Below, one piece after another: positions 1 to 42,255 of a stretch of 42,255 nucleotides of DNA. Location of the stretch: IMG/VR virus record IMGVR_UViG_3300029922_000133, positions 1 to 42,255 of that record; one strand, 5' to 3'. Within the stretch, counting starts at the first letter, position 1. Each line of letters starts with the position of its first letter. The notes under the pieces were generated by a model, which saw only the letters and a program-made list of their open reading frames with translations, ran no database searches and was not told the origin of the DNA. A program made the translations under genes and the position numbers. The DNA comes from a virus.

Positions 1-127
1 TGCGCTTAGAAAGGCCCGCCAGTTCGATAAACACGCACAACCTGTGTATCCTATCAAGGTTCCCGATGAATCGTACCACGAGAAGGTAAAGGTCAAATTT
101 CAGCGTTTTGATCAACCAGAGAACGTG
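1..127. repeat. Terminal direct repeat, left copy
   Basis: These 127 bases are identical to the last 127 bases of the window. An exact repeat of 127 bases is what a k=127 assembler leaves when it closes a circular graph, so it is more likely an assembly overlap than a biological terminal repeat. The coding frame of the gene at the window end continues correctly through it. It shows that the genome is circular or circularly permuted, with about 42,128 unique bases. Confidence 0.95.
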
Positions 128-346
128 CTCAAGACATGGATAAGAAATAAAGATATTGATTGGCGTGGGCAGTTGAAACCTGGACAAACATACGACTTAC
201 CCAAACCAGTTGTTAAGTTTCTTAACAAGCTTGCTGTTCCCATCTTTGGAGAAGTGAAAGTCGAAAATGGTGGAGAGAACATCACTGAAACCAAACAAGT
301 TGGCGAGCGCGCGCGATTCTCATTACAGAGAGTAGAGGATTACTAA
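1..346 (+). CDS. Small conserved virion-region protein, C-terminal part (gene crosses the join)
   Basis: This is the 3' part of a gene that begins at 42004. Joined across the repeat, the protein has 156 residues. An ATG at 44 is an internal codon, not the likely start. The C-terminal half has a compact motif around residues 95-140 (LPKPVVKFLNKLAVPIFGEV, then a QVGER element). I recall similar sequences in phage head gene clusters, but no function is known to me. It lies between the capsid genes and the head-tail adaptor, and its TAA overlaps the ATG of the next gene, so it is co-translated with head completion genes. A role in the head or connector is inferred from position only. Confidence 0.8.
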   Translation, partial: ALRKARQFDKHAQPVYPIKVPDESYHEKVKVKFQRFDQPENVLKTWIRNKDIDWRGQLKPGQTYDLPKPVVKFLNKLAVPIFGEVKVENGGENITETKQVGERARFSLQRVEDY

Positions 347-1014
347 TGGTTACGACCGCAAGAGTTATAGAAATTCTGCGCAATACGACAGGGAGAGTGG
401 ACGCTAGCGATCCACTCTTTACTGACACGCGCATGCTTGAGTATCTCAATGAGTTCATTGTAAATCAATCGAGCATCGATGTCCGGCTGTTTAAGAATTA
501 TACGTGGTGGGAGTTCTCGATTGACACCACCACACTAAACCCTCTTCCGGTTGATTTACAAGCGCTTGGATATACAACTATTTCCGATCCAGCTTACTGC
601 TCCGGGCCCACACAACCCGATCCTATTTACCCTAATAGCTGGTCACTATTCTGGTATCAAGATCCTGCGCAATTCTACTACAAGTGGCCAAATTATGAGC
701 AGTTTACTCCTCAACGGCCAACCGATGTGCTCTATTTTAATAACGAGCTCACATTTCGTGGTCCCCCAGACCAGCTATATTACATTAAGATTCAGGCATA
801 TAAGTACGAGTTGACGCTGCCTGAGAATGGGAATATTCCCTTTGACTACCTCTATCGTTACCTCGCCTACGGAACCTCACTTGATATCTTCTCCGACTAT
901 GGCGAGATGGATCGCTACAACGAAGTAATGCCGGTGTTTAAGAAGTACCGAGGACTTGTTCAAGCCGTTACATGGCAACAATTTATAACCTGTCGCACAG
1001 CCCCACAATGGTGA
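346..1014 (+). CDS. Putative head-tail adaptor / connector protein
   Basis: The protein has 222 residues. The N-terminus (RVIEILRNTTGR, then MLEYLNEFIVNQSSIDVRLF) looks like the helical start of podoviral adaptor proteins that dock under the portal, and the middle is rich in Trp, Tyr and Pro. The C-terminal part (YLYRYLAYGTSLDIFSDYGE) resembles the helical bundle of P22 gp4/T7 gp11-like adaptors. It directly follows the capsid genes and precedes the tail genes, the usual place for an adaptor. The assignment rests on pattern and position, as no catalytic motif is expected. A specialised head completion protein is the alternative. Confidence 0.55.
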   Translation: MVTTARVIEILRNTTGRVDASDPLFTDTRMLEYLNEFIVNQSSIDVRLFKNYTWWEFSIDTTTLNPLPVDLQALGYTTISDPAYCSGPTQPDPIYPNSWSLFWYQDPAQFYYKWPNYEQFTPQRPTDVLYFNNELTFRGPPDQLYYIKIQAYKYELTLPENGNIPFDYLYRYLAYGTSLDIFSDYGEMDRYNEVMPVFKKYRGLVQAVTWQQFITCRTAPQW

Positions 1015-1017
1015 TAC

Positions 1018-1683
1018 ATGAGCTTTAATCCAGCAAAACCTGCCAACGCCGAGTCGCCGGCTTTATTCCCTCAAGAGAACAGGGATAACATGGCGCGTCT
1101 TCAGACAATGATCGGTGCTGACCATCAATTTAATCTTTCTCCGGCTGCCAATGATGGTTTCCACAAGACAGTCCACTGGATAGATCAAGGCTCCGGTGCA
1201 ATAGATCCGGCTGCTACTGATCCGACAATCAATGCTCCGACGTCCGGAACTAATCCTATTACATGGGAACAGCAAGATGTCTATGGAGATAGCATTCCTT
1301 GGTTTAGGCAGCCGTCGGATGGAGTAATGACATCTATGTTAGGATTTAATGAGATTCACAGAGACGCAGTATCTGTAGGTAACGGAGCTACAATCTTTGT
1401 AACACCTCCCGACAATACTTATGGGGAAATCTGGTGGTACGTTCCGGCTACTGGCACAAATATTACAGGGTTAATTTCAGGGAAGGCTTTTTATGTGAAA
1501 TCCGCAGGCGTGTGTGGGGCTTCAGCTGAAAGTCCGAATCCTGCATTAGCTTTATTTGTCGCCCCAAACACCGGATTAGCAGTTTATTCCAATGGAACTC
1601 TTGATCCTGCAAGTCTTTATGCTTCATTTCCAGTTGGCCCTACAAGATTAGTGACCTTCCGCATTCTCTATAGGTACTTATGA
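1018..1683 (+). CDS. Hypothetical virion protein (tail or neck)
   Basis: The protein has 221 residues and starts three bases after the adaptor stop. Its N-terminus (MSFNPAKPANAESP) resembles small podoviral tail or neck proteins that begin with a short extended arm. The rest is beta-rich, with Gly, Thr and Pro turns and no membrane segment. Its stop overlaps the start of the large tail protein (ATGA), so the two are translationally coupled. I cannot name the function. A structural role is inferred from its place between adaptor and tail protein. Confidence 0.6.
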   Translation: MSFNPAKPANAESPALFPQENRDNMARLQTMIGADHQFNLSPAANDGFHKTVHWIDQGSGAIDPAATDPTINAPTSGTNPITWEQQDVYGDSIPWFRQPSDGVMTSMLGFNEIHRDAVSVGNGATIFVTPPDNTYGEIWWYVPATGTNITGLISGKAFYVKSAGVCGASAESPNPALALFVAPNTGLAVYSNGTLDPASLYASFPVGPTRLVTFRILYRYL

Positions 1684-4241
1684 GTTATCAGCCGTTTCTG
1701 ATTAGCAACTTCGCGACCGGCTATGACAGAGAACGTCAGCCCTGGCTACTGCCAACAGACGCGCAGGATGTCTTGCTGGATGGCTACGTCTACAGAGGTG
1801 TATGGCAAAAGCGCGATGGCTTTGATCAATTTGCTGATGGGGAACGCGGTGGGTCGCCATACACTGAATCCCGGATGGTTCATACGGTGAGTATTGACTC
1901 CAATGAAACGCCGGATGATATAATTACCGAATTTACTTTTGATATTCCCTCTATCTTACTTTCTCCAAATCCCATACAAGCGCTTCGCCGAGGTGGATTC
2001 CGAGCTGAAGAGAACACAACAGCAGATCCTCCTGTTCAAGTGCAAATCATTCAAGATAATGGACTTGGTGGAACTCTATCTGGATCGGACGGCACAATAA
2101 ATAGTGTTATAAACTACAATACCTACCTTGCCACTCCACAGTCTGTCACATTCACAGTCGCTCCTGCTACCGGGAATCTTGTCACTCTACAGATAGACGT
2201 TCATCAAGGGCTTCCGGTAATGGGCGTGATGACTTACTACACTTCTCTAGATATAAAAGAGTTAATCGTCGCCGACACTAAATATGTTAATAGATACAAC
2301 ATAATCACTAATAGATTAGACGACATAAGCCCTGGATATTTATTTACTGGAACGAACGCCAACTTCTTTACATGGACAAACTACGATTCCCCTAGTAGCC
2401 AACAACGATTATTATTTGTTAACAATTCTGACGCGATTCAGCAATACGATGGTAATGTTGTAACATCTTATCCAGTTTTTACAGTTGCCGGAACACCAAT
2501 ACTTGCAGCCACATTTTTTACTCCAACTACCATAAGTGCTGGCCCTTATTCGTGGGCGACTCCTGTTCCTGTGCTTCCCGGCTCCGTTATTATAAAAGAA
2601 ACCACTGATGGTAAGACACTTACTGACAATGGGTTTGGAGCATTTGATGCCACTAGTAATGGTTCAGGGACAATTGATTATCTTACAGGTGCAATCACAG
2701 TCACCTTTGACAGCGCACTTACTGCTGGTCAAACAATCACAATCGACTACACTCCATTAACTGATCCAATTGAAACAGCGCTGCATATATTTCAAATGCA
2801 AGATCGTTTGATTATATTAGCTCCTCGCATCGGAGGTAAAACTTATGGGAAAAGAATTCTCATCTCCGGAACCGGAGAGTTTGGAGACACCTTCGCTATT
2901 CAAGCCCAAAATCCTGGAGGAGACGAAGTGTTTATCTCCGGGGCAGGTCTTATTGATATTAGCGATGATAGTTTCATTAATAGCGCGGATTTTAACCGTG
3001 ATGACTTAATAATCTTCACAGAGAATTCCACTTGGGTGATGAAGTATACCGGCAACGATGCAGTTCCTTTCGAACTCAAAAAGTTGGATGGATCACGTGG
3101 AACAGGTGCTCAATATGGTACGATTTCTTACCTCAACGATACTGTAGGTCTTTCTGCTAGGGGTTACATCGGGTGTGATGGGTATAGCGTGGATAGGACT
3201 GATAATAAGATACCTAGATTTACTTTTGAAGACATAGATCTTAATTTCTTTAATCTTTGTAATGCCGGAAAAGTAGATGAAGATCGTGATCATTATCTGA
3301 TCTACCCAAGCGTCACAGCTACAAGTCCTCAAGCTGAAGATGTTAATCAAAGTGATCGAATTCTAATCACAAACTATGAAGAGGATAATTATTCAATCTA
3401 CCGCATTCCGCTTAGCTGCATGGGGAACTTCTTCTTAACCAGTAGCGTTACATGGGATGACTTGATCATCTTTGACTCATGGGAAGAGATGGCTGTGCGT
3501 TACAGCACATGGGATAGCTTCATATTCCAGAAGGCAACACCTATTGGAATCGGTGGTGGACATCATGGTGAGATTGTTTCCCTTAATGAAGCGCAGAGCG
3601 AAGACTATCCGGTGCGCATATGGAGCCTTTCCGGAACGCTGAGCGATGTGGTTACATTGGTGACAGACTTCCAAGACTTTCAGGTTGGTGATATAATCTA
3701 TCTTACTGGCATTCAAGGCGCAGTAGAGCTCAATGGTAAGCAAGGACAGATTACTCAGGTGATTAGCTCTTATAGCTTCCAAATGAATATCGACACCCCG
3801 AATACGTTCACATTCTCAGCTTACACAGCGAATTCTGGCGAAGCGTCGAAAGTCATAGAGTTCATTTCCTCTACTAAGAAGCTTAATCCATTTGTTAATT
3901 CTGACAGAAAAGTCCGCTGCGGATGGTGCTATTTCTATGTAACGACATCCGGATGTGCGCTCACGAATGTAGATGGAACACCGACTGATGCGATCATGCG
4001 CGTGGGTGTTTTCACGAATGACATTCAGTATCCCATCTCTATCGAATCGATCAACGAGAACTTTTTCACAATTAACCTTACGAGCCACGATCAGGAAAAC
4101 GGTGTTAAGAAGTGGTGCAAGGTGTGGATCAATCAGACAGCGCGCTTCGTTCAGTTTTTAGCCTACAATAACCAAGCAGGTGCGAAAGTGCAGATTCACG
4201 CGATCATGCCAGGATTCCTTCCAACCGGGAGACTTGTGTAA
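1680..4241 (+). CDS. Large tail protein, gp10/tubular-B-like stabilisation protein
   Basis: The protein has 853 residues. It starts with a motif seen in many podoviral tail proteins (ISNFATGYDRERQPWLLPTD, about residues 8-27) followed by a short DGYVYRGVWQKRDGF element. The body is beta-rich with propeller-like repeats. Near residues 640-700 lies a module like the FCCH domain (VGDIIYLTG, ELNGKQGQI), which also seems to occur in other virion proteins of this genome. In this position such proteins form the tail tube or plug that closes the portal, like P22 gp10 or T7 gp12. The identity is by family resemblance and synteny. Exact homology to gp10 is not proved. Confidence 0.65.
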   Translation: MSYQPFLISNFATGYDRERQPWLLPTDAQDVLLDGYVYRGVWQKRDGFDQFADGERGGSPYTESRMVHTVSIDSNETPDDIITEFTFDIPSILLSPNPIQALRRGGFRAEENTTADPPVQVQIIQDNGLGGTLSGSDGTINSVINYNTYLATPQSVTFTVAPATGNLVTLQIDVHQGLPVMGVMTYYTSLDIKELIVADTKYVNRYNIITNRLDDISPGYLFTGTNANFFTWTNYDSPSSQQRLLFVNNSDAIQQYDGNVVTSYPVFTVAGTPILAATFFTPTTISAGPYSWATPVPVLPGSVIIKETTDGKTLTDNGFGAFDATSNGSGTIDYLTGAITVTFDSALTAGQTITIDYTPLTDPIETALHIFQMQDRLIILAPRIGGKTYGKRILISGTGEFGDTFAIQAQNPGGDEVFISGAGLIDISDDSFINSADFNRDDLIIFTENSTWVMKYTGNDAVPFELKKLDGSRGTGAQYGTISYLNDTVGLSARGYIGCDGYSVDRTDNKIPRFTFEDIDLNFFNLCNAGKVDEDRDHYLIYPSVTATSPQAEDVNQSDRILITNYEEDNYSIYRIPLSCMGNFFLTSSVTWDDLIIFDSWEEMAVRYSTWDSFIFQKATPIGIGGGHHGEIVSLNEAQSEDYPVRIWSLSGTLSDVVTLVTDFQDFQVGDIIYLTGIQGAVELNGKQGQITQVISSYSFQMNIDTPNTFTFSAYTANSGEASKVIEFISSTKKLNPFVNSDRKVRCGWCYFYVTTSGCALTNVDGTPTDAIMRVGVFTNDIQYPISIESINENFFTINLTSHDQENGVKKWCKVWINQTARFVQFLAYNNQAGAKVQIHAIMPGFLPTGRLV

Positions 4242-4516
4242 TGTCTAGATTATCAAGGCGATTCAACTGGGGAAGCGAGCTTAAAAACATCAATCAGACT
4301 TTATACAATCAACTTAATGACTCTTACTTTTCCATAAGCGTCGCGGTTAATACGAAGTCCACCCGGATGGTTTCCGACTTCGATCCTCCTGCAAGCGATC
4401 CTATAAATGCAGGCCTGGACATCGGAGATTTATGGGTAAATCAAAAGAGTAATACAGCGTGGATCATGACATCGCGCTCTACAACAAATTCCGTCACGTG
4501 GAAGCAAATTACTTAG
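4241..4516 (+). CDS. Small virion-region protein, 91 aa
   Basis: The ATG overlaps the TAA of the tail protein (TAATG), which fixes the start. The C-terminus (GDLWVNQKSNTAWIMTS, then TWKQIT) resembles small phage fibre or tail-tip proteins that describe a display module. It ends with TAG. The following gene is in the same frame and only nine bases further, so amber read-through would fuse the two. Function is unknown and a structural role is inferred from the neighbours. Confidence 0.6.
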   Translation: MSRLSRRFNWGSELKNINQTLYNQLNDSYFSISVAVNTKSTRMVSDFDPPASDPINAGLDIGDLWVNQKSNTAWIMTSRSTTNSVTWKQIT

Positions 4517-4525
4517 GAGTTAATT

Positions 4526-5071
4526 ATGGTAGCATGGGCGCCACTTGTCTTAGGGGCAGCAACTATCGGGAGTTCTATCTTTGGCAACAAGAAAGCTAAG
4601 AAACGCTCCACTATGGATAAGAATCAGAAAAAGCTATGGAAGGACTACAACGCCGGAATTAACGGCGAAGGCCCCTTAGCGGATCTCTATAAGTTTGATC
4701 CTCAGAAGGCTACGCAGAACTTCCAGCAGAACGTCGCGCGTCCGGCTTACGAGAATTATCAGGAGAACGTCGTTCCATCGATCACAGGCGCGTTCCGGAG
4801 CAAAGGTCTTGGTAATAGTTCATATGCAGCTCAAGCTCTTGAGCGCGGTGGCAGGATGACGCAGAATGATCTCAATGCGAAGATGACAGACTACCTATTC
4901 AATCAAGAAAACAGTGTTAACGACCGAAGATCTAATGCGGTTAACAATGCTCTTGGTATGACAACATTTGACTATCAAAAGCCAAATGAAGATCCATTCA
5001 GTGGATTCTTGCGAGGAGCGAGTGGCGCTGCCGGTAAGTACACAGCTAACCAATTATTTCCGGGAGCATAA
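4526..5071 (+). CDS. Putative internal virion / ejection protein, 181 aa
   Basis: A strong TAGGAG ribosome site lies six bases before the ATG. The N-terminus is hydrophobic and Gly-rich (WAPLVLGAATIGSSIFG, residues 4-20). A basic patch follows (NKKAKKR) and then a helical Gln/Asn-rich body (AQALERGGRMTQNDLNAKM). A small protein with a membrane-active N-terminus and helical body, placed before two large coiled-coil proteins, matches the layout of podoviral ejection genes such as P22 gp7. Direct homology is not shown. Confidence 0.5.
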   Translation: MVAWAPLVLGAATIGSSIFGNKKAKKRSTMDKNQKKLWKDYNAGINGEGPLADLYKFDPQKATQNFQQNVARPAYENYQENVVPSITGAFRSKGLGNSSYAAQALERGGRMTQNDLNAKMTDYLFNQENSVNDRRSNAVNNALGMTTFDYQKPNEDPFSGFLRGASGAAGKYTANQLFPGA

Positions 5072-5072
5072 C

Positions 5073-6155
5073 ATGCCAAGCCCAAGAGTTTTAGATCTAT
5101 CTCCAACACCAAACGAGACGTGGAGTAATTTTGGCAAATCGTTTACCGAAACTCTCGAACGCAACGATACTAGCCGAAGGGAAGAAGATATTATTAAGAA
5201 GAGCGGCTATCGCGATGAAGAAGATCCTCTTAAGAAGCTTAAACTCATTGAGCAAGCGGAAGGACTAAGCCCGGAACGCCGTAAGCGCGAAAGAGATCAA
5301 GCTATTGAGAATGCCGACATTAAGATGAAGCTCGATCAATACGAGAGGAATGTGACGAAAGCCGACTACGAGCAGAAGCTAGGATTCATCGATAAGTATC
5401 ATGGAGAAAAGTACCGCGAAGCATCCAAGGCGTTGAATACTTACCTATCAAAAAGCCAAGGACTCGGCGATCCTAAAGTTATCGAAAGACTTCAACAGCA
5501 AAAGGATGACGCATATGCAAATTTAAGTGGTGAGTTGAAAAAACATGCTCCTCCAGGATTTTTCGATAAAGAAGAGGAACAGGTAGCCGAAGCTGCACCT
5601 ATGGAAGCTCCTCAAGCTCCTCAACAGCAAACTGGCGGTCGCCCAAAGGCTACTGCCGAAGATGTAGATGCTAAGGCGCGTCAATATCTTGATACTCATC
5701 GTGATGAACCTAAGCCTAAAAAGAAGAAAGCTCTTACTAGAATGTATGTAGATTCTGGGGAAGCATCTCTAAAAGCCAAAAGAAGAGCCGAGGAAGAGAT
5801 CACCGGGAGAACGATTAAGCCGTCCAAAGAAGAGATTAAGGAACTGGAGATTAAAGATTACCTTCAAAAGAGAAATCAGAAAGAAGTCGATGACTTTATT
5901 AAGTTAATGGAATACGGAGATTATGCCTTTGGATACAACCGACTGTTAGGGGTGGTGCAAGAAAAGCTTGGTGTGGATGAAGAGAAGGCAATGGAATACG
6001 TATTAGACACCATTGAATTCGATAACGTCCCCGATGAAGAGCAGTTAGAGGTATTAGATTTCTTTCAAACTTATACTGACGATCCGGCTGAAATTGTGGG
6101 TTCCTTAGTAAAAGAACTTGCCCGCAGAAATAGAGAATACAGAGGTAAGAAATGA
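5073..6155 (+). CDS. Putative internal virion protein, 360 aa, charged and helical
   Basis: The start is the ATG two bases after the previous stop, preceded by GGGAG. Reading further upstream would give an unlikely long overlap. The 360-residue protein is highly charged and helical, with a Pro/Ala/Gln linker near residues 170-185 (AAPMEAPQAPQQQ) and a Lys-rich stretch after it (KPKKKKA). The C-terminal third (EEQLEVLDFFQTYTDDP) is acidic. Its ATGA-type overlap with the next large coiled-coil protein suggests stoichiometric co-translation. The function is inferred as an ejection protein from position and composition. Confidence 0.5.
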   Translation: MPSPRVLDLSPTPNETWSNFGKSFTETLERNDTSRREEDIIKKSGYRDEEDPLKKLKLIEQAEGLSPERRKRERDQAIENADIKMKLDQYERNVTKADYEQKLGFIDKYHGEKYREASKALNTYLSKSQGLGDPKVIERLQQQKDDAYANLSGELKKHAPPGFFDKEEEQVAEAAPMEAPQAPQQQTGGRPKATAEDVDAKARQYLDTHRDEPKPKKKKALTRMYVDSGEASLKAKRRAEEEITGRTIKPSKEEIKELEIKDYLQKRNQKEVDDFIKLMEYGDYAFGYNRLLGVVQEKLGVDEEKAMEYVLDTIEFDNVPDEEQLEVLDFFQTYTDDPAEIVGSLVKELARRNREYRGKK

Positions 6156-8215
6156 TCAAACGGCCTAAACCGAGGCAACACGTAGATCTTCCCACGCAAC
6201 GTTCTGAGAATCAGCCGGTATTAGAGGACATCTCACGCTATGAGGGGCCCGAAACACCCAATCTCATAGAGCGCGGTCTTCGCGGTTCGTCATCCGGAAT
6301 CTTGCTCGGCCAAGGGTTGTCTCTTGAAGAGCAACAAGCTGCCGAAGAATACAAAGAAGAGAACCCTAACTGGCTGCGTGATGGGGTAGAAACTCTCGTT
6401 AACATGGCTGCCAGCTTTCCAGTTTTCGGTACAGGATTGGTTACTGGAACTGCAATTGGTGGGCCGGTAGTTGGCGCGGGCGCGGGATTCGCTTATGATA
6501 CCGCCGTCAAGACTATATACAACAACTACCTTCAGGCTATCAAACGCGGTGACACGACTCTCAGCTTCGATGACTGGAAGGATGTCGCTGTACAGTCCGG
6601 TAAATCCGCTGTGCTTGGGTCAGCCCTTAAGATGGCCGAACCTCTATTCGGCGCTGCGCTTAACAACTCGGCTGTCAACAAGCTACTGCGCACTCCACTT
6701 TCAAAGCAAGCAGCCGAACAGATCTTGGAAGCCGGAGCTTTCACTGTTGGCGGTGCAGCGATTGGGCATGGAGAGCTTTCCTTTGAGGACTTCCGGGATA
6801 ACCTGATTACACTCGGTGGATTCAAACTCGGTGATAAAGCTATCCGGGGGATGTTCAAGAAACACCAAGAAACTGGCAAACCACCAGAACAATTACTTTT
6901 GGAATACAACCCTAAGCACTTGGAAACACCTATTACTCCTGAGCAGAAGGCTGAAGCTGAAAGGATTGGAAAAGAACGCCCGAAGAAATTATCTGAGGCT
7001 ACGGAAGAGGAATTATTCGAGGTTAAACCAAAAAAAACTCCTTCTGAAACTCCCGAACAGCCGGAAAAATTAAACCTATCACAGAAATTCGAGCGTGGAC
7101 TGCGCCGTATTGCGGAAGCTGAGCCGGAACGCAAAGAGCTCGCGCGCATAGAGAAAGGTATTAAAGAGATAGAGGCTAAAGAGTTACAGGAGAGGACGGA
7201 AAAAGACACTAAATTTGCTGAGGAATTACGCAAAGATCTAGAGCAAAGGATCAAAGAGTTAAAAGTTAAACAAGAAGCTTTAACTGCCGCAGAGCATAAA
7301 GAATTAAAGAGTCGCGCGGAAAAGGATCTCAAGGAATTAAAGAGAGTTCAAGAAGAACAAGCTAAAAATAAAATCCTCCAGACAAAAGAAGCTAAAGCTG
7401 CTCATGAGCGAGAATTGCGAGAAAAGGAAAAGAGGTATACCGAACAAGGGATTCGCGAAAAGAAGATTAGGGAATTAAGTGAAAAAGCTAAAAAAGAAAG
7501 GATTTCTCGTGAAGAAAAAAAGAATGCCGAGGATCAAAAATTCATCGAAGAACTAAGACAAGATCTAAAAACTCGTACAGATTCTATTAAAAAAGGAAGA
7601 GCTAAATTAGATCTATTCAAGGACAAACTTCGAGAGAGAATTGAACCATTAAAAAAAGTAGCTAACAAAGCCCACCTTCAAGAAATAAAAGAAAAAGAAA
7701 AAGCTCTTCAAAAACAAGCCGAACTCGCAGGGAAAATCCGCGGTCGCATCGAGGGCTTAAAGCGCAAGCAAGAGAAAGTCCAGGAGAAGGCTAACAAGTT
7801 TTATGAGACTGAAAAACAAATGCGTCAGCCATTAGAACAGCGTCTAACTTCCGCGATTCAAGAGAAAGAGTCCAATGTAAAGCAGCTTTACAAAAGACTG
7901 AATGAATCCCTCCAAGCCAAAGAACCACGCGCCGTAAAGGATCTTATCAGGCGTGACATCGCGCGCGCGGAGCAAGATGTTAAAGAGCTAAAGTCTGCGC
8001 AGAAGAAACGATCCAAGAAGACCATCAAAGAATCTACCGATGAGATTGCGAAGACTAAGGGGAACGCGGACTACGTAGAGCGCGTGCAGAAGAGCGCGGA
8101 TTCCATCGCCGAGAATGTGTTGGATAAAATTGAGAAGAGTTCCGGACGCCGTAAGTTTGTCGAAGCGATGACTGCGGATCTAAAAGAAATGGGCATAGAT
8201 TTGAGGTGCGTATGA
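6152..8215 (+). CDS. Large internal virion protein with long coiled coil, 687 aa
   Basis: The start overlaps the previous stop (ATGA). Residues about 75-115 are hydrophobic and Gly/Ala-rich (FPVFGTGLVTGTAIGG, VVGAGAGFAY), which suggests membrane insertion. From about residue 300 to the end the protein is almost entirely Lys/Glu-rich heptads (many KELK, EKEK and REKK repeats), so a very long coiled coil. Such proteins in podoviruses are packed in the head and form the trans-envelope channel with their neighbours. Its stop overlaps the ATG of the next protein (8212-8215). The antisense strand carries a 266-codon open frame caused by this biased composition. Confidence 0.6.
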   Translation: MIKRPKPRQHVDLPTQRSENQPVLEDISRYEGPETPNLIERGLRGSSSGILLGQGLSLEEQQAAEEYKEENPNWLRDGVETLVNMAASFPVFGTGLVTGTAIGGPVVGAGAGFAYDTAVKTIYNNYLQAIKRGDTTLSFDDWKDVAVQSGKSAVLGSALKMAEPLFGAALNNSAVNKLLRTPLSKQAAEQILEAGAFTVGGAAIGHGELSFEDFRDNLITLGGFKLGDKAIRGMFKKHQETGKPPEQLLLEYNPKHLETPITPEQKAEAERIGKERPKKLSEATEEELFEVKPKKTPSETPEQPEKLNLSQKFERGLRRIAEAEPERKELARIEKGIKEIEAKELQERTEKDTKFAEELRKDLEQRIKELKVKQEALTAAEHKELKSRAEKDLKELKRVQEEQAKNKILQTKEAKAAHERELREKEKRYTEQGIREKKIRELSEKAKKERISREEKKNAEDQKFIEELRQDLKTRTDSIKKGRAKLDLFKDKLRERIEPLKKVANKAHLQEIKEKEKALQKQAELAGKIRGRIEGLKRKQEKVQEKANKFYETEKQMRQPLEQRLTSAIQEKESNVKQLYKRLNESLQAKEPRAVKDLIRRDIARAEQDVKELKSAQKKRSKKTIKESTDEIAKTKGNADYVERVQKSADSIAENVLDKIEKSSGRRKFVEAMTADLKEMGIDLRCV

Positions 8216-11031
8216 CGTCGTGTACTACAAGAGATCGCGTAAGGAATACGGCGACTGTAGAGAATGCTTTCAAGGATTTTACAGAGCTATATGTTAAGAA
8301 TCCTAACAAGGCACGTGAGCTTTTTCCACAAGTTGCGCAGTACATGGAGAATGTGTGGAGTAAGGCGTTCCCCCAGAGCGCTAAAGAATTACAGAAGGCA
8401 AGCACTGAATATGCTGATTGGCAGAAGAACGCGACGCCACTAGACCTCGTTAAATCGCAGATTAAGTTTGATAGGCCAGATTCCCCGCTTCAATGGTTTA
8501 AGAAGAAAATTGGCGAGATCTTCAACAAGGAATCTCTTGAGAGAAACTTCTTAAGCAAACTCGCTCCTATCCGGAAGATTTCCCCTCAAGCTGAACAGTA
8601 TGCGGAAGTATATGCCGGCGCTGCGGAAGCGGCTGTTACATATACAACTGAAGGAAGGTTTAAATACTCTGAAGATGGAAGGCGTAACGAGAAGACAGGG
8701 AAGAGCTTGTCTGAAATAGTTGAACCTGTGATCGATAACTACGAAGACGCGTCCGCTTACTTAGCAGCGCGTACGCGGTCAGAAGATCTTCGTAAGCAAG
8801 GAAAGACTGATTCAGCAAAGTATATTCAGGATGTCGCAGCAATGAGACAGGCGGAGAGACAATTCCCGCAGTTCAAAGAGTTTGGGAATGAATTTACTGA
8901 GTACATGAAGGATAATCTAGCCTTCGCCCGCGATGCACAATTGATCTCTCAAAAGTCATATGATCAGATGGTTAACTCTCACGAGATGTACGCTCCGCTT
9001 TATAGAGTAGTAGAAGGTTCGAATAGAGCTGGACTTGGAACTACAGGTGGAATGGAACCCAAAGATGCAGTGAAAGCGCGTACAAATGTGGAGTCTGGCT
9101 ATGACATACTCGATCCTATTCAAACAGCTTACAATAACTCAGCCTTGATAGTTGCGATGAGCGAGCGAAATGGTGTGATGCGCAAGCTTGCAAAAGATGC
9201 GAAAGGAACTGCGGCACAGGGCTTGTTTGAAGAAGTCACTACACCTAAGAAGTCCAAGGAAGAGCTGCTTAAATCTATTAAAGATAAGGGTCTTCCTGTC
9301 GAATACTTCAAAGATCTTCCGGCTGAAGTCATCGAGGTTCTCACAGAGAATCCAATTGTAAAAGGTGAGAACACCGTCAATGTATTCGAGGATGGAGTGA
9401 AGAAATCCTATGCTGTAGACCCAGCTATCTATGAGGCTATCAAGGGTTTGGGCACAGCGCGCGAGGGTGGAATACTCATGAAACTTATGAGCTATCCAGC
9501 GCAAGGGCTTCGCTTTGGGGCTACTATAACACCTGCTTATATGGCAAAAGCATTCATTAGGGATATCCCGCATGCTCTTACTACATCACAGTATGGACTC
9601 ACTCTTCCGGACATCGTGCGCGGAACTTTCAGTGCTTTCAAGAAAGATGCTTGGTATGAAGAGTTTGTTCGGAGTGGTGGTGCTTATTCATCGGCAAGCT
9701 CGCTGACTAGAGATGCTTGGTCAAAGAACATTGATCAAATGCGAAAGGCGAAAGACCGTGGGTTCTTCAAGCGCGCTGTTAAAGATAACTGGTTAGGCTT
9801 AAAGAAGATACAGGAATGGAACCACGCCTTTGAGAATGCTCCCCGCGTTGCAGAATTTCGCAAAGGGATAGAGAAAGGCGCTACACGTCAAGAAGCTGCA
9901 CATGCTGCGAGGAACATCACCCTGGACTTTCAAAAGAAAGGTGCTATCGCGGAAGTCGTCAACTCAATCGTCCCCTTCTCGAATGCTTTCATTCAAGGTA
10001 ATGCTCAGTTCGTTAAGTACATGAAGCCTAAAACAGATGCGAATGGCAACTACACCTTTAAAGATACAGCCGTTCCTTACTTACGCGCTATAGGCTACTT
10101 CGGCGTTCCGGCACTGATAAACTCAATGCTCAATGCCGACAACGAGCGCGTGCGCAATCAGGCTCAGTGGGAGCAGGATAGCTTCTACAACGTCGATATG
10201 GCTCCCTTCTACGATGATAAGAAGAATGCTCCTATCATTAAGATACCTAAGACTCAAGAGTTTGGTGTTTTCCTTGGAAATGCTATAGAGGCAGCCGTTT
10301 ATGCTATACATGATAAAGACCCGAAAGGATTCAAGACATTCGCCGAGGAAACACTAGCCGGCTACACAACCTCTAGGCTCTTCATCCCTACAGCCGTCGC
10401 GCCCGCATTGGAAGCTTGGGCTAACAAGATGTTCTTTTTTAACACACCAGTTGTGCCATATGGACGCGAAGGATTACTGCCTGCCGAGCAATTCAACGAG
10501 AGAGGCACTCAAGTGTTCGTAGATTTATCGCGTGGCCTGGCTAAGATATTCGGCGACGAGAACACATTCCGTCCGGCTGTCGTAGAGAACTACGTGAATA
10601 GATGGTCGGGAGCTCTGGGCACTTCGTTGATAGATGGCATTGACAAAGCCTATAAGATCATCGGTGGCACTGACGAGTTTAAAGCAGAAGACCTTAACTA
10701 CTTCCTCAAGTCGTTTTACACAGACTATCCCACTATGAGCGCTAAACCCATCCGGGAGTTCTTCGACAACTACAAGTCTACTGAGCAAGTGCATAAGACT
10801 ATACAGAAACTTGTGAAGGAAGGCCGTCAAGATGAAGCCGTAAAGTTAAATCAGAAATACAATAAAGTCCGACAAACTCCTACCTACAAAGCTGTGACGC
10901 GCATGATGCACTTCATGAAGGAAGTCAAAGCGTTAGATATGGACTCCGCACGAAAAAAAGAACTGATCTATCAGACAATGCTACAGCTTATTCAGGTAGC
11001 TGAACAAGCCAACAAGATCATGGATTTTTAA
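8212..11031 (+). CDS. Very large internal virion protein, LPD38-like polyvalent protein, 939 aa
   Basis: The ATG at 8212 overlaps the previous TGA and follows TGAGGTG. A GTG six bases upstream is a weaker alternative start. The long helical protein has features I associate with the large polyvalent-protein domain LPD38 of phages: NVESGYDILDPIQTAYNNS near residue 285, KAFIRDIPHALTTSQYGLTL near 440, and a hydrophobic stretch followed by PALINSMLNADNERVRN near 635. LPD38 regions are normally the C-terminal part of giant injected proteins. It closes the ejection-protein operon. An injected virion protein is the best reading. An enzyme domain was looked for and not seen. Confidence 0.6.
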   Translation: MTSCTTRDRVRNTATVENAFKDFTELYVKNPNKARELFPQVAQYMENVWSKAFPQSAKELQKASTEYADWQKNATPLDLVKSQIKFDRPDSPLQWFKKKIGEIFNKESLERNFLSKLAPIRKISPQAEQYAEVYAGAAEAAVTYTTEGRFKYSEDGRRNEKTGKSLSEIVEPVIDNYEDASAYLAARTRSEDLRKQGKTDSAKYIQDVAAMRQAERQFPQFKEFGNEFTEYMKDNLAFARDAQLISQKSYDQMVNSHEMYAPLYRVVEGSNRAGLGTTGGMEPKDAVKARTNVESGYDILDPIQTAYNNSALIVAMSERNGVMRKLAKDAKGTAAQGLFEEVTTPKKSKEELLKSIKDKGLPVEYFKDLPAEVIEVLTENPIVKGENTVNVFEDGVKKSYAVDPAIYEAIKGLGTAREGGILMKLMSYPAQGLRFGATITPAYMAKAFIRDIPHALTTSQYGLTLPDIVRGTFSAFKKDAWYEEFVRSGGAYSSASSLTRDAWSKNIDQMRKAKDRGFFKRAVKDNWLGLKKIQEWNHAFENAPRVAEFRKGIEKGATRQEAAHAARNITLDFQKKGAIAEVVNSIVPFSNAFIQGNAQFVKYMKPKTDANGNYTFKDTAVPYLRAIGYFGVPALINSMLNADNERVRNQAQWEQDSFYNVDMAPFYDDKKNAPIIKIPKTQEFGVFLGNAIEAAVYAIHDKDPKGFKTFAEETLAGYTTSRLFIPTAVAPALEAWANKMFFFNTPVVPYGREGLLPAEQFNERGTQVFVDLSRGLAKIFGDENTFRPAVVENYVNRWSGALGTSLIDGIDKAYKIIGGTDEFKAEDLNYFLKSFYTDYPTMSAKPIREFFDNYKSTEQVHKTIQKLVKEGRQDEAVKLNQKYNKVRQTPTYKAVTRMMHFMKEVKALDMDSARKKELIYQTMLQLIQVAEQANKIMDF

Positions 11032-11034
11032 GCT

Positions 11035-11056
11035 AAAATTATATAATTATAATTTT
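11035..11056 (+). promoter_or_regulatory. AT-only hairpin and possible -10 element before tail-fibre genes
   Basis: Nine-base arms AAAATTATA and TATAATTTT flank a TAAT loop in the 43-base gap before the fibre genes. The stem holds no G or C, so it is not a terminator. TATAAT at 11048-11053 could be a -10 box for fibre transcription, but no good -35 is visible. An AGGAG ribosome site follows at 11062. Confidence 0.3.
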
Positions 11057-11074
11057 ATAACAGGAGACATATGT

Positions 11075-11995
11075 ATGCCTAAAATTAATCAAGCAGGCTA
11101 TGAAGGACGAAGCGCAACAGCGACGGTCGCCGGGATAGTCAAACTCTCAGAAGTCGGTGGAAACGTTCCGGCTGCAACGACTTCAGTAGCTGGTAAAGCA
11201 GCCCTTGCCACACAAGCAGAAGTCAACACAGGTACAGTAAACAACAAGATCGTCACGCCGTTGACATTGAAAACGAACCTTACTACACCTCCTCCAATTG
11301 GTTCAGTCACACCAAATACCGGCGCATTCACTAATCTAACAGTCACAGGTACAGCTACATTTGTAGGTACTACTCTTCTAGGTGCAGTGAACATCAACAA
11401 CTCCGGATCCGGTATAACTACTATAGGCACTGGTGGAACTGGAGCAACGAACATTGGGAATGCAACAGGCGGAACTGCGATCACTGGCCCTGTTACTGTA
11501 AGTACTACTCTAGGCGTTACAGCTTTAAGCACGCTTGCTGCGACTAACATCGTTGGAACTACCAACATCAATATCTCCGGCGCTGCAATCACTACAATCG
11601 GTACAGGTGGTACAGGGGCAACTAGAATTGGTAATGCCACAGGAAACACTGCTGTCACCGGATCGCTTACAGCCACAACTACTTTAACGGCAACGCTTGG
11701 GAATATCACTGCGACAAACGGCAATTTATCACTGGCGACTGCGGGGAATAAAATTGTAATTGCTACAGGCTCTAACGCTTCAGTAGGAACTTCAGGAGTA
11801 ATGGCCGGAACACCCGGCGTAGTCACTGTAGCCACAACGGCGTGCAGCATTACAGCTAAAGTATTCTATTGTCGAGCAACAACAGGCGGCACTCCCGGTA
11901 ATGTCAGCATTACTGCACAGGATGGGACTGGATTTACTTTAACTTCCACCGGCAATGAAACATCAACATTTAACTGGTGGATTATCAATGCCTAA
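11075..11995 (+). CDS. Tail-fibre-like repeat protein, 306 aa
   Basis: AGGAG lies eight bases before this ATG. An ATG four bases earlier opens only a three-codon frame. The N-terminus has a phage-fibre attachment pattern (TVAGIVKLSEVGGN, ALATQAEVNTGTVNNKIVTP), as in many tail-fibre and collar proteins. Residues about 105-145 and 164-205 are two copies of a Gly/Thr-rich beta module with TTIGTGGTGAT and IGNATG cores. A beta-rich tip ends at FNWWIINA. It is the first of a series of repeat proteins that probably form the host-binding fibres or spikes. No hydrolase signature is visible. Confidence 0.7.
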   Translation: MPKINQAGYEGRSATATVAGIVKLSEVGGNVPAATTSVAGKAALATQAEVNTGTVNNKIVTPLTLKTNLTTPPPIGSVTPNTGAFTNLTVTGTATFVGTTLLGAVNINNSGSGITTIGTGGTGATNIGNATGGTAITGPVTVSTTLGVTALSTLAATNIVGTTNINISGAAITTIGTGGTGATRIGNATGNTAVTGSLTATTTLTATLGNITATNGNLSLATAGNKIVIATGSNASVGTSGVMAGTPGVVTVATTACSITAKVFYCRATTGGTPGNVSITAQDGTGFTLTSTGNETSTFNWWIINA

Positions 11996-12326
11996 TCTTC
12001 AATCGATAAGAGCTTTATTCGAGCCTATAAGAAGCGTGGCCTTTGGTGGAATATCCGGTACGTATGCAGCAGTGGGAACACCCCTTGCATTTCCTGCTCA
12101 CGCGTTCCGGATTATCAATAACACTGATGGAGATATGTTTTTCTCATTAGATGGAGTTGATAATCATTTGTTTGTACCCGCTTCATCTTTCGTGCTCTAC
12201 GATATTAGCGCTAATCATGATTTCGGAGCATCATTTTACATAAGTGCTCAAACACAATTTTATGTAAAACAGTCTACTGCTGCATCTAAAAACGCTGTCT
12301 ATATCGAAACAATTTATGGGAAATAA
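11988..12326 (+). CDS. Small virion-associated beta protein, 112 aa
   Basis: The ATG at 11988 is chosen because CTGGTGG precedes it by seven bases and the overlap with the fibre gene is only eight bases. The sequence (HAFRIINNTDGDMFFSLDG, then FVLYDISANHDFG) is an alternating beta pattern of a kind I have seen in small phage head or tail decoration proteins. Its tight linkage with fibre genes suggests a fibre connector or chaperone. Function is not known. Confidence 0.55.
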   Translation: MPNLQSIRALFEPIRSVAFGGISGTYAAVGTPLAFPAHAFRIINNTDGDMFFSLDGVDNHLFVPASSFVLYDISANHDFGASFYISAQTQFYVKQSTAASKNAVYIETIYGK

Positions 12327-12328
12327 TT

Positions 12329-13216
12329 ATGCATTTTGGACAAAAAAAAGAACAAGCTGGATCAATAGAGCAAAGATTAATTGCATTAGAATCTCTATTG
12401 CCTTTGATGGTTAGAAGAATCGAGCATGAACAAGTTTGTGCGACAGCTAATCATGTAGCTATAGATCATGCGCATACTAAAGGAAACTTAGAGAGCGTGA
12501 ATGAAAAGGCTGAAAAGGTAAAAGAAGCTATTGTTAAACTTTCAGAAGTTTTTCTAAAACATGTAAATGATTGTGAAGCTATTAATGCTAATCAATATCA
12601 AGGCATTGAAGTTTGTCACAGGGATATTTTACATCTCCAAGAGGTTCTGAAACAGTTTCATAAAGATCTATCGGCGATTGAAGATATCAACGATCATGCT
12701 GAAGAGAAGATTAAAGTACTCACGGACAATTGTATTGGATTTATGAAGTCGATCGAATTATTAAAAAAAGCCATTGATTCATTGTCTAATGAAATAAAAA
12801 GTCTTCGTTCGGATGTTTTTGCACAAGGCGTACAGGTTACCTCAAATTTCAAATACATTCAGAACAATGAAACACGAATGACGGTCTTGTCAAAAGAAGT
12901 GAGAGACATAGATCTGATTGTTCATAATATAGCGACCAAATTTCAGAATCAAATTTCAGACCTATCGAAAGATTTTGATGAAAAACTAAACCAATTTCAG
13001 TCTAAAGCTTCAAAGAAACTTGAGGAATTACGAAACATATCAATTCCTGATGAGCGCGAGATTATGAATAAAGTAGTTTCTTTGTTTGATCCGGTATGCA
13101 TGGATGCAAAGAACGCATGCTTAAGATCTGCAAACACAGAAACCAAGATGCTTCTGATGGATAAAAAAATTGAGAATATTAAACTACTTTTACACAGGCA
13201 TGAATTAGATAAATGA
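12329..13216 (+). CDS. Coiled-coil protein of the fibre cluster, 295 aa
   Basis: Almost the whole protein is predicted by eye to be helical, with long heptad-like runs (VNEKAEKVKEAIVKLSEVF, LLKKAIDSLSNEIKSLRSDV). It contains scattered Cys and His but no paired metal motif. It starts two bases after the previous stop and ends in an ATGA overlap with the next fibre gene. A fibrous shaft, spacer or assembly factor is a reasonable inference. No family was recognised. Confidence 0.6.
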   Translation: MHFGQKKEQAGSIEQRLIALESLLPLMVRRIEHEQVCATANHVAIDHAHTKGNLESVNEKAEKVKEAIVKLSEVFLKHVNDCEAINANQYQGIEVCHRDILHLQEVLKQFHKDLSAIEDINDHAEEKIKVLTDNCIGFMKSIELLKKAIDSLSNEIKSLRSDVFAQGVQVTSNFKYIQNNETRMTVLSKEVRDIDLIVHNIATKFQNQISDLSKDFDEKLNQFQSKASKKLEELRNISIPDEREIMNKVVSLFDPVCMDAKNACLRSANTETKMLLMDKKIENIKLLLHRHELDK

Positions 13217-13728
13217 GTCAAGCTGGAATACTCACAGTAGAAGAGTCTATTCTTCCTCCGGATGTGCCAATAAATTTTCAAGGTAATACTGGAACTGGTG
13301 CTTCAGCGGTAGACCATCTAATGAATATAGTTGGCATAGGAAGCATCTCAGTCGATACCACAGGAAATACAATCACTATCAGCGAGTCTGGTGGTGGTTT
13401 TGTGTGGCAAACTGTCACGAGTGTAAGCCCAACAAATCCAATTCAGATAGTGGCAAATAATGGATATATCTGCGATGGAGTCAGTTTAGTTACATTCATA
13501 CTTCCCCTTGCACCTACCTTAGGACAAAGTTTTACTATAATTAGCAATACTTCCAAGTTTTCAATTACCGAAAACGGCAGTCAGCAAATGAGAATTGGAG
13601 CAGCACTTACGACAGCGGGATCAGGAACAGCAAACAGTAATACTGTCGGAGACTACGTAGAAATGATCTATGTGGGTTTCAATCTTTTTATAAGCAAGTC
13701 CCCTCAAGGGACAATCACAATCTCATGA
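13213..13728 (+). CDS. Tail-fibre module protein, 171 aa
   Basis: A short N-terminal arm (ESILPPDVPINFQGNTGTG) is followed by a Gly/Ser linker (TISESGGG) and a C-terminal beta domain of about 100 residues. That domain has NGYICDG, a PLAPTLGQSFTII step and an MRIGAA...GTANS...GD pattern. The same pattern recurs in the next protein, so the two appear paralogous. It probably forms a receptor-binding or adaptor head of the tail. The function is inferred from the fibre context. Confidence 0.6.
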   Translation: MSQAGILTVEESILPPDVPINFQGNTGTGASAVDHLMNIVGIGSISVDTTGNTITISESGGGFVWQTVTSVSPTNPIQIVANNGYICDGVSLVTFILPLAPTLGQSFTIISNTSKFSITENGSQQMRIGAALTTAGSGTANSNTVGDYVEMIYVGFNLFISKSPQGTITIS

Positions 13729-13735
13729 GGTCTAT

Positions 13736-14269
13736 ATGGCAGCTACGGCAGCTAACGCACTAAATATTTCAACAGCTGGGATTCCGATATTCGATGGAAC
13801 AGCTACATTCACCGCGACCACTACAACGCAATATAACACTCTTGTTGGGGGAACTGGAAATGCGATCGTTAACATCGCAACAGGAACCACAGGACAGGTT
13901 CTAACGTCTGCGGGAAACGCGTCTAACCCATCCTACCAAACTCTACCATTCACACAGATGCCCTGGACAGACGAAACAACAAGTTTCAGTGCGGCAGTTG
14001 GAAACGGTTATTTTGTCACAGGAACAGCTACAATTACGTTGCCAGCTTCTCCTGCTCAAGGAAACGTCATCGCAATTATCATGGATGCCACAAACGTAGG
14101 GACCATTACAGCAAACACAGGGCAGACTATTCGCGTTGGAAACGCAGTTTCTGCAGCAGCTGGAACAGCCGCAAGCAATAAAAGAGGAGATGCACTTACC
14201 TTGGTATATCGCTCAGCTGATACGTCCTGGATTGCGCAGAACGTAGTAGGAACCTGGACGGTGACATAA
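13736..14269 (+). CDS. Tail-fibre module protein, 177 aa
   Basis: The N-terminus (ATAANALNISTAG, then FDGTATF) is shared with the following protein, and the C-terminal beta domain (NGYFVTG, TLPASPAQGNVIAI, IRVGNA, GTAASNKRGD) is shared with the preceding one. It is therefore a mosaic of two fibre modules. TGQVLTSAGNASNP is a common tail-fibre spacer. It is coupled to the next gene by a TAATG overlap. It probably assembles into or attaches to the tail spike. Confidence 0.6.
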   Translation: MAATAANALNISTAGIPIFDGTATFTATTTTQYNTLVGGTGNAIVNIATGTTGQVLTSAGNASNPSYQTLPFTQMPWTDETTSFSAAVGNGYFVTGTATITLPASPAQGNVIAIIMDATNVGTITANTGQTIRVGNAVSAAAGTAASNKRGDALTLVYRSADTSWIAQNVVGTWTVT

Positions 14270-14946
14270 TGGTAGCAACTCCAGCTAATGCAATAAATGA
14301 AGCAGGTGCAATTGGAGCTGTCTTGTTTGACGGAACTGCTACCTTTTCAACAGCAAATGGAACTGCGTCTCAGGTATTAGCGGGAAATGGCACAAGTTCA
14401 GCGCCAACTTTTCAAAGTTCTGCAAGTATAGGTGCTAGCTGGGTTTTGATACAATCTAAGACAGCTTCTAGTTCAGCAAATCTTGCCTTTACAACCAACA
14501 CAAATATCTATTCGACCTATGTATTTGTTTTCTGGGGAATTCAAGCAGGAACAAATACTGCAGTTTTTCTTTGCCAAATTTCTAACAATGGTGGATCGAC
14601 TTGGATTACATCTGGTTATTTAGCTGGTATGAACGCAGCAACTTACAATAGCACAACTTGGGGCAATTCTACTTCTGCTTCTGCATTTTCTCTGACTGGA
14701 AATATGCCGAGCGGAGATGCCAATAAAACGGCTAATGGTAAATTCTCAATAGGAAATTGTAATGTTGGTGCGGATGCATTTGCCTACGGAAATGTTGCCT
14801 ATTATGATTCTGGTACATCTACTCCACGCATGGGAGTAATAGGTGGACAAGCCGGAAGTACAGGAGCAAATGCTTTCAACTTTTTAATGTCTTCAGGAAA
14901 TATCGCAGCAGGAACAATAACTTGCTACGGCTTAAGAAACTCATAG
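14269..14946 (+). CDS. Tail-fibre module protein, 225 aa
   Basis: Residues 3-30 repeat the docking-like start of the previous protein (ATPANAINEAGAIGA, LFDGTATF), followed by SQVLAGNGTSSAPTFQ, a typical fibre spacer. The C-terminal domain is beta-rich with many Asn, Ser and Gly residues. The gene ends in TAG, and the next fibre gene is in the same frame only two codons further (TAG GTA AAT ATG). Occasional amber read-through would join the two into one long fibre. No enzymatic motif is seen. Confidence 0.6.
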   Translation: MVATPANAINEAGAIGAVLFDGTATFSTANGTASQVLAGNGTSSAPTFQSSASIGASWVLIQSKTASSSANLAFTTNTNIYSTYVFVFWGIQAGTNTAVFLCQISNNGGSTWITSGYLAGMNAATYNSTTWGNSTSASAFSLTGNMPSGDANKTANGKFSIGNCNVGADAFAYGNVAYYDSGTSTPRMGVIGGQAGSTGANAFNFLMSSGNIAAGTITCYGLRNS

Positions 14947-14952
14947 GTAAAT

Positions 14953-17706
14953 ATGCCAAGTCCACACGCCCCTACAAAATATCTAGGCCCTCAGGTCTTT
15001 TATCCGGCAACTGTTTCTCGCAACAGAAGACCGACTTCTACTGATGTAATACAGCCGGAAACAGGGAAGTATTACATAATCACAAGTTTGTGGCAAGTGG
15101 GAAAACAGCCTACCACAGGGACAGAAGGTGAAGTGTGGATACTCACTAAAATCGTGGCTAACGTCGCTTTTTGGGAACTATTCACTAGCGCAGCCACTGG
15201 AACTGTGGTTGGATTAATTGATAATTTCGGCACAGAGGTTTTACCTAGTTCATCCGGATTCATCAATCTTATCACAGCAAACACTACAGTAAAGTTTACC
15301 GGTGTTACACCTGTTATGACACAGGACTTTGGATTATCGAATTTAATATTAGGATCGAATGGCTCAGGAATTACTTCGGCAACATTCAACGTTGGCGTAG
15401 GAATGGGATGTCTTGCGGCAATAACGAGTTCTCCAGCTAACGTAGGAGTAGGTTTTGACTCACTCAATACAATTACAGGTGGATCTGGAGGCAATGTTGG
15501 TGTAGGTCACAGGAGCCTTTTTGCCCTTACTACTGGATCAGGTAACATCGGTATCGGAATTTCATCTCTAGAAACTATTACCGGGACTGTAAGCAACAAC
15601 ACTGCTATCGGATCACTAACATTGAATCATTTAGTTGGAGGCAGTTATAATATAGCCCTTGGATACACTTCAGGATCAGCATACTTTAACAACGAAACAT
15701 CTAACATCCTAATATCTAACGTTGGGTTAGCCTCAGAAAACAATGCGATCCGGATAGGTACTTCCGGCACTGGCAATGGACAGCAAGATAAATGTTACAT
15801 TGCCGGCATCGCAGGCGTTACTGTTTCTAACACTAACATCGTAACTATCGATACAGAGGCCGATCAATTAGGAAGTATAGCTTCTACTGCTTTCGGTCAG
15901 ACAATAACTGGTGATGATGGCGTGGCACTATCTCCCTCGGGAGGAAATTGGAATATCATTACAGGTTTATCTACTCATAATTCCGGATCATCTATACAGT
16001 TTACCGGTTCAGGATCAACATTAAAATTAAATGTAACAGATTCTAGTTTAAATACCCTAATCGGTAATTTCGCAGGTAATAACACTCTTTTATTTAGCGG
16101 AAATACTGGACTTGGTTATGGGGTTTTGACAGCTTTAACGAGTGGTGGGGACTGTGTTGCGATAGGTGCGTCTACAGGACCTAATGTGACAACAGGGACC
16201 TACAATTGCCTTGTTGGAACGCAATCAGCAGGTTTATTGACGACAGGAAATTCAAATAGTTTTTTTGGTAGTCAAAGTGGAAATTCCTTACTGACCGGAT
16301 CTTACAATGTAATAATTGGCGCTTTAGCTGGATCTTCTTATGTAGGTGCTGAATCGTCAAACATACTCATATCGAATTATGGAATGGTAACAACGGATAA
16401 TCATGTTATTCGGATTGGTACTCAAGGAACAGGTAACGGCCAACAAAGTTCATGCTATATTGCTGGAATTGTTGGAAATACTGTTTCAAGTGCTTCCTTA
16501 GTCACTACTGATACTGCTGCTGGAGTTAATCAAGGTCAAATGGGAGTTATCACAACGAGTAATAATGGTGTTTTGATTACCAATAATAGTGGTGTTCCTT
16601 CTTGGCTTGCAAATAGTGCTACGCCAGGATTTGTGCTCACTGCTAATTCCGGTGCGCCACCTTCATGGAAAGAAGCATCTTCACCGGAAGATGATGGTTT
16701 AAGTCAAAATCTTGGTATGACGTATTCTGCCGGAACTTTTAAGATCACTGATATATCAGGAAATACACTGAGTTCAACTAATCCTGCATATGTTTCAATT
16801 CCAAGCAGTGCAAATCCAGGTCAAATTTTATCTATAAAGATAGTTCAACCGTATCAGATTTTAGATTATAACAGCGGATCTTCTCAATTCGCGGGATGGT
16901 ATCCATATCAATACACAGGAAATAATTGGAATCAAGATAGACCTTTCTTTCTTTATGCGATTTTAAATTCTACGCCTGCAAGTGCTCCGGCGTTTGGAAT
17001 CAGTTTAAATCCAACTTGTACGAGTGCACCTTCAAGTGGATTAATCAACACATCAGCTTCCATCGTCTCTCAAGCGCCGAACAGCTTCTTCTTATTAGAT
17101 ATCAATACTGGTACACCAACTGCACCGACAGTAGCCAATTATGCCGGTAATCCATGCGTACTTGTAGGATCTTTCCGTATGCAAACAGGAAATGCGTCTA
17201 CAAATGATTGGGCTATCCAAACTTTAGGAAATACTGATGGTATAGGACTTTTCCAACAAGGAATATATTTTACTATGCCTCAAGGTGTCATGAATGCGGT
17301 GGCTAATTCATTCTTTTTACCAAATGGAGGAACTGCTCCAAGTAATGCTTCAAATAGGACATATATTTATAAAATAGATTTAACTGGAATGGTCTATGTG
17401 TTAATGAATTATACAGGGAATGCAAATGCAGGTGCAGGGAGTGTCACAACAAACTTATCTACTCCTTATCCGGGAATCAACTCATTTACTCCGTGTGGCG
17501 TTGGAATATTAGTCAATCCAAGTGGCTTTAATCAAATTTGGCCTTGTTATGTTAATACTGGAGACACGCGTTTCACCACACCTGGTAACACTATTCAATT
17601 CATTTACAATAACAGCACATCCAACCTGCTTTTAAATTCTCAAATAGGTGGAAGCGGAGCATATGACGTTCGATTTACTGCTCAATATCTTGCATTTAAT
17701 GGTTAA
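14953..17706 (+). CDS. Long tail fibre/spike with YadA-like beta-roll repeats, 917 aa
   Basis: The protein begins with a possible virion-binding arm (KYLGPQVFYPATVSRNRRP). Residues about 125-290 hold short repeats of the NVGVGHRSL and NIGIGISSL type, the pattern of left-handed beta-rolls in YadA heads and some phage fibres. After IRIGTSGTGNGQQDKCYIAG the whole unit is repeated with drift (second copy about residues 370-525, ending IRIGTQGTGNGQQSSCYIAG), an internal duplication. The last 300 residues form a different Asn/Pro-rich beta domain, likely the receptor-binding tip. It has only a weak ribosome site (AGG six bases before ATG). It is most likely the main host-recognition fibre. Confidence 0.7.
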   Translation: MPSPHAPTKYLGPQVFYPATVSRNRRPTSTDVIQPETGKYYIITSLWQVGKQPTTGTEGEVWILTKIVANVAFWELFTSAATGTVVGLIDNFGTEVLPSSSGFINLITANTTVKFTGVTPVMTQDFGLSNLILGSNGSGITSATFNVGVGMGCLAAITSSPANVGVGFDSLNTITGGSGGNVGVGHRSLFALTTGSGNIGIGISSLETITGTVSNNTAIGSLTLNHLVGGSYNIALGYTSGSAYFNNETSNILISNVGLASENNAIRIGTSGTGNGQQDKCYIAGIAGVTVSNTNIVTIDTEADQLGSIASTAFGQTITGDDGVALSPSGGNWNIITGLSTHNSGSSIQFTGSGSTLKLNVTDSSLNTLIGNFAGNNTLLFSGNTGLGYGVLTALTSGGDCVAIGASTGPNVTTGTYNCLVGTQSAGLLTTGNSNSFFGSQSGNSLLTGSYNVIIGALAGSSYVGAESSNILISNYGMVTTDNHVIRIGTQGTGNGQQSSCYIAGIVGNTVSSASLVTTDTAAGVNQGQMGVITTSNNGVLITNNSGVPSWLANSATPGFVLTANSGAPPSWKEASSPEDDGLSQNLGMTYSAGTFKITDISGNTLSSTNPAYVSIPSSANPGQILSIKIVQPYQILDYNSGSSQFAGWYPYQYTGNNWNQDRPFFLYAILNSTPASAPAFGISLNPTCTSAPSSGLINTSASIVSQAPNSFFLLDINTGTPTAPTVANYAGNPCVLVGSFRMQTGNASTNDWAIQTLGNTDGIGLFQQGIYFTMPQGVMNAVANSFFLPNGGTAPSNASNRTYIYKIDLTGMVYVLMNYTGNANAGAGSVTTNLSTPYPGINSFTPCGVGILVNPSGFNQIWPCYVNTGDTRFTTPGNTIQFIYNNSTSNLLLNSQIGGSGAYDVRFTAQYLAFNG

Positions 17707-17721
17707 AAAATATTTGATACA

Positions 17722-17925
17722 TTATCGCAATGTAGACAAACATTCACAATTATTTATATCGTGCGACATATACTCTATGCGATAGTCATGATATCCGTCC
17801 CATAGATGGTAATGGTCATCTTTTCCATAATAAACACAAGCCTCTTCAAGCCAGTAGACAACATTGCTTGCAAATAAATTGCTAGATGAAAACAATACAG
17901 AAACGACAAACAATAATTTTAACAT
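17722..17925 (-). CDS. Small secreted protein with signal peptide, 67 aa
   Basis: A hydrophobic N-terminus (LKLLFVVSVLFSSSNLFAS) looks like a Sec signal peptide cut near residue 20. The short mature part is rich in Tyr, His, Asp and Cys (EACVYYGKDDHYHLWDGYHD). GAGG lies four bases before the start codon. The gene faces the fibre operon and diverges from a small lipoprotein gene, with only 16 bases between the two start codons. Function unknown. Periplasmic inhibition of superinfection or a role in lysis are possibilities, neither supported directly. Confidence 0.55.
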   Translation of the reverse strand: MLKLLFVVSVLFSSSNLFASNVVYWLEEACVYYGKDDHYHLWDGYHDYRIEYMSHDINNCECLSTLR

Positions 17926-17941
17926 GTTACCTCAGGGAGTT

Positions 17942-18106
17942 ATGAGAAACTGTATACTATTAGCATTCATCGCATTAATGGCAAGTTGTACTTACAATGT
18001 GTCGATGGCGCATACTCAAGGCACTGCTACAGACACTATTCAAGACACACAGACAGAAACACCTACTGTCTCGCCGCAGATTTCAATCCCATTACCAAAA
18101 GTTTAA
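17942..18106 (+). CDS. Small lipoprotein-like protein, 54 aa
   Basis: AGGGAG lies just before this ATG, which fixes the start. The N-terminus MRNCILLAFIALMASC reads as a lipoprotein signal with Cys16 as the lipidation site, although Met at the -3 position is not ideal. The rest is short and Thr/Gln/Pro-rich (HTQGTATDTIQDTQTETP). Short proteins of this look occur in other phage genomes in my experience, with no known role. Together with the divergent secreted protein it forms a possible envelope-targeted pair. Confidence 0.55.
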   Translation: MRNCILLAFIALMASCTYNVSMAHTQGTATDTIQDTQTETPTVSPQISIPLPKV

Positions 18107-18107
18107 T

Positions 18108-18254
18108 ATGAAAAAATCAGAGAAAGGCCCAAAACCCTCGCCTAAAGACATGAAGGTACAAAACCCTAAGAAGCAGGATATTCCTGACACAGAGAAAGAA
18201 GGCTTTGCAATCACAAAGAAAGCCGGAAAGCACAACTACGGAGGGAAGAAATAA
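18108..18254 (+). CDS. Small Lys-rich protein, 48 aa
   Basis: This frame starts one base after the lipoprotein stop and ends in a TAATG overlap with the next gene, so it is part of a tight operon. The protein is highly basic and Pro/Gly-rich (EKGPKPSPKDMKV, AITKKAGKHNYGGKK) and probably disordered. It may bind nucleic acid or be a minor virion component. No family was recognised. Confidence 0.5.
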   Translation: MKKSEKGPKPSPKDMKVQNPKKQDIPDTEKEGFAITKKAGKHNYGGKK

Positions 18255-18394
18255 TGCCATTAGTCAAAGGTAAAGCTGCTAAGACTGAGAAAGGTTTTGG
18301 TCAGAATGTAAAGAGAGAAATGAAAGCCGGAAAGCCTCAACGTCAAGCCGTCGCGATCGCATACAGCGAGGCACGCGGAGGGAAGAAGAAATGA
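18254..18394 (+). CDS. Conserved small phage protein, 46 aa
   Basis: The protein MPLVKGKAAKTEKGFG... carries the pattern KREMKAGKPQRQAVAIAYSE (residues about 20-39). This is a well-known signature of a small family found in many tailed phages (DUF6496-like, from memory). The start overlaps the preceding TAA and the stop overlaps the next ATG (ATGA). The function of the family is unknown. Confidence 0.75.
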   Translation: MPLVKGKAAKTEKGFGQNVKREMKAGKPQRQAVAIAYSEARGGKKK

Positions 18395-18660
18395 GTCTAT
18401 TTGAATATGCTAAGAGTAAATTGTGGCGCTCATCCGAGTGCTTTGCAGAAAAAAAACAAATGGAGAAACCTATGTTTGATAAATTATTTGGCTCACTAAA
18501 AGATGAATTAGGCTTATCGCACATCGCATCGCTATTAAATGCGATCAATCAAGTGAGTGCGCACTTCGGTGACGAGTATGTGAAAGACCATGACTTAAGA
18601 AATGCATCCTTAGATGCAATTTCTGAAGTGTTTCAATCTCTTAAGAAAAACCCTTCTTAA
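18391..18660 (+). CDS. Hypothetical protein, 89 aa
   Basis: The gene is coupled to the preceding small gene by ATGA. The C-terminal two thirds form amphipathic helices (MFDKLFGSLKDELGLSHIASLLNAI, shortened here to its ends MFDKLF and LLNAI). The 3' end overlaps the end of a minus-strand gene by 20 bases, so the two operons converge without a terminator between them. I recognise no family. Confidence 0.5.
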   Translation: MSLFEYAKSKLWRSSECFAEKKQMEKPMFDKLFGSLKDELGLSHIASLLNAINQVSAHFGDEYVKDHDLRNASLDAISEVFQSLKKNPS

Positions 18661-18937
18661 CAGCGGTATGTTCTAAGTACCCTCTATAACAGGATGCTTT
18701 TGCATCCTGTGTAAATGCTCGGTACATATTCTCTTTATGCATATGATCTTTAATACATTCACGGATTACTTCCGACTTCTGTTTAGGCGTCAAACCTTCC
18801 ATATCAAGAGTAAGAGCAGGCTTAATGCTTTTAAAATACTTTTCACCACAAGGAACACAGGCGTTATGATCATATGGATGTCTCTCTTTCACGGTTTTAC
18901 GACAAATCGTGCACTGTTTTATTGCTTCAATTTCCAT
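18641..18937 (-). CDS. Zinc-finger protein, 98 aa
   Basis: Cys9-x2-Cys12 and Cys27-x2-Cys30 (CTICRK, CVPCGEKY) form a probable zinc knuckle. The rest is helical and charged. The start overlaps the end of recT by 19 bases, so it is the last gene of the recombination operon. AAGGAAG lies eight bases before the ATG. It may bind nucleic acid or act as an anti-nuclease factor such as those next to RecT in other phages. That role is an inference from its neighbours. Confidence 0.55.
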   Translation of the reverse strand: MEIEAIKQCTICRKTVKERHPYDHNACVPCGEKYFKSIKPALTLDMEGLTPKQKSEVIRECIKDHMHKENMYRAFTQDAKASCYRGYLEHTAVKKGFS

Positions 18938-19686
18938 GCCTCAAACTTCCTTAGCGTATGATCTTTATCAAGAAGAAATTCCAAAAGTGTATGCTCCTCT
19001 GTCCAGCCAAAATGTTCTTGCACAGTGCGCGCATACTTCACAATCAGTTCTTTATCAGCATCTTCAACCATTTCCTGAAGATCCCCTAATAGAATGTTGA
19101 TGGGGATTGCCGGCTGCTGGAGGGTTTGTAATTCCGCATTGGAGTCGTAAGACTCCTGCTTTTTAATAGCTTCCTTAATCTCACCCTCTACATAGCCGAT
19201 CCCGATAACATCGCTGAACAGCTGACGCGCTAAACGGCTCATACAGCGCGCAAATAGCATATCCTTAGGGATCTTATGCCAAGAACCTCCAACCTTCACC
19301 AGACCGGCTTTCTGTGCGTCTGCGATGCTATAGCTGATAGTGGCTGTATCTCCATTATCACGGCGCGTTCCCTTTAGTGTGCAATTAGTATCCGTGGACT
19401 CGACAATCTGCATAGAATGCCCGGCACGCCGGATCATTGCGGACATCATGCGCGCGGAGATCTCGACTTTGCCTTGAATGAGATTGATACCCCCATTTAA
19501 TGCCTGAACGGGAGGTATACCCAGTTCCCGCGCTGCGAGCATTACCATCATCACGCCGGCTTTATCACCGACACCGCGATACATGTTGCTCTCTACAGCT
19601 TGTTTGGCCATCACTTGAAAGACCATCATTTCATGGTCTGTAGGCACTAAATTGCTCGTAGGCGATTGATAGTTCACTATTGTCAT
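18919..19686 (-). CDS. recT: RecT-family single-strand annealing protein
   Basis: The protein has 255 residues, a usual length for RecT/Redbeta-type annealases, which anneal complementary single strands during phage recombination. The core shows the family pattern: a helical start (MVFQVMAKQAVESNMYRG), AGVMMVMLAARELGIPPVQA, the ALNGGINLIQGKVEISARMM stretch near residue 65, and MLFARCMSRLARQLFSDVIG near 145. GAGGAAATAAA precedes the ATG. It sits behind a PD-(D/E)XK nuclease and a 58-aa gene, the normal exonuclease-annealase pairing. The acidic C-terminal tail may contact SSB. Confidence 0.85.
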   Translation of the reverse strand: MTIVNYQSPTSNLVPTDHEMMVFQVMAKQAVESNMYRGVGDKAGVMMVMLAARELGIPPVQALNGGINLIQGKVEISARMMSAMIRRAGHSMQIVESTDTNCTLKGTRRDNGDTATISYSIADAQKAGLVKVGGSWHKIPKDMLFARCMSRLARQLFSDVIGIGYVEGEIKEAIKKQESYDSNAELQTLQQPAIPINILLGDLQEMVEDADKELIVKYARTVQEHFGWTEEHTLLEFLLDKDHTLRKFEAWKLKQ

Positions 19687-19687
19687 T

Positions 19688-19864
19688 TTATTTCCTCAGG
19701 TTCGGATTAAATTCACTGTAGGCTGCGCTCCATACTTCGCGCTCCCGGTCGCTGCGCATGCGTTCAAGCGCTTCTTCTTCGTCAAGGTCACCAAAATCCT
19801 TTCTCGGTACATAGTTTTGTTGCAGCCAGTTTTTGTTTGCTTTTGGAGTATTTTCTCTGTCCAT
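19688..19864 (-). CDS. Small protein between nuclease and RecT, 58 aa
   Basis: This short frame fills the gap between the nuclease and recT, with three bases to the former and one to the latter. The product is hydrophilic and Glu/Arg-rich (DFGDLDEEEALERMRSDRER), probably helical. Its tight spacing argues that it is real and co-translated. It may regulate or bridge the nuclease and annealase. No family was recognised. Confidence 0.6.
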   Translation of the reverse strand: MDRENTPKANKNWLQQNYVPRKDFGDLDEEEALERMRSDREREVWSAAYSEFNPNLRK

Positions 19865-19867
19865 GCT

Positions 19868-20410
19868 TTAGCCTTTTGCGAAAAAGTGTAGGTAGGTCAT
19901 TAAAATAGCTAAAAAAAAATCCTCGTCATAATCGTATGAGTGGACTTTTGGAGGTTTCCCATGCTTATTAAGGTGTATGAATTCGATGCCTTGGATGTCA
20001 TAGCCAGATGCCTTAGCCAAGTAAGCGTAGGCGCATCCCTGCGCAATCCATGTCTTAGAAGGTGCTGATGAAGTTTTGAGGTCACAAATGACAAGACCTT
20101 TATCAGTGTTGAGGATGAAGTCCACTTGTCCGGTAATACATAGTTGATCATCCCAGAAGCGTCTTTCCATCTCGACCACCGCACGACCTTCACCCCACCA
20201 ATGCTTGAAGCTTTCAACGTATCCCCACACATCATCCGTAACTCCATGTTCTCCCATTCCCGAAGCGATTCCTTCGCATATCTTGTGCACCCGCGTTCCG
20301 CGATCGGCTGCGTTTTGAAGCACGGTTGGATCAACACAAGCAAGTCCGCTGAAGGGGTAGAGCACTTCCGTAACGCGAAGGTAATTCGTTCTATCTAAAG
20401 GCTCTGTCAT
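19868..20410 (-). CDS. PD-(D/E)XK nuclease, RecB/Cas4-like, partner of RecT
   Basis: The protein has 180 residues. The N-terminus (LRVTEVLYPFSGLACVDP) and NAADRGTRVHKICEGIA are typical of the phage exonuclease-like branch of the PD-(D/E)XK superfamily. The catalytic core is GQVDFIL (Asp97) and VICDLKTS (Asp-x-Lys, residues 107-114), then a conserved Gln (IAQGCAYAYL). Such enzymes resect DNA ends to give the single strands that RecT anneals. No good Shine-Dalgarno is seen upstream, but the N-terminus matches the family, so the start is accepted. It is the first gene of the minus-strand recombination operon. Confidence 0.8.
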   Translation of the reverse strand: MTEPLDRTNYLRVTEVLYPFSGLACVDPTVLQNAADRGTRVHKICEGIASGMGEHGVTDDVWGYVESFKHWWGEGRAVVEMERRFWDDQLCITGQVDFILNTDKGLVICDLKTSSAPSKTWIAQGCAYAYLAKASGYDIQGIEFIHLNKHGKPPKVHSYDYDEDFFLAILMTYLHFFAKG

Positions 20411-20537
20411 GATGCAGTCGACTTGTGATTAATGTTATTAAAAATTTTAATTTACACTAACATGTAAGTTTTAGGATGACAACTAAAAATATTAAAATTA
20501 GTGTGTGGCAATTCCAAATATTTCACATGAGGTGTAT
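20411..20537. promoter_or_regulatory. Divergent control region between recombination and replication operons
   Basis: This 127-base AT-rich gap separates two divergent operons. It holds an inverted pair ACACTAA (20454-20460) and TTAGTGT (20498-20504), and A/T runs that are roughly mirrored around them. The spacing suggests two half-sites for a repressor acting on both promoters. No convincing -35/-10 pair could be fixed. The first plus-strand product is a winged-helix-like protein that could be the regulator. Confidence 0.4.
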
Positions 20538-20798
20538 ATGAACATCGCCGCTATCTGCACGCAAGAAGTTTTAGAAAGAATCTCCAGACACTGTCCTAGA
20601 GCACTTTCGGTGTACCTACAATGCATCAACAGAGCAAATGAAGATGGAATTATATTCTTTTCGCGAAATGCGATAGATATCGATATGTCCGAGGACTGGA
20701 ATACATTCCGCAGGCGGGTAAAAGAACTCGCAAGAGAGAATGTTTTGGAATGGTTGCCACTAGATGGAGGAATTTACATAACTCTTGCGCATAACTAA
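20538..20798 (+). CDS. Small winged-helix-like protein, 86 aa
   Basis: The ATG at 20538 is preferred to a GTG at 20505 because TGAGGTG lies just upstream. The sequence has helices (VLERISRHCPRALSVYLQCI), then DMSEDWNTFRRRVKELAREN and a short beta end (VLEWLPLDGGIYITLAHN). This is the shape of a winged-helix domain with a wing. It is the first gene of the replication operon, next to a divergent control region, so it may be a regulator or replication accessory. Not matched to a named family. Confidence 0.5.
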   Translation: MNIAAICTQEVLERISRHCPRALSVYLQCINRANEDGIIFFSRNAIDIDMSEDWNTFRRRVKELARENVLEWLPLDGGIYITLAHN

Positions 20799-20849
20799 GT
20801 GAGAGTCATGTTTTTAATAATTATCAATTTAACAGTCTAGTGAGGTGAT

Positions 20850-21710
20850 ATGTCTTTGCAATTTACTGAAGGAAATAATATAGTACCGATAGAAAAGTTA
20901 AAACCCGGGTTTGTAGACCCGGGTTTTAATGGATGTGTTCATAGTGAACGAGTGATACCTTTCACTATAGCAGATCCACCTAATTTTCATAAAACGGAAT
21001 CTGCTATGTCTTCAGGATTTATTAAATTACAACGCGCAGCCGAAGATCTTTTTGAAAAAGATTTAGATGTTTTTCTTCTTTTAACTCAAATCGCTTTTCG
21101 CGCACTTCGACAAGATTCAAAATTTAATAAGCACGATTTAAAGCCAAATGAAGCTTTAATTGGTGATTTTGAATCGTGTCATTTAACACGGCATCGATAC
21201 AGGGCAGCTCAACATCGCATCCAACACATTTACCAAATTGCAACCTTCAGAAAAACCAACAAGGGAACTATTGCAACTATCATAAACACAGATGTTTACG
21301 ACATAAATTGCGTGTCAGAAAAACCAGCAGAAAAACCAACAAAAAACCAACAAAAAACCACTAAAGAAGAAGTTAAGAATATATCTTCTCCTTCGTCGAA
21401 GATCCCGGCATCGAAATCGAAGAAGTTGCCGGAACCAGCCAAACGGAAAATGGATCCAACGCTTCGCGCTAAAATCCAAGAAACAATCCGCGTCGCTCAA
21501 GAAAACGAATTTCCTTTCCCACCCGGTCGCATCACGCAACTCTGCAAGCAATTCGACGTACCTAGCGTCAGGCAGGCTATCGTGGATTTTGTGGATGATG
21601 CATCGCTTAAGGAAAAGGAACCAGAAATGCTTAAAGGCCTTATTTACAACAACATAAAATCAATTTATGAATACAAAACGGAGATCGAAAATGTTAACAA
21701 TGCCCCATGA
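20850..21710 (+). CDS. Replisome organiser / replication initiator, 286 aa
   Basis: GAGGTG three bases before the ATG supports this start. An internal Met (position 53, MSSGFIKLQR) is where many relatives seem to begin but has no ribosome site. Residues about 52-155 match phage replication-initiator winged-helix domains (GFIKLQRAAEDLFEKD, NEALIGDFESCHLTRHRYRA, KGTIATIINTDVYDIN). A Lys/Pro/Gln linker follows (residues about 157-200), then a C-terminal helical domain resembling helicase-loading domains. It lies just before the DnaB helicase gene. Iteron-like repeats lie inside its linker region, as in lambda O, so it probably binds the origin within its own gene. Confidence 0.7.
   Translation: MSLQFTEGNNIVPIEKLKPGFVDPGFNGCVHSERVIPFTIADPPNFHKTESAMSSGFIKLQRAAEDLFEKDLDVFLLLTQIAFRALRQDSKFNKHDLKPNEALIGDFESCHLTRHRYRAAQHRIQHIYQIATFRKTNKGTIATIINTDVYDINCVSEKPAEKPTKNQQKTTKEEVKNISSPSSKIPASKSKKLPEPAKRKMDPTLRAKIQETIRVAQENEFPFPPGRITQLCKQFDVPSVRQAIVDFVDDASLKEKEPEMLKGLIYNNIKSIYEYKTEIENVNNAP
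20898..20929. repeat. 13-bp perfect inverted repeat inside the initiator gene
   Basis: Arms at 20898-20910 and 20917-20929 are perfectly complementary around a six-base loop. Each arm contains the self-complementary core ACCCGGGT, so the unit is both a direct and an inverted repeat. It encodes KPGFVDPGF. A T-run at the right arm gives it a terminator look, but it lies in the 5' part of a coding frame. It could be an attenuator, an operator or part of the origin. Confidence 0.7.
21317..21361 (+). repeat. Iteron-like tandem repeats, candidate replication origin
   Basis: Four tandem units of 10-12 bases share the core AAAAACCA (AGAAAAACCAGC, AGAAAAACCAAC, AAAAAACCAAC, AAAAAACCAC). A fifth copy, AGAAAAACCAAC, stands at 21249-21260. 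They lie in the linker between the two domains of the initiator gene, the same arrangement as the lambda origin inside gene O. An origin role is inferred. A simple low-complexity coding linker (EKPAEKPTKNQQ) is the alternative. Confidence 0.5.
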
Positions 21711-23076
21711 CATCTACGCCGAAGAGTGCTGTTTAGCCTCGTGCTTTTGGAGCGATGAAGCTGCTTGCATCATCACTTCTGAAACGGATGAATCTGATTA
21801 TTATGATGTTAAGAACAAAATGCTTTTCTGCGCGATCAAGCGTTGCTATGCTTACAACCCCAATTTCTCCACGAGAGAAGTGATAAACTACTGCAACATA
21901 AACAAAATGATGGGAGAGCTTTCGGATCAATACATCATAAACATAAGTACCTTATCTATAGATAGTTATGATTCATACGTAAAGAAATTAAAAGAGAAAT
22001 CTAACGCAAGAAAATCTATAAAGATACTCCAAGATACGTTGGAAAACCTTTGTATACCCAACAATCCATTTGACCTTGTTATTGAAGACCTACAAAACCA
22101 AATTATGGGTTTGTCTACTCAAGATTCAGTTGACCCTAAAAAGTGCGAGCAAGTAGCTAACAATGTGAGGGATGGGAGAAGTTTTGAGCAAAACATGGAG
22201 TGGATTCGCGACCGGAGAAAGCGCGGTCTTCCCCTCTATCAAGGTCTAGAATTTGGCTTTCATAAGCTATGCTCGACGATAGGAGGGTTTCAGAAAGGTA
22301 CGTTAACCTACATAGGAGCGCGTTCGCACATGGGTAAAACCACGTTTATGCTCAACCTTGTGGCGAGTTTAGGACCTAAGATTAGCATAGGCATTATGTC
22401 TCTAGAGATGACAGTGGAGATGCTTTTCAATAAGCTGATAGGCATCATGGCTCACAAGAGCTATTCAGAGTTTTGCCGTGGAGATATTACTGACGAAGAG
22501 TTTTTATTCTTGAAGGACACTGCACAAGTACTTAGAAAGTCAAATATAGTATTTCAATATATGCGTGATAGTAGTATAATCTCTCTTTGCAACAATGCTA
22601 AGAAGATGCTGATTGTTAACAAGATAGAAATATTATTCATCGACTATTTAACACTAATAAAGGCTTGTGGTAAGCACCAAAACAATCATATGGCCATTAA
22701 CGAGATCTCGAAATGTCTTCAAACTCTTGCTAAGAAGATGAATATCCCCATTGTGTGCCTAGCTCAGCTCAACCGATCTAGTGCAAAACTTGGAGCGCGC
22801 CCCACGATTGCCGACTTCCGGGAGAGCGGAAGCATCGAAGAGGATGCGGACACCTGCATCTTGCTGCACCGTCCGGATTACTACAACAAGAGCGAAAGCC
22901 AGGGAATCCTAGAGGTAAATATTGCCAAAAACCGAATTATGGGTGAGCTTAAGACGTTTCAATTCGACAAAGTCGGCCGAAGCGAGTGCCTGAAAGAGCT
23001 TGATGAGATATCTGTCGAGGTAAAAAGAGCAAATGACAAAAATAAATCTAGTCTATTTTCGGATTTAAATGACTGA
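21691..23076 (+). CDS. dnaB-like: DnaB-family replicative DNA helicase, 461 aa
   Basis: The start at 21691 has GGAG seven bases upstream. It overlaps the initiator gene by 20 bases. Residues 4-100 form the DnaB N-terminal helical domain (MPHDIYAEECCLASCFW). The RecA-like motor has Walker A GARSHMGKT (209-217), SLEM (237-240), Walker B ILFIDYL (314-320), AQLNR (358-362) and the arginine-finger region DFRESGSIEEDAD (375-387). All motifs look intact. It unwinds the fork and probably recruits the host primase and polymerase, since neither is encoded here. It is likely loaded by the preceding initiator. Confidence 0.9.
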   Translation: MLTMPHDIYAEECCLASCFWSDEAACIITSETDESDYYDVKNKMLFCAIKRCYAYNPNFSTREVINYCNINKMMGELSDQYIINISTLSIDSYDSYVKKLKEKSNARKSIKILQDTLENLCIPNNPFDLVIEDLQNQIMGLSTQDSVDPKKCEQVANNVRDGRSFEQNMEWIRDRRKRGLPLYQGLEFGFHKLCSTIGGFQKGTLTYIGARSHMGKTTFMLNLVASLGPKISIGIMSLEMTVEMLFNKLIGIMAHKSYSEFCRGDITDEEFLFLKDTAQVLRKSNIVFQYMRDSSIISLCNNAKKMLIVNKIEILFIDYLTLIKACGKHQNNHMAINEISKCLQTLAKKMNIPIVCLAQLNRSSAKLGARPTIADFRESGSIEEDADTCILLHRPDYYNKSESQGILEVNIAKNRIMGELKTFQFDKVGRSECLKELDEISVEVKRANDKNKSSLFSDLND

Positions 23077-23269
23077 TAATCAAAGAAGTAAAAACTCTTT
23101 AATTAAAGCGCGCCTTCGAGTTCTAGGCGAACTTGATGAACTGATCGAGGGGGTAAAACCCTTCGATCAGGCGTATTTGGTCTTTCTCATGACCAAAAGC
23201 CTCGAAATTGATCAGAAAGTTATTAAATCAAAATGGCGTGACGAGATATTCAACCAAACATGCGTTTAA
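23069..23269 (+). CDS. Small helical protein after DnaB, 66 aa
   Basis: The ATG overlaps the helicase stop by eight bases, so it is translationally coupled. The product is helical and charged (NSLIKARLRVLGELDELIEG) with a basic end. It closes the helicase transcript before a 190-base gap. A helicase accessory role is possible from position only. Confidence 0.5.
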   Translation: MTDNQRSKNSLIKARLRVLGELDELIEGVKPFDQAYLVFLMTKSLEIDQKVIKSKWRDEIFNQTCV

Positions 23270-23407
23270 ACTTACAGAAACGCACCTATAATCGATTATC
23301 TACACAAAGACATATCAACATAGCCCCCCATGTTTTTTAGGAGCTTAAAACGCCTTTAAATGAGTTTTGACTTTTTTCAAGGAAATTGTCCGATTTGTGT
23401 GTAACTT

Positions 23408-23451
23408 AAATTTTGATTTTGACATGGTGGAAATATATCAAATCAAAATTT
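23408..23451. promoter_or_regulatory. 12-bp inverted repeat around a TTGACA box
   Basis: Perfect arms AAATTTTGATTT (23408-23419) and AAATCAAAATTT (23440-23451) flank 20 bases. TTGACA starts at the edge of the left arm, and GGAG of the next gene follows the right arm at once. It looks like an operator or an mRNA hairpin before 23461. No -10 at proper distance was found. The rest of the 23270-23460 gap shows only a weak AACAT/ATGTT hairpin with a T-run at about 23310-23338. Confidence 0.45.
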
Positions 23452-23460
23452 GGAGTTGTC

Positions 23461-23781
23461 ATGATCGAAATTCAAAATATCAATCCTGTAATGAAAAAAT
23501 CTTTATTAGCCACGTGCTCGGTGTACATAAAACCTTGGCATATGACGCTTCACGAAGTCATGATTTTCGAAGAAGGCGCGCGCCGGTGGATTAATCTACC
23601 AAGTCAGGTTTATGAAAAAGATGGCGAGAAGAAATATAAAGAGTTAATTGCGTTCGACAGTGAAGGCGCGAAGAAAAGATTCCGTGATCAAATCATGACT
23701 GCCGTAGACAAATTCCTAGCCGAGAACCCAAATTGCACACCACCGGATGTGATCCGTGATGACTCAGAATTTCCATTTTAG
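23461..23781 (+). CDS. SpoVG/PC4-like protein, 106 aa
   Basis: GGAG lies six bases before the ATG at 23461, which fixes the start. The pattern SVYIKPWHMTLHEVMIFEEG, RRWINLPSQVYEKDG, KYKELIAFDS and a C-terminal helix is close to SpoVG and to small PC4-like single-strand binding proteins of phages. It could be the phage single-strand binding protein, as no classical SSB was seen. It opens a short operon ending in RusA. The assignment is by pattern and is moderate. Confidence 0.5.
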   Translation: MIEIQNINPVMKKSLLATCSVYIKPWHMTLHEVMIFEEGARRWINLPSQVYEKDGEKKYKELIAFDSEGAKKRFRDQIMTAVDKFLAENPNCTPPDVIRDDSEFPF

Positions 23782-23788
23782 GAGGCTC

Positions 23789-24007
23789 ATGATTAGGGAA
23801 CATGCAATAGCATATGTTAATCAACTAACAGTTGCGGAGTTAGATTACATTTGTAGCAAAGCTAATTCACTTGGTAGAAAGGGTCGGAAGATTACCCGAG
23901 TTTATCAAGAGGAAGATAGTGAAGGTTTTCATTTATATTTTGAGGTCGTGAATGAACAAGAAAGATGTCATGGAGAAGTACAAGCTCCATGTGGAATGGA
24001 TGCGTAA
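23789..24007 (+). CDS. Hypothetical protein, 72 aa
   Basis: An ideal AGGAGG precedes the ATG at 23789. The product (AYVNQLTVAELDYICSKANS, then a basic GRKGRKITRVYQ and a beta end) is not recognised. It overlaps the next gene by 56 bases in another frame, which is long for this genome but both genes have good ribosome sites. It is part of the replication/recombination operon. Confidence 0.5.
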   Translation: MIREHAIAYVNQLTVAELDYICSKANSLGRKGRKITRVYQEEDSEGFHLYFEVVNEQERCHGEVQAPCGMDA

Positions 24008-24224
24008 CAACATCCCGCCGGATGACATTTACGACTTCACCGAGCAAGTTTTGATGGGATCAGTCTACTTTTTTCACCAGTGCTACAAGCACAATGTGAT
24101 AAATTTAGAAGATCCCATTACGATGAAATGGGCTAAGAACATTGCGATTGTGGTGACTGCTCAAGAAGCTAATGAAAGATGCGAGTATGATCTCGCATTG
24201 GACGATCTCTATGACTTTGATTGA
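23952..24224 (+). CDS. Hypothetical protein, 90 aa
   Basis: A GAGG site is seen upstream of the ATG within the previous gene. The product starts with a basic helix (KKDVMEKYKLHVEWMRNN), is helical in the middle, and ends strongly acidic (LALDDLYDFD). Its end overlaps the RusA start by 14 bases. No family was recognised. A RusA-associated role would be position inference only. Confidence 0.5.
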   Translation: MNKKDVMEKYKLHVEWMRNNIPPDDIYDFTEQVLMGSVYFFHQCYKHNVINLEDPITMKWAKNIAIVVTAQEANERCEYDLALDDLYDFD

Positions 24225-24702
24225 AGTGTTCGTGCCGGTAAAAACTGTATCTGAGGGAAACATCCGTGAACATTGGATCAAAGCTGCACGCCGGCACCAA
24301 GAGCAGAGATGTGGTGTGGAAAACGCTCTTAAGGGCGCACTTTTTCAACTTCCCTGCACGGTTAAACTCACTCGTCATGGGACACGGACGCTTGATAGCG
24401 ATAACCTACAATTTAGTTTCAAGTGGGTGCGTGACGCGGTGGCTGATTTCCTTATTCCCGGACTTAAGCGCGGGCGCGCTGATGACGACCCGCGCATTGA
24501 GTGGATATACGATCAGAAGAAAGTTAAGCGTGGACAGGAAGGTTTCCTTGTTCAGATTCAATCCTTTTTAGGATGCGATGAATGTTTGGATAATGCCACG
24601 GTCGATTATAGCAATTATAAAGCCCTTGGCTATTTAGCAATTGCGCTATTTCCCGGAACGACTTCCCTTGCTCACGCAGTGCGTGCATACTCGCTAAAAT
24701 AG
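24211..24702 (+). CDS. rusA: RusA-family Holliday junction resolvase, 163 aa
   Basis: The ATG at 24211 overlaps the preceding stop and gives the usual RusA N-terminus. The conserved acidic core is present: LDSDNL (Asp62, Asp64, Asn65), WVRDAVADFL (Asp75) and ADDDPRIEWIY (Asp91-Asp93), then the basic QKKVKRGQ. RusA cuts Holliday junctions and fits with RecT recombination before packaging. Relatives usually end near residue 120. Here about 43 more residues are read from sequence antisense to the serine recombinase gene, and this tail is probably not functional. It ends with TAG. Confidence 0.75.
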   Translation: MTLIEVFVPVKTVSEGNIREHWIKAARRHQEQRCGVENALKGALFQLPCTVKLTRHGTRTLDSDNLQFSFKWVRDAVADFLIPGLKRGRADDDPRIEWIYDQKKVKRGQEGFLVQIQSFLGCDECLDNATVDYSNYKALGYLAIALFPGTTSLAHAVRAYSLK

Positions 24703-25213
24703 CTTGCTGCTGAACATCTTCGACCACGAACCCTTCTATGATCTTGTATCCATATGGCACACGCCCCATCGCTTCACCCTTCGCGCGCTTTTGCTTATAT
24801 GCGCGCCGGATGCGTCCGCTGAGCACTAGCCTTTCATATTCCGCAAGCACTTCTAACATCTTTGTTTGCAGCCAGTCGCTAGCATTAGCCCCGCATGCAA
24901 TCTTTGTGCCGTCTGCATACTCGATAGTACCACCGCGCTCTTGCACCAAGTGCTTGATAAGCGCAATAGTATCACCATTGCGCGATAATCTGTCAGAGCG
25001 CGGGCATAGTAGTACATCCCCTTTTTCCAAGTGAGATATAGCTTCTAGTAGCACTTTGCGCTTTTTAAGGGGGATGCCCCCCTTACCTATGTCATGAAAA
25101 TGAATATAGGACGCTCCCTTAATATACTTAAGGCAGTCTTCAAGCTGGCTTTCCGGCGACGTGCCGTCCTGCTGCTGAACATCGCTGATGCGCGTTACAA
25201 TTACGTATTTCAT
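24524..25213 (-). CDS. Small serine recombinase (resolvase/invertase-like), 229 aa
   Basis: The catalytic domain has VTRIS with Ser10, GTSPESQLEDCLKYI, KGDVLLCPRSDRLSRN (Arg motif at 74-79) and a long helix (EVLAEYERLVLSGRIRRAY). It is followed by a short recombinase domain (GRVPYGYK, residues 150-157) and a C-terminal helix-turn-helix (SFREIAQLLNSQG). It is far shorter than large serine integrases. Its stop codon lies 179 bases inside the convergent RusA frame. It is coupled by ATGA to the ParB-like gene. It could resolve genome multimers, switch DNA, or integrate. No attachment site was found. Confidence 0.8.
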   Translation of the reverse strand: MKYVIVTRISDVQQQDGTSPESQLEDCLKYIKGASYIHFHDIGKGGIPLKKRKVLLEAISHLEKGDVLLCPRSDRLSRNGDTIALIKHLVQERGGTIEYADGTKIACGANASDWLQTKMLEVLAEYERLVLSGRIRRAYKQKRAKGEAMGRVPYGYKIIEGFVVEDVQQQAILASMHALREQGKSFREIAQLLNSQGLYNCYNRPWHYPNIHRILKRIESEQGNLPVHA

Positions 25214-25938
25214 ATTTTAGCTACTCTTCTGCTATAGTTGTAGCACTCTACAAACATTTGTACATATTCCGTCTTACTCAATTTAAGGCTGAAAGCACTT
25301 CCGCGCATATCAATCTTCCTGTTAAATTCCTCGATATCAATCTTATGTATTCGCAAGAAATGATAAAGCGCCTCCCAGAATCGCGCTGCATTCGTGAATT
25401 TACTCTTTTTCCCTCTACACATTTTTATGTGATCAACTATGGTTTTTGCTTTGAGTATGATTTCCTCGCAATCTTGCAATGAATAGTGCATCTCAAACTT
25501 GCCATCCATGAATGCTTTAGCACTGCATTCTCTGCGCCCTCCTTTCAAACATGCTCCGATAGCATTATCGATTGAAAGATTGTACCGTGTAATGAGCTGA
25601 TGAAGTGAAAGATAATGCGGGTTTCCGCGTTGCTTCCAGTGATGTAGAAAATCATCCTTGCGCCAAAACTTAGTTAATGTTTGATGCTTTAAGATAGACT
25701 GCCCCACTTCTTCGTCTGTGATGACATAGTGCACTTCGACGCCAGCCTCTTTAGCAGCTAAAAATCTGTGTTGCCCCTCGATAATCTCAAGAGATCTTGA
25801 AACTTTTATGGGATATGCTTTATCATATCCGTCTTGTTCCATGTTCGTTCTTAAAGCAAGCACATGATCGTGTTGGATGGGCCTATTCCAATCCAATAAT
25901 TGGAATCTGTCATAATCGTTACTCTTTAGAATTGTCAT
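25210..25938 (-). CDS. ParB/Srx-fold nuclease-like protein, 242 aa
   Basis: The N-terminal domain (YPIKVSRSLEIIEGQHRFLA, with GQHR at 55-58, then AAKEAGVEVHYVI) is the ParB-type fold also used by phage DNA-binding and CTPase proteins. The C-terminal half is helical and basic and is not a recognised ParB DNA-binding domain. AAAGG lies eight bases before the ATG. It precedes the serine recombinase with a one-codon overlap, so the two may act together in genome maintenance. A parA gene was not found, so true plasmid-type partitioning is unlikely. Confidence 0.7.
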   Translation of the reverse strand: MTILKSNDYDRFQLLDWNRPIQHDHVLALRTNMEQDGYDKAYPIKVSRSLEIIEGQHRFLAAKEAGVEVHYVITDEEVGQSILKHQTLTKFWRKDDFLHHWKQRGNPHYLSLHQLITRYNLSIDNAIGACLKGGRRECSAKAFMDGKFEMHYSLQDCEEIILKAKTIVDHIKMCRGKKSKFTNAARFWEALYHFLRIHKIDIEEFNRKIDMRGSAFSLKLSKTEYVQMFVECYNYSRRVAKI

Positions 25939-26212
25939 TTTCTATGCCTTTGTCTTTTAAGACTTGATTGATTGCTAACAAGATGTGGTCGGATTTGTCT
26001 GTTCTCTGTAAACAGTGTTCGATTGCTTGTATAAACTCGCCGTCAAGGCGTGTCATGCCGATTAGTAAGCTATCGATAAGCGCTTGCTCCGCTTCGTCGA
26101 ATATGCCCTTACTGCAAAACTTGTGGATATGTTCATTCAACGGCTTAATGACAGCCTTTGCATACGTTAAGTAGATGATCGCGTGCTCAATGCTCCACTC
26201 TTTATAATCCAT
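25919..26212 (-). CDS. Hypothetical helical protein, 97 aa
   Basis: GGAACGT lies just upstream of the ATG, and the stop overlaps the ParB-like gene by 20 bases. The product is helical (EHAIIYLTYAKAVIKPLNEH, DEAEQALIDSLLIGMT) with a polar C-terminus. I do not recognise it. It belongs to the minus-strand early operon. Confidence 0.5.
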   Translation of the reverse strand: MDYKEWSIEHAIIYLTYAKAVIKPLNEHIHKFCSKGIFDEAEQALIDSLLIGMTRLDGEFIQAIEHCLQRTDKSDHILLAINQVLKDKGIENDNSKE

Positions 26213-26528
26213 ACGTTCCGTTCCTTTGTTTCTTTAGCCTAGACCAAATCTTTAGGCCCTTGTCGCGTCTAAAGTGTTCGTCCCATACCAAGGGTAAGCC
26301 TTCACTATTTAGTGTCGTCAGAAGGTCGTTAATGTTGATCATTTCTAATTCTATTGTGTCTTTGCATACTATCGCTGCAATCTCATCGTTGTTATCCGGA
26401 TTCATCGCAATGAGATACCACTCGCAAATGGAAGCCGGGTCATAAACCCGAGCCTCAACGAATGTGTTTAGTTCGTGCGCGTGCTCCCAGTTTTGAAGAA
26501 GTGCTCCTTTCAATGTTTCATTCATCAT
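26202..26528 (-). CDS. DUF2958-like small protein, 108 aa
   Basis: GGAGG lies six bases before this ATG, which is better than a Met seven codons upstream. The pattern VEARVYDPASICEWYLIAMN, an acidic DNNDEIAAIV, and LNSEGLPLVWDEHFR is like DUF2958 proteins found in phages and mobile elements (from memory of the family). The function of that family is unknown to me. It lies in the minus-strand operon of small early genes. Confidence 0.6.
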   Translation of the reverse strand: MMNETLKGALLQNWEHAHELNTFVEARVYDPASICEWYLIAMNPDNNDEIAAIVCKDTIELEMININDLLTTLNSEGLPLVWDEHFRRDKGLKIWSRLKKQRNGTYGL

Positions 26529-26751
26529 TTTGTGCCTCCAGTTGTTCACAAACCGTTTCGACGGCTAATTCTAAGTTGTGCAATATTTTATCAGTAGTGG
26601 GCTCAACCATGAGGTTATACATAGTTTCAATTGTGAGACAGCTCATCCAAAATGAAAAAGTAGTCGCATTGATTCTGTCTTTGTATTTCTCAACCATTTT
26701 CATGTGGTCTCTTTGCATTTCTTCCATTATCTCAACTTTGGTTTTTTCCAT
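26518..26751 (-). CDS. Hypothetical helical protein, 77 aa
   Basis: The product is helical throughout (EIMEEMQRDHMKMVEKYKDR, then LELAVETVCEQLEAQNDE). It overlaps both neighbours by 11 and 20 bases, as expected for compact early phage genes. No family was recognised. Confidence 0.5.
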   Translation of the reverse strand: MEKTKVEIMEEMQRDHMKMVEKYKDRINATTFSFWMSCLTIETMYNLMVEPTTDKILHNLELAVETVCEQLEAQNDE

Positions 26752-26917
26752 TTTCTTCCTCTAACTCCTTTAACATTTTTCGTAGTTCGTTCAATTGCTC
26801 ATTATATTCCGACCGCTCGAATCCCCTTGCTATCACGCTAAACGATTCGCGTATCGACAACATATATTTGACATATTGTATCTTGTTTTGTATAGTCATT
26901 TCAAAGTTGTTATTCAT
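26732..26917 (-). CDS. Hypothetical helical protein, 61 aa
   Basis: This short helical protein has a Leu/Glu-rich C-terminal coil (NELRKMLKELEEENGK). It is the first gene after the 58-base gap holding a strong hairpin. It may be subject to attenuation by that hairpin. Function unknown. Confidence 0.45.
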   Translation of the reverse strand: MNNNFEMTIQNKIQYVKYMLSIRESFSVIARGFERSEYNEQLNELRKMLKELEEENGKNQS

Positions 26918-26953
26918 CTAACATTCTTTTGTTTTGTGTCAAAAAGGGTTATG

Positions 26954-26971
26954 CCCCCTCGTAAGAGGGGG
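26954..26971 (-). terminator. Strong GC hairpin within early operon, attenuator or terminator
   Basis: CCCCCTC and GAGGGGG form a seven-pair GC stem around a four-base loop in the gap between two minus-strand genes. On the minus strand, a run of five T follows about eight bases later. On the plus strand, TGTTTTATT follows, so it could also act the other way. It probably reduces transcription into the distal genes. Confidence 0.45.
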
Positions 26972-26975
26972 TGTT

Positions 26976-27182
26976 TTATTCAAAATCTATATTCTGAACG
27001 GCAAATATCATACCTTCAACTTCAATCAACAAGCTATATTCTTCACCTGCTAATGCTTCGGGACTCCATGAGTCATAATCCGTATATGGTTGCAAGGTAA
27101 TGTAAAAGTAATCATCATCACTCGCGTTTGGGAATTTTGCAGCGAACGTTTCGCCGTCACGATAGTTTCTTAGTCTAACCAT
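26976..27182 (-). CDS. Hypothetical acidic protein, 68 aa
   Basis: The start overlaps the preceding stop (TAATG). The product begins basic (VRLRNYRDGETFAAKF) and becomes acidic and aromatic (DDDYFYITLQPYTDYDSWSP). Compact acidic phage proteins of this kind often inhibit host proteins, but nothing here proves that. No family was recognised. Confidence 0.5.
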   Translation of the reverse strand: MVRLRNYRDGETFAAKFPNASDDDYFYITLQPYTDYDSWSPEALAGEEYSLLIEVEGMIFAVQNIDFE

Positions 27183-27337
27183 TATTTCCCCTTCACTATT
27201 TCAATGAACATTTTATATAACTTATCAGTGCGCGCGCCTTGACGCTCTATCTTGCCGTCTATCATGTACATTGTGCCTATGAGTGTTAACATTAACACCG
27301 CAAATTCCATGTGCTGAATCCAATTATTGTTTTCCAT
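27182..27337 (-). CDS. Small single-pass membrane protein, 51 aa
   Basis: A perfect AGGAGG precedes the ATG. One hydrophobic segment (FAVLMLTLIGTMYMI, about residues 12-26) follows a short polar N-terminus. A basic tail with Lys and Arg comes after it, so an N-out/C-in orientation is likely. It could be a superinfection or holin-like factor, but it has only one membrane span. Function unknown. Confidence 0.6.
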   Translation of the reverse strand: MENNNWIQHMEFAVLMLTLIGTMYMIDGKIERQGARTDKLYKMFIEIVKGK

Positions 27338-27340
27338 TAA

Positions 27341-27754
27341 TTACCTCCTGTAAATGTAATAATCGCCTTCTTCATTCTCATGACCGTCATAAGAGGACAA
27401 GAAATGTCCACGCCCATCCGCGCTTATAGCATCGTTTATAAAATCGTCTATATCGTCGATCATTGCAGCAATCATACCATTGCAGCTTTCACACATTTTC
27501 TCTTGTACGCAACGGATAGACTCAACAAGTCCATCATAGCAATTAAATTCACTGGCCTTAGTGTAATGAGCGATAAATTCAGGCCTGAATGACCAAAGGG
27601 ATTGTTGTATGTATTCCCTGCACGCGCTATCAGCTTCATCGTCAGTGTAAACTATGTATTCCTCGCTGTGAAAAGTATAGGTACACTCATTTTGTTCGTG
27701 TATTTCATCTATTTCGCAATCTAAATATTGAGCAAGTGTTTGTATTTTATTCAT
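27341..27754 (-). CDS. Conserved acidic phage protein, 137 aa
   Basis: The C-terminus has the motif ADGRGHFLSSYDGHENEEGD followed by YYIYRR, which I recognise from a family of phage early proteins of unknown function. The body is acidic (YTDDEADSACREYIQQ, MIDDIDDFINDAI). Three bases separate it from the next gene. Acidic early proteins may mimic DNA or bind host factors. This is an inference only. Confidence 0.6.
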   Translation of the reverse strand: MNKIQTLAQYLDCEIDEIHEQNECTYTFHSEEYIVYTDDEADSACREYIQQSLWSFRPEFIAHYTKASEFNCYDGLVESIRCVQEKMCESCNGMIAAMIDDIDDFINDAISADGRGHFLSSYDGHENEEGDYYIYRR

Positions 27755-27788
27755 TGTATTTCTCTTTGTTGTTGGTTTAAGGTGATCC

Positions 27789-27816
27789 CTTAGCCCTCAA
27801 ATGATTGAGAGCTAAG
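27789..27816 (-). terminator. Intergenic 12-bp imperfect hairpin
   Basis: CTTAGC, a mismatch and CTCAA pair with TTGAG, a mismatch and GCTAAG around a four-base loop. It lies between two minus-strand genes with no clear T-run after it. An mRNA processing or stability element is more likely than a true terminator. Confidence 0.35.
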
Positions 27817-27823
27817 AGAAGGC

Positions 27824-28003
27824 TTAAACTTTAGTCCATTTATCCCAACCGAAGCTATTTAAGAAGCTCCACGCTCGCTTTATCCATGTACCGTCGCTAC
27901 ACTCAGCGATAATATCCCTTGGGGGTAACATCATGTGATCAAAAACACGTGTATTCTCTTCGCGTGTAGCTCTATTCTTTATTTGCTTGTCTGTTAGTTT
28001 CAT
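27824..28003 (-). CDS. Hypothetical protein, 59 aa
   Basis: AGGAGG lies nine bases before the ATG, inside the preceding gene. The product is basic at the N-terminus (KLTDKQIKNRATREENTRV) and Trp-rich at the C-terminus (TWIKRAWSFLNSFGWDKW). It fits tightly between neighbours of the early operon. No family was recognised. Confidence 0.55.
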   Translation of the reverse strand: MKLTDKQIKNRATREENTRVFDHMMLPPRDIIAECSDGTWIKRAWSFLNSFGWDKWTKV

Positions 28004-28004
28004 G

Positions 28005-28166
28005 TTAATCGTCCTCCTCTAAAATATCCCATCCTAATTCAACTAATCGTGTTAATTTATCACTAAAAGAGAAACATGCTAATGCAATCTCCCTACGGTC
28101 GTACTCATTTAAAGTATTGAGTGAATCATCATCGCGGAAGAATTCTAATATCTGTTCTCTATTCAT
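28005..28166 (-). CDS. Hypothetical acidic protein, 53 aa
   Basis: The stop lies one base from the next ATG and the start overlaps the previous gene by eight bases. The product is helical and acidic (REQILEFFRDDDSLNTLNEY, ending EEDD). The sequence coding its end supplies the ribosome site of the next gene. Function unknown. Confidence 0.55.
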   Translation of the reverse strand: MNREQILEFFRDDDSLNTLNEYDRREIALACFSFSDKLTRLVELGWDILEEDD

Positions 28167-28437
28167 TGTTACCTATCTTTTCGTATGTCATGAATATCAC
28201 TCCATTTTCTATAATTAACACCTTATCATCGCCGACAAACTCTAATTCCCTTGCCTTTGGAAAATAAAACCATGAATTACACGTTGTACCGTCCTCTCGG
28301 GTTGTTTTAAATGCAACTCCATTCTTTTGCACAATAGATATTTCGCGAACACCCATGTTTTTGTGATAATAGTTGTGGAAACAATCCCATTTAGTACCTA
28401 GTTGCATTGCTCTTTTTAAATCTGCAAGTGATTTCAT
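28159..28437 (-). CDS. Conserved small phage protein, 92 aa, first gene of minus early operon
   Basis: The ATG at 28437 is preferred because AAAGAG lies seven bases upstream. An ATG two codons earlier overlaps that site. The pattern MKSLADLKRAMQLGTKWDC, REISIVQKNGVAFKT, SWFYFPKARELEF resembles a family of small phage proteins with a beta-rich body that I have seen before, with no known function. As promoter-proximal gene it is likely expressed early. Confidence 0.6.
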   Translation of the reverse strand: MKSLADLKRAMQLGTKWDCFHNYYHKNMGVREISIVQKNGVAFKTTREDGTTCNSWFYFPKARELEFVGDDKVLIIENGVIFMTYEKIGNNE

Positions 28438-28535
28438 ACTCATTCTCTTTGTTGTTTGTTTGTTTAGGGTTTGTGTTAATCCAACGCTACGAGCTTATCA
28501 CTAATGATTAAGCGAGACTGTTTGATTAATCCAAT

Positions 28536-28566
28536 ACTATAGCATACGCAACAGATTAAGTGCAAC
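28536..28566 (-). promoter_or_regulatory. Likely early promoter of the minus-strand operon
   Basis: On the minus strand an extended -10 (TGC then TATAGT, complement at 28536-28544) lies 18 bases from TTGCAC. The -35 region overlaps AGTGCAAC (28559-28566), the same eight bases that form the repeated unit of the palindromes at 29248-29283. A regulator binding that sequence could control this promoter. The 340-base gap 28438-28777 otherwise holds only AT-rich sequence and the plus-strand promoter. Confidence 0.5.
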
Positions 28567-28631
28567 ACTAAAGATTATTTTAATTGTATGCGGTTGATAA
28601 TCAGGGGTTTAAGTGAGTAGTTTTGTGATAT

Positions 28632-28670
28632 TTGACTAAAATAAGGGTATTTAATACGATCGAGTATAAT
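28632..28670 (+). promoter_or_regulatory. Likely plus-strand promoter before the terminase-small-like gene
   Basis: TTGACT (28632-28637), a 17-base spacer and TACGAT (28655-28660) form a sigma70-like promoter. A perfect TATAAT at 28665-28670 has no -35 at the right distance, so it may be an alternative -10. The promoter points towards the gene at 28778. Confidence 0.5.
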
Positions 28671-28777
28671 CAAGCTTGACTCATAGGCGACGACTGGAGC
28701 CTTTAGCCTGCCGGGCGTTTGACGGTGTTGCTAACAAGTGTATATAAACGTAAATATTAAAGTTTAAAGTAAGTATT

Positions 28778-29200
28778 ATGGTCGGGTTTCCAAAAGGTAA
28801 AGATAAGCGCGGTGAAAAGGCGCGTGATCCCAGCCCCGGCGCACATCCTGTCAACCGCGAAGATATGATCAAAGCATTGAAAAAACATGATGGTAACATC
28901 TCGCGCGCTGCAGAGGCTATAGGATGTACTAGATTAACCATACATAGAGCCGTCGAATCTGATCCATTGGTTAAAGAAGCTCGTGATCAGGCCCGTGAAG
29001 CATGGGTCGATCAACTCGAAAATGCATGTGAGTATCAAGCAATACACGAAAAAGATACGGCGTTGAAAATATTTCTATTAAAGACACGCGCACGCGCACG
29101 CGGTTACGAGCAAGACATGAACCCTAATGCTACGCAAGACATAGCCAAAGCAGCATTCGACTTCGTCCTCAACAGGACAGCCAACCCCGCAGAGTCATAG
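28778..29200 (+). CDS. Terminase small subunit-like HTH protein, 140 aa
   Basis: Basic residues open the protein (GFPKGKDKRGEKAR). A Fis-type helix-turn-helix follows at about residues 30-60 (IKALKKHDGNISRAAEAIGC, TRLTIHRAVE), then long helices for oligomerisation (ARDQAREAWVDQLENA). This is the architecture of many small terminases, which bind the packaging site. It is about 6 kb before the large terminase. It has only a weak ribosome site (AAAGTAAG). A transcription regulator with the same fold cannot be ruled out. The repeat unit downstream could be its binding site. Confidence 0.6.
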   Translation: MVGFPKGKDKRGEKARDPSPGAHPVNREDMIKALKKHDGNISRAAEAIGCTRLTIHRAVESDPLVKEARDQAREAWVDQLENACEYQAIHEKDTALKIFLLKTRARARGYEQDMNPNATQDIAKAAFDFVLNRTANPAES

Positions 29201-29247
29201 TACTCACACCCCACTGTACTCACACACCATCCACAAGCCTACATCCT

Positions 29248-29283
29248 ACGTTGTACTACGAGTTCGTAGTGCAACGTTGCACT
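29248..29283. promoter_or_regulatory. Nested palindromes, operator or packaging-site candidate
   Basis: Two symmetric elements share one arm. Arms 29248-29261 and 29264-29277 pair with a single G-U exception. Bases 29268-29283 form the perfect palindrome AGTGCAACGTTGCACT. The unit GTTG(T/C)ACT therefore occurs three times in alternating orientation. One more copy overlaps the early minus promoter (28559-28566). The gap 29201-29500 holds no gene. Confidence 0.6.
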
Positions 29284-29403
29284 TGACACCCCTAGGGCCG
29301 ACCACCAAAGGAAAGCAAATTAAAGTTTGAAGTTGATCCTTAGTCGGTACCGGTTACATCGAAATACATATATCAATCCCTCGGTCACATTCAAATGCAA
29401 ATT

Positions 29404-29483
29404 CGAAAAAAACTTTTACCATAATATTATGTGCCCCGCGAGATAGTGCTTCGCGAAAAAATTTCTACCATATATTTTGTGTG
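29404..29483 (+). repeat. Two imperfect 30-bp direct repeats, 50 bases apart
   Basis: CGAAAAAA, then a TACCATA core and an AT-rich end in TATGTG or TGTGTG occur at 29404-29433 and 29454-29483. They precede the small gene operon at 29501 and could be tandem promoters or binding sites. No canonical -35/-10 pair was identified within either copy. Confidence 0.4.
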
Positions 29484-29500
29484 CGTACGCGGAGGTGCAC

Positions 29501-29701
29501 ATGGATAGATTATCTAAGGATGAGTTGATAAGAGCGATAGAGTTACTGAAGAGTATGCATGGTTACGTGCTCAGTACATCGGAGCAATATGGGGATTTTA
29601 TGGGATGGAGTTGTAGCCTCAGTGACAATGGATTTATTGAAACTATAAGAGCTGAGTTGAAGGATTTGAGAAACAGATTATGTATTCTTAGGGGCGAATA
29701 A
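29501..29701 (+). CDS. Hypothetical helical protein, 66 aa
   Basis: GGAGGTG lies three bases before the ATG at 29501. The product is helical (DRLSKDELIRAIELLKSMHG, AELKDLRNRLCILRGE). Its final codons supply the ribosome site for the next gene. Its C-terminal end (LRGE) is also that of the protein ending at 30248, for the same reason. Function unknown. Confidence 0.55.
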   Translation: MDRLSKDELIRAIELLKSMHGYVLSTSEQYGDFMGWSCSLSDNGFIETIRAELKDLRNRLCILRGE

Positions 29702-29703
29702 CC

Positions 29704-30072
29704 ATGATCCAGAAGCACGAGCGCAAGACCATTGACGGCAAGCCGTACTTCGGTGTATGGGCAGGTAAGTGGATCGAGTTTACACCGCTATTTGATACGA
29801 TGAAGTCTCTAGAGCAATTAAATTATGCTAAGACTATACTAACCTGCTGGGCAGAATCTCTCGATGGCGAGCGCAGATACGAGGAGTACATCTACCGTCC
29901 ATACGATGGTGGATATGATCCTATGAGGCAAATAGAAACTCTAGGCATCAAGTTCCTACTATGGGGACGAGCGTACCGGGTTATGAGGCAACTAAAGAAG
30001 AAGGCACCGCGCGTGCGCACTAAAAAAAGGGTGAATGGAAGATGGAAATGGCGACTGAAGAATACTATCTAA
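29704..30072 (+). CDS. Hypothetical protein, 122 aa, basic C-terminus
   Basis: A strong AGGGGCG precedes the ATG. A compact start (RKTIDGKPYFGVWAGKWIEF) is followed by helices and ends in a very basic tail (KKKAPRVRTKKRVNGRWKWR), likely nucleic acid-binding. It overlaps the next gene by 25 bases. No family was recognised. Confidence 0.55.
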   Translation: MIQKHERKTIDGKPYFGVWAGKWIEFTPLFDTMKSLEQLNYAKTILTCWAESLDGERRYEEYIYRPYDGGYDPMRQIETLGIKFLLWGRAYRVMRQLKKKAPRVRTKKRVNGRWKWRLKNTI

Positions 30073-30248
30073 AGCGCATAGATGCCGGGAAGGCTGTGCT
30101 TGGCTACCTTGAGGACTTGTGTAAGGCAAATGCGTACTTTGGCATTGAGCGCATGGAGTACAATTCCATAGTCAGGCGTATGATGAATCATGTGTGTGAT
30201 GAAGTGAACTCTCATCGTATCGCGCTTGCGAAACTTAGAGGTGAGTGA
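30048..30248 (+). CDS. Hypothetical helical protein, 66 aa
   Basis: The ATG at 30048 has GGAAG six bases upstream, better than the ATG at 30042. The product is helical (EEYYLKRIDAGKAVLGYLED, VCDEVNSHRIALAKL). It overlaps the ATG of the next gene (TGATG). Function unknown. Confidence 0.5.
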   Translation: MATEEYYLKRIDAGKAVLGYLEDLCKANAYFGIERMEYNSIVRRMMNHVCDEVNSHRIALAKLRGE

Positions 30249-30478
30249 TGTTTAAGTTTGTGTATAAAGAACTTATCACCGATGACCGCATTCCATCTTG
30301 GCTCAAAGACTCATGGGTTGTTGATTTTCGTCATCTTCTTCCTAAGCGCAAGAGAGCCAAGCGCATTCCCCGCGTGCAGCGTAAGCACATTATAGTCCGG
30401 ATGTTTTCACTCAAGAGCATACCGTACAACCCATGGAAGAACACTAAGTTCATGCGTTTCACCCTCCCGGCTCCATAG
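30248..30478 (+). CDS. Hypothetical basic protein, 76 aa
   Basis: The ATG overlaps the previous TGA and follows AGAGGTGA. The product is strongly basic in the middle (LLPKRKRAKRIPRVQRKHII) and Pro/Phe-rich at the end. It may bind nucleic acid. No family was recognised. It ends with TAG. A 14-base palindrome TATCTATATAGATA follows at 30500-30513. Confidence 0.5.
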   Translation: MFKFVYKELITDDRIPSWLKDSWVVDFRHLLPKRKRAKRIPRVQRKHIIVRMFSLKSIPYNPWKNTKFMRFTLPAP

Positions 30479-30539
30479 AAAATTCTTCTTTCCAAAAAAT
30501 ATCTATATAGATACCTTGGCGAAAAACAACGAGGTATAC

Positions 30540-30806
30540 ATGTACGACACGCAAAATTCATACAAAGACTTTAAGAACAAGAAGGAAGATGGCTGGGTTT
30601 TAGTGCACGATGCCATCCCCTCTGTAAACATCGAAGTAGAGGCCATAGGGCGCAATTACTGCGCAAAGGACATCTTTATAGGGCTCGCTAGTTTTGATCC
30701 AACACAGGGCTGGAAAGGCATGAAATGGGTGTATGCGTGGCGCGAGAAGCGAGAGAGCAACATCATGCAAGAGCTTCGCGAAATGTATCCAGCAACTTTC
30801 TTCTAG
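30540..30806 (+). CDS. Hypothetical protein, 88 aa
   Basis: GAGG lies five bases before the ATG at 30540. The product (KEDGWVLVHDAIPSVNIEVE, GLASFDPTQGWKGMKWVYAW) has a mixed alpha/beta look and is not recognised. It ends with TAG before a short gap to the next gene. Confidence 0.55.
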   Translation: MYDTQNSYKDFKNKKEDGWVLVHDAIPSVNIEVEAIGRNYCAKDIFIGLASFDPTQGWKGMKWVYAWREKRESNIMQELREMYPATFF

Positions 30807-30813
30807 AGGTACG

Positions 30814-31020
30814 ATGGAGACGAAGTGTTTTTTCTACTTGCGCGATGGGTGGATGATGGAAATCGTAAGAAATCTTGAGAATGCTCTTGAAGATCAGACT
30901 CTCCGGAAGTTCGCGTGTGAAGCTGAATACTCCAATATACAAATAATAGATATCAAATTCCGCTGCGTTGCGTGTTTCATGATCTCACGCAAACGCATTG
31001 CTTATTATGAGGAAATTTAA
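30814..31020 (+). CDS. Hypothetical protein, 68 aa, cysteine-containing
   Basis: AGAGGT precedes the ATG at 30814, so the longer upstream frame is rejected. The product (METKCFFYLRDGWMMEIVRN, then KFRCVACFMISRKR) has one CxxC pair. Its stop overlaps the ATG of the RNA ligase-like gene (TAATG), so the two are co-translated. Function unknown. Confidence 0.5.
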   Translation: METKCFFYLRDGWMMEIVRNLENALEDQTLRKFACEAEYSNIQIIDIKFRCVACFMISRKRIAYYEEI

Positions 31021-31613
31021 TGAAAAAGATTCCTTCTTTATTCCTATCTACAGACGACCATATCCTCACGCGCGAGGTTAATCCTCTATGCCAGTGGGTT
31101 ATCGACGGCGAGGGTGTTCCTACTGCGAAATTGGATGGGTCTGCGTGCGCGGTGATCAATGGAAAGCTCTATAAGCGTTATGATAACTCAAAACTTGTAA
31201 GTAAAACTGAGCGCGTGCGCAAGCATCCTCCGCAAAATGACTGGATTCACTGCGGAGATATGACTGATCGCGGACAACATATCTATTGGATTCCTGTTAC
31301 CATGAAGGACTACTACCACCAGATGGCATGGGCGTGGGGGCAAGGCAGGTTTGACGATGGTACTTATGAGCTTGTAGGCCCTGAAGTGCAGGGTAATCCT
31401 CACAATACTGGGCATAATGCACTCATTCGACATGCGACGAATAGTATTTTCGACTACATTCATAACTACTGCAACATTTGCCACAATCCACGTACATACG
31501 ATGAGATTGAACGCATATTGGCACGTATGGAATATGAAGGCATCGTATGGCATCACCCGGATGGGCGCATGGCAAAGATTACTAAGAAGAAGTTTGGCCT
31601 TCCCTGGCCATAA
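31020..31613 (+). CDS. RNA ligase-like nucleotidyltransferase, 197 aa
   Basis: The ligase motifs are in order: motif I AKLDGS with Lys37 as the likely AMP-accepting lysine, motif III-like TYELVGPEVQGNPHN (115-129), motif IV EGIVWHH (173-179) and motif V AKITKKKFG (185-193). The small size and missing OB domain match compact RNA ligases of phages and DUF5565-type proteins. It probably seals nicks in RNA, possibly tRNA cut by host anticodon nucleases, since tRNA genes lie 2.5 kb downstream. A polynucleotide kinase partner was not seen. A DNA ligase is less likely given the missing additional domains. Confidence 0.7.
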   Translation: MKKIPSLFLSTDDHILTREVNPLCQWVIDGEGVPTAKLDGSACAVINGKLYKRYDNSKLVSKTERVRKHPPQNDWIHCGDMTDRGQHIYWIPVTMKDYYHQMAWAWGQGRFDDGTYELVGPEVQGNPHNTGHNALIRHATNSIFDYIHNYCNICHNPRTYDEIERILARMEYEGIVWHHPDGRMAKITKKKFGLPWP

Positions 31614-31777
31614 ACTTTCCCACACACTCTACTTAAGAAGAGTATTATATAAAGACTTCTTCTTCATCTTCAGAGAGTGTGGAAAAGTTGATAACCGGCT
31701 GTTTTTAGAGAGTAGATCGATGTTTATAGTATGTAAACAATCGGTTCATAAGAAATCATAACTCAAGGAAATAAACA
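31614..31777 (+). other. Structured intergenic stretch
   Basis: The gap after the RNA ligase holds interrupted complementary blocks: CCACAC then CTCT pairs with AGAG then GTGTGG (about 31618-31683), and inside it AAGAAG pairs with CTTCTT. It may be a leader or small RNA, or a leaky terminator. An overlapping 114-codon frame at 31417-31761 is a shadow of the ligase gene. Confidence 0.35.
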
Positions 31778-31939
31778 TTGAAACTAATTTTCTATACAAT
31801 TTTTATCATACTTTTGTGCATAATTAGCATACTTGTACTCACTACCAAGTACGGCTTCGTGAAGCAGCACTATCCGGACATGACTTTCTGGGAATACTGT
31901 TGGGTGAAGGATAACATTTTGATAATTCCGAGGGCATAA
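31778..31939 (+). CDS. Small membrane protein with TTG start, 53 aa
   Basis: CAAGGAAATAAACA precedes a TTG codon that opens a frame starting KLIFYTIFIILLCIISILVL, a clear single membrane segment. The rest is polar and aromatic (YPDMTFWEYCWVKDN). Its stop overlaps the next ATG (TAATG), which supports translation. It might be a spanin- or holin-like factor, but it has no lysis signature. Confidence 0.5.
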   Translation: MKLIFYTIFIILLCIISILVLTTKYGFVKQHYPDMTFWEYCWVKDNILIIPRA

Positions 31940-32019
31940 TGAGCGGTGAATGCGATAGATGTGGTGAACATGCGATAGATTGCGAATGTAATCGCAAGGG
32001 TGTTAGATGGGCGAGCTGA
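31939..32019 (+). CDS. Tiny Cys-rich protein, 26 aa
   Basis: This very short frame has TAATG and ATG overlaps with its neighbours. Its product contains CDRCGE and CECN, a possible four-Cys metal knuckle. It may be a real miniprotein or a translational coupler. Evidence is limited to context and the Cys pattern. Confidence 0.4.
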   Translation: MSGECDRCGEHAIDCECNRKGVRWAS

Positions 32020-32234
32020 CTGATCTTGCCTTCACCATTCTAGGCAAACTCGGACGCTGGCTCAATGTAAGGGGTCGCCGTGCGTGTTTTGTGCTGTGGG
32101 GTATATGTATCTGCTATTGGGCTACGCGGAACGCTTGTATGGGCCTTATCGTGCAAACTGGAGGATGTCTGGTTAGTCTAGGCTTCCACATTTATGGTTA
32201 TTGGAATTGGACTAAGAAAGGAATAGGAAGTTGA
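32007..32234 (+). CDS. Small two-segment membrane protein, PnuC/YgjV-like fragment
   Basis: The protein has 75 residues with two hydrophobic segments (RACFVLWGICICYWATRNA and MGLIVQTGGCLVSLGFHIYG). The motif of Arg-x2-Cys-Phe, Trp and Asn followed by a Gln and a final YGYWNW resembles half-transporter proteins of the PnuC/SWEET-like fold, as found in some phages. The match is weak. A holin with two spans is another option. Confidence 0.45.
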   Translation: MGELTDLAFTILGKLGRWLNVRGRRACFVLWGICICYWATRNACMGLIVQTGGCLVSLGFHIYGYWNWTKKGIGS

Positions 32235-32447
32235 ATGGGAAAAGTTAGAGCTCAAGCTACTAAGTGGATTCATGTAGATGATCATATCCCTGATAAAAAT
32301 GGATTTTACAAATGTTTTGCAAAAGGTTTCTCTCGCCCGATTAAATGTCGATTCAGGAAAGAGATTATGAATGATGTGGAATTAATGCCTTGGCACTTCA
32401 TTCACAAAAAGAGAATTCCTTTTGTGATTTATTGGAGAGAAAAATGA
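32235..32447 (+). CDS. DUF551-like small protein, 70 aa
   Basis: The N-terminus KWIHVDDHIPDKNGFYKCFA and the C-terminal PFVIYWRE follow the pattern of DUF551 phage proteins (WI-V-D-LP at the start, W near the end). The gene starts straight after the previous stop and overlaps the phosphoesterase start. The role of DUF551 is unknown. Confidence 0.5.
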   Translation: MGKVRAQATKWIHVDDHIPDKNGFYKCFAKGFSRPIKCRFRKEIMNDVELMPWHFIHKKRIPFVIYWREK

Positions 32448-33076
32448 TAATCGATTGCATATCCGACCTTCATGGATGTAAACCCGCTTTACATGGAGGA
32501 GATCTTCTTATCGTTGCCGGAGATTTGACTGGGGCTGATATGTTACAGGAATATCACAACTTCAATGATTGGTTGATGAAACAGAATTATCCCAAGAAGA
32601 TTATCATTGCCGGCAACCACGATGGATTTCTTCAAAGAGAAAAAGTCTCTAGGAGATACTTTTCTGTAGGCTGTTATCTTCAAGACTCGATGGAAGAATA
32701 CGAAGGCTTAAAAATCTGGGGATCACCGTGGACACCAACGTTCTACAACTGGCACTTCATGCTCGATCGTGGTGAGGCTATTAAAGCTAAGTGGGATTTA
32801 ATTCCGGATGACATAGATATCCTTGTCACTCATGGTCCTCCTTGGGGAATACTCGATACTAACCGTTATGGTGAACACTGCGGGTGCGAAGAGCTGCGCA
32901 AGGCTGTTGAGCGCGTGAAGCCCAAGCTGCATGTGTTTGGGCATATTCATGGTGGCTACGGTCAAATGACTTTAAAACATAATTTCTCTGACAAACCGGA
33001 TACTATCTGCATCAACGCTGCGCATATGGATGAAGAGTATGAACCTGTGAATAAACCAATTAGGATTGTATTATGA
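32444..33076 (+). CDS. Calcineurin-like metallophosphoesterase, 210 aa
   Basis: The ATG at 32444 lies behind TTGGAGAGAAAA and overlaps the prior stop. All metal-binding motifs are present in order: SDLHG (Asp8, His10), AGDLTG (Asp27), GNHDG (Asn58, His59), THGPP (His130) and GHIHGGYG (His167, His169). It belongs to the compact branch similar to 239FB/MPPED proteins, which cleave phosphodiesters including 2',3'-cyclic nucleotides. In this RNA-repair-like setting it might heal cyclic phosphate ends, but the true substrate cannot be read from sequence. It is coupled by ATGA to the next gene. Confidence 0.8.
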   Translation: MIIDCISDLHGCKPALHGGDLLIVAGDLTGADMLQEYHNFNDWLMKQNYPKKIIIAGNHDGFLQREKVSRRYFSVGCYLQDSMEEYEGLKIWGSPWTPTFYNWHFMLDRGEAIKAKWDLIPDDIDILVTHGPPWGILDTNRYGEHCGCEELRKAVERVKPKLHVFGHIHGGYGQMTLKHNFSDKPDTICINAAHMDEEYEPVNKPIRIVL

Positions 33077-33321
33077 AAATTCTTCAAGATGATTCAGCGC
33101 GAGATGTAATTATCTTATACGGCGTAAGTGGTTGGAGCACATATATGTTTGCATCTTATCCTGTTGGGTATCAAATAAATCAAAAACTTATAGATTTTTT
33201 GGATTCCAGAATTCCACAGAAAATAAAAGATACACACGAAGCAAATAAAGAGCTTAAGTGGATTAACGTTTATAGACTAGAAAGTACATGGAAGCGCGAT
33301 GAGTCTCGAAAAAGCGATTAA
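33073..33321 (+). CDS. Hypothetical protein, 82 aa
   Basis: The gene is coupled to the phosphoesterase by ATGA. A mixed alpha/beta product (DVIILYGVSGWSTYMFASYP) with a polar end overlaps the next small gene. No family was recognised. Confidence 0.55.
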   Translation: MKILQDDSARDVIILYGVSGWSTYMFASYPVGYQINQKLIDFLDSRIPQKIKDTHEANKELKWINVYRLESTWKRDESRKSD

Positions 33322-33397
33322 ATCCGGCAAGGAAAAGCGCAAGCCGTATAATGACGCTAGAAATTTTGATCCTCACTGCCGTAATAAGAGAATATGA
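33299..33397 (+). CDS. Conserved tiny phage protein, 32 aa
   Basis: MSLEKAIKSGKEKRKPY followed by FDPHCRNKR is a pattern I recognise from very small conserved phage proteins, in which Cys and Arg/His often follow. It may be shortened here at the C-terminus, where relatives continue with more Cys. It is basic, and its function is unknown. Confidence 0.6.
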   Translation: MSLEKAIKSGKEKRKPYNDARNFDPHCRNKRI

Positions 33398-33413
33398 CCC
33401 ATATAAAGATTAG

Positions 33414-33644
33414 CTATTCAAGGATCTCAATGTTAATCCGCGTTCCGGACTTGGATGCGACGGCTATCATGATGTGCCGGATGCATTCAATGGTCTTGCC
33501 ACCTTTACCGATGATCTTACCTACGTCACCTTTATTGCATGACACCTCAAACATGGTTGTGTTTTGACCAACCATTTCATTAACTACTACATTCTCAGGC
33601 GCACTTACAAGTTCGCATATCATTAGTCTCAAAAAGTCTTTCAT
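33414..33644 (-). CDS. khpA-like: KhpA-like KH-domain RNA-binding protein, 76 aa
   Basis: The single domain matches bacterial KhpA/YlqC: an N-terminal helix (KDFLRLMICELVSAPENV), a beta segment, and the GxxG loop in GKIIGKGGKTI (residues 42-52), then NIEIL at the end. The length is the same as bacterial KhpA. GGAG lies seven bases before the ATG. It is the only minus-strand gene in a plus-strand region, so it was probably acquired separately and has its own promoter. KhpA binds RNA globally in bacteria. In a phage it could act on host transcripts or protect phage RNA. Confidence 0.75.
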   Translation of the reverse strand: MKDFLRLMICELVSAPENVVVNEMVGQNTTMFEVSCNKGDVGKIIGKGGKTIECIRHIMIAVASKSGTRINIEILE

Positions 33645-33713
33645 GTTTATCTCCAGTTATGTACACCCATCATCCGGATATCTTCAAAACAATGCAAACA
33701 TTCTAAAAAAGTG

Positions 33714-33742
33714 TTTACGTTAATCACTCGTGAGATTATCTT
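33714..33742 (+). promoter_or_regulatory. Possible promoter before the gene at 33768
   Basis: TTTACG, a 17-base spacer and TATCTT form a weak sigma70-like promoter in the divergent gap between the KH gene and the next plus-strand gene. It could also drive the tRNA cluster. Both boxes match the consensus only partly. Confidence 0.3.
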
Positions 33743-33767
33743 GGATTTACTTAACAGGGAGGGTTTT

Positions 33768-34022
33768 ATGTGCGAAAAAGAATTGAAAGAAACGAAAGAA
33801 GTTTTGGATGTGTGTGTTGAAGAGCTAGTTGGCAATCTGAAAAGAGAGAAAGAATATCATCTTAAAGAATTAGAAGATATCGATGAGGATTATGAATGGC
33901 GATTGTCTAAATTGGTAGAGTGGATGAAGTGCTTTTCTAAATCATATGACGATCGTGAGATCGCAAAAGATCGAATTGAATATATTGAGCAACGTCTCAA
34001 ACAATTAGGAAAAGAAGAGTAG
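33768..34022 (+). CDS. Hypothetical coiled-coil protein, 84 aa
   Basis: GGGAGGG lies four bases before the ATG, which rules out the longer frame upstream. The product is highly charged and helical (KELKETKEVLDVCVEELVGN, then DRIEYIEQRLKQLGKEE). It stands directly before the tRNA cluster. No family was recognised. It ends with TAG. Confidence 0.55.
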   Translation: MCEKELKETKEVLDVCVEELVGNLKREKEYHLKELEDIDEDYEWRLSKLVEWMKCFSKSYDDREIAKDRIEYIEQRLKQLGKEE

Positions 34023-34053
34023 AAGTAAAAATCTCTCTACACTATTATACATT

Positions 34054-34126
34054 TGAGTGCGGGGCAGACAGAAAGCCGGCTGTTCGCTAGTGATGGCAGT
34101 ACTAGGTGCAATTCCTAGGCACTTAT
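34054..34126 (+). tRNA. tRNA-like element, CUA at anticodon position, possibly degenerate
   Basis: It has the canonical length of 73 bases. The acceptor TGAGTGC pairs with GCACTTA (one G-U), the D-stem is GGC/GCC, and the T-arm is CTAGG with loop TGCAATT and CCTAG. In the standard alignment the anticodon would be CUA, reading UAG. However, position 33 is G rather than U, the anticodon stem is mostly wobble pairs, position 8 is not U, and the D-loop lacks GG. It is either a decayed tRNA, an unusual suppressor, or a tRNA-shaped RNA with another job. Confidence 0.4.
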
Positions 34127-34133
34127 TTGCGTT

Positions 34134-34189
34134 GATGTACGGCTTATATACATCCGTGGAGGCTACCACGTTAAAAAGAGCCACTCTTT
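34134..34189 (+). other. Three consecutive short hairpins between tRNA genes
   Basis: The stems are GATGTA/TACATC (34134-34154), CGTGG/CCACG (34155-34170) and AAAGAG/CTCTTT (34175-34189). Together they fill the spacer before the next tRNA. They may guide processing of the polycistronic tRNA precursor or be the remains of a tRNA. Confidence 0.45.
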
Positions 34190-34269
34190 ACATCCGTAGT
34201 TCAGTTGGTAGATCGCTTGCATCGACGAAATCATGCAAGAGCGCACTGGTTCGAGTCCAGTCGGGTGTT
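34190..34269 (+). tRNA. tRNA with a 14-base anticodon loop (identity unclear)
   Basis: The acceptor ACATCCG pairs with CGGGTGT. The D-arm contains GG, the variable loop is AGCGC, and the T-arm ACTGG/CCAGT has the normal loop TTCGAGT. All are in order, so this is a true tRNA fold. The anticodon stem CTTGC/GCAAG encloses 14 bases instead of seven, of which AT/AT may pair to leave ten. No anticodon can be fixed. CGA and ACG occur within the loop. No CCA is encoded. Confidence 0.6.
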
Positions 34270-34271
34270 AT

Positions 34272-34343
34272 GGCTCTATAGTTTAATGGTTAGAACATCG
34301 GGTTTTCAATCCGAGAACGTAGGTTCGACTCCTGCTAGGGTCA
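34272..34343 (+). tRNA. tRNA-Glu(UUC)
   Basis: The acceptor GGCTCTA pairs with TAGGGTC (two G-U). The anticodon stem TCGGG/TCCGA closes loop TTTTCAA with anticodon TTC. The T-arm is GTAGG/CCTGC with loop TTCGACT. All canonical features are present. It reads GAA. CCA is not encoded. Confidence 0.85.
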
Positions 34344-34395
34344 GACATAGTTTGATAGTGTTACCTAGCCGTAGCCCGGGAAAAAACTATCTTTA

Positions 34396-34466
34396 GCCCT
34401 TTTAGTTTAATGGTAGAGCAACTCTCTTGTAAAGAGAAGATGGCTGTTCGATTCAGTCAAAGGGCA
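34396..34466 (+). tRNA. tRNA-Thr(UGU)
   Basis: The acceptor GCCCTTT pairs perfectly with AAAGGGC. The anticodon loop CTTGTAA gives TGT. The T-arm GGCTG/CAGTC has loop TTCGATT. The top pair of the anticodon stem is an A-A mismatch. It reads ACA. CCA is not encoded. The 52-base spacer before it holds a weak GATAGT/ACTATC pairing. Confidence 0.85.
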
Positions 34467-34492
34467 TCTTGGCATGCTAGCTCAGGAAATTT

Positions 34493-34547
34493 GTCCCTTA
34501 TGGTGCGTTTTATTGCGAAGTTTTTCGCACTGTTAGGGGACTTTTTT
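34493..34547 (+). terminator. Hairpin with T-run between tRNA genes
   Basis: GTCCCTT pairs with AGGGGAC over seven bases, and GTGCG/CGCAC forms an inner stem. Six T follow immediately. This is a good rho-independent terminator shape. Its T-run touches the first base of tRNA-Gln. It may tune tRNA levels or act as a processing signal. Confidence 0.55.
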
Positions 34548-34619
34548 GTCAGATAGCTCAATTGGTAGAGCACATGACTTTGGTTCATGCGGTTAGAGGT
34601 TCGAACCCTTTTCTGACAA
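34547..34619 (+). tRNA. tRNA-Gln(UUG)
   Basis: The acceptor TGTCAGA pairs perfectly with TCTGACA. The D-arm GCTC/GAGC has GG. The anticodon stem CATGA/TCATG closes loop CTTTGGT with anticodon TTG. The T-arm is AGAGG/CCTTT with loop TTCGAAC. It reads CAA. CCA is not encoded. Confidence 0.88.
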
Positions 34620-34622
34620 TAC

Positions 34623-34691
34623 CGCGGGAAGCCTTGGAGGCTAACTAGGCTCATAACCTTATTTCAGTGGGTTCGACTCCCACTCCCGCTA
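34623..34691 (+). tRNA. tRNA-Met(CAU), initiator-like
   Basis: The acceptor CGCGGGA faces TCCCGCT, leaving a C-U mismatch at the first pair as in bacterial initiators. The anticodon loop CTCATAA has CAU. The T-arm GTGGG/CCCAC with loop TTCGACT is perfect. The D-arm is unusually short (GCC, five-base loop, GGC), and two outer pairs of the anticodon stem are mismatched. It may work as fMet or elongator tRNA, or be decaying. Confidence 0.65.
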
Positions 34692-34708
34692 TTAAAATGG
34701 AGATAGGA

Positions 34709-35002
34709 ATGATTATTTTTTATGGACTGTGCTTCGGGATCGCATTCATGTGTGTGTTGAATCAAATGTTTGTGCCACGTAAGCACTTCATTGAAATATC
34801 GAAATGTGTTCAGGAACTCAATACAACCATTCTACACCTGAAGATAAAGCAGATCCGTCAATCTGAATTCTTTTTAAACAACTATTTACTTAAGGCTGAA
34901 TATGAGAAAGACTGTAGCGAAAAGGTTAAGGAAGAGCTTTGTGGAGAACTATCCGCACGCGCCGAAGAATCTGTGGAGAGCGATCAAAAAAGCGTACAAT
35001 AA
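34709..35002 (+). CDS. Membrane-anchored coiled-coil protein, 97 aa
   Basis: The ATG at 34709 has GGAG six bases upstream. An N-terminal membrane segment (MIIFYGLCFGIAFMCVLNQM) precedes a helical charged body (FIEISKCVQELNTTILHLKI, YEKDCSEKVKEEL). Such Rz-like topology is compatible with a spanin, but the Pro-rich features of spanins are missing and no partner was seen. It comes between the tRNA cluster and the virion genes. Confidence 0.55.
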   Translation: MIIFYGLCFGIAFMCVLNQMFVPRKHFIEISKCVQELNTTILHLKIKQIRQSEFFLNNYLLKAEYEKDCSEKVKEELCGELSARAEESVESDQKSVQ

Positions 35003-35010
35003 AGGTTAAC

Positions 35011-35391
35011 ATGGCATTAGTTCGCGATGGCGATGGATATGACAGCAGCCCCTCACATTTTACTAATGAGCATCATACTCCTACTAGCATCACTAACACT
35101 TTACCTATTGTGGTCACGATAGATGATCACGGTTTTCTTCCGGGTTACGCGCTCCGGTGTACGCAGTTTCAGGAGTTCCCTTTCGCAAATGCTACAGGTA
35201 TGGAGCAGCTCAACAACAACCTGTACTACGTCGCGTTGCCCACTACGAACACCTTCATTCTAGTGGACGCAAACGGCAACTACATCGATGGAAGAGACTA
35301 TACACCATTCACAGGCGATGGCAATCCGCAGATGACTCTTACCGGCCCTAATCTGTATATACAGAATCCCGCACCACCCCCTCCTCCGTAA
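35011..35391 (+). CDS. Small virion protein with FCCH-like fold, 126 aa
   Basis: The ATG at 35011 has a weak AAAGG site. The middle (PIVVTIDDHGFLPGYALRCT, MEQLNNNLYYVALPTTNTFI) follows the pattern of FCCH-type beta modules seen in phage structural proteins. It ends in a Pro run. It is the first gene of the packaging and head cluster, just before the large terminase. A head decoration or tail role is inferred. Confidence 0.55.
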   Translation: MALVRDGDGYDSSPSHFTNEHHTPTSITNTLPIVVTIDDHGFLPGYALRCTQFQEFPFANATGMEQLNNNLYYVALPTTNTFILVDANGNYIDGRDYTPFTGDGNPQMTLTGPNLYIQNPAPPPPP

Positions 35392-35430
35392 AACTTGTAA
35401 AGTATTTTATTTAGTCATTAATCTTAGGAT

Positions 35431-36924
35431 ATGACTGAACTGACACAAGAACAAGTACTTGCTAACTTAGGCGACAAACGATGGCGCCTAGCTCATCTCT
35501 ACAAGATCAAAGATAAGAATGGTCAAGTAGTTAACTTCCAGCCTAACTGGGCGCAGGATGCTCTTCTTAAGCCTCACTACTTAAATATTGTCCTTAAGGC
35601 TCGCCAACTTGGCGTAAGCACATTCCATGCACTTTTATTTCTAGATGCATGCTTATGGAACAATAACGTGAATGCCGCTATTGTAGCTGATAGCAAGCCT
35701 ATTGCTCGTGAGATATTCATTGATAAGGTTAAATTCGCTTATGACAACTTGCCTCAGTTCGTTAGAGATCTCTGCCCTGCGCACCGGGATAACGTACATG
35801 AAATGCGTTTCCAGAACGGTTCGGTATTTAGGGTTGCGACGAGTTTGCGAGGTGGAACTCTCCAACTCTTACATATCACCGAGTTTGCCAAGATTTGTCA
35901 GGAAAACCCTTCTAAAGCTAACGAGATTATTTCCGGTGCGCTCAATGCTGTTCAAGCAGGACAGTTTATCTGTATTGAGTCGACAGCTCGCGGAAGAGAG
36001 GGACACTTTTTTGAACTATGTAAACGCGCTCAAGAAATTAAAGATCTCGGTACACCGCTGGGAAATCTTGACTGGAAGCTATGGTTTTTCTCCTGGTGGC
36101 AACATCCGGAATATTCCATAGATCCTAAGGATGTTATCATCCCGAAAGACATGGAGCTTTACTTCAAAGATCTTCAATCTAAAGGCATAGAACTTACTGA
36201 CGGTCAAAAGGCATGGTACTACAAGAAGTCGCTCACGCAAGGCGAGTACATGAAACGCGAGTACCCAAGTACTCCCGAGGAAGCATTCGAGTCTGCGCAT
36301 GAAGGCTTCTATTTTGCAAAGAACATGTCCTTAGCGCGTCAAGAGCATCGCATATGTCATCTACCTCCATCCGAGCATGCAAAGACGTACAGCGCTGCCG
36401 ATATCGGTATTGGCGATAATTGCGCAATCTGGATCTATCAACTCGTGGGTAAGGAGATACATTGTATCGATTACTACGAAAGTTGCGATGAAAGTGCTGC
36501 GCATTATATAAAGTGGTTAAAGACAAGACCATACGTCATTGACAGGCACATCTTGCCTCATGATGCTAAAGCTAGAGAGAAAGGTTCCGGCAAATGCTAC
36601 GCGGACTACTTCATTGAAGCAGGTCTTAAGATCGATGTCCTTGCGCGTGATCAAAATGAGCAGTTCGGTATTGAGTGCCTCAGAAGCACATTGAACCGCA
36701 TGTTTTTCGATCAACACAGGTGCGCAGGAGGCATACGCGCAGTCGAGGCGTTCCGGAAGGAATGGAACGATAAGATGGGATGCTATAGGGATAAGTCCCT
36801 TCACAACTGGGCTTCACATGGAACGAAAGCATTGATTTACGCGGCTGAATCAATCGCAAAACTGACAAATGGAGCGGGAATGAGTGCAGAGCTTTGGGCG
36901 CAACTTCGCCGGGAATATTTGTAA
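35431..36924 (+). CDS. terL: Terminase large subunit, 497 aa
   Basis: The ATPase domain has a degenerate Walker A (LKARQLGVST, residues 55-64), Walker B LLHITEF (146-152) and motif III ESTARG (183-188). The nuclease domain has acidic residues in SAADIGIGD (Asp324), IDYYES (about 346-351) and LPHDAK (Asp378), with a terminal HGTKALIYA segment. The enzyme powers DNA packaging and cuts the concatemer. The next gene is the portal, 18 bases away, and the small subunit-like gene is 6 kb upstream. The start follows an AT-rich stretch with no good ribosome site (TTAGGAT is the best). Confidence 0.88.
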   Translation: MTELTQEQVLANLGDKRWRLAHLYKIKDKNGQVVNFQPNWAQDALLKPHYLNIVLKARQLGVSTFHALLFLDACLWNNNVNAAIVADSKPIAREIFIDKVKFAYDNLPQFVRDLCPAHRDNVHEMRFQNGSVFRVATSLRGGTLQLLHITEFAKICQENPSKANEIISGALNAVQAGQFICIESTARGREGHFFELCKRAQEIKDLGTPLGNLDWKLWFFSWWQHPEYSIDPKDVIIPKDMELYFKDLQSKGIELTDGQKAWYYKKSLTQGEYMKREYPSTPEEAFESAHEGFYFAKNMSLARQEHRICHLPPSEHAKTYSAADIGIGDNCAIWIYQLVGKEIHCIDYYESCDESAAHYIKWLKTRPYVIDRHILPHDAKAREKGSGKCYADYFIEAGLKIDVLARDQNEQFGIECLRSTLNRMFFDQHRCAGGIRAVEAFRKEWNDKMGCYRDKSLHNWASHGTKALIYAAESIAKLTNGAGMSAELWAQLRREYL

Positions 36925-36942
36925 CCATTATCAAGTTCACTC

Positions 36943-38982
36943 ATGACATACACCGGCCAATCTACCTACCAAGGTGGAGGCACACTATTCAAGTGGCAAC
37001 AGTTTTACTATGATGCATGGCGCACATGGGGTGTCCTCTATGCTGCTCAATACCGTGATCTTCGCGCGTACGCGGGGGATAACTGGACTAACCTTGAAAA
37101 GCAGAAACTCCTTAAACAAAACAGGATGGTTCTTGAGCTTAATAAGATCCGTCGTGTCGTTAACCTGTATTCCGGATATGAGCGCGAGAATCGCATGGCT
37201 ACCGTTTGCACGCCGGTGGAAGATGCCGATGTAGAAACTGCTGATCTACTGTCCGATGTTATGTACCAAGTCTATGAAAAGGGCGACTTCGATTACATAT
37301 GTTCGGAAGCTTTCGAGCATATGCTTAAGACTGGGTTGGCCATCATAGGCATCTACATGGACTACTCCAAGGATAAAGTCTGCGGAGACATCAAATTCTT
37401 CTGGCGACCATTTAACGCGCTGATGCTTGATCCCTACTATACACGAAGGGATCTCGGAGATTGCGACCAAGCATCAACGCGTCAATTGCTTTCGAGAGAA
37501 CAGGTAAAGGCTTTACTTCCTTTTATTGATCCGGAAGTCATCGATAACATTCCTACAGGGATCAGAGATAACAAGTATCAATATCTCGGTATTTACAGGC
37601 AATACAATTCCACGTACATCGCTAAGAATCTTCTCACCTATGACGAGTACTGGGTTCGTAAGAATGTGGAGCAGAAGTACTTAGTGGATACTGAAACAGG
37701 TGTTACTACTGAGTGGAACGGGACGCGGAAAGAAGAGAAATACCTTAAAGAAGCTCTTATTGAAACTCCACACTTACAGTTGATTAACTCCCATAAGCTG
37801 ACAGTACAATACAGCGTTATTGTTGGAGGTAGATTGCTCTACGAAGGTGCTGACCCTACAAACGTATCGACGTTCCCTTTCGCTTTAATGCTAGGATATT
37901 TTGAACCGTTAATCGACACGTACGAGTTGAAGATACAGGGCATAGTCCGCTGTATAGTTGATGCACAACGCCAATATAACAGACGTCACTCGCAGATAAT
38001 CGATTTAATGGAATCCGTAATTAATACCGGATGGATTAGTAAGAATGGTGCTGTACTTGATCCTCAGATGCTTATGCAAGCCGGTGCAGGTCGTCAAGTA
38101 GTTGTAAATGAAGGTTATGATGTTAACTCAGATCTCAGAGAAATCCTCCCTCCCCAAATCCCTCCAGGATACTTGCAATACCAAGACATCATGGACAAAA
38201 ACATTATGGAGATCCCCGGAGCCAGTGAAGAATTACTGGGTCTATCTAGCGTTGGAGACTCTCAGGTATCGGGAAAGCTCGCCGAGGTTCGCACTTCAAA
38301 CGGCCTTAAAGGCAATCGCGGCCTTTTCGATAATTATGAATATACCAAAAAGCAAGTAGGGCGCTTAGTCCTTGAAGCAATTCAAAAGAACTTCACGCCT
38401 GGTAAGATTTTCCGGATGACGGGAAGAGAGCCTACTGAGCAATTCTTCTCCGGAGAATTTCAAGAATACGATTGCGCTATTAAGCAGGCAGTTAAGACGC
38501 CTACACAGCGCGAAGCTTACTACTACCAACTCCTCCAACTTCTCGAACTTGGTGCGCCAATCCCTTGGGATGCCGTGCTAGAAGCAGCTCCGATTCAAGG
38601 AAGCACCAAGTTGCGCGAGATCTTGGCGAAACAACAACAGATGCAAGAACAAGCAGCAGAGCAAGAGCAGGAAGACGAAGCAATCTCTCGACGCCTGGCT
38701 ATTTCTCAGACAGAAGAGAACCTTGCACTTGCAGAAGAAAGGCGTGCCCGCGTTCTTGCCGACATCGGTTTGGCAAAAGAACGTATTTCAGAAGGCGAAC
38801 AGAATTATGCGAAAGCACTCCTTGATAACGCGAAGACGGCCAAGGAGATTCAAGACCTCGACAGGAAATCCTTTATGGATGTGATCAATGTAGCTAAAGA
38901 ACTACAGATCGCGCACGAGGCACGTATAGAAAAGCAGCTCGACAGAGACATGCAGAAAGCAAAACAACTTAAATCCGAATAG
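36943..38982 (+). CDS. Portal protein, P22 gp1-like, 679 aa
   Basis: The N-terminal third (LNKIRRVVNLYSGYERENRM, DYICSEAFEHMLKTGLAIIG, DIKFFWRPFNALMLDPYY) matches the P22-type portal family. The middle has PGASEELLGLSSVGDSQVSG, a typical wing/stem element. The last 115 residues are a long charged helical barrel (EQAAEQEQEDEAISRRLAIS onward). The portal forms the dodecameric vertex through which DNA enters and leaves. It ends with TAG, which is part of the ribosome site TAGGAGG of the next gene. Confidence 0.85.
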   Translation: MTYTGQSTYQGGGTLFKWQQFYYDAWRTWGVLYAAQYRDLRAYAGDNWTNLEKQKLLKQNRMVLELNKIRRVVNLYSGYERENRMATVCTPVEDADVETADLLSDVMYQVYEKGDFDYICSEAFEHMLKTGLAIIGIYMDYSKDKVCGDIKFFWRPFNALMLDPYYTRRDLGDCDQASTRQLLSREQVKALLPFIDPEVIDNIPTGIRDNKYQYLGIYRQYNSTYIAKNLLTYDEYWVRKNVEQKYLVDTETGVTTEWNGTRKEEKYLKEALIETPHLQLINSHKLTVQYSVIVGGRLLYEGADPTNVSTFPFALMLGYFEPLIDTYELKIQGIVRCIVDAQRQYNRRHSQIIDLMESVINTGWISKNGAVLDPQMLMQAGAGRQVVVNEGYDVNSDLREILPPQIPPGYLQYQDIMDKNIMEIPGASEELLGLSSVGDSQVSGKLAEVRTSNGLKGNRGLFDNYEYTKKQVGRLVLEAIQKNFTPGKIFRMTGREPTEQFFSGEFQEYDCAIKQAVKTPTQREAYYYQLLQLLELGAPIPWDAVLEAAPIQGSTKLREILAKQQQMQEQAAEQEQEDEAISRRLAISQTEENLALAEERRARVLADIGLAKERISEGEQNYAKALLDNAKTAKEIQDLDRKSFMDVINVAKELQIAHEARIEKQLDRDMQKAKQLKSE

Positions 38983-38990
38983 GAGGATTT

Positions 38991-39245
38991 ATGAAAGGTA
39001 AAGGCATGGAATACATGCAAGGGTATGGCAATGAAACAGGCTATAGCCCTCCAAAAGGGAACGCGGGACGTGCGGCATATGGCGAGTATGGCCATAAGTC
39101 TAATCCCTTATCAGTACCTCGAAAAGGTTCGAGCATTCCTAGTGCGTCTGGTTACGGTGGGCAGAATGCCGACATGCAGAAAATGCAAAGTGAAATCAGA
39201 AAGCAAGCAATGAAAGAAAACTTAAGAGGACAGTCCGGATGCTAA
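38991..39245 (+). CDS. Small Gly/Ser-rich protein, 84 aa
   Basis: TAGGAGG precedes the ATG. The product is Gly, Tyr and Ser-rich and probably disordered (GYGNETGYSPPKGNAGRAAY, then SVPRKGSSIPS). A basic helix (KMQSEIRKQAMKENLRG) ends it. It lies between portal and scaffold genes, so a head assembly role is likely. No family was recognised. Confidence 0.6.
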   Translation: MKGKGMEYMQGYGNETGYSPPKGNAGRAAYGEYGHKSNPLSVPRKGSSIPSASGYGGQNADMQKMQSEIRKQAMKENLRGQSGC

Positions 39246-39622
39246 TACTACCTGCCCAAGAGAAAGAGCGCTTGCACAAGGAAGCACTGGGAGGAGTCAC
39301 TGACCACTTCAACGTACTTATGGAGAGAATCTTAAATGCAAACTCTTCAAAAGATCTATACTGGATTTTGGGCAAGGCTAGTAAAGAAAAAATCGGAAGA
39401 AAACAAATAGTCAAACCTTTCCTTGAGGCTTGCGATGAGAAGCCGGGATTGGTGCGAGAAAGCTTCGTCTATGAGGTAGACAACAGACGAGGCGTTAAGA
39501 CATTGCTCTGGGTGATGTACCCGGGGGACATGTTGCACTTCCCTACATTGGGAAAAACTATCTGCGTCGCCAGCAAGAATGGCGCTCTTATCTCTCTGCC
39601 GGAGCTCGGCAGTTTACACTAA
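39239..39622 (+). CDS. Hypothetical head-cluster protein, 127 aa
   Basis: The ATG overlaps the previous stop. The product is mixed alpha/beta (KERLHKEALGGVTDHFNVLM, LLWVMYPGDMLHFPTLGKTI). The sequence DLYWILGKASKEKIGRKQIV is basic and helical. It is syntenic with small proteins that come between portal and scaffold genes in related genomes, as I recall. Function unknown. Confidence 0.6.
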   Translation: MLILPAQEKERLHKEALGGVTDHFNVLMERILNANSSKDLYWILGKASKEKIGRKQIVKPFLEACDEKPGLVRESFVYEVDNRRGVKTLLWVMYPGDMLHFPTLGKTICVASKNGALISLPELGSLH

Positions 39623-39634
39623 CGGGAGTTGAAA

Positions 39635-40276
39635 ATGGAAGAACAAGAAGAGTCAGAAATCATCGAACAGCCTGTCTCCGAGGAAAGTATCGATGTAGCT
39701 GAAGAAGAAGTCTCAAGTGAACCGAAACAGGTTCCACTTACTGCACTTCAAGCGGAACGCCGTAAGCGTCAAGATCTTGAAGCACAGAATAGACTATACG
39801 CGGATTACATAGAAAGGATGAAGTCTGAGAATGAAGCGCAAGTTTTAGAAGAGGACGAAGATCCGGAACGCCTGTTGGACATGAAGGAATTCAAGTCACA
39901 GCAAGCACTTACTAAACGTGAGATCCGCGAAGAAGTTTATAAAGACATGAACCCTAAGGCAATGGCTCAAGTAAAAAAGTATTTAGATCAAATTTTAGAA
40001 AAAAAGCCCTGGCTAGCCGATTCGATTAAATCTTCGGAAAACCGGTATGCACGCGCGGCTGAGATTGTAGAAGACTATCAACACCTAGTAGAAACTAAAA
40101 AGAACTATGCAACAGGAAATGAAGGCGCAAAGATTGTCGCTAATGCTAATAAGCCCGGCTCACCTATCACGGTGGCAAAGGCTGCGCCTACAAGCAATAG
40201 CGCTTACCTTAAAAGCATTCAAGGAACACCCGCATTTAGAGAATATAGACAAAAGGTTATGCGAGGGGAACTCTAA
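39635..40276 (+). CDS. Putative capsid scaffolding protein, 213 aa
   Basis: GGGAG precedes this ATG by six bases. A TTG two codons upstream is not preferred. The N-terminus is very acidic (EEQEESEIIEQPVSEESIDV), followed by helices (LQAERRKRQDLEAQNRLYAD) and a basic C-terminal tail (STYLKS-like NSAYLKSIQG and REYRQKVMRG). An acidic, helical protein with a basic end just before the major capsid gene is the standard scaffold layout. Homology was not detected directly. Confidence 0.7.
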   Translation: MEEQEESEIIEQPVSEESIDVAEEEVSSEPKQVPLTALQAERRKRQDLEAQNRLYADYIERMKSENEAQVLEEDEDPERLLDMKEFKSQQALTKREIREEVYKDMNPKAMAQVKKYLDQILEKKPWLADSIKSSENRYARAAEIVEDYQHLVETKKNYATGNEGAKIVANANKPGSPITVAKAAPTSNSAYLKSIQGTPAFREYRQKVMRGEL

Positions 40277-40291
40277 TAGGAGTGCCCATAT

Positions 40292-41233
40292 ATGGTTGCA
40301 GGAACAACTACCACGACTACAGTTGACCCAGAGGTCAATCTGTTTTTCGATAATATCCTTCTGGATAGACACATGCCATACTACGTCCACGGGTACTTTG
40401 CCCAAGAGCGTAGGATACCGCAGAAGAACTCAAAGAATGCGATCTTCCGTCGTTTTGATAACTTAGCTGATAGTTTGACTCCGTTAACTGAAGGTGTAAC
40501 CCCAAGTGCAGAGCAAGTTACCAAGTTTGACATAACCGCGGTTGTAAGTCAATACGGAAAAATAGTCGAACTGTCAGATGACATTATAGTCACTGTCCAG
40601 GATCAAACCGCAAATGAAGTCGCAGACATGCTCGCGCAGAACATGCATTCTACCTACGATAAAATAATTCGTAATATGTTACAGGCCACAAGTTCGCAAA
40701 TCGACTGCCTAAACGGAGTCAATGGAAATGCGATAACTGAGCCCACGACTACAGACTTAGAACTTGCTGTGGATTACCTAGAAGGTAACAATGGCAAAAA
40801 AATGTCCCCGAATATAGAAGGGGTCAATGCATTCGGTACAGCGCCAGTATGGGCAGCCTATTGGATGATCATCCACACAGACCTGAGAACTGACTTCAAG
40901 AACCTGTCTAATTTTCTCCCTACAGCCGATTATCCCCGACAAATGAGTGTGCTTGAATCCGAGTTCGGATCATGTGATGAGGTTCGCCTTGTCAAGACAT
41001 CTCAAGCGTATAAAGACACAACAGTGTCTCCTGCCGTGTACTCTAACTTCCTTTTCGCAGCTAATGCTTATGGTCGCATTACCATAGATGATCAGTCTAT
41101 GGAGATGATAATCAAGCCTTTAGGTGCTGGACAGGATCCGTTGAACCAAAGACAAACTATGGGTTGGAAAGGCCGTCTAGGTGCGGTCATTCTTGACGAT
41201 AGCTGGGTCATCAACATGCGCTGCACACGATAA
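40292..41233 (+). CDS. Major capsid protein, N4-gp56 family, 313 aa
   Basis: AGGAG lies nine bases before the ATG. The sequence YVHGYFAQERRIPQKNSKNA, FRRFDNLADSLTPLTEGVTP and AEQVTKFDITAVVSQYGKIV is the N4-gp56 family signature, followed by a P-domain segment (YDKIIRNMLQATSSQIDCLN) and MGWKGRLGAVILDDSWVINM at the end. The protein forms the HK97-fold capsid shell. It follows the scaffold gene and precedes a possible decoration protein. N4-type capsids paired with a P22-type portal form a mosaic head. Confidence 0.88.
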   Translation: MVAGTTTTTTVDPEVNLFFDNILLDRHMPYYVHGYFAQERRIPQKNSKNAIFRRFDNLADSLTPLTEGVTPSAEQVTKFDITAVVSQYGKIVELSDDIIVTVQDQTANEVADMLAQNMHSTYDKIIRNMLQATSSQIDCLNGVNGNAITEPTTTDLELAVDYLEGNNGKKMSPNIEGVNAFGTAPVWAAYWMIIHTDLRTDFKNLSNFLPTADYPRQMSVLESEFGSCDEVRLVKTSQAYKDTTVSPAVYSNFLFAANAYGRITIDDQSMEMIIKPLGAGQDPLNQRQTMGWKGRLGAVILDDSWVINMRCTR

Positions 41234-41242
41234 GGAGGTGTT

Positions 41243-41959
41243 ATGACAGCAACAGTTTATAATTCAAACCTGCTTTATGCAGGTACACGAGAGTTTTCAC
41301 AGGTGACTAACACCTTCGGAGGCTATTTACAGTCTGCTGGAGCGGCTTACAACTTAGTGCTTCCATGGCAGGCCGATAAACTTGAGTGGTATAACTACAC
41401 CAAGTTCGGCACAGATACGAACAATCTTCAGGGTGTGTGGTTTAGAAATTTTCCATCCGGTAATGGTCTTATTATCAACCGCGGGACTACTACTCTAACC
41501 TCTACTCTTGAGGCAACTAATGGTGTAACTATCAACAACACACCTTCCGGGTTTGTTGCTGAACAGCAAGCGATTACTGGCGTCAGCACAACTGCGGCTG
41601 GGATTCCTTGCATTATCACTGTTCCGTCAACTGCTGGTTGGGTATCCGGAAGTACACGCATTATCATCACTCAATTAAATGGAGCAGTAGGTTCGATCCT
41701 TAACAACTACGAATACGTCGTTAATGTTCTAAGCTCTACAACTGCATCACTTTACGATGTATACGGCGTTCCGGTTAACAACCTAGGTACTTACACTTCA
41801 GGTGGTCAAGCCACTCTTGAAGGTCCAAGCCTAGGCATTGTTAATTCACAACCAGTGTACGCATTAACCCTTGGCACTGCCGTCATGGGTAACAATAACG
41901 ACATCATCTACTTCGTAGCATCGAAGTTCAACTCCTATTTCAACATCGGCGTCGCTTAA
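41243..41959 (+). CDS. Putative capsid decoration / minor head protein, 238 aa
   Basis: The start lies ten bases after the capsid stop with AGGAGG. The product is beta-rich and Thr/Asn-rich, and contains an FCCH-like region (ITVPSTAGWVSGSTRIIITQ, LNNYEYVVNVLSSTTASLYD) seen in several virion proteins of this genome. Its place directly after the major capsid gene suggests a decoration or vertex protein. No enzymatic feature is present. Confidence 0.6.
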   Translation: MTATVYNSNLLYAGTREFSQVTNTFGGYLQSAGAAYNLVLPWQADKLEWYNYTKFGTDTNNLQGVWFRNFPSGNGLIINRGTTTLTSTLEATNGVTINNTPSGFVAEQQAITGVSTTAAGIPCIITVPSTAGWVSGSTRIIITQLNGAVGSILNNYEYVVNVLSSTTASLYDVYGVPVNNLGTYTSGGQATLEGPSLGIVNSQPVYALTLGTAVMGNNNDIIYFVASKFNSYFNIGVA

Positions 41960-41966
41960 ACAATCA

Positions 41967-41986
41967 CCCCTGCTTTCGAGCAGGGG
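41967..41986 (+). promoter_or_regulatory. GC hairpin with TTCG loop in the head operon
   Basis: CCCCTGCT and AGCAGGGG form an eight-pair stem with a TTCG tetraloop in the 44-base gap after the decoration gene. There is no T-run, so it is not a classical terminator. It may stabilise the capsid mRNA 3' end or lower expression of later genes. AGGAG of the next gene follows. Confidence 0.6.
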
Positions 41987-42003
41987 ATTAACTCAAGGAG
42001 ATT

Positions 42004-42255
42004 ATGAAGCCACAAATTAAAAATATTTCTACTGATCAGTCTGTCCCGACTGAAAACGCTTTCGATTTTGATAGTTTTGAGATCAAAACCTTAGAGGATT
42101 TTGATACATGGAATAGACATGCGCGCATTGCGCTTAGAAAGGCCCGCCAGTTCGATAAACACGCACAACCTGTGTATCCTATCAAGGTTCCCGATGAATC
42201 GTACCACGAGAAGGTAAAGGTCAAATTTCAGCGTTTTGATCAACCAGAGAACGTG
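42004..42255 (+). CDS. Small conserved virion-region protein, N-terminal part (continues at position 128)
   Basis: AGGAG precedes the ATG. The frame runs through the terminal repeat and ends at 346 on the other side, giving 156 residues. The N-terminal 45 residues are polar and acidic (AFDFDSFEIKTLEDFDTW), then basic (RHARIALRKARQFDKHA). Function is not known. It links the decoration gene with the adaptor gene in one operon. Confidence 0.8.
   Translation, partial: MKPQIKNISTDQSVPTENAFDFDSFEIKTLEDFDTWNRHARIALRKARQFDKHAQPVYPIKVPDESYHEKVKVKFQRFDQPENV
42129..42255. repeat. Terminal direct repeat, right copy
   Basis: Identical to bases 1-127. It should be removed once when the circular map is made. 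The coding frame passes through it without interruption. Confidence 0.95.

Follow-up and report, generated by a model that had tools for sequence, protein, structure and literature searches.

The question raised by this locus is whether a series of short repeats inside the predicted replication initiator gene of a phage serves as the phage's origin of replication, or whether the repeats only reflect the peptide encoded there. The sequence analysed, referred to as the window, is the whole stretch of 42,255 bp. It carries an exact direct repeat of 127 bp at both ends (1–127 and 42129–42255), and contigs L006–L009 span the junction, so the window looks like a complete genome, either circular or terminally redundant. 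The first-pass annotation had described repeats within the coding sequence of the initiator, upstream of dnaB, and this is borne out by the open reading frame and by the profile matches of the helicase. The features concerned are listed below.

20850–21710, plus strand: replication initiator ORF, 286 aa as called; relatives suggest a start at 21006
21015–21305, plus strand: predicted winged-helix DNA-binding domain, residues 56–152, with helices and a two-strand wing (AlphaFold2, pLDDT of the block mostly 71–96)
21251–21261, plus strand: outlying copy AAAAACCAACA, in the segment that codes for the wing and 68 bp ahead of the array (exact copy count)
21306–21395, plus strand: predicted disordered linker, residues 153–182, holding the array (AlphaFold2, pLDDT <50)
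21319–21329, plus strand: iteron 1, AAAAACCAGCA (exact copy count, TRF)
21331–21341, plus strand: iteron 2, AAAAACCAACA (exact copy count, TRF)
21342–21352, plus strand: iteron 3, AAAAACCAACA (exact copy count, TRF; the matrix match at 21333 is the best three-copy site of the window)
21353–21363, plus strand: iteron 4, AAAAACCACTA (exact copy count)
21360–21389, plus strand: candidate DNA-unwinding stretch, A-rich, AT 0.77, at the 1.08 percentile of 30-mer stability in the window
21456–21701, plus strand: C-terminal helical region, candidate helicase contact (helices within residues 203–284, predicted with low to medium confidence)
21691–23076, plus strand: DnaB-type replicative helicase (PF03796 1.4e-56, PF00772 1.3e-5, phrog_19 3.2e-71); start possibly at 21667

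The gene of the DnaB-type helicase follows directly 3' of the initiator ORF. Homologues of the initiator start near the residue matching M53, and the first 54 residues mostly have a pLDDT below 50 in the AlphaFold2 model. A perfect 13-bp inverted repeat was found near the called start (20898–20929); as RNA it folds into a 15-bp stem (−24.3 kcal/mol, z −5.5). It is terminator-like on the minus strand and lies in the leader if translation starts at 21006. The replication genes are adjoined by genes of a RecT-like annealing protein and a PD-(D/E)XK exonuclease (18919–20410, minus strand), as is also the case in Vibrio phage 1.177.O. Besides, the window encodes a serine recombinase with a resolvase domain, a possible integrase (24524–25213, minus strand), and three tRNA genes (Glu, Tyr, Gln) at 34271–34620, directly 5' of the terminase gene. 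The GC skew dips slightly and only locally around 21.5 kb; a clear switch at the array is absent, and the skew is not informative.

Exact copies of AAAAACCA occur eight times on both strands of the 42,255-bp window, compared with a mean of 2.30 and a largest value of 6 in shuffled sequences. All five plus-strand copies are located within 21251–21360 (at 21251, 21319, 21331, 21342 and 21353), and the last four constitute a tandem block with steps of 12, 11 and 11. TRF places the top-scoring tandem repeat of the window at 21319–21360, with a period of 11 and 3.7 copies. These exact counts agree with the initial description of five copies, four of them in tandem, and the interval then proposed (21249–21361) fits. 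As a step of 11 is not divisible by three, the copies of AAAAACCA sit in different frames, and the use of all three reading frames indicates that they are not a peptide repeat. Synonymous permutation of the codons of the initiator ORF yielded 0.91 copies on average and no more than 4 in 5000 permutations, versus the 5 actually present. At lag 11 the gene has a self-match score of 19, a value reached in 7 of 2000 synonymous shuffles and, when the gene is read from the later start codon, in 9 of 2000; in a smaller run it was reached in 1 of 60 (p 0.033). The constraint is seen at the level of DNA and not at the level of the peptide.

An identical initiator gene is present in two IMG/VR contigs, within 10.8 kb of identical DNA. 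Being identical to the window, these contigs are uninformative on selection, and they were the only ones to encode the initiator among the 30 records searched for it, including 28 terminase relatives without the identical gene. The nearest divergent relatives were found in Vibrio phage 1.177.O (37% over 45% of the protein), IMG/VR contig L051 (40%) and the Phycisphaerae MAG contig L052 (45%). The Vibrio phage possesses an exact 11-bp repeat, GACAGGCAAGC, in 3.3 copies at the corresponding place in its initiator gene, and its unit differs from that of the window. Contig L051 contains related copies, which are scattered (best lag 8, p 0.34), and in L052 a degenerate 11-bp series is visible but weak (lag-11 score 9). 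The 'replisome organizer' of Solobacterium phage SMO_1P, reached via the Vibrio phage, has repeats of 11/12 bp, and a query with it led to 75 phage records, including Sf6 gene 43, where a rep_origin is annotated at this position.

After two further scans of viral contigs the family set comprised 179 genes, which a cutoff of 80% identity reduced to 85 non-redundant ones; 84 were analysed, since the gene of L191 is shorter than 330 nt and was dropped. The sample is not random: it comes from a few seed proteins and alignments, and from two scans of up to 80 loci. All 84 initiators chain to the window through N-terminal matches at E 1e-5 or better. Loci L048, L043, L047 and L065 were left out of the count, as were the C-terminal-only matches Klebsiella BUCT711, Rac ydaU and Pantoea PdC23, and no convincing 11-bp array was found in these last three. 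With an array defined by a lag-11 self-match score of at least 12, arrays were detected in 59 of the 84 non-redundant initiators (among the matches listed), compared with only one of 161 same-strand neighbouring ORFs from the same loci; 25 family members fall below the threshold. The single control ORF above it, L160:1804–2260, directly follows a short initiator ORF on the 3' side and is possibly a fragment split off from it. The arrays lie behind the DNA-binding domain, starting at gene nt 302–386. Among lags of 7–30 the best self-match was found at 11 in 45 of the 84 genes, at 22 in 11, at 9 in 10, at 12 in 5 and at 23 in 3. The best score was reached by none of 60 synonymous shuffles in 44 of the 84 initiators, 32 of these with lag 11, and in 4 of the 161 controls. 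Grouped by N-terminal identity, 22 of 29 clusters at 60% and 7 of 9 clusters at 50% hold an array. In the cluster of the window itself two of four members are above the threshold (the window and L041), and L051 and L052 are below it.

The first-pass annotation had named relatives that keep the peptide and lose the DNA repeat as the observation that would speak against an origin. The opposite was seen: the 11-bp period is kept, and the peptide and even the unit vary. Judging from the sequences, iterons within the initiator gene, as proposed at first, appear to be the best-supported reading, with relatives holding an 11-bp DNA period at the same position of the gene.

Three held-out homologues were taken from 12 matched plasmid records, and two of them have clear arrays. 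S. aureus SA16-SX scored 46, and E. faecium pA4694_P2 has a lag-11 score of 15 at gene nt 347 (best lag 18). In the Laceyella homologue the best lag is 12, and its lag-11 score of 12 lies away from the usual place and was not counted as a clear array. According to a passage of a review, a mini-replicon of pPR9 with a phage-like N-terminal module replicates (PMC5703833). This plasmid was considered as functional proof and gives no support, its rep gene being without an 11-bp array (lag-11 score 4, best lag 15, p 0.14). Among the loci left out, a Bacteroides ovatus plasmid (L048, 2312–2375) has a 12-bp repeat, ACAGCCAATCAA, in an initiator-like gene, in frame and encoding an ANQT peptide. Record PP511318 (Dulem virus 31; L043/L067), of 36 kb, has CI repressor, exonuclease and replisome-organizer genes and is filed under Microviridae; it looks misclassified.

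The 58 units other than that of the window, aligned in register, give the consensus YRACMARCAAR; position 4 is C in 97% of the units and position 8 in 95%. In this register the window unit reads AAACCAACAAA. The array of the window fits the consensus, which was derived without it, with a matrix score of 7.67 for the unit compared with a training median of 10.2 and with A at position 1, outside Y; 151 of 20,000 random 11-mers of the window score as high. When the matrix from the 58 other arrays was summed over three positions spaced by 11 bp, the best site of the window was at 21333 (15.1), and the best elsewhere on both strands scored 6.1. The array thus belongs to the 11-bp iteron class (phage L type), defined here by units of about 11 bp repeated in tandem where the linker behind a winged helix is encoded. 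The consensus unit contains TAA, TAG or TGA in 25 of the 59 arrays. Where such a stop word falls in frame it is altered in 29 of 29 places, often minimally (TAA to CAA), and out of frame it is retained in 80 of 84 places. An open reading frame tolerates no in-frame stop, so only the out-of-frame copies are informative; their retention rate, 0.95 against a baseline of 0.75 for other trimers, is somewhat inflated, as the consensus is set by the majority.

Sequence comparison suggests that the isolated fifth copy at 21251 may be a genuine outlying site. In 33 of the 59 arrays, versus 12.3 expected, an exact 8-mer of the phage's own unit precedes the first copy, mostly by 65–79 bp. In the zone 55–95 bp upstream, the mean best match to the own unit is 9.14 of 11, versus 8.12 in synonymous shuffles and 8.10 with swapped units; in three zones further upstream no excess of own-unit copies was found in the 59 arrays. 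A register-fixed position profile of the outlying copy is weaker (best z 2.8). With relatives collapsed at 60% identity the excess is present in 11 of 22 clusters (null mean 4.1, maximum 8), and at 50% in 4 of 7, which is not significant (null mean 2.1, maximum 4). For the window alone, synonymous shuffles produced an exact 8-mer in 4291 of 20,000 cases and a match of 11/11 in that zone in 482 of 20,000. Both in the window and in its closest relatives, this site lies in the codons of the conserved T-N-K/R-G-T wing, and the signal is accordingly due in part to conservation of the peptide. Dismissal of the copy as a mere product of the T-N-K wing peptide is countered by the excess in the family 55–95 bp upstream, and the copy is tentatively regarded as likely to be genuine.

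The array corresponds to codons 157–172, inside the stretch that AlphaFold2 predicts to be disordered. No Pfam family matched the window initiator at E 0.1. Phage_rep_O, the Pfam family of the lambda O initiator, was absent from the 12 Pfam families matched by 20 aligned relatives. The RepA_N model PF06970 did not match the window initiator either. In the fold search the winged helix matched the initiator entries 4pt7, 4pql and 5kbj, presumably RepA_N initiators, with Z of 7.0–7.7, tied with unrelated winged helices; searches against solved structures yielded only generic winged helices, none of them prominent. In the viral structure library four matches reached E 0.001 or better, and a usable name was attached only to a helix-turn-helix protein. 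Families of DnaD-like helicase loaders and O-like proteins were compared by profile (PHROGs 2514, 186, 345 and 678). The phrog_2514 profile matched 18 of the 20 aligned relatives at 0.001, and the window protein, at 0.0075, does not reach this level.

The A-rich stretch lies directly 3' of the array. In relatives, the first 60 nt after the arrays contain 73% AT versus about 65% around. In the window the stretch extends over only about 30 bp; the 30 bp that follow it lack this low stability, the whole 60 bp after the array rank at an unremarkable 24th percentile, and equally unstable places exist elsewhere in the initiator gene. In seven loci (L139, L143, L148, L164, L194, L195 and L229), 9-bp A-rich repeats such as AAGAATGWA or AACAATGAT were observed directly 3' of the 11-bp arrays or of their place, and these repeats are a possible second origin element.

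It is very probable that the array is the theta replication origin of the phage, consisting of four iterons and the short A-rich unwinding stretch and bound by the product of its own gene. The N-terminal winged-helix domain would bind the 11-bp units, one protein per turn. Successive units are spaced by roughly a helical turn and so face nearly the same side of the double helix; several copies of the initiator would be lined up on them and would strain and open the A-rich segment at 21360–21389. The C-terminal part of the initiator would then hand over the phage's own DnaB, the product of the next gene, at the opened stretch. The origin would be tolerated inside the gene because this stretch codes only for a flexible linker. 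For the steps beyond the facts of sequence, we infer from λ, SPP1 and pSK41, as they are described in passages of PMC3349717, PMC6316719 and PMC5703833.

The first-pass annotation had regarded coding bias as the main alternative. According to this explanation, a Lys/Gln/Thr/Pro linker written in A-rich codons, or neutral tandem duplication by slippage, produced the repeats, and the DNA has no role. The linker is indeed of low complexity, the region is A-rich, and the linkers of relatives are likewise rich in Gln, Thr and Asn. Against it are the copies in three frames, the score reached in only 7 of 2000 synonymous shuffles, and the stop words retained out of frame; slippage within a gene would be expected to yield multiples of 3, and the family prefers 11 (59 of 84 versus 1 of 161 control ORFs). 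Coding bias or slippage is therefore very improbable. Phased A-tracts are no more credible: in this reading, runs of A5–A6 every 11–12 bp would bend the phage DNA, and it would be this curvature that matters, not recognition of particular bases. Each window copy of AAAAACCAACA carries an A-tract, but many units of the family have none, for example CGACCAACGAG and GGGCCAGCAGA, and the near-constant C at positions 4 and 8 points to base reading. DNA bending could be an additional help.

Plasmid partition sites also include arrays of about 11 bp, and an array bound inside a gene would presumably hinder transcription. It could thus be supposed that the array is a regulatory operator damping transcription of the initiator and dnaB, or a site partitioning the genome, and that replication starts elsewhere. 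This is unlikely, considering the constant place of the arrays behind the DNA-binding domain of the initiator across the family, the origins of λ, P22 and Sf6 annotated at the same place, and the A-rich stretch 3' of the arrays; no partition gene was found among the 12 window ORFs scanned.

The origin reading has a wider form, which is put forward tentatively and with the balance somewhat against it. Phages of Bacteroidota, Bacillota and Gammaproteobacteria may share a large class of initiators with one origin code: a unit every 11 bp, its positions 4 and 8 occupied by C, which the winged helix would recognise and which is placed without regard to frame, stop words being edited only in frame. 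The code would also include an outlying copy 6–7 turns upstream, in codons of the reading wing, where synonymous sites track the own unit. If this is true, the origin and the protein surface reading it share one DNA and change together, as a built-in specificity module. The stop words edited only in frame are a clear example of a constraint on the DNA itself prevailing over coding. Besides, dozens of initiator–iteron pairs with different units are material for working out the recognition rule, and an 11-bp lag behind the DNA-binding domain of an initiator offers a sequence-only route to origins in uncultured phages. In the parts of the open-licence full-text literature available, no mention was found of an 11-bp rule holding across the family, of the pattern of stop words or of the outlying copy; only the 11-bp series of phage L is described there.

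As to known systems, a passage of PMC8022706 describes six 11-bp repeats in gene 18 of phage L as 'likely the origin', and remarks that every initiator apparently recognises iterons of its own, situated in the sequence that encodes it. Gene 18 of phages L and ST64T and Sf6 gene 43 are like the window in having 11-bp repeats in the initiator gene directly behind the N-terminal domain (lag 11 in Sf6 and ST64T) and an adjoining helicase-type gene. They differ in the unit, TGTCCAACGG, and in an array of two blocks, and their initiators are only remotely similar to that of the window, linked through intermediate queries. Pseudoalteromonas phage HS2, with the unit TAACCAACAAG, resembles the window more directly: the arrays are in register, with 30 of 48 array bases identical, whereas the linker peptide is different and the unit contains a stop word, edited at the in-frame copy.

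The origins of λ (gene O) and P22 (gene 18) also have iterons within the initiator gene at about nt 350, the annotated positions being gene nt 348 for λ iteron 1, 352 for the P22 rep_origin and 385 for that of Sf6. Phage λ shares with the window four iterons and an AT-rich stretch to the right, on the helicase side, which in the window is short (about 30 bp), but its iterons are of 18 bp at steps of 20–24 bp. The early label 'lambda-like origin' therefore holds for the layout, and not for the protein, which has no Pfam match, or for the size of the repeat, 11 bp instead of 18 bp. In SPP1, oriL lies in gene 38, encoding the replisome organizer gp38, and comprises direct repeats and an AT-rich unwinding element within the initiator gene, as reconstituted in vitro according to a passage of PMC6316719; unlike the window, SPP1 has a separate loader, gp39, and the likeness is drawn from the published description. 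In RepA_N plasmids of the pSK41 type, as a section of PMC5703833 reports, the N-terminal domain binds four boxes in the middle of its own gene, and the centre codes for a dispensable linker; the window protein leaves PF06970 unmatched, and its fold resemblance to this group is weak and not specific. As iterons in initiator genes are long known from λ, P22, SPP1 and pSK41, and the 11-bp series from phage L, the array of the window adds a member to a known arrangement.
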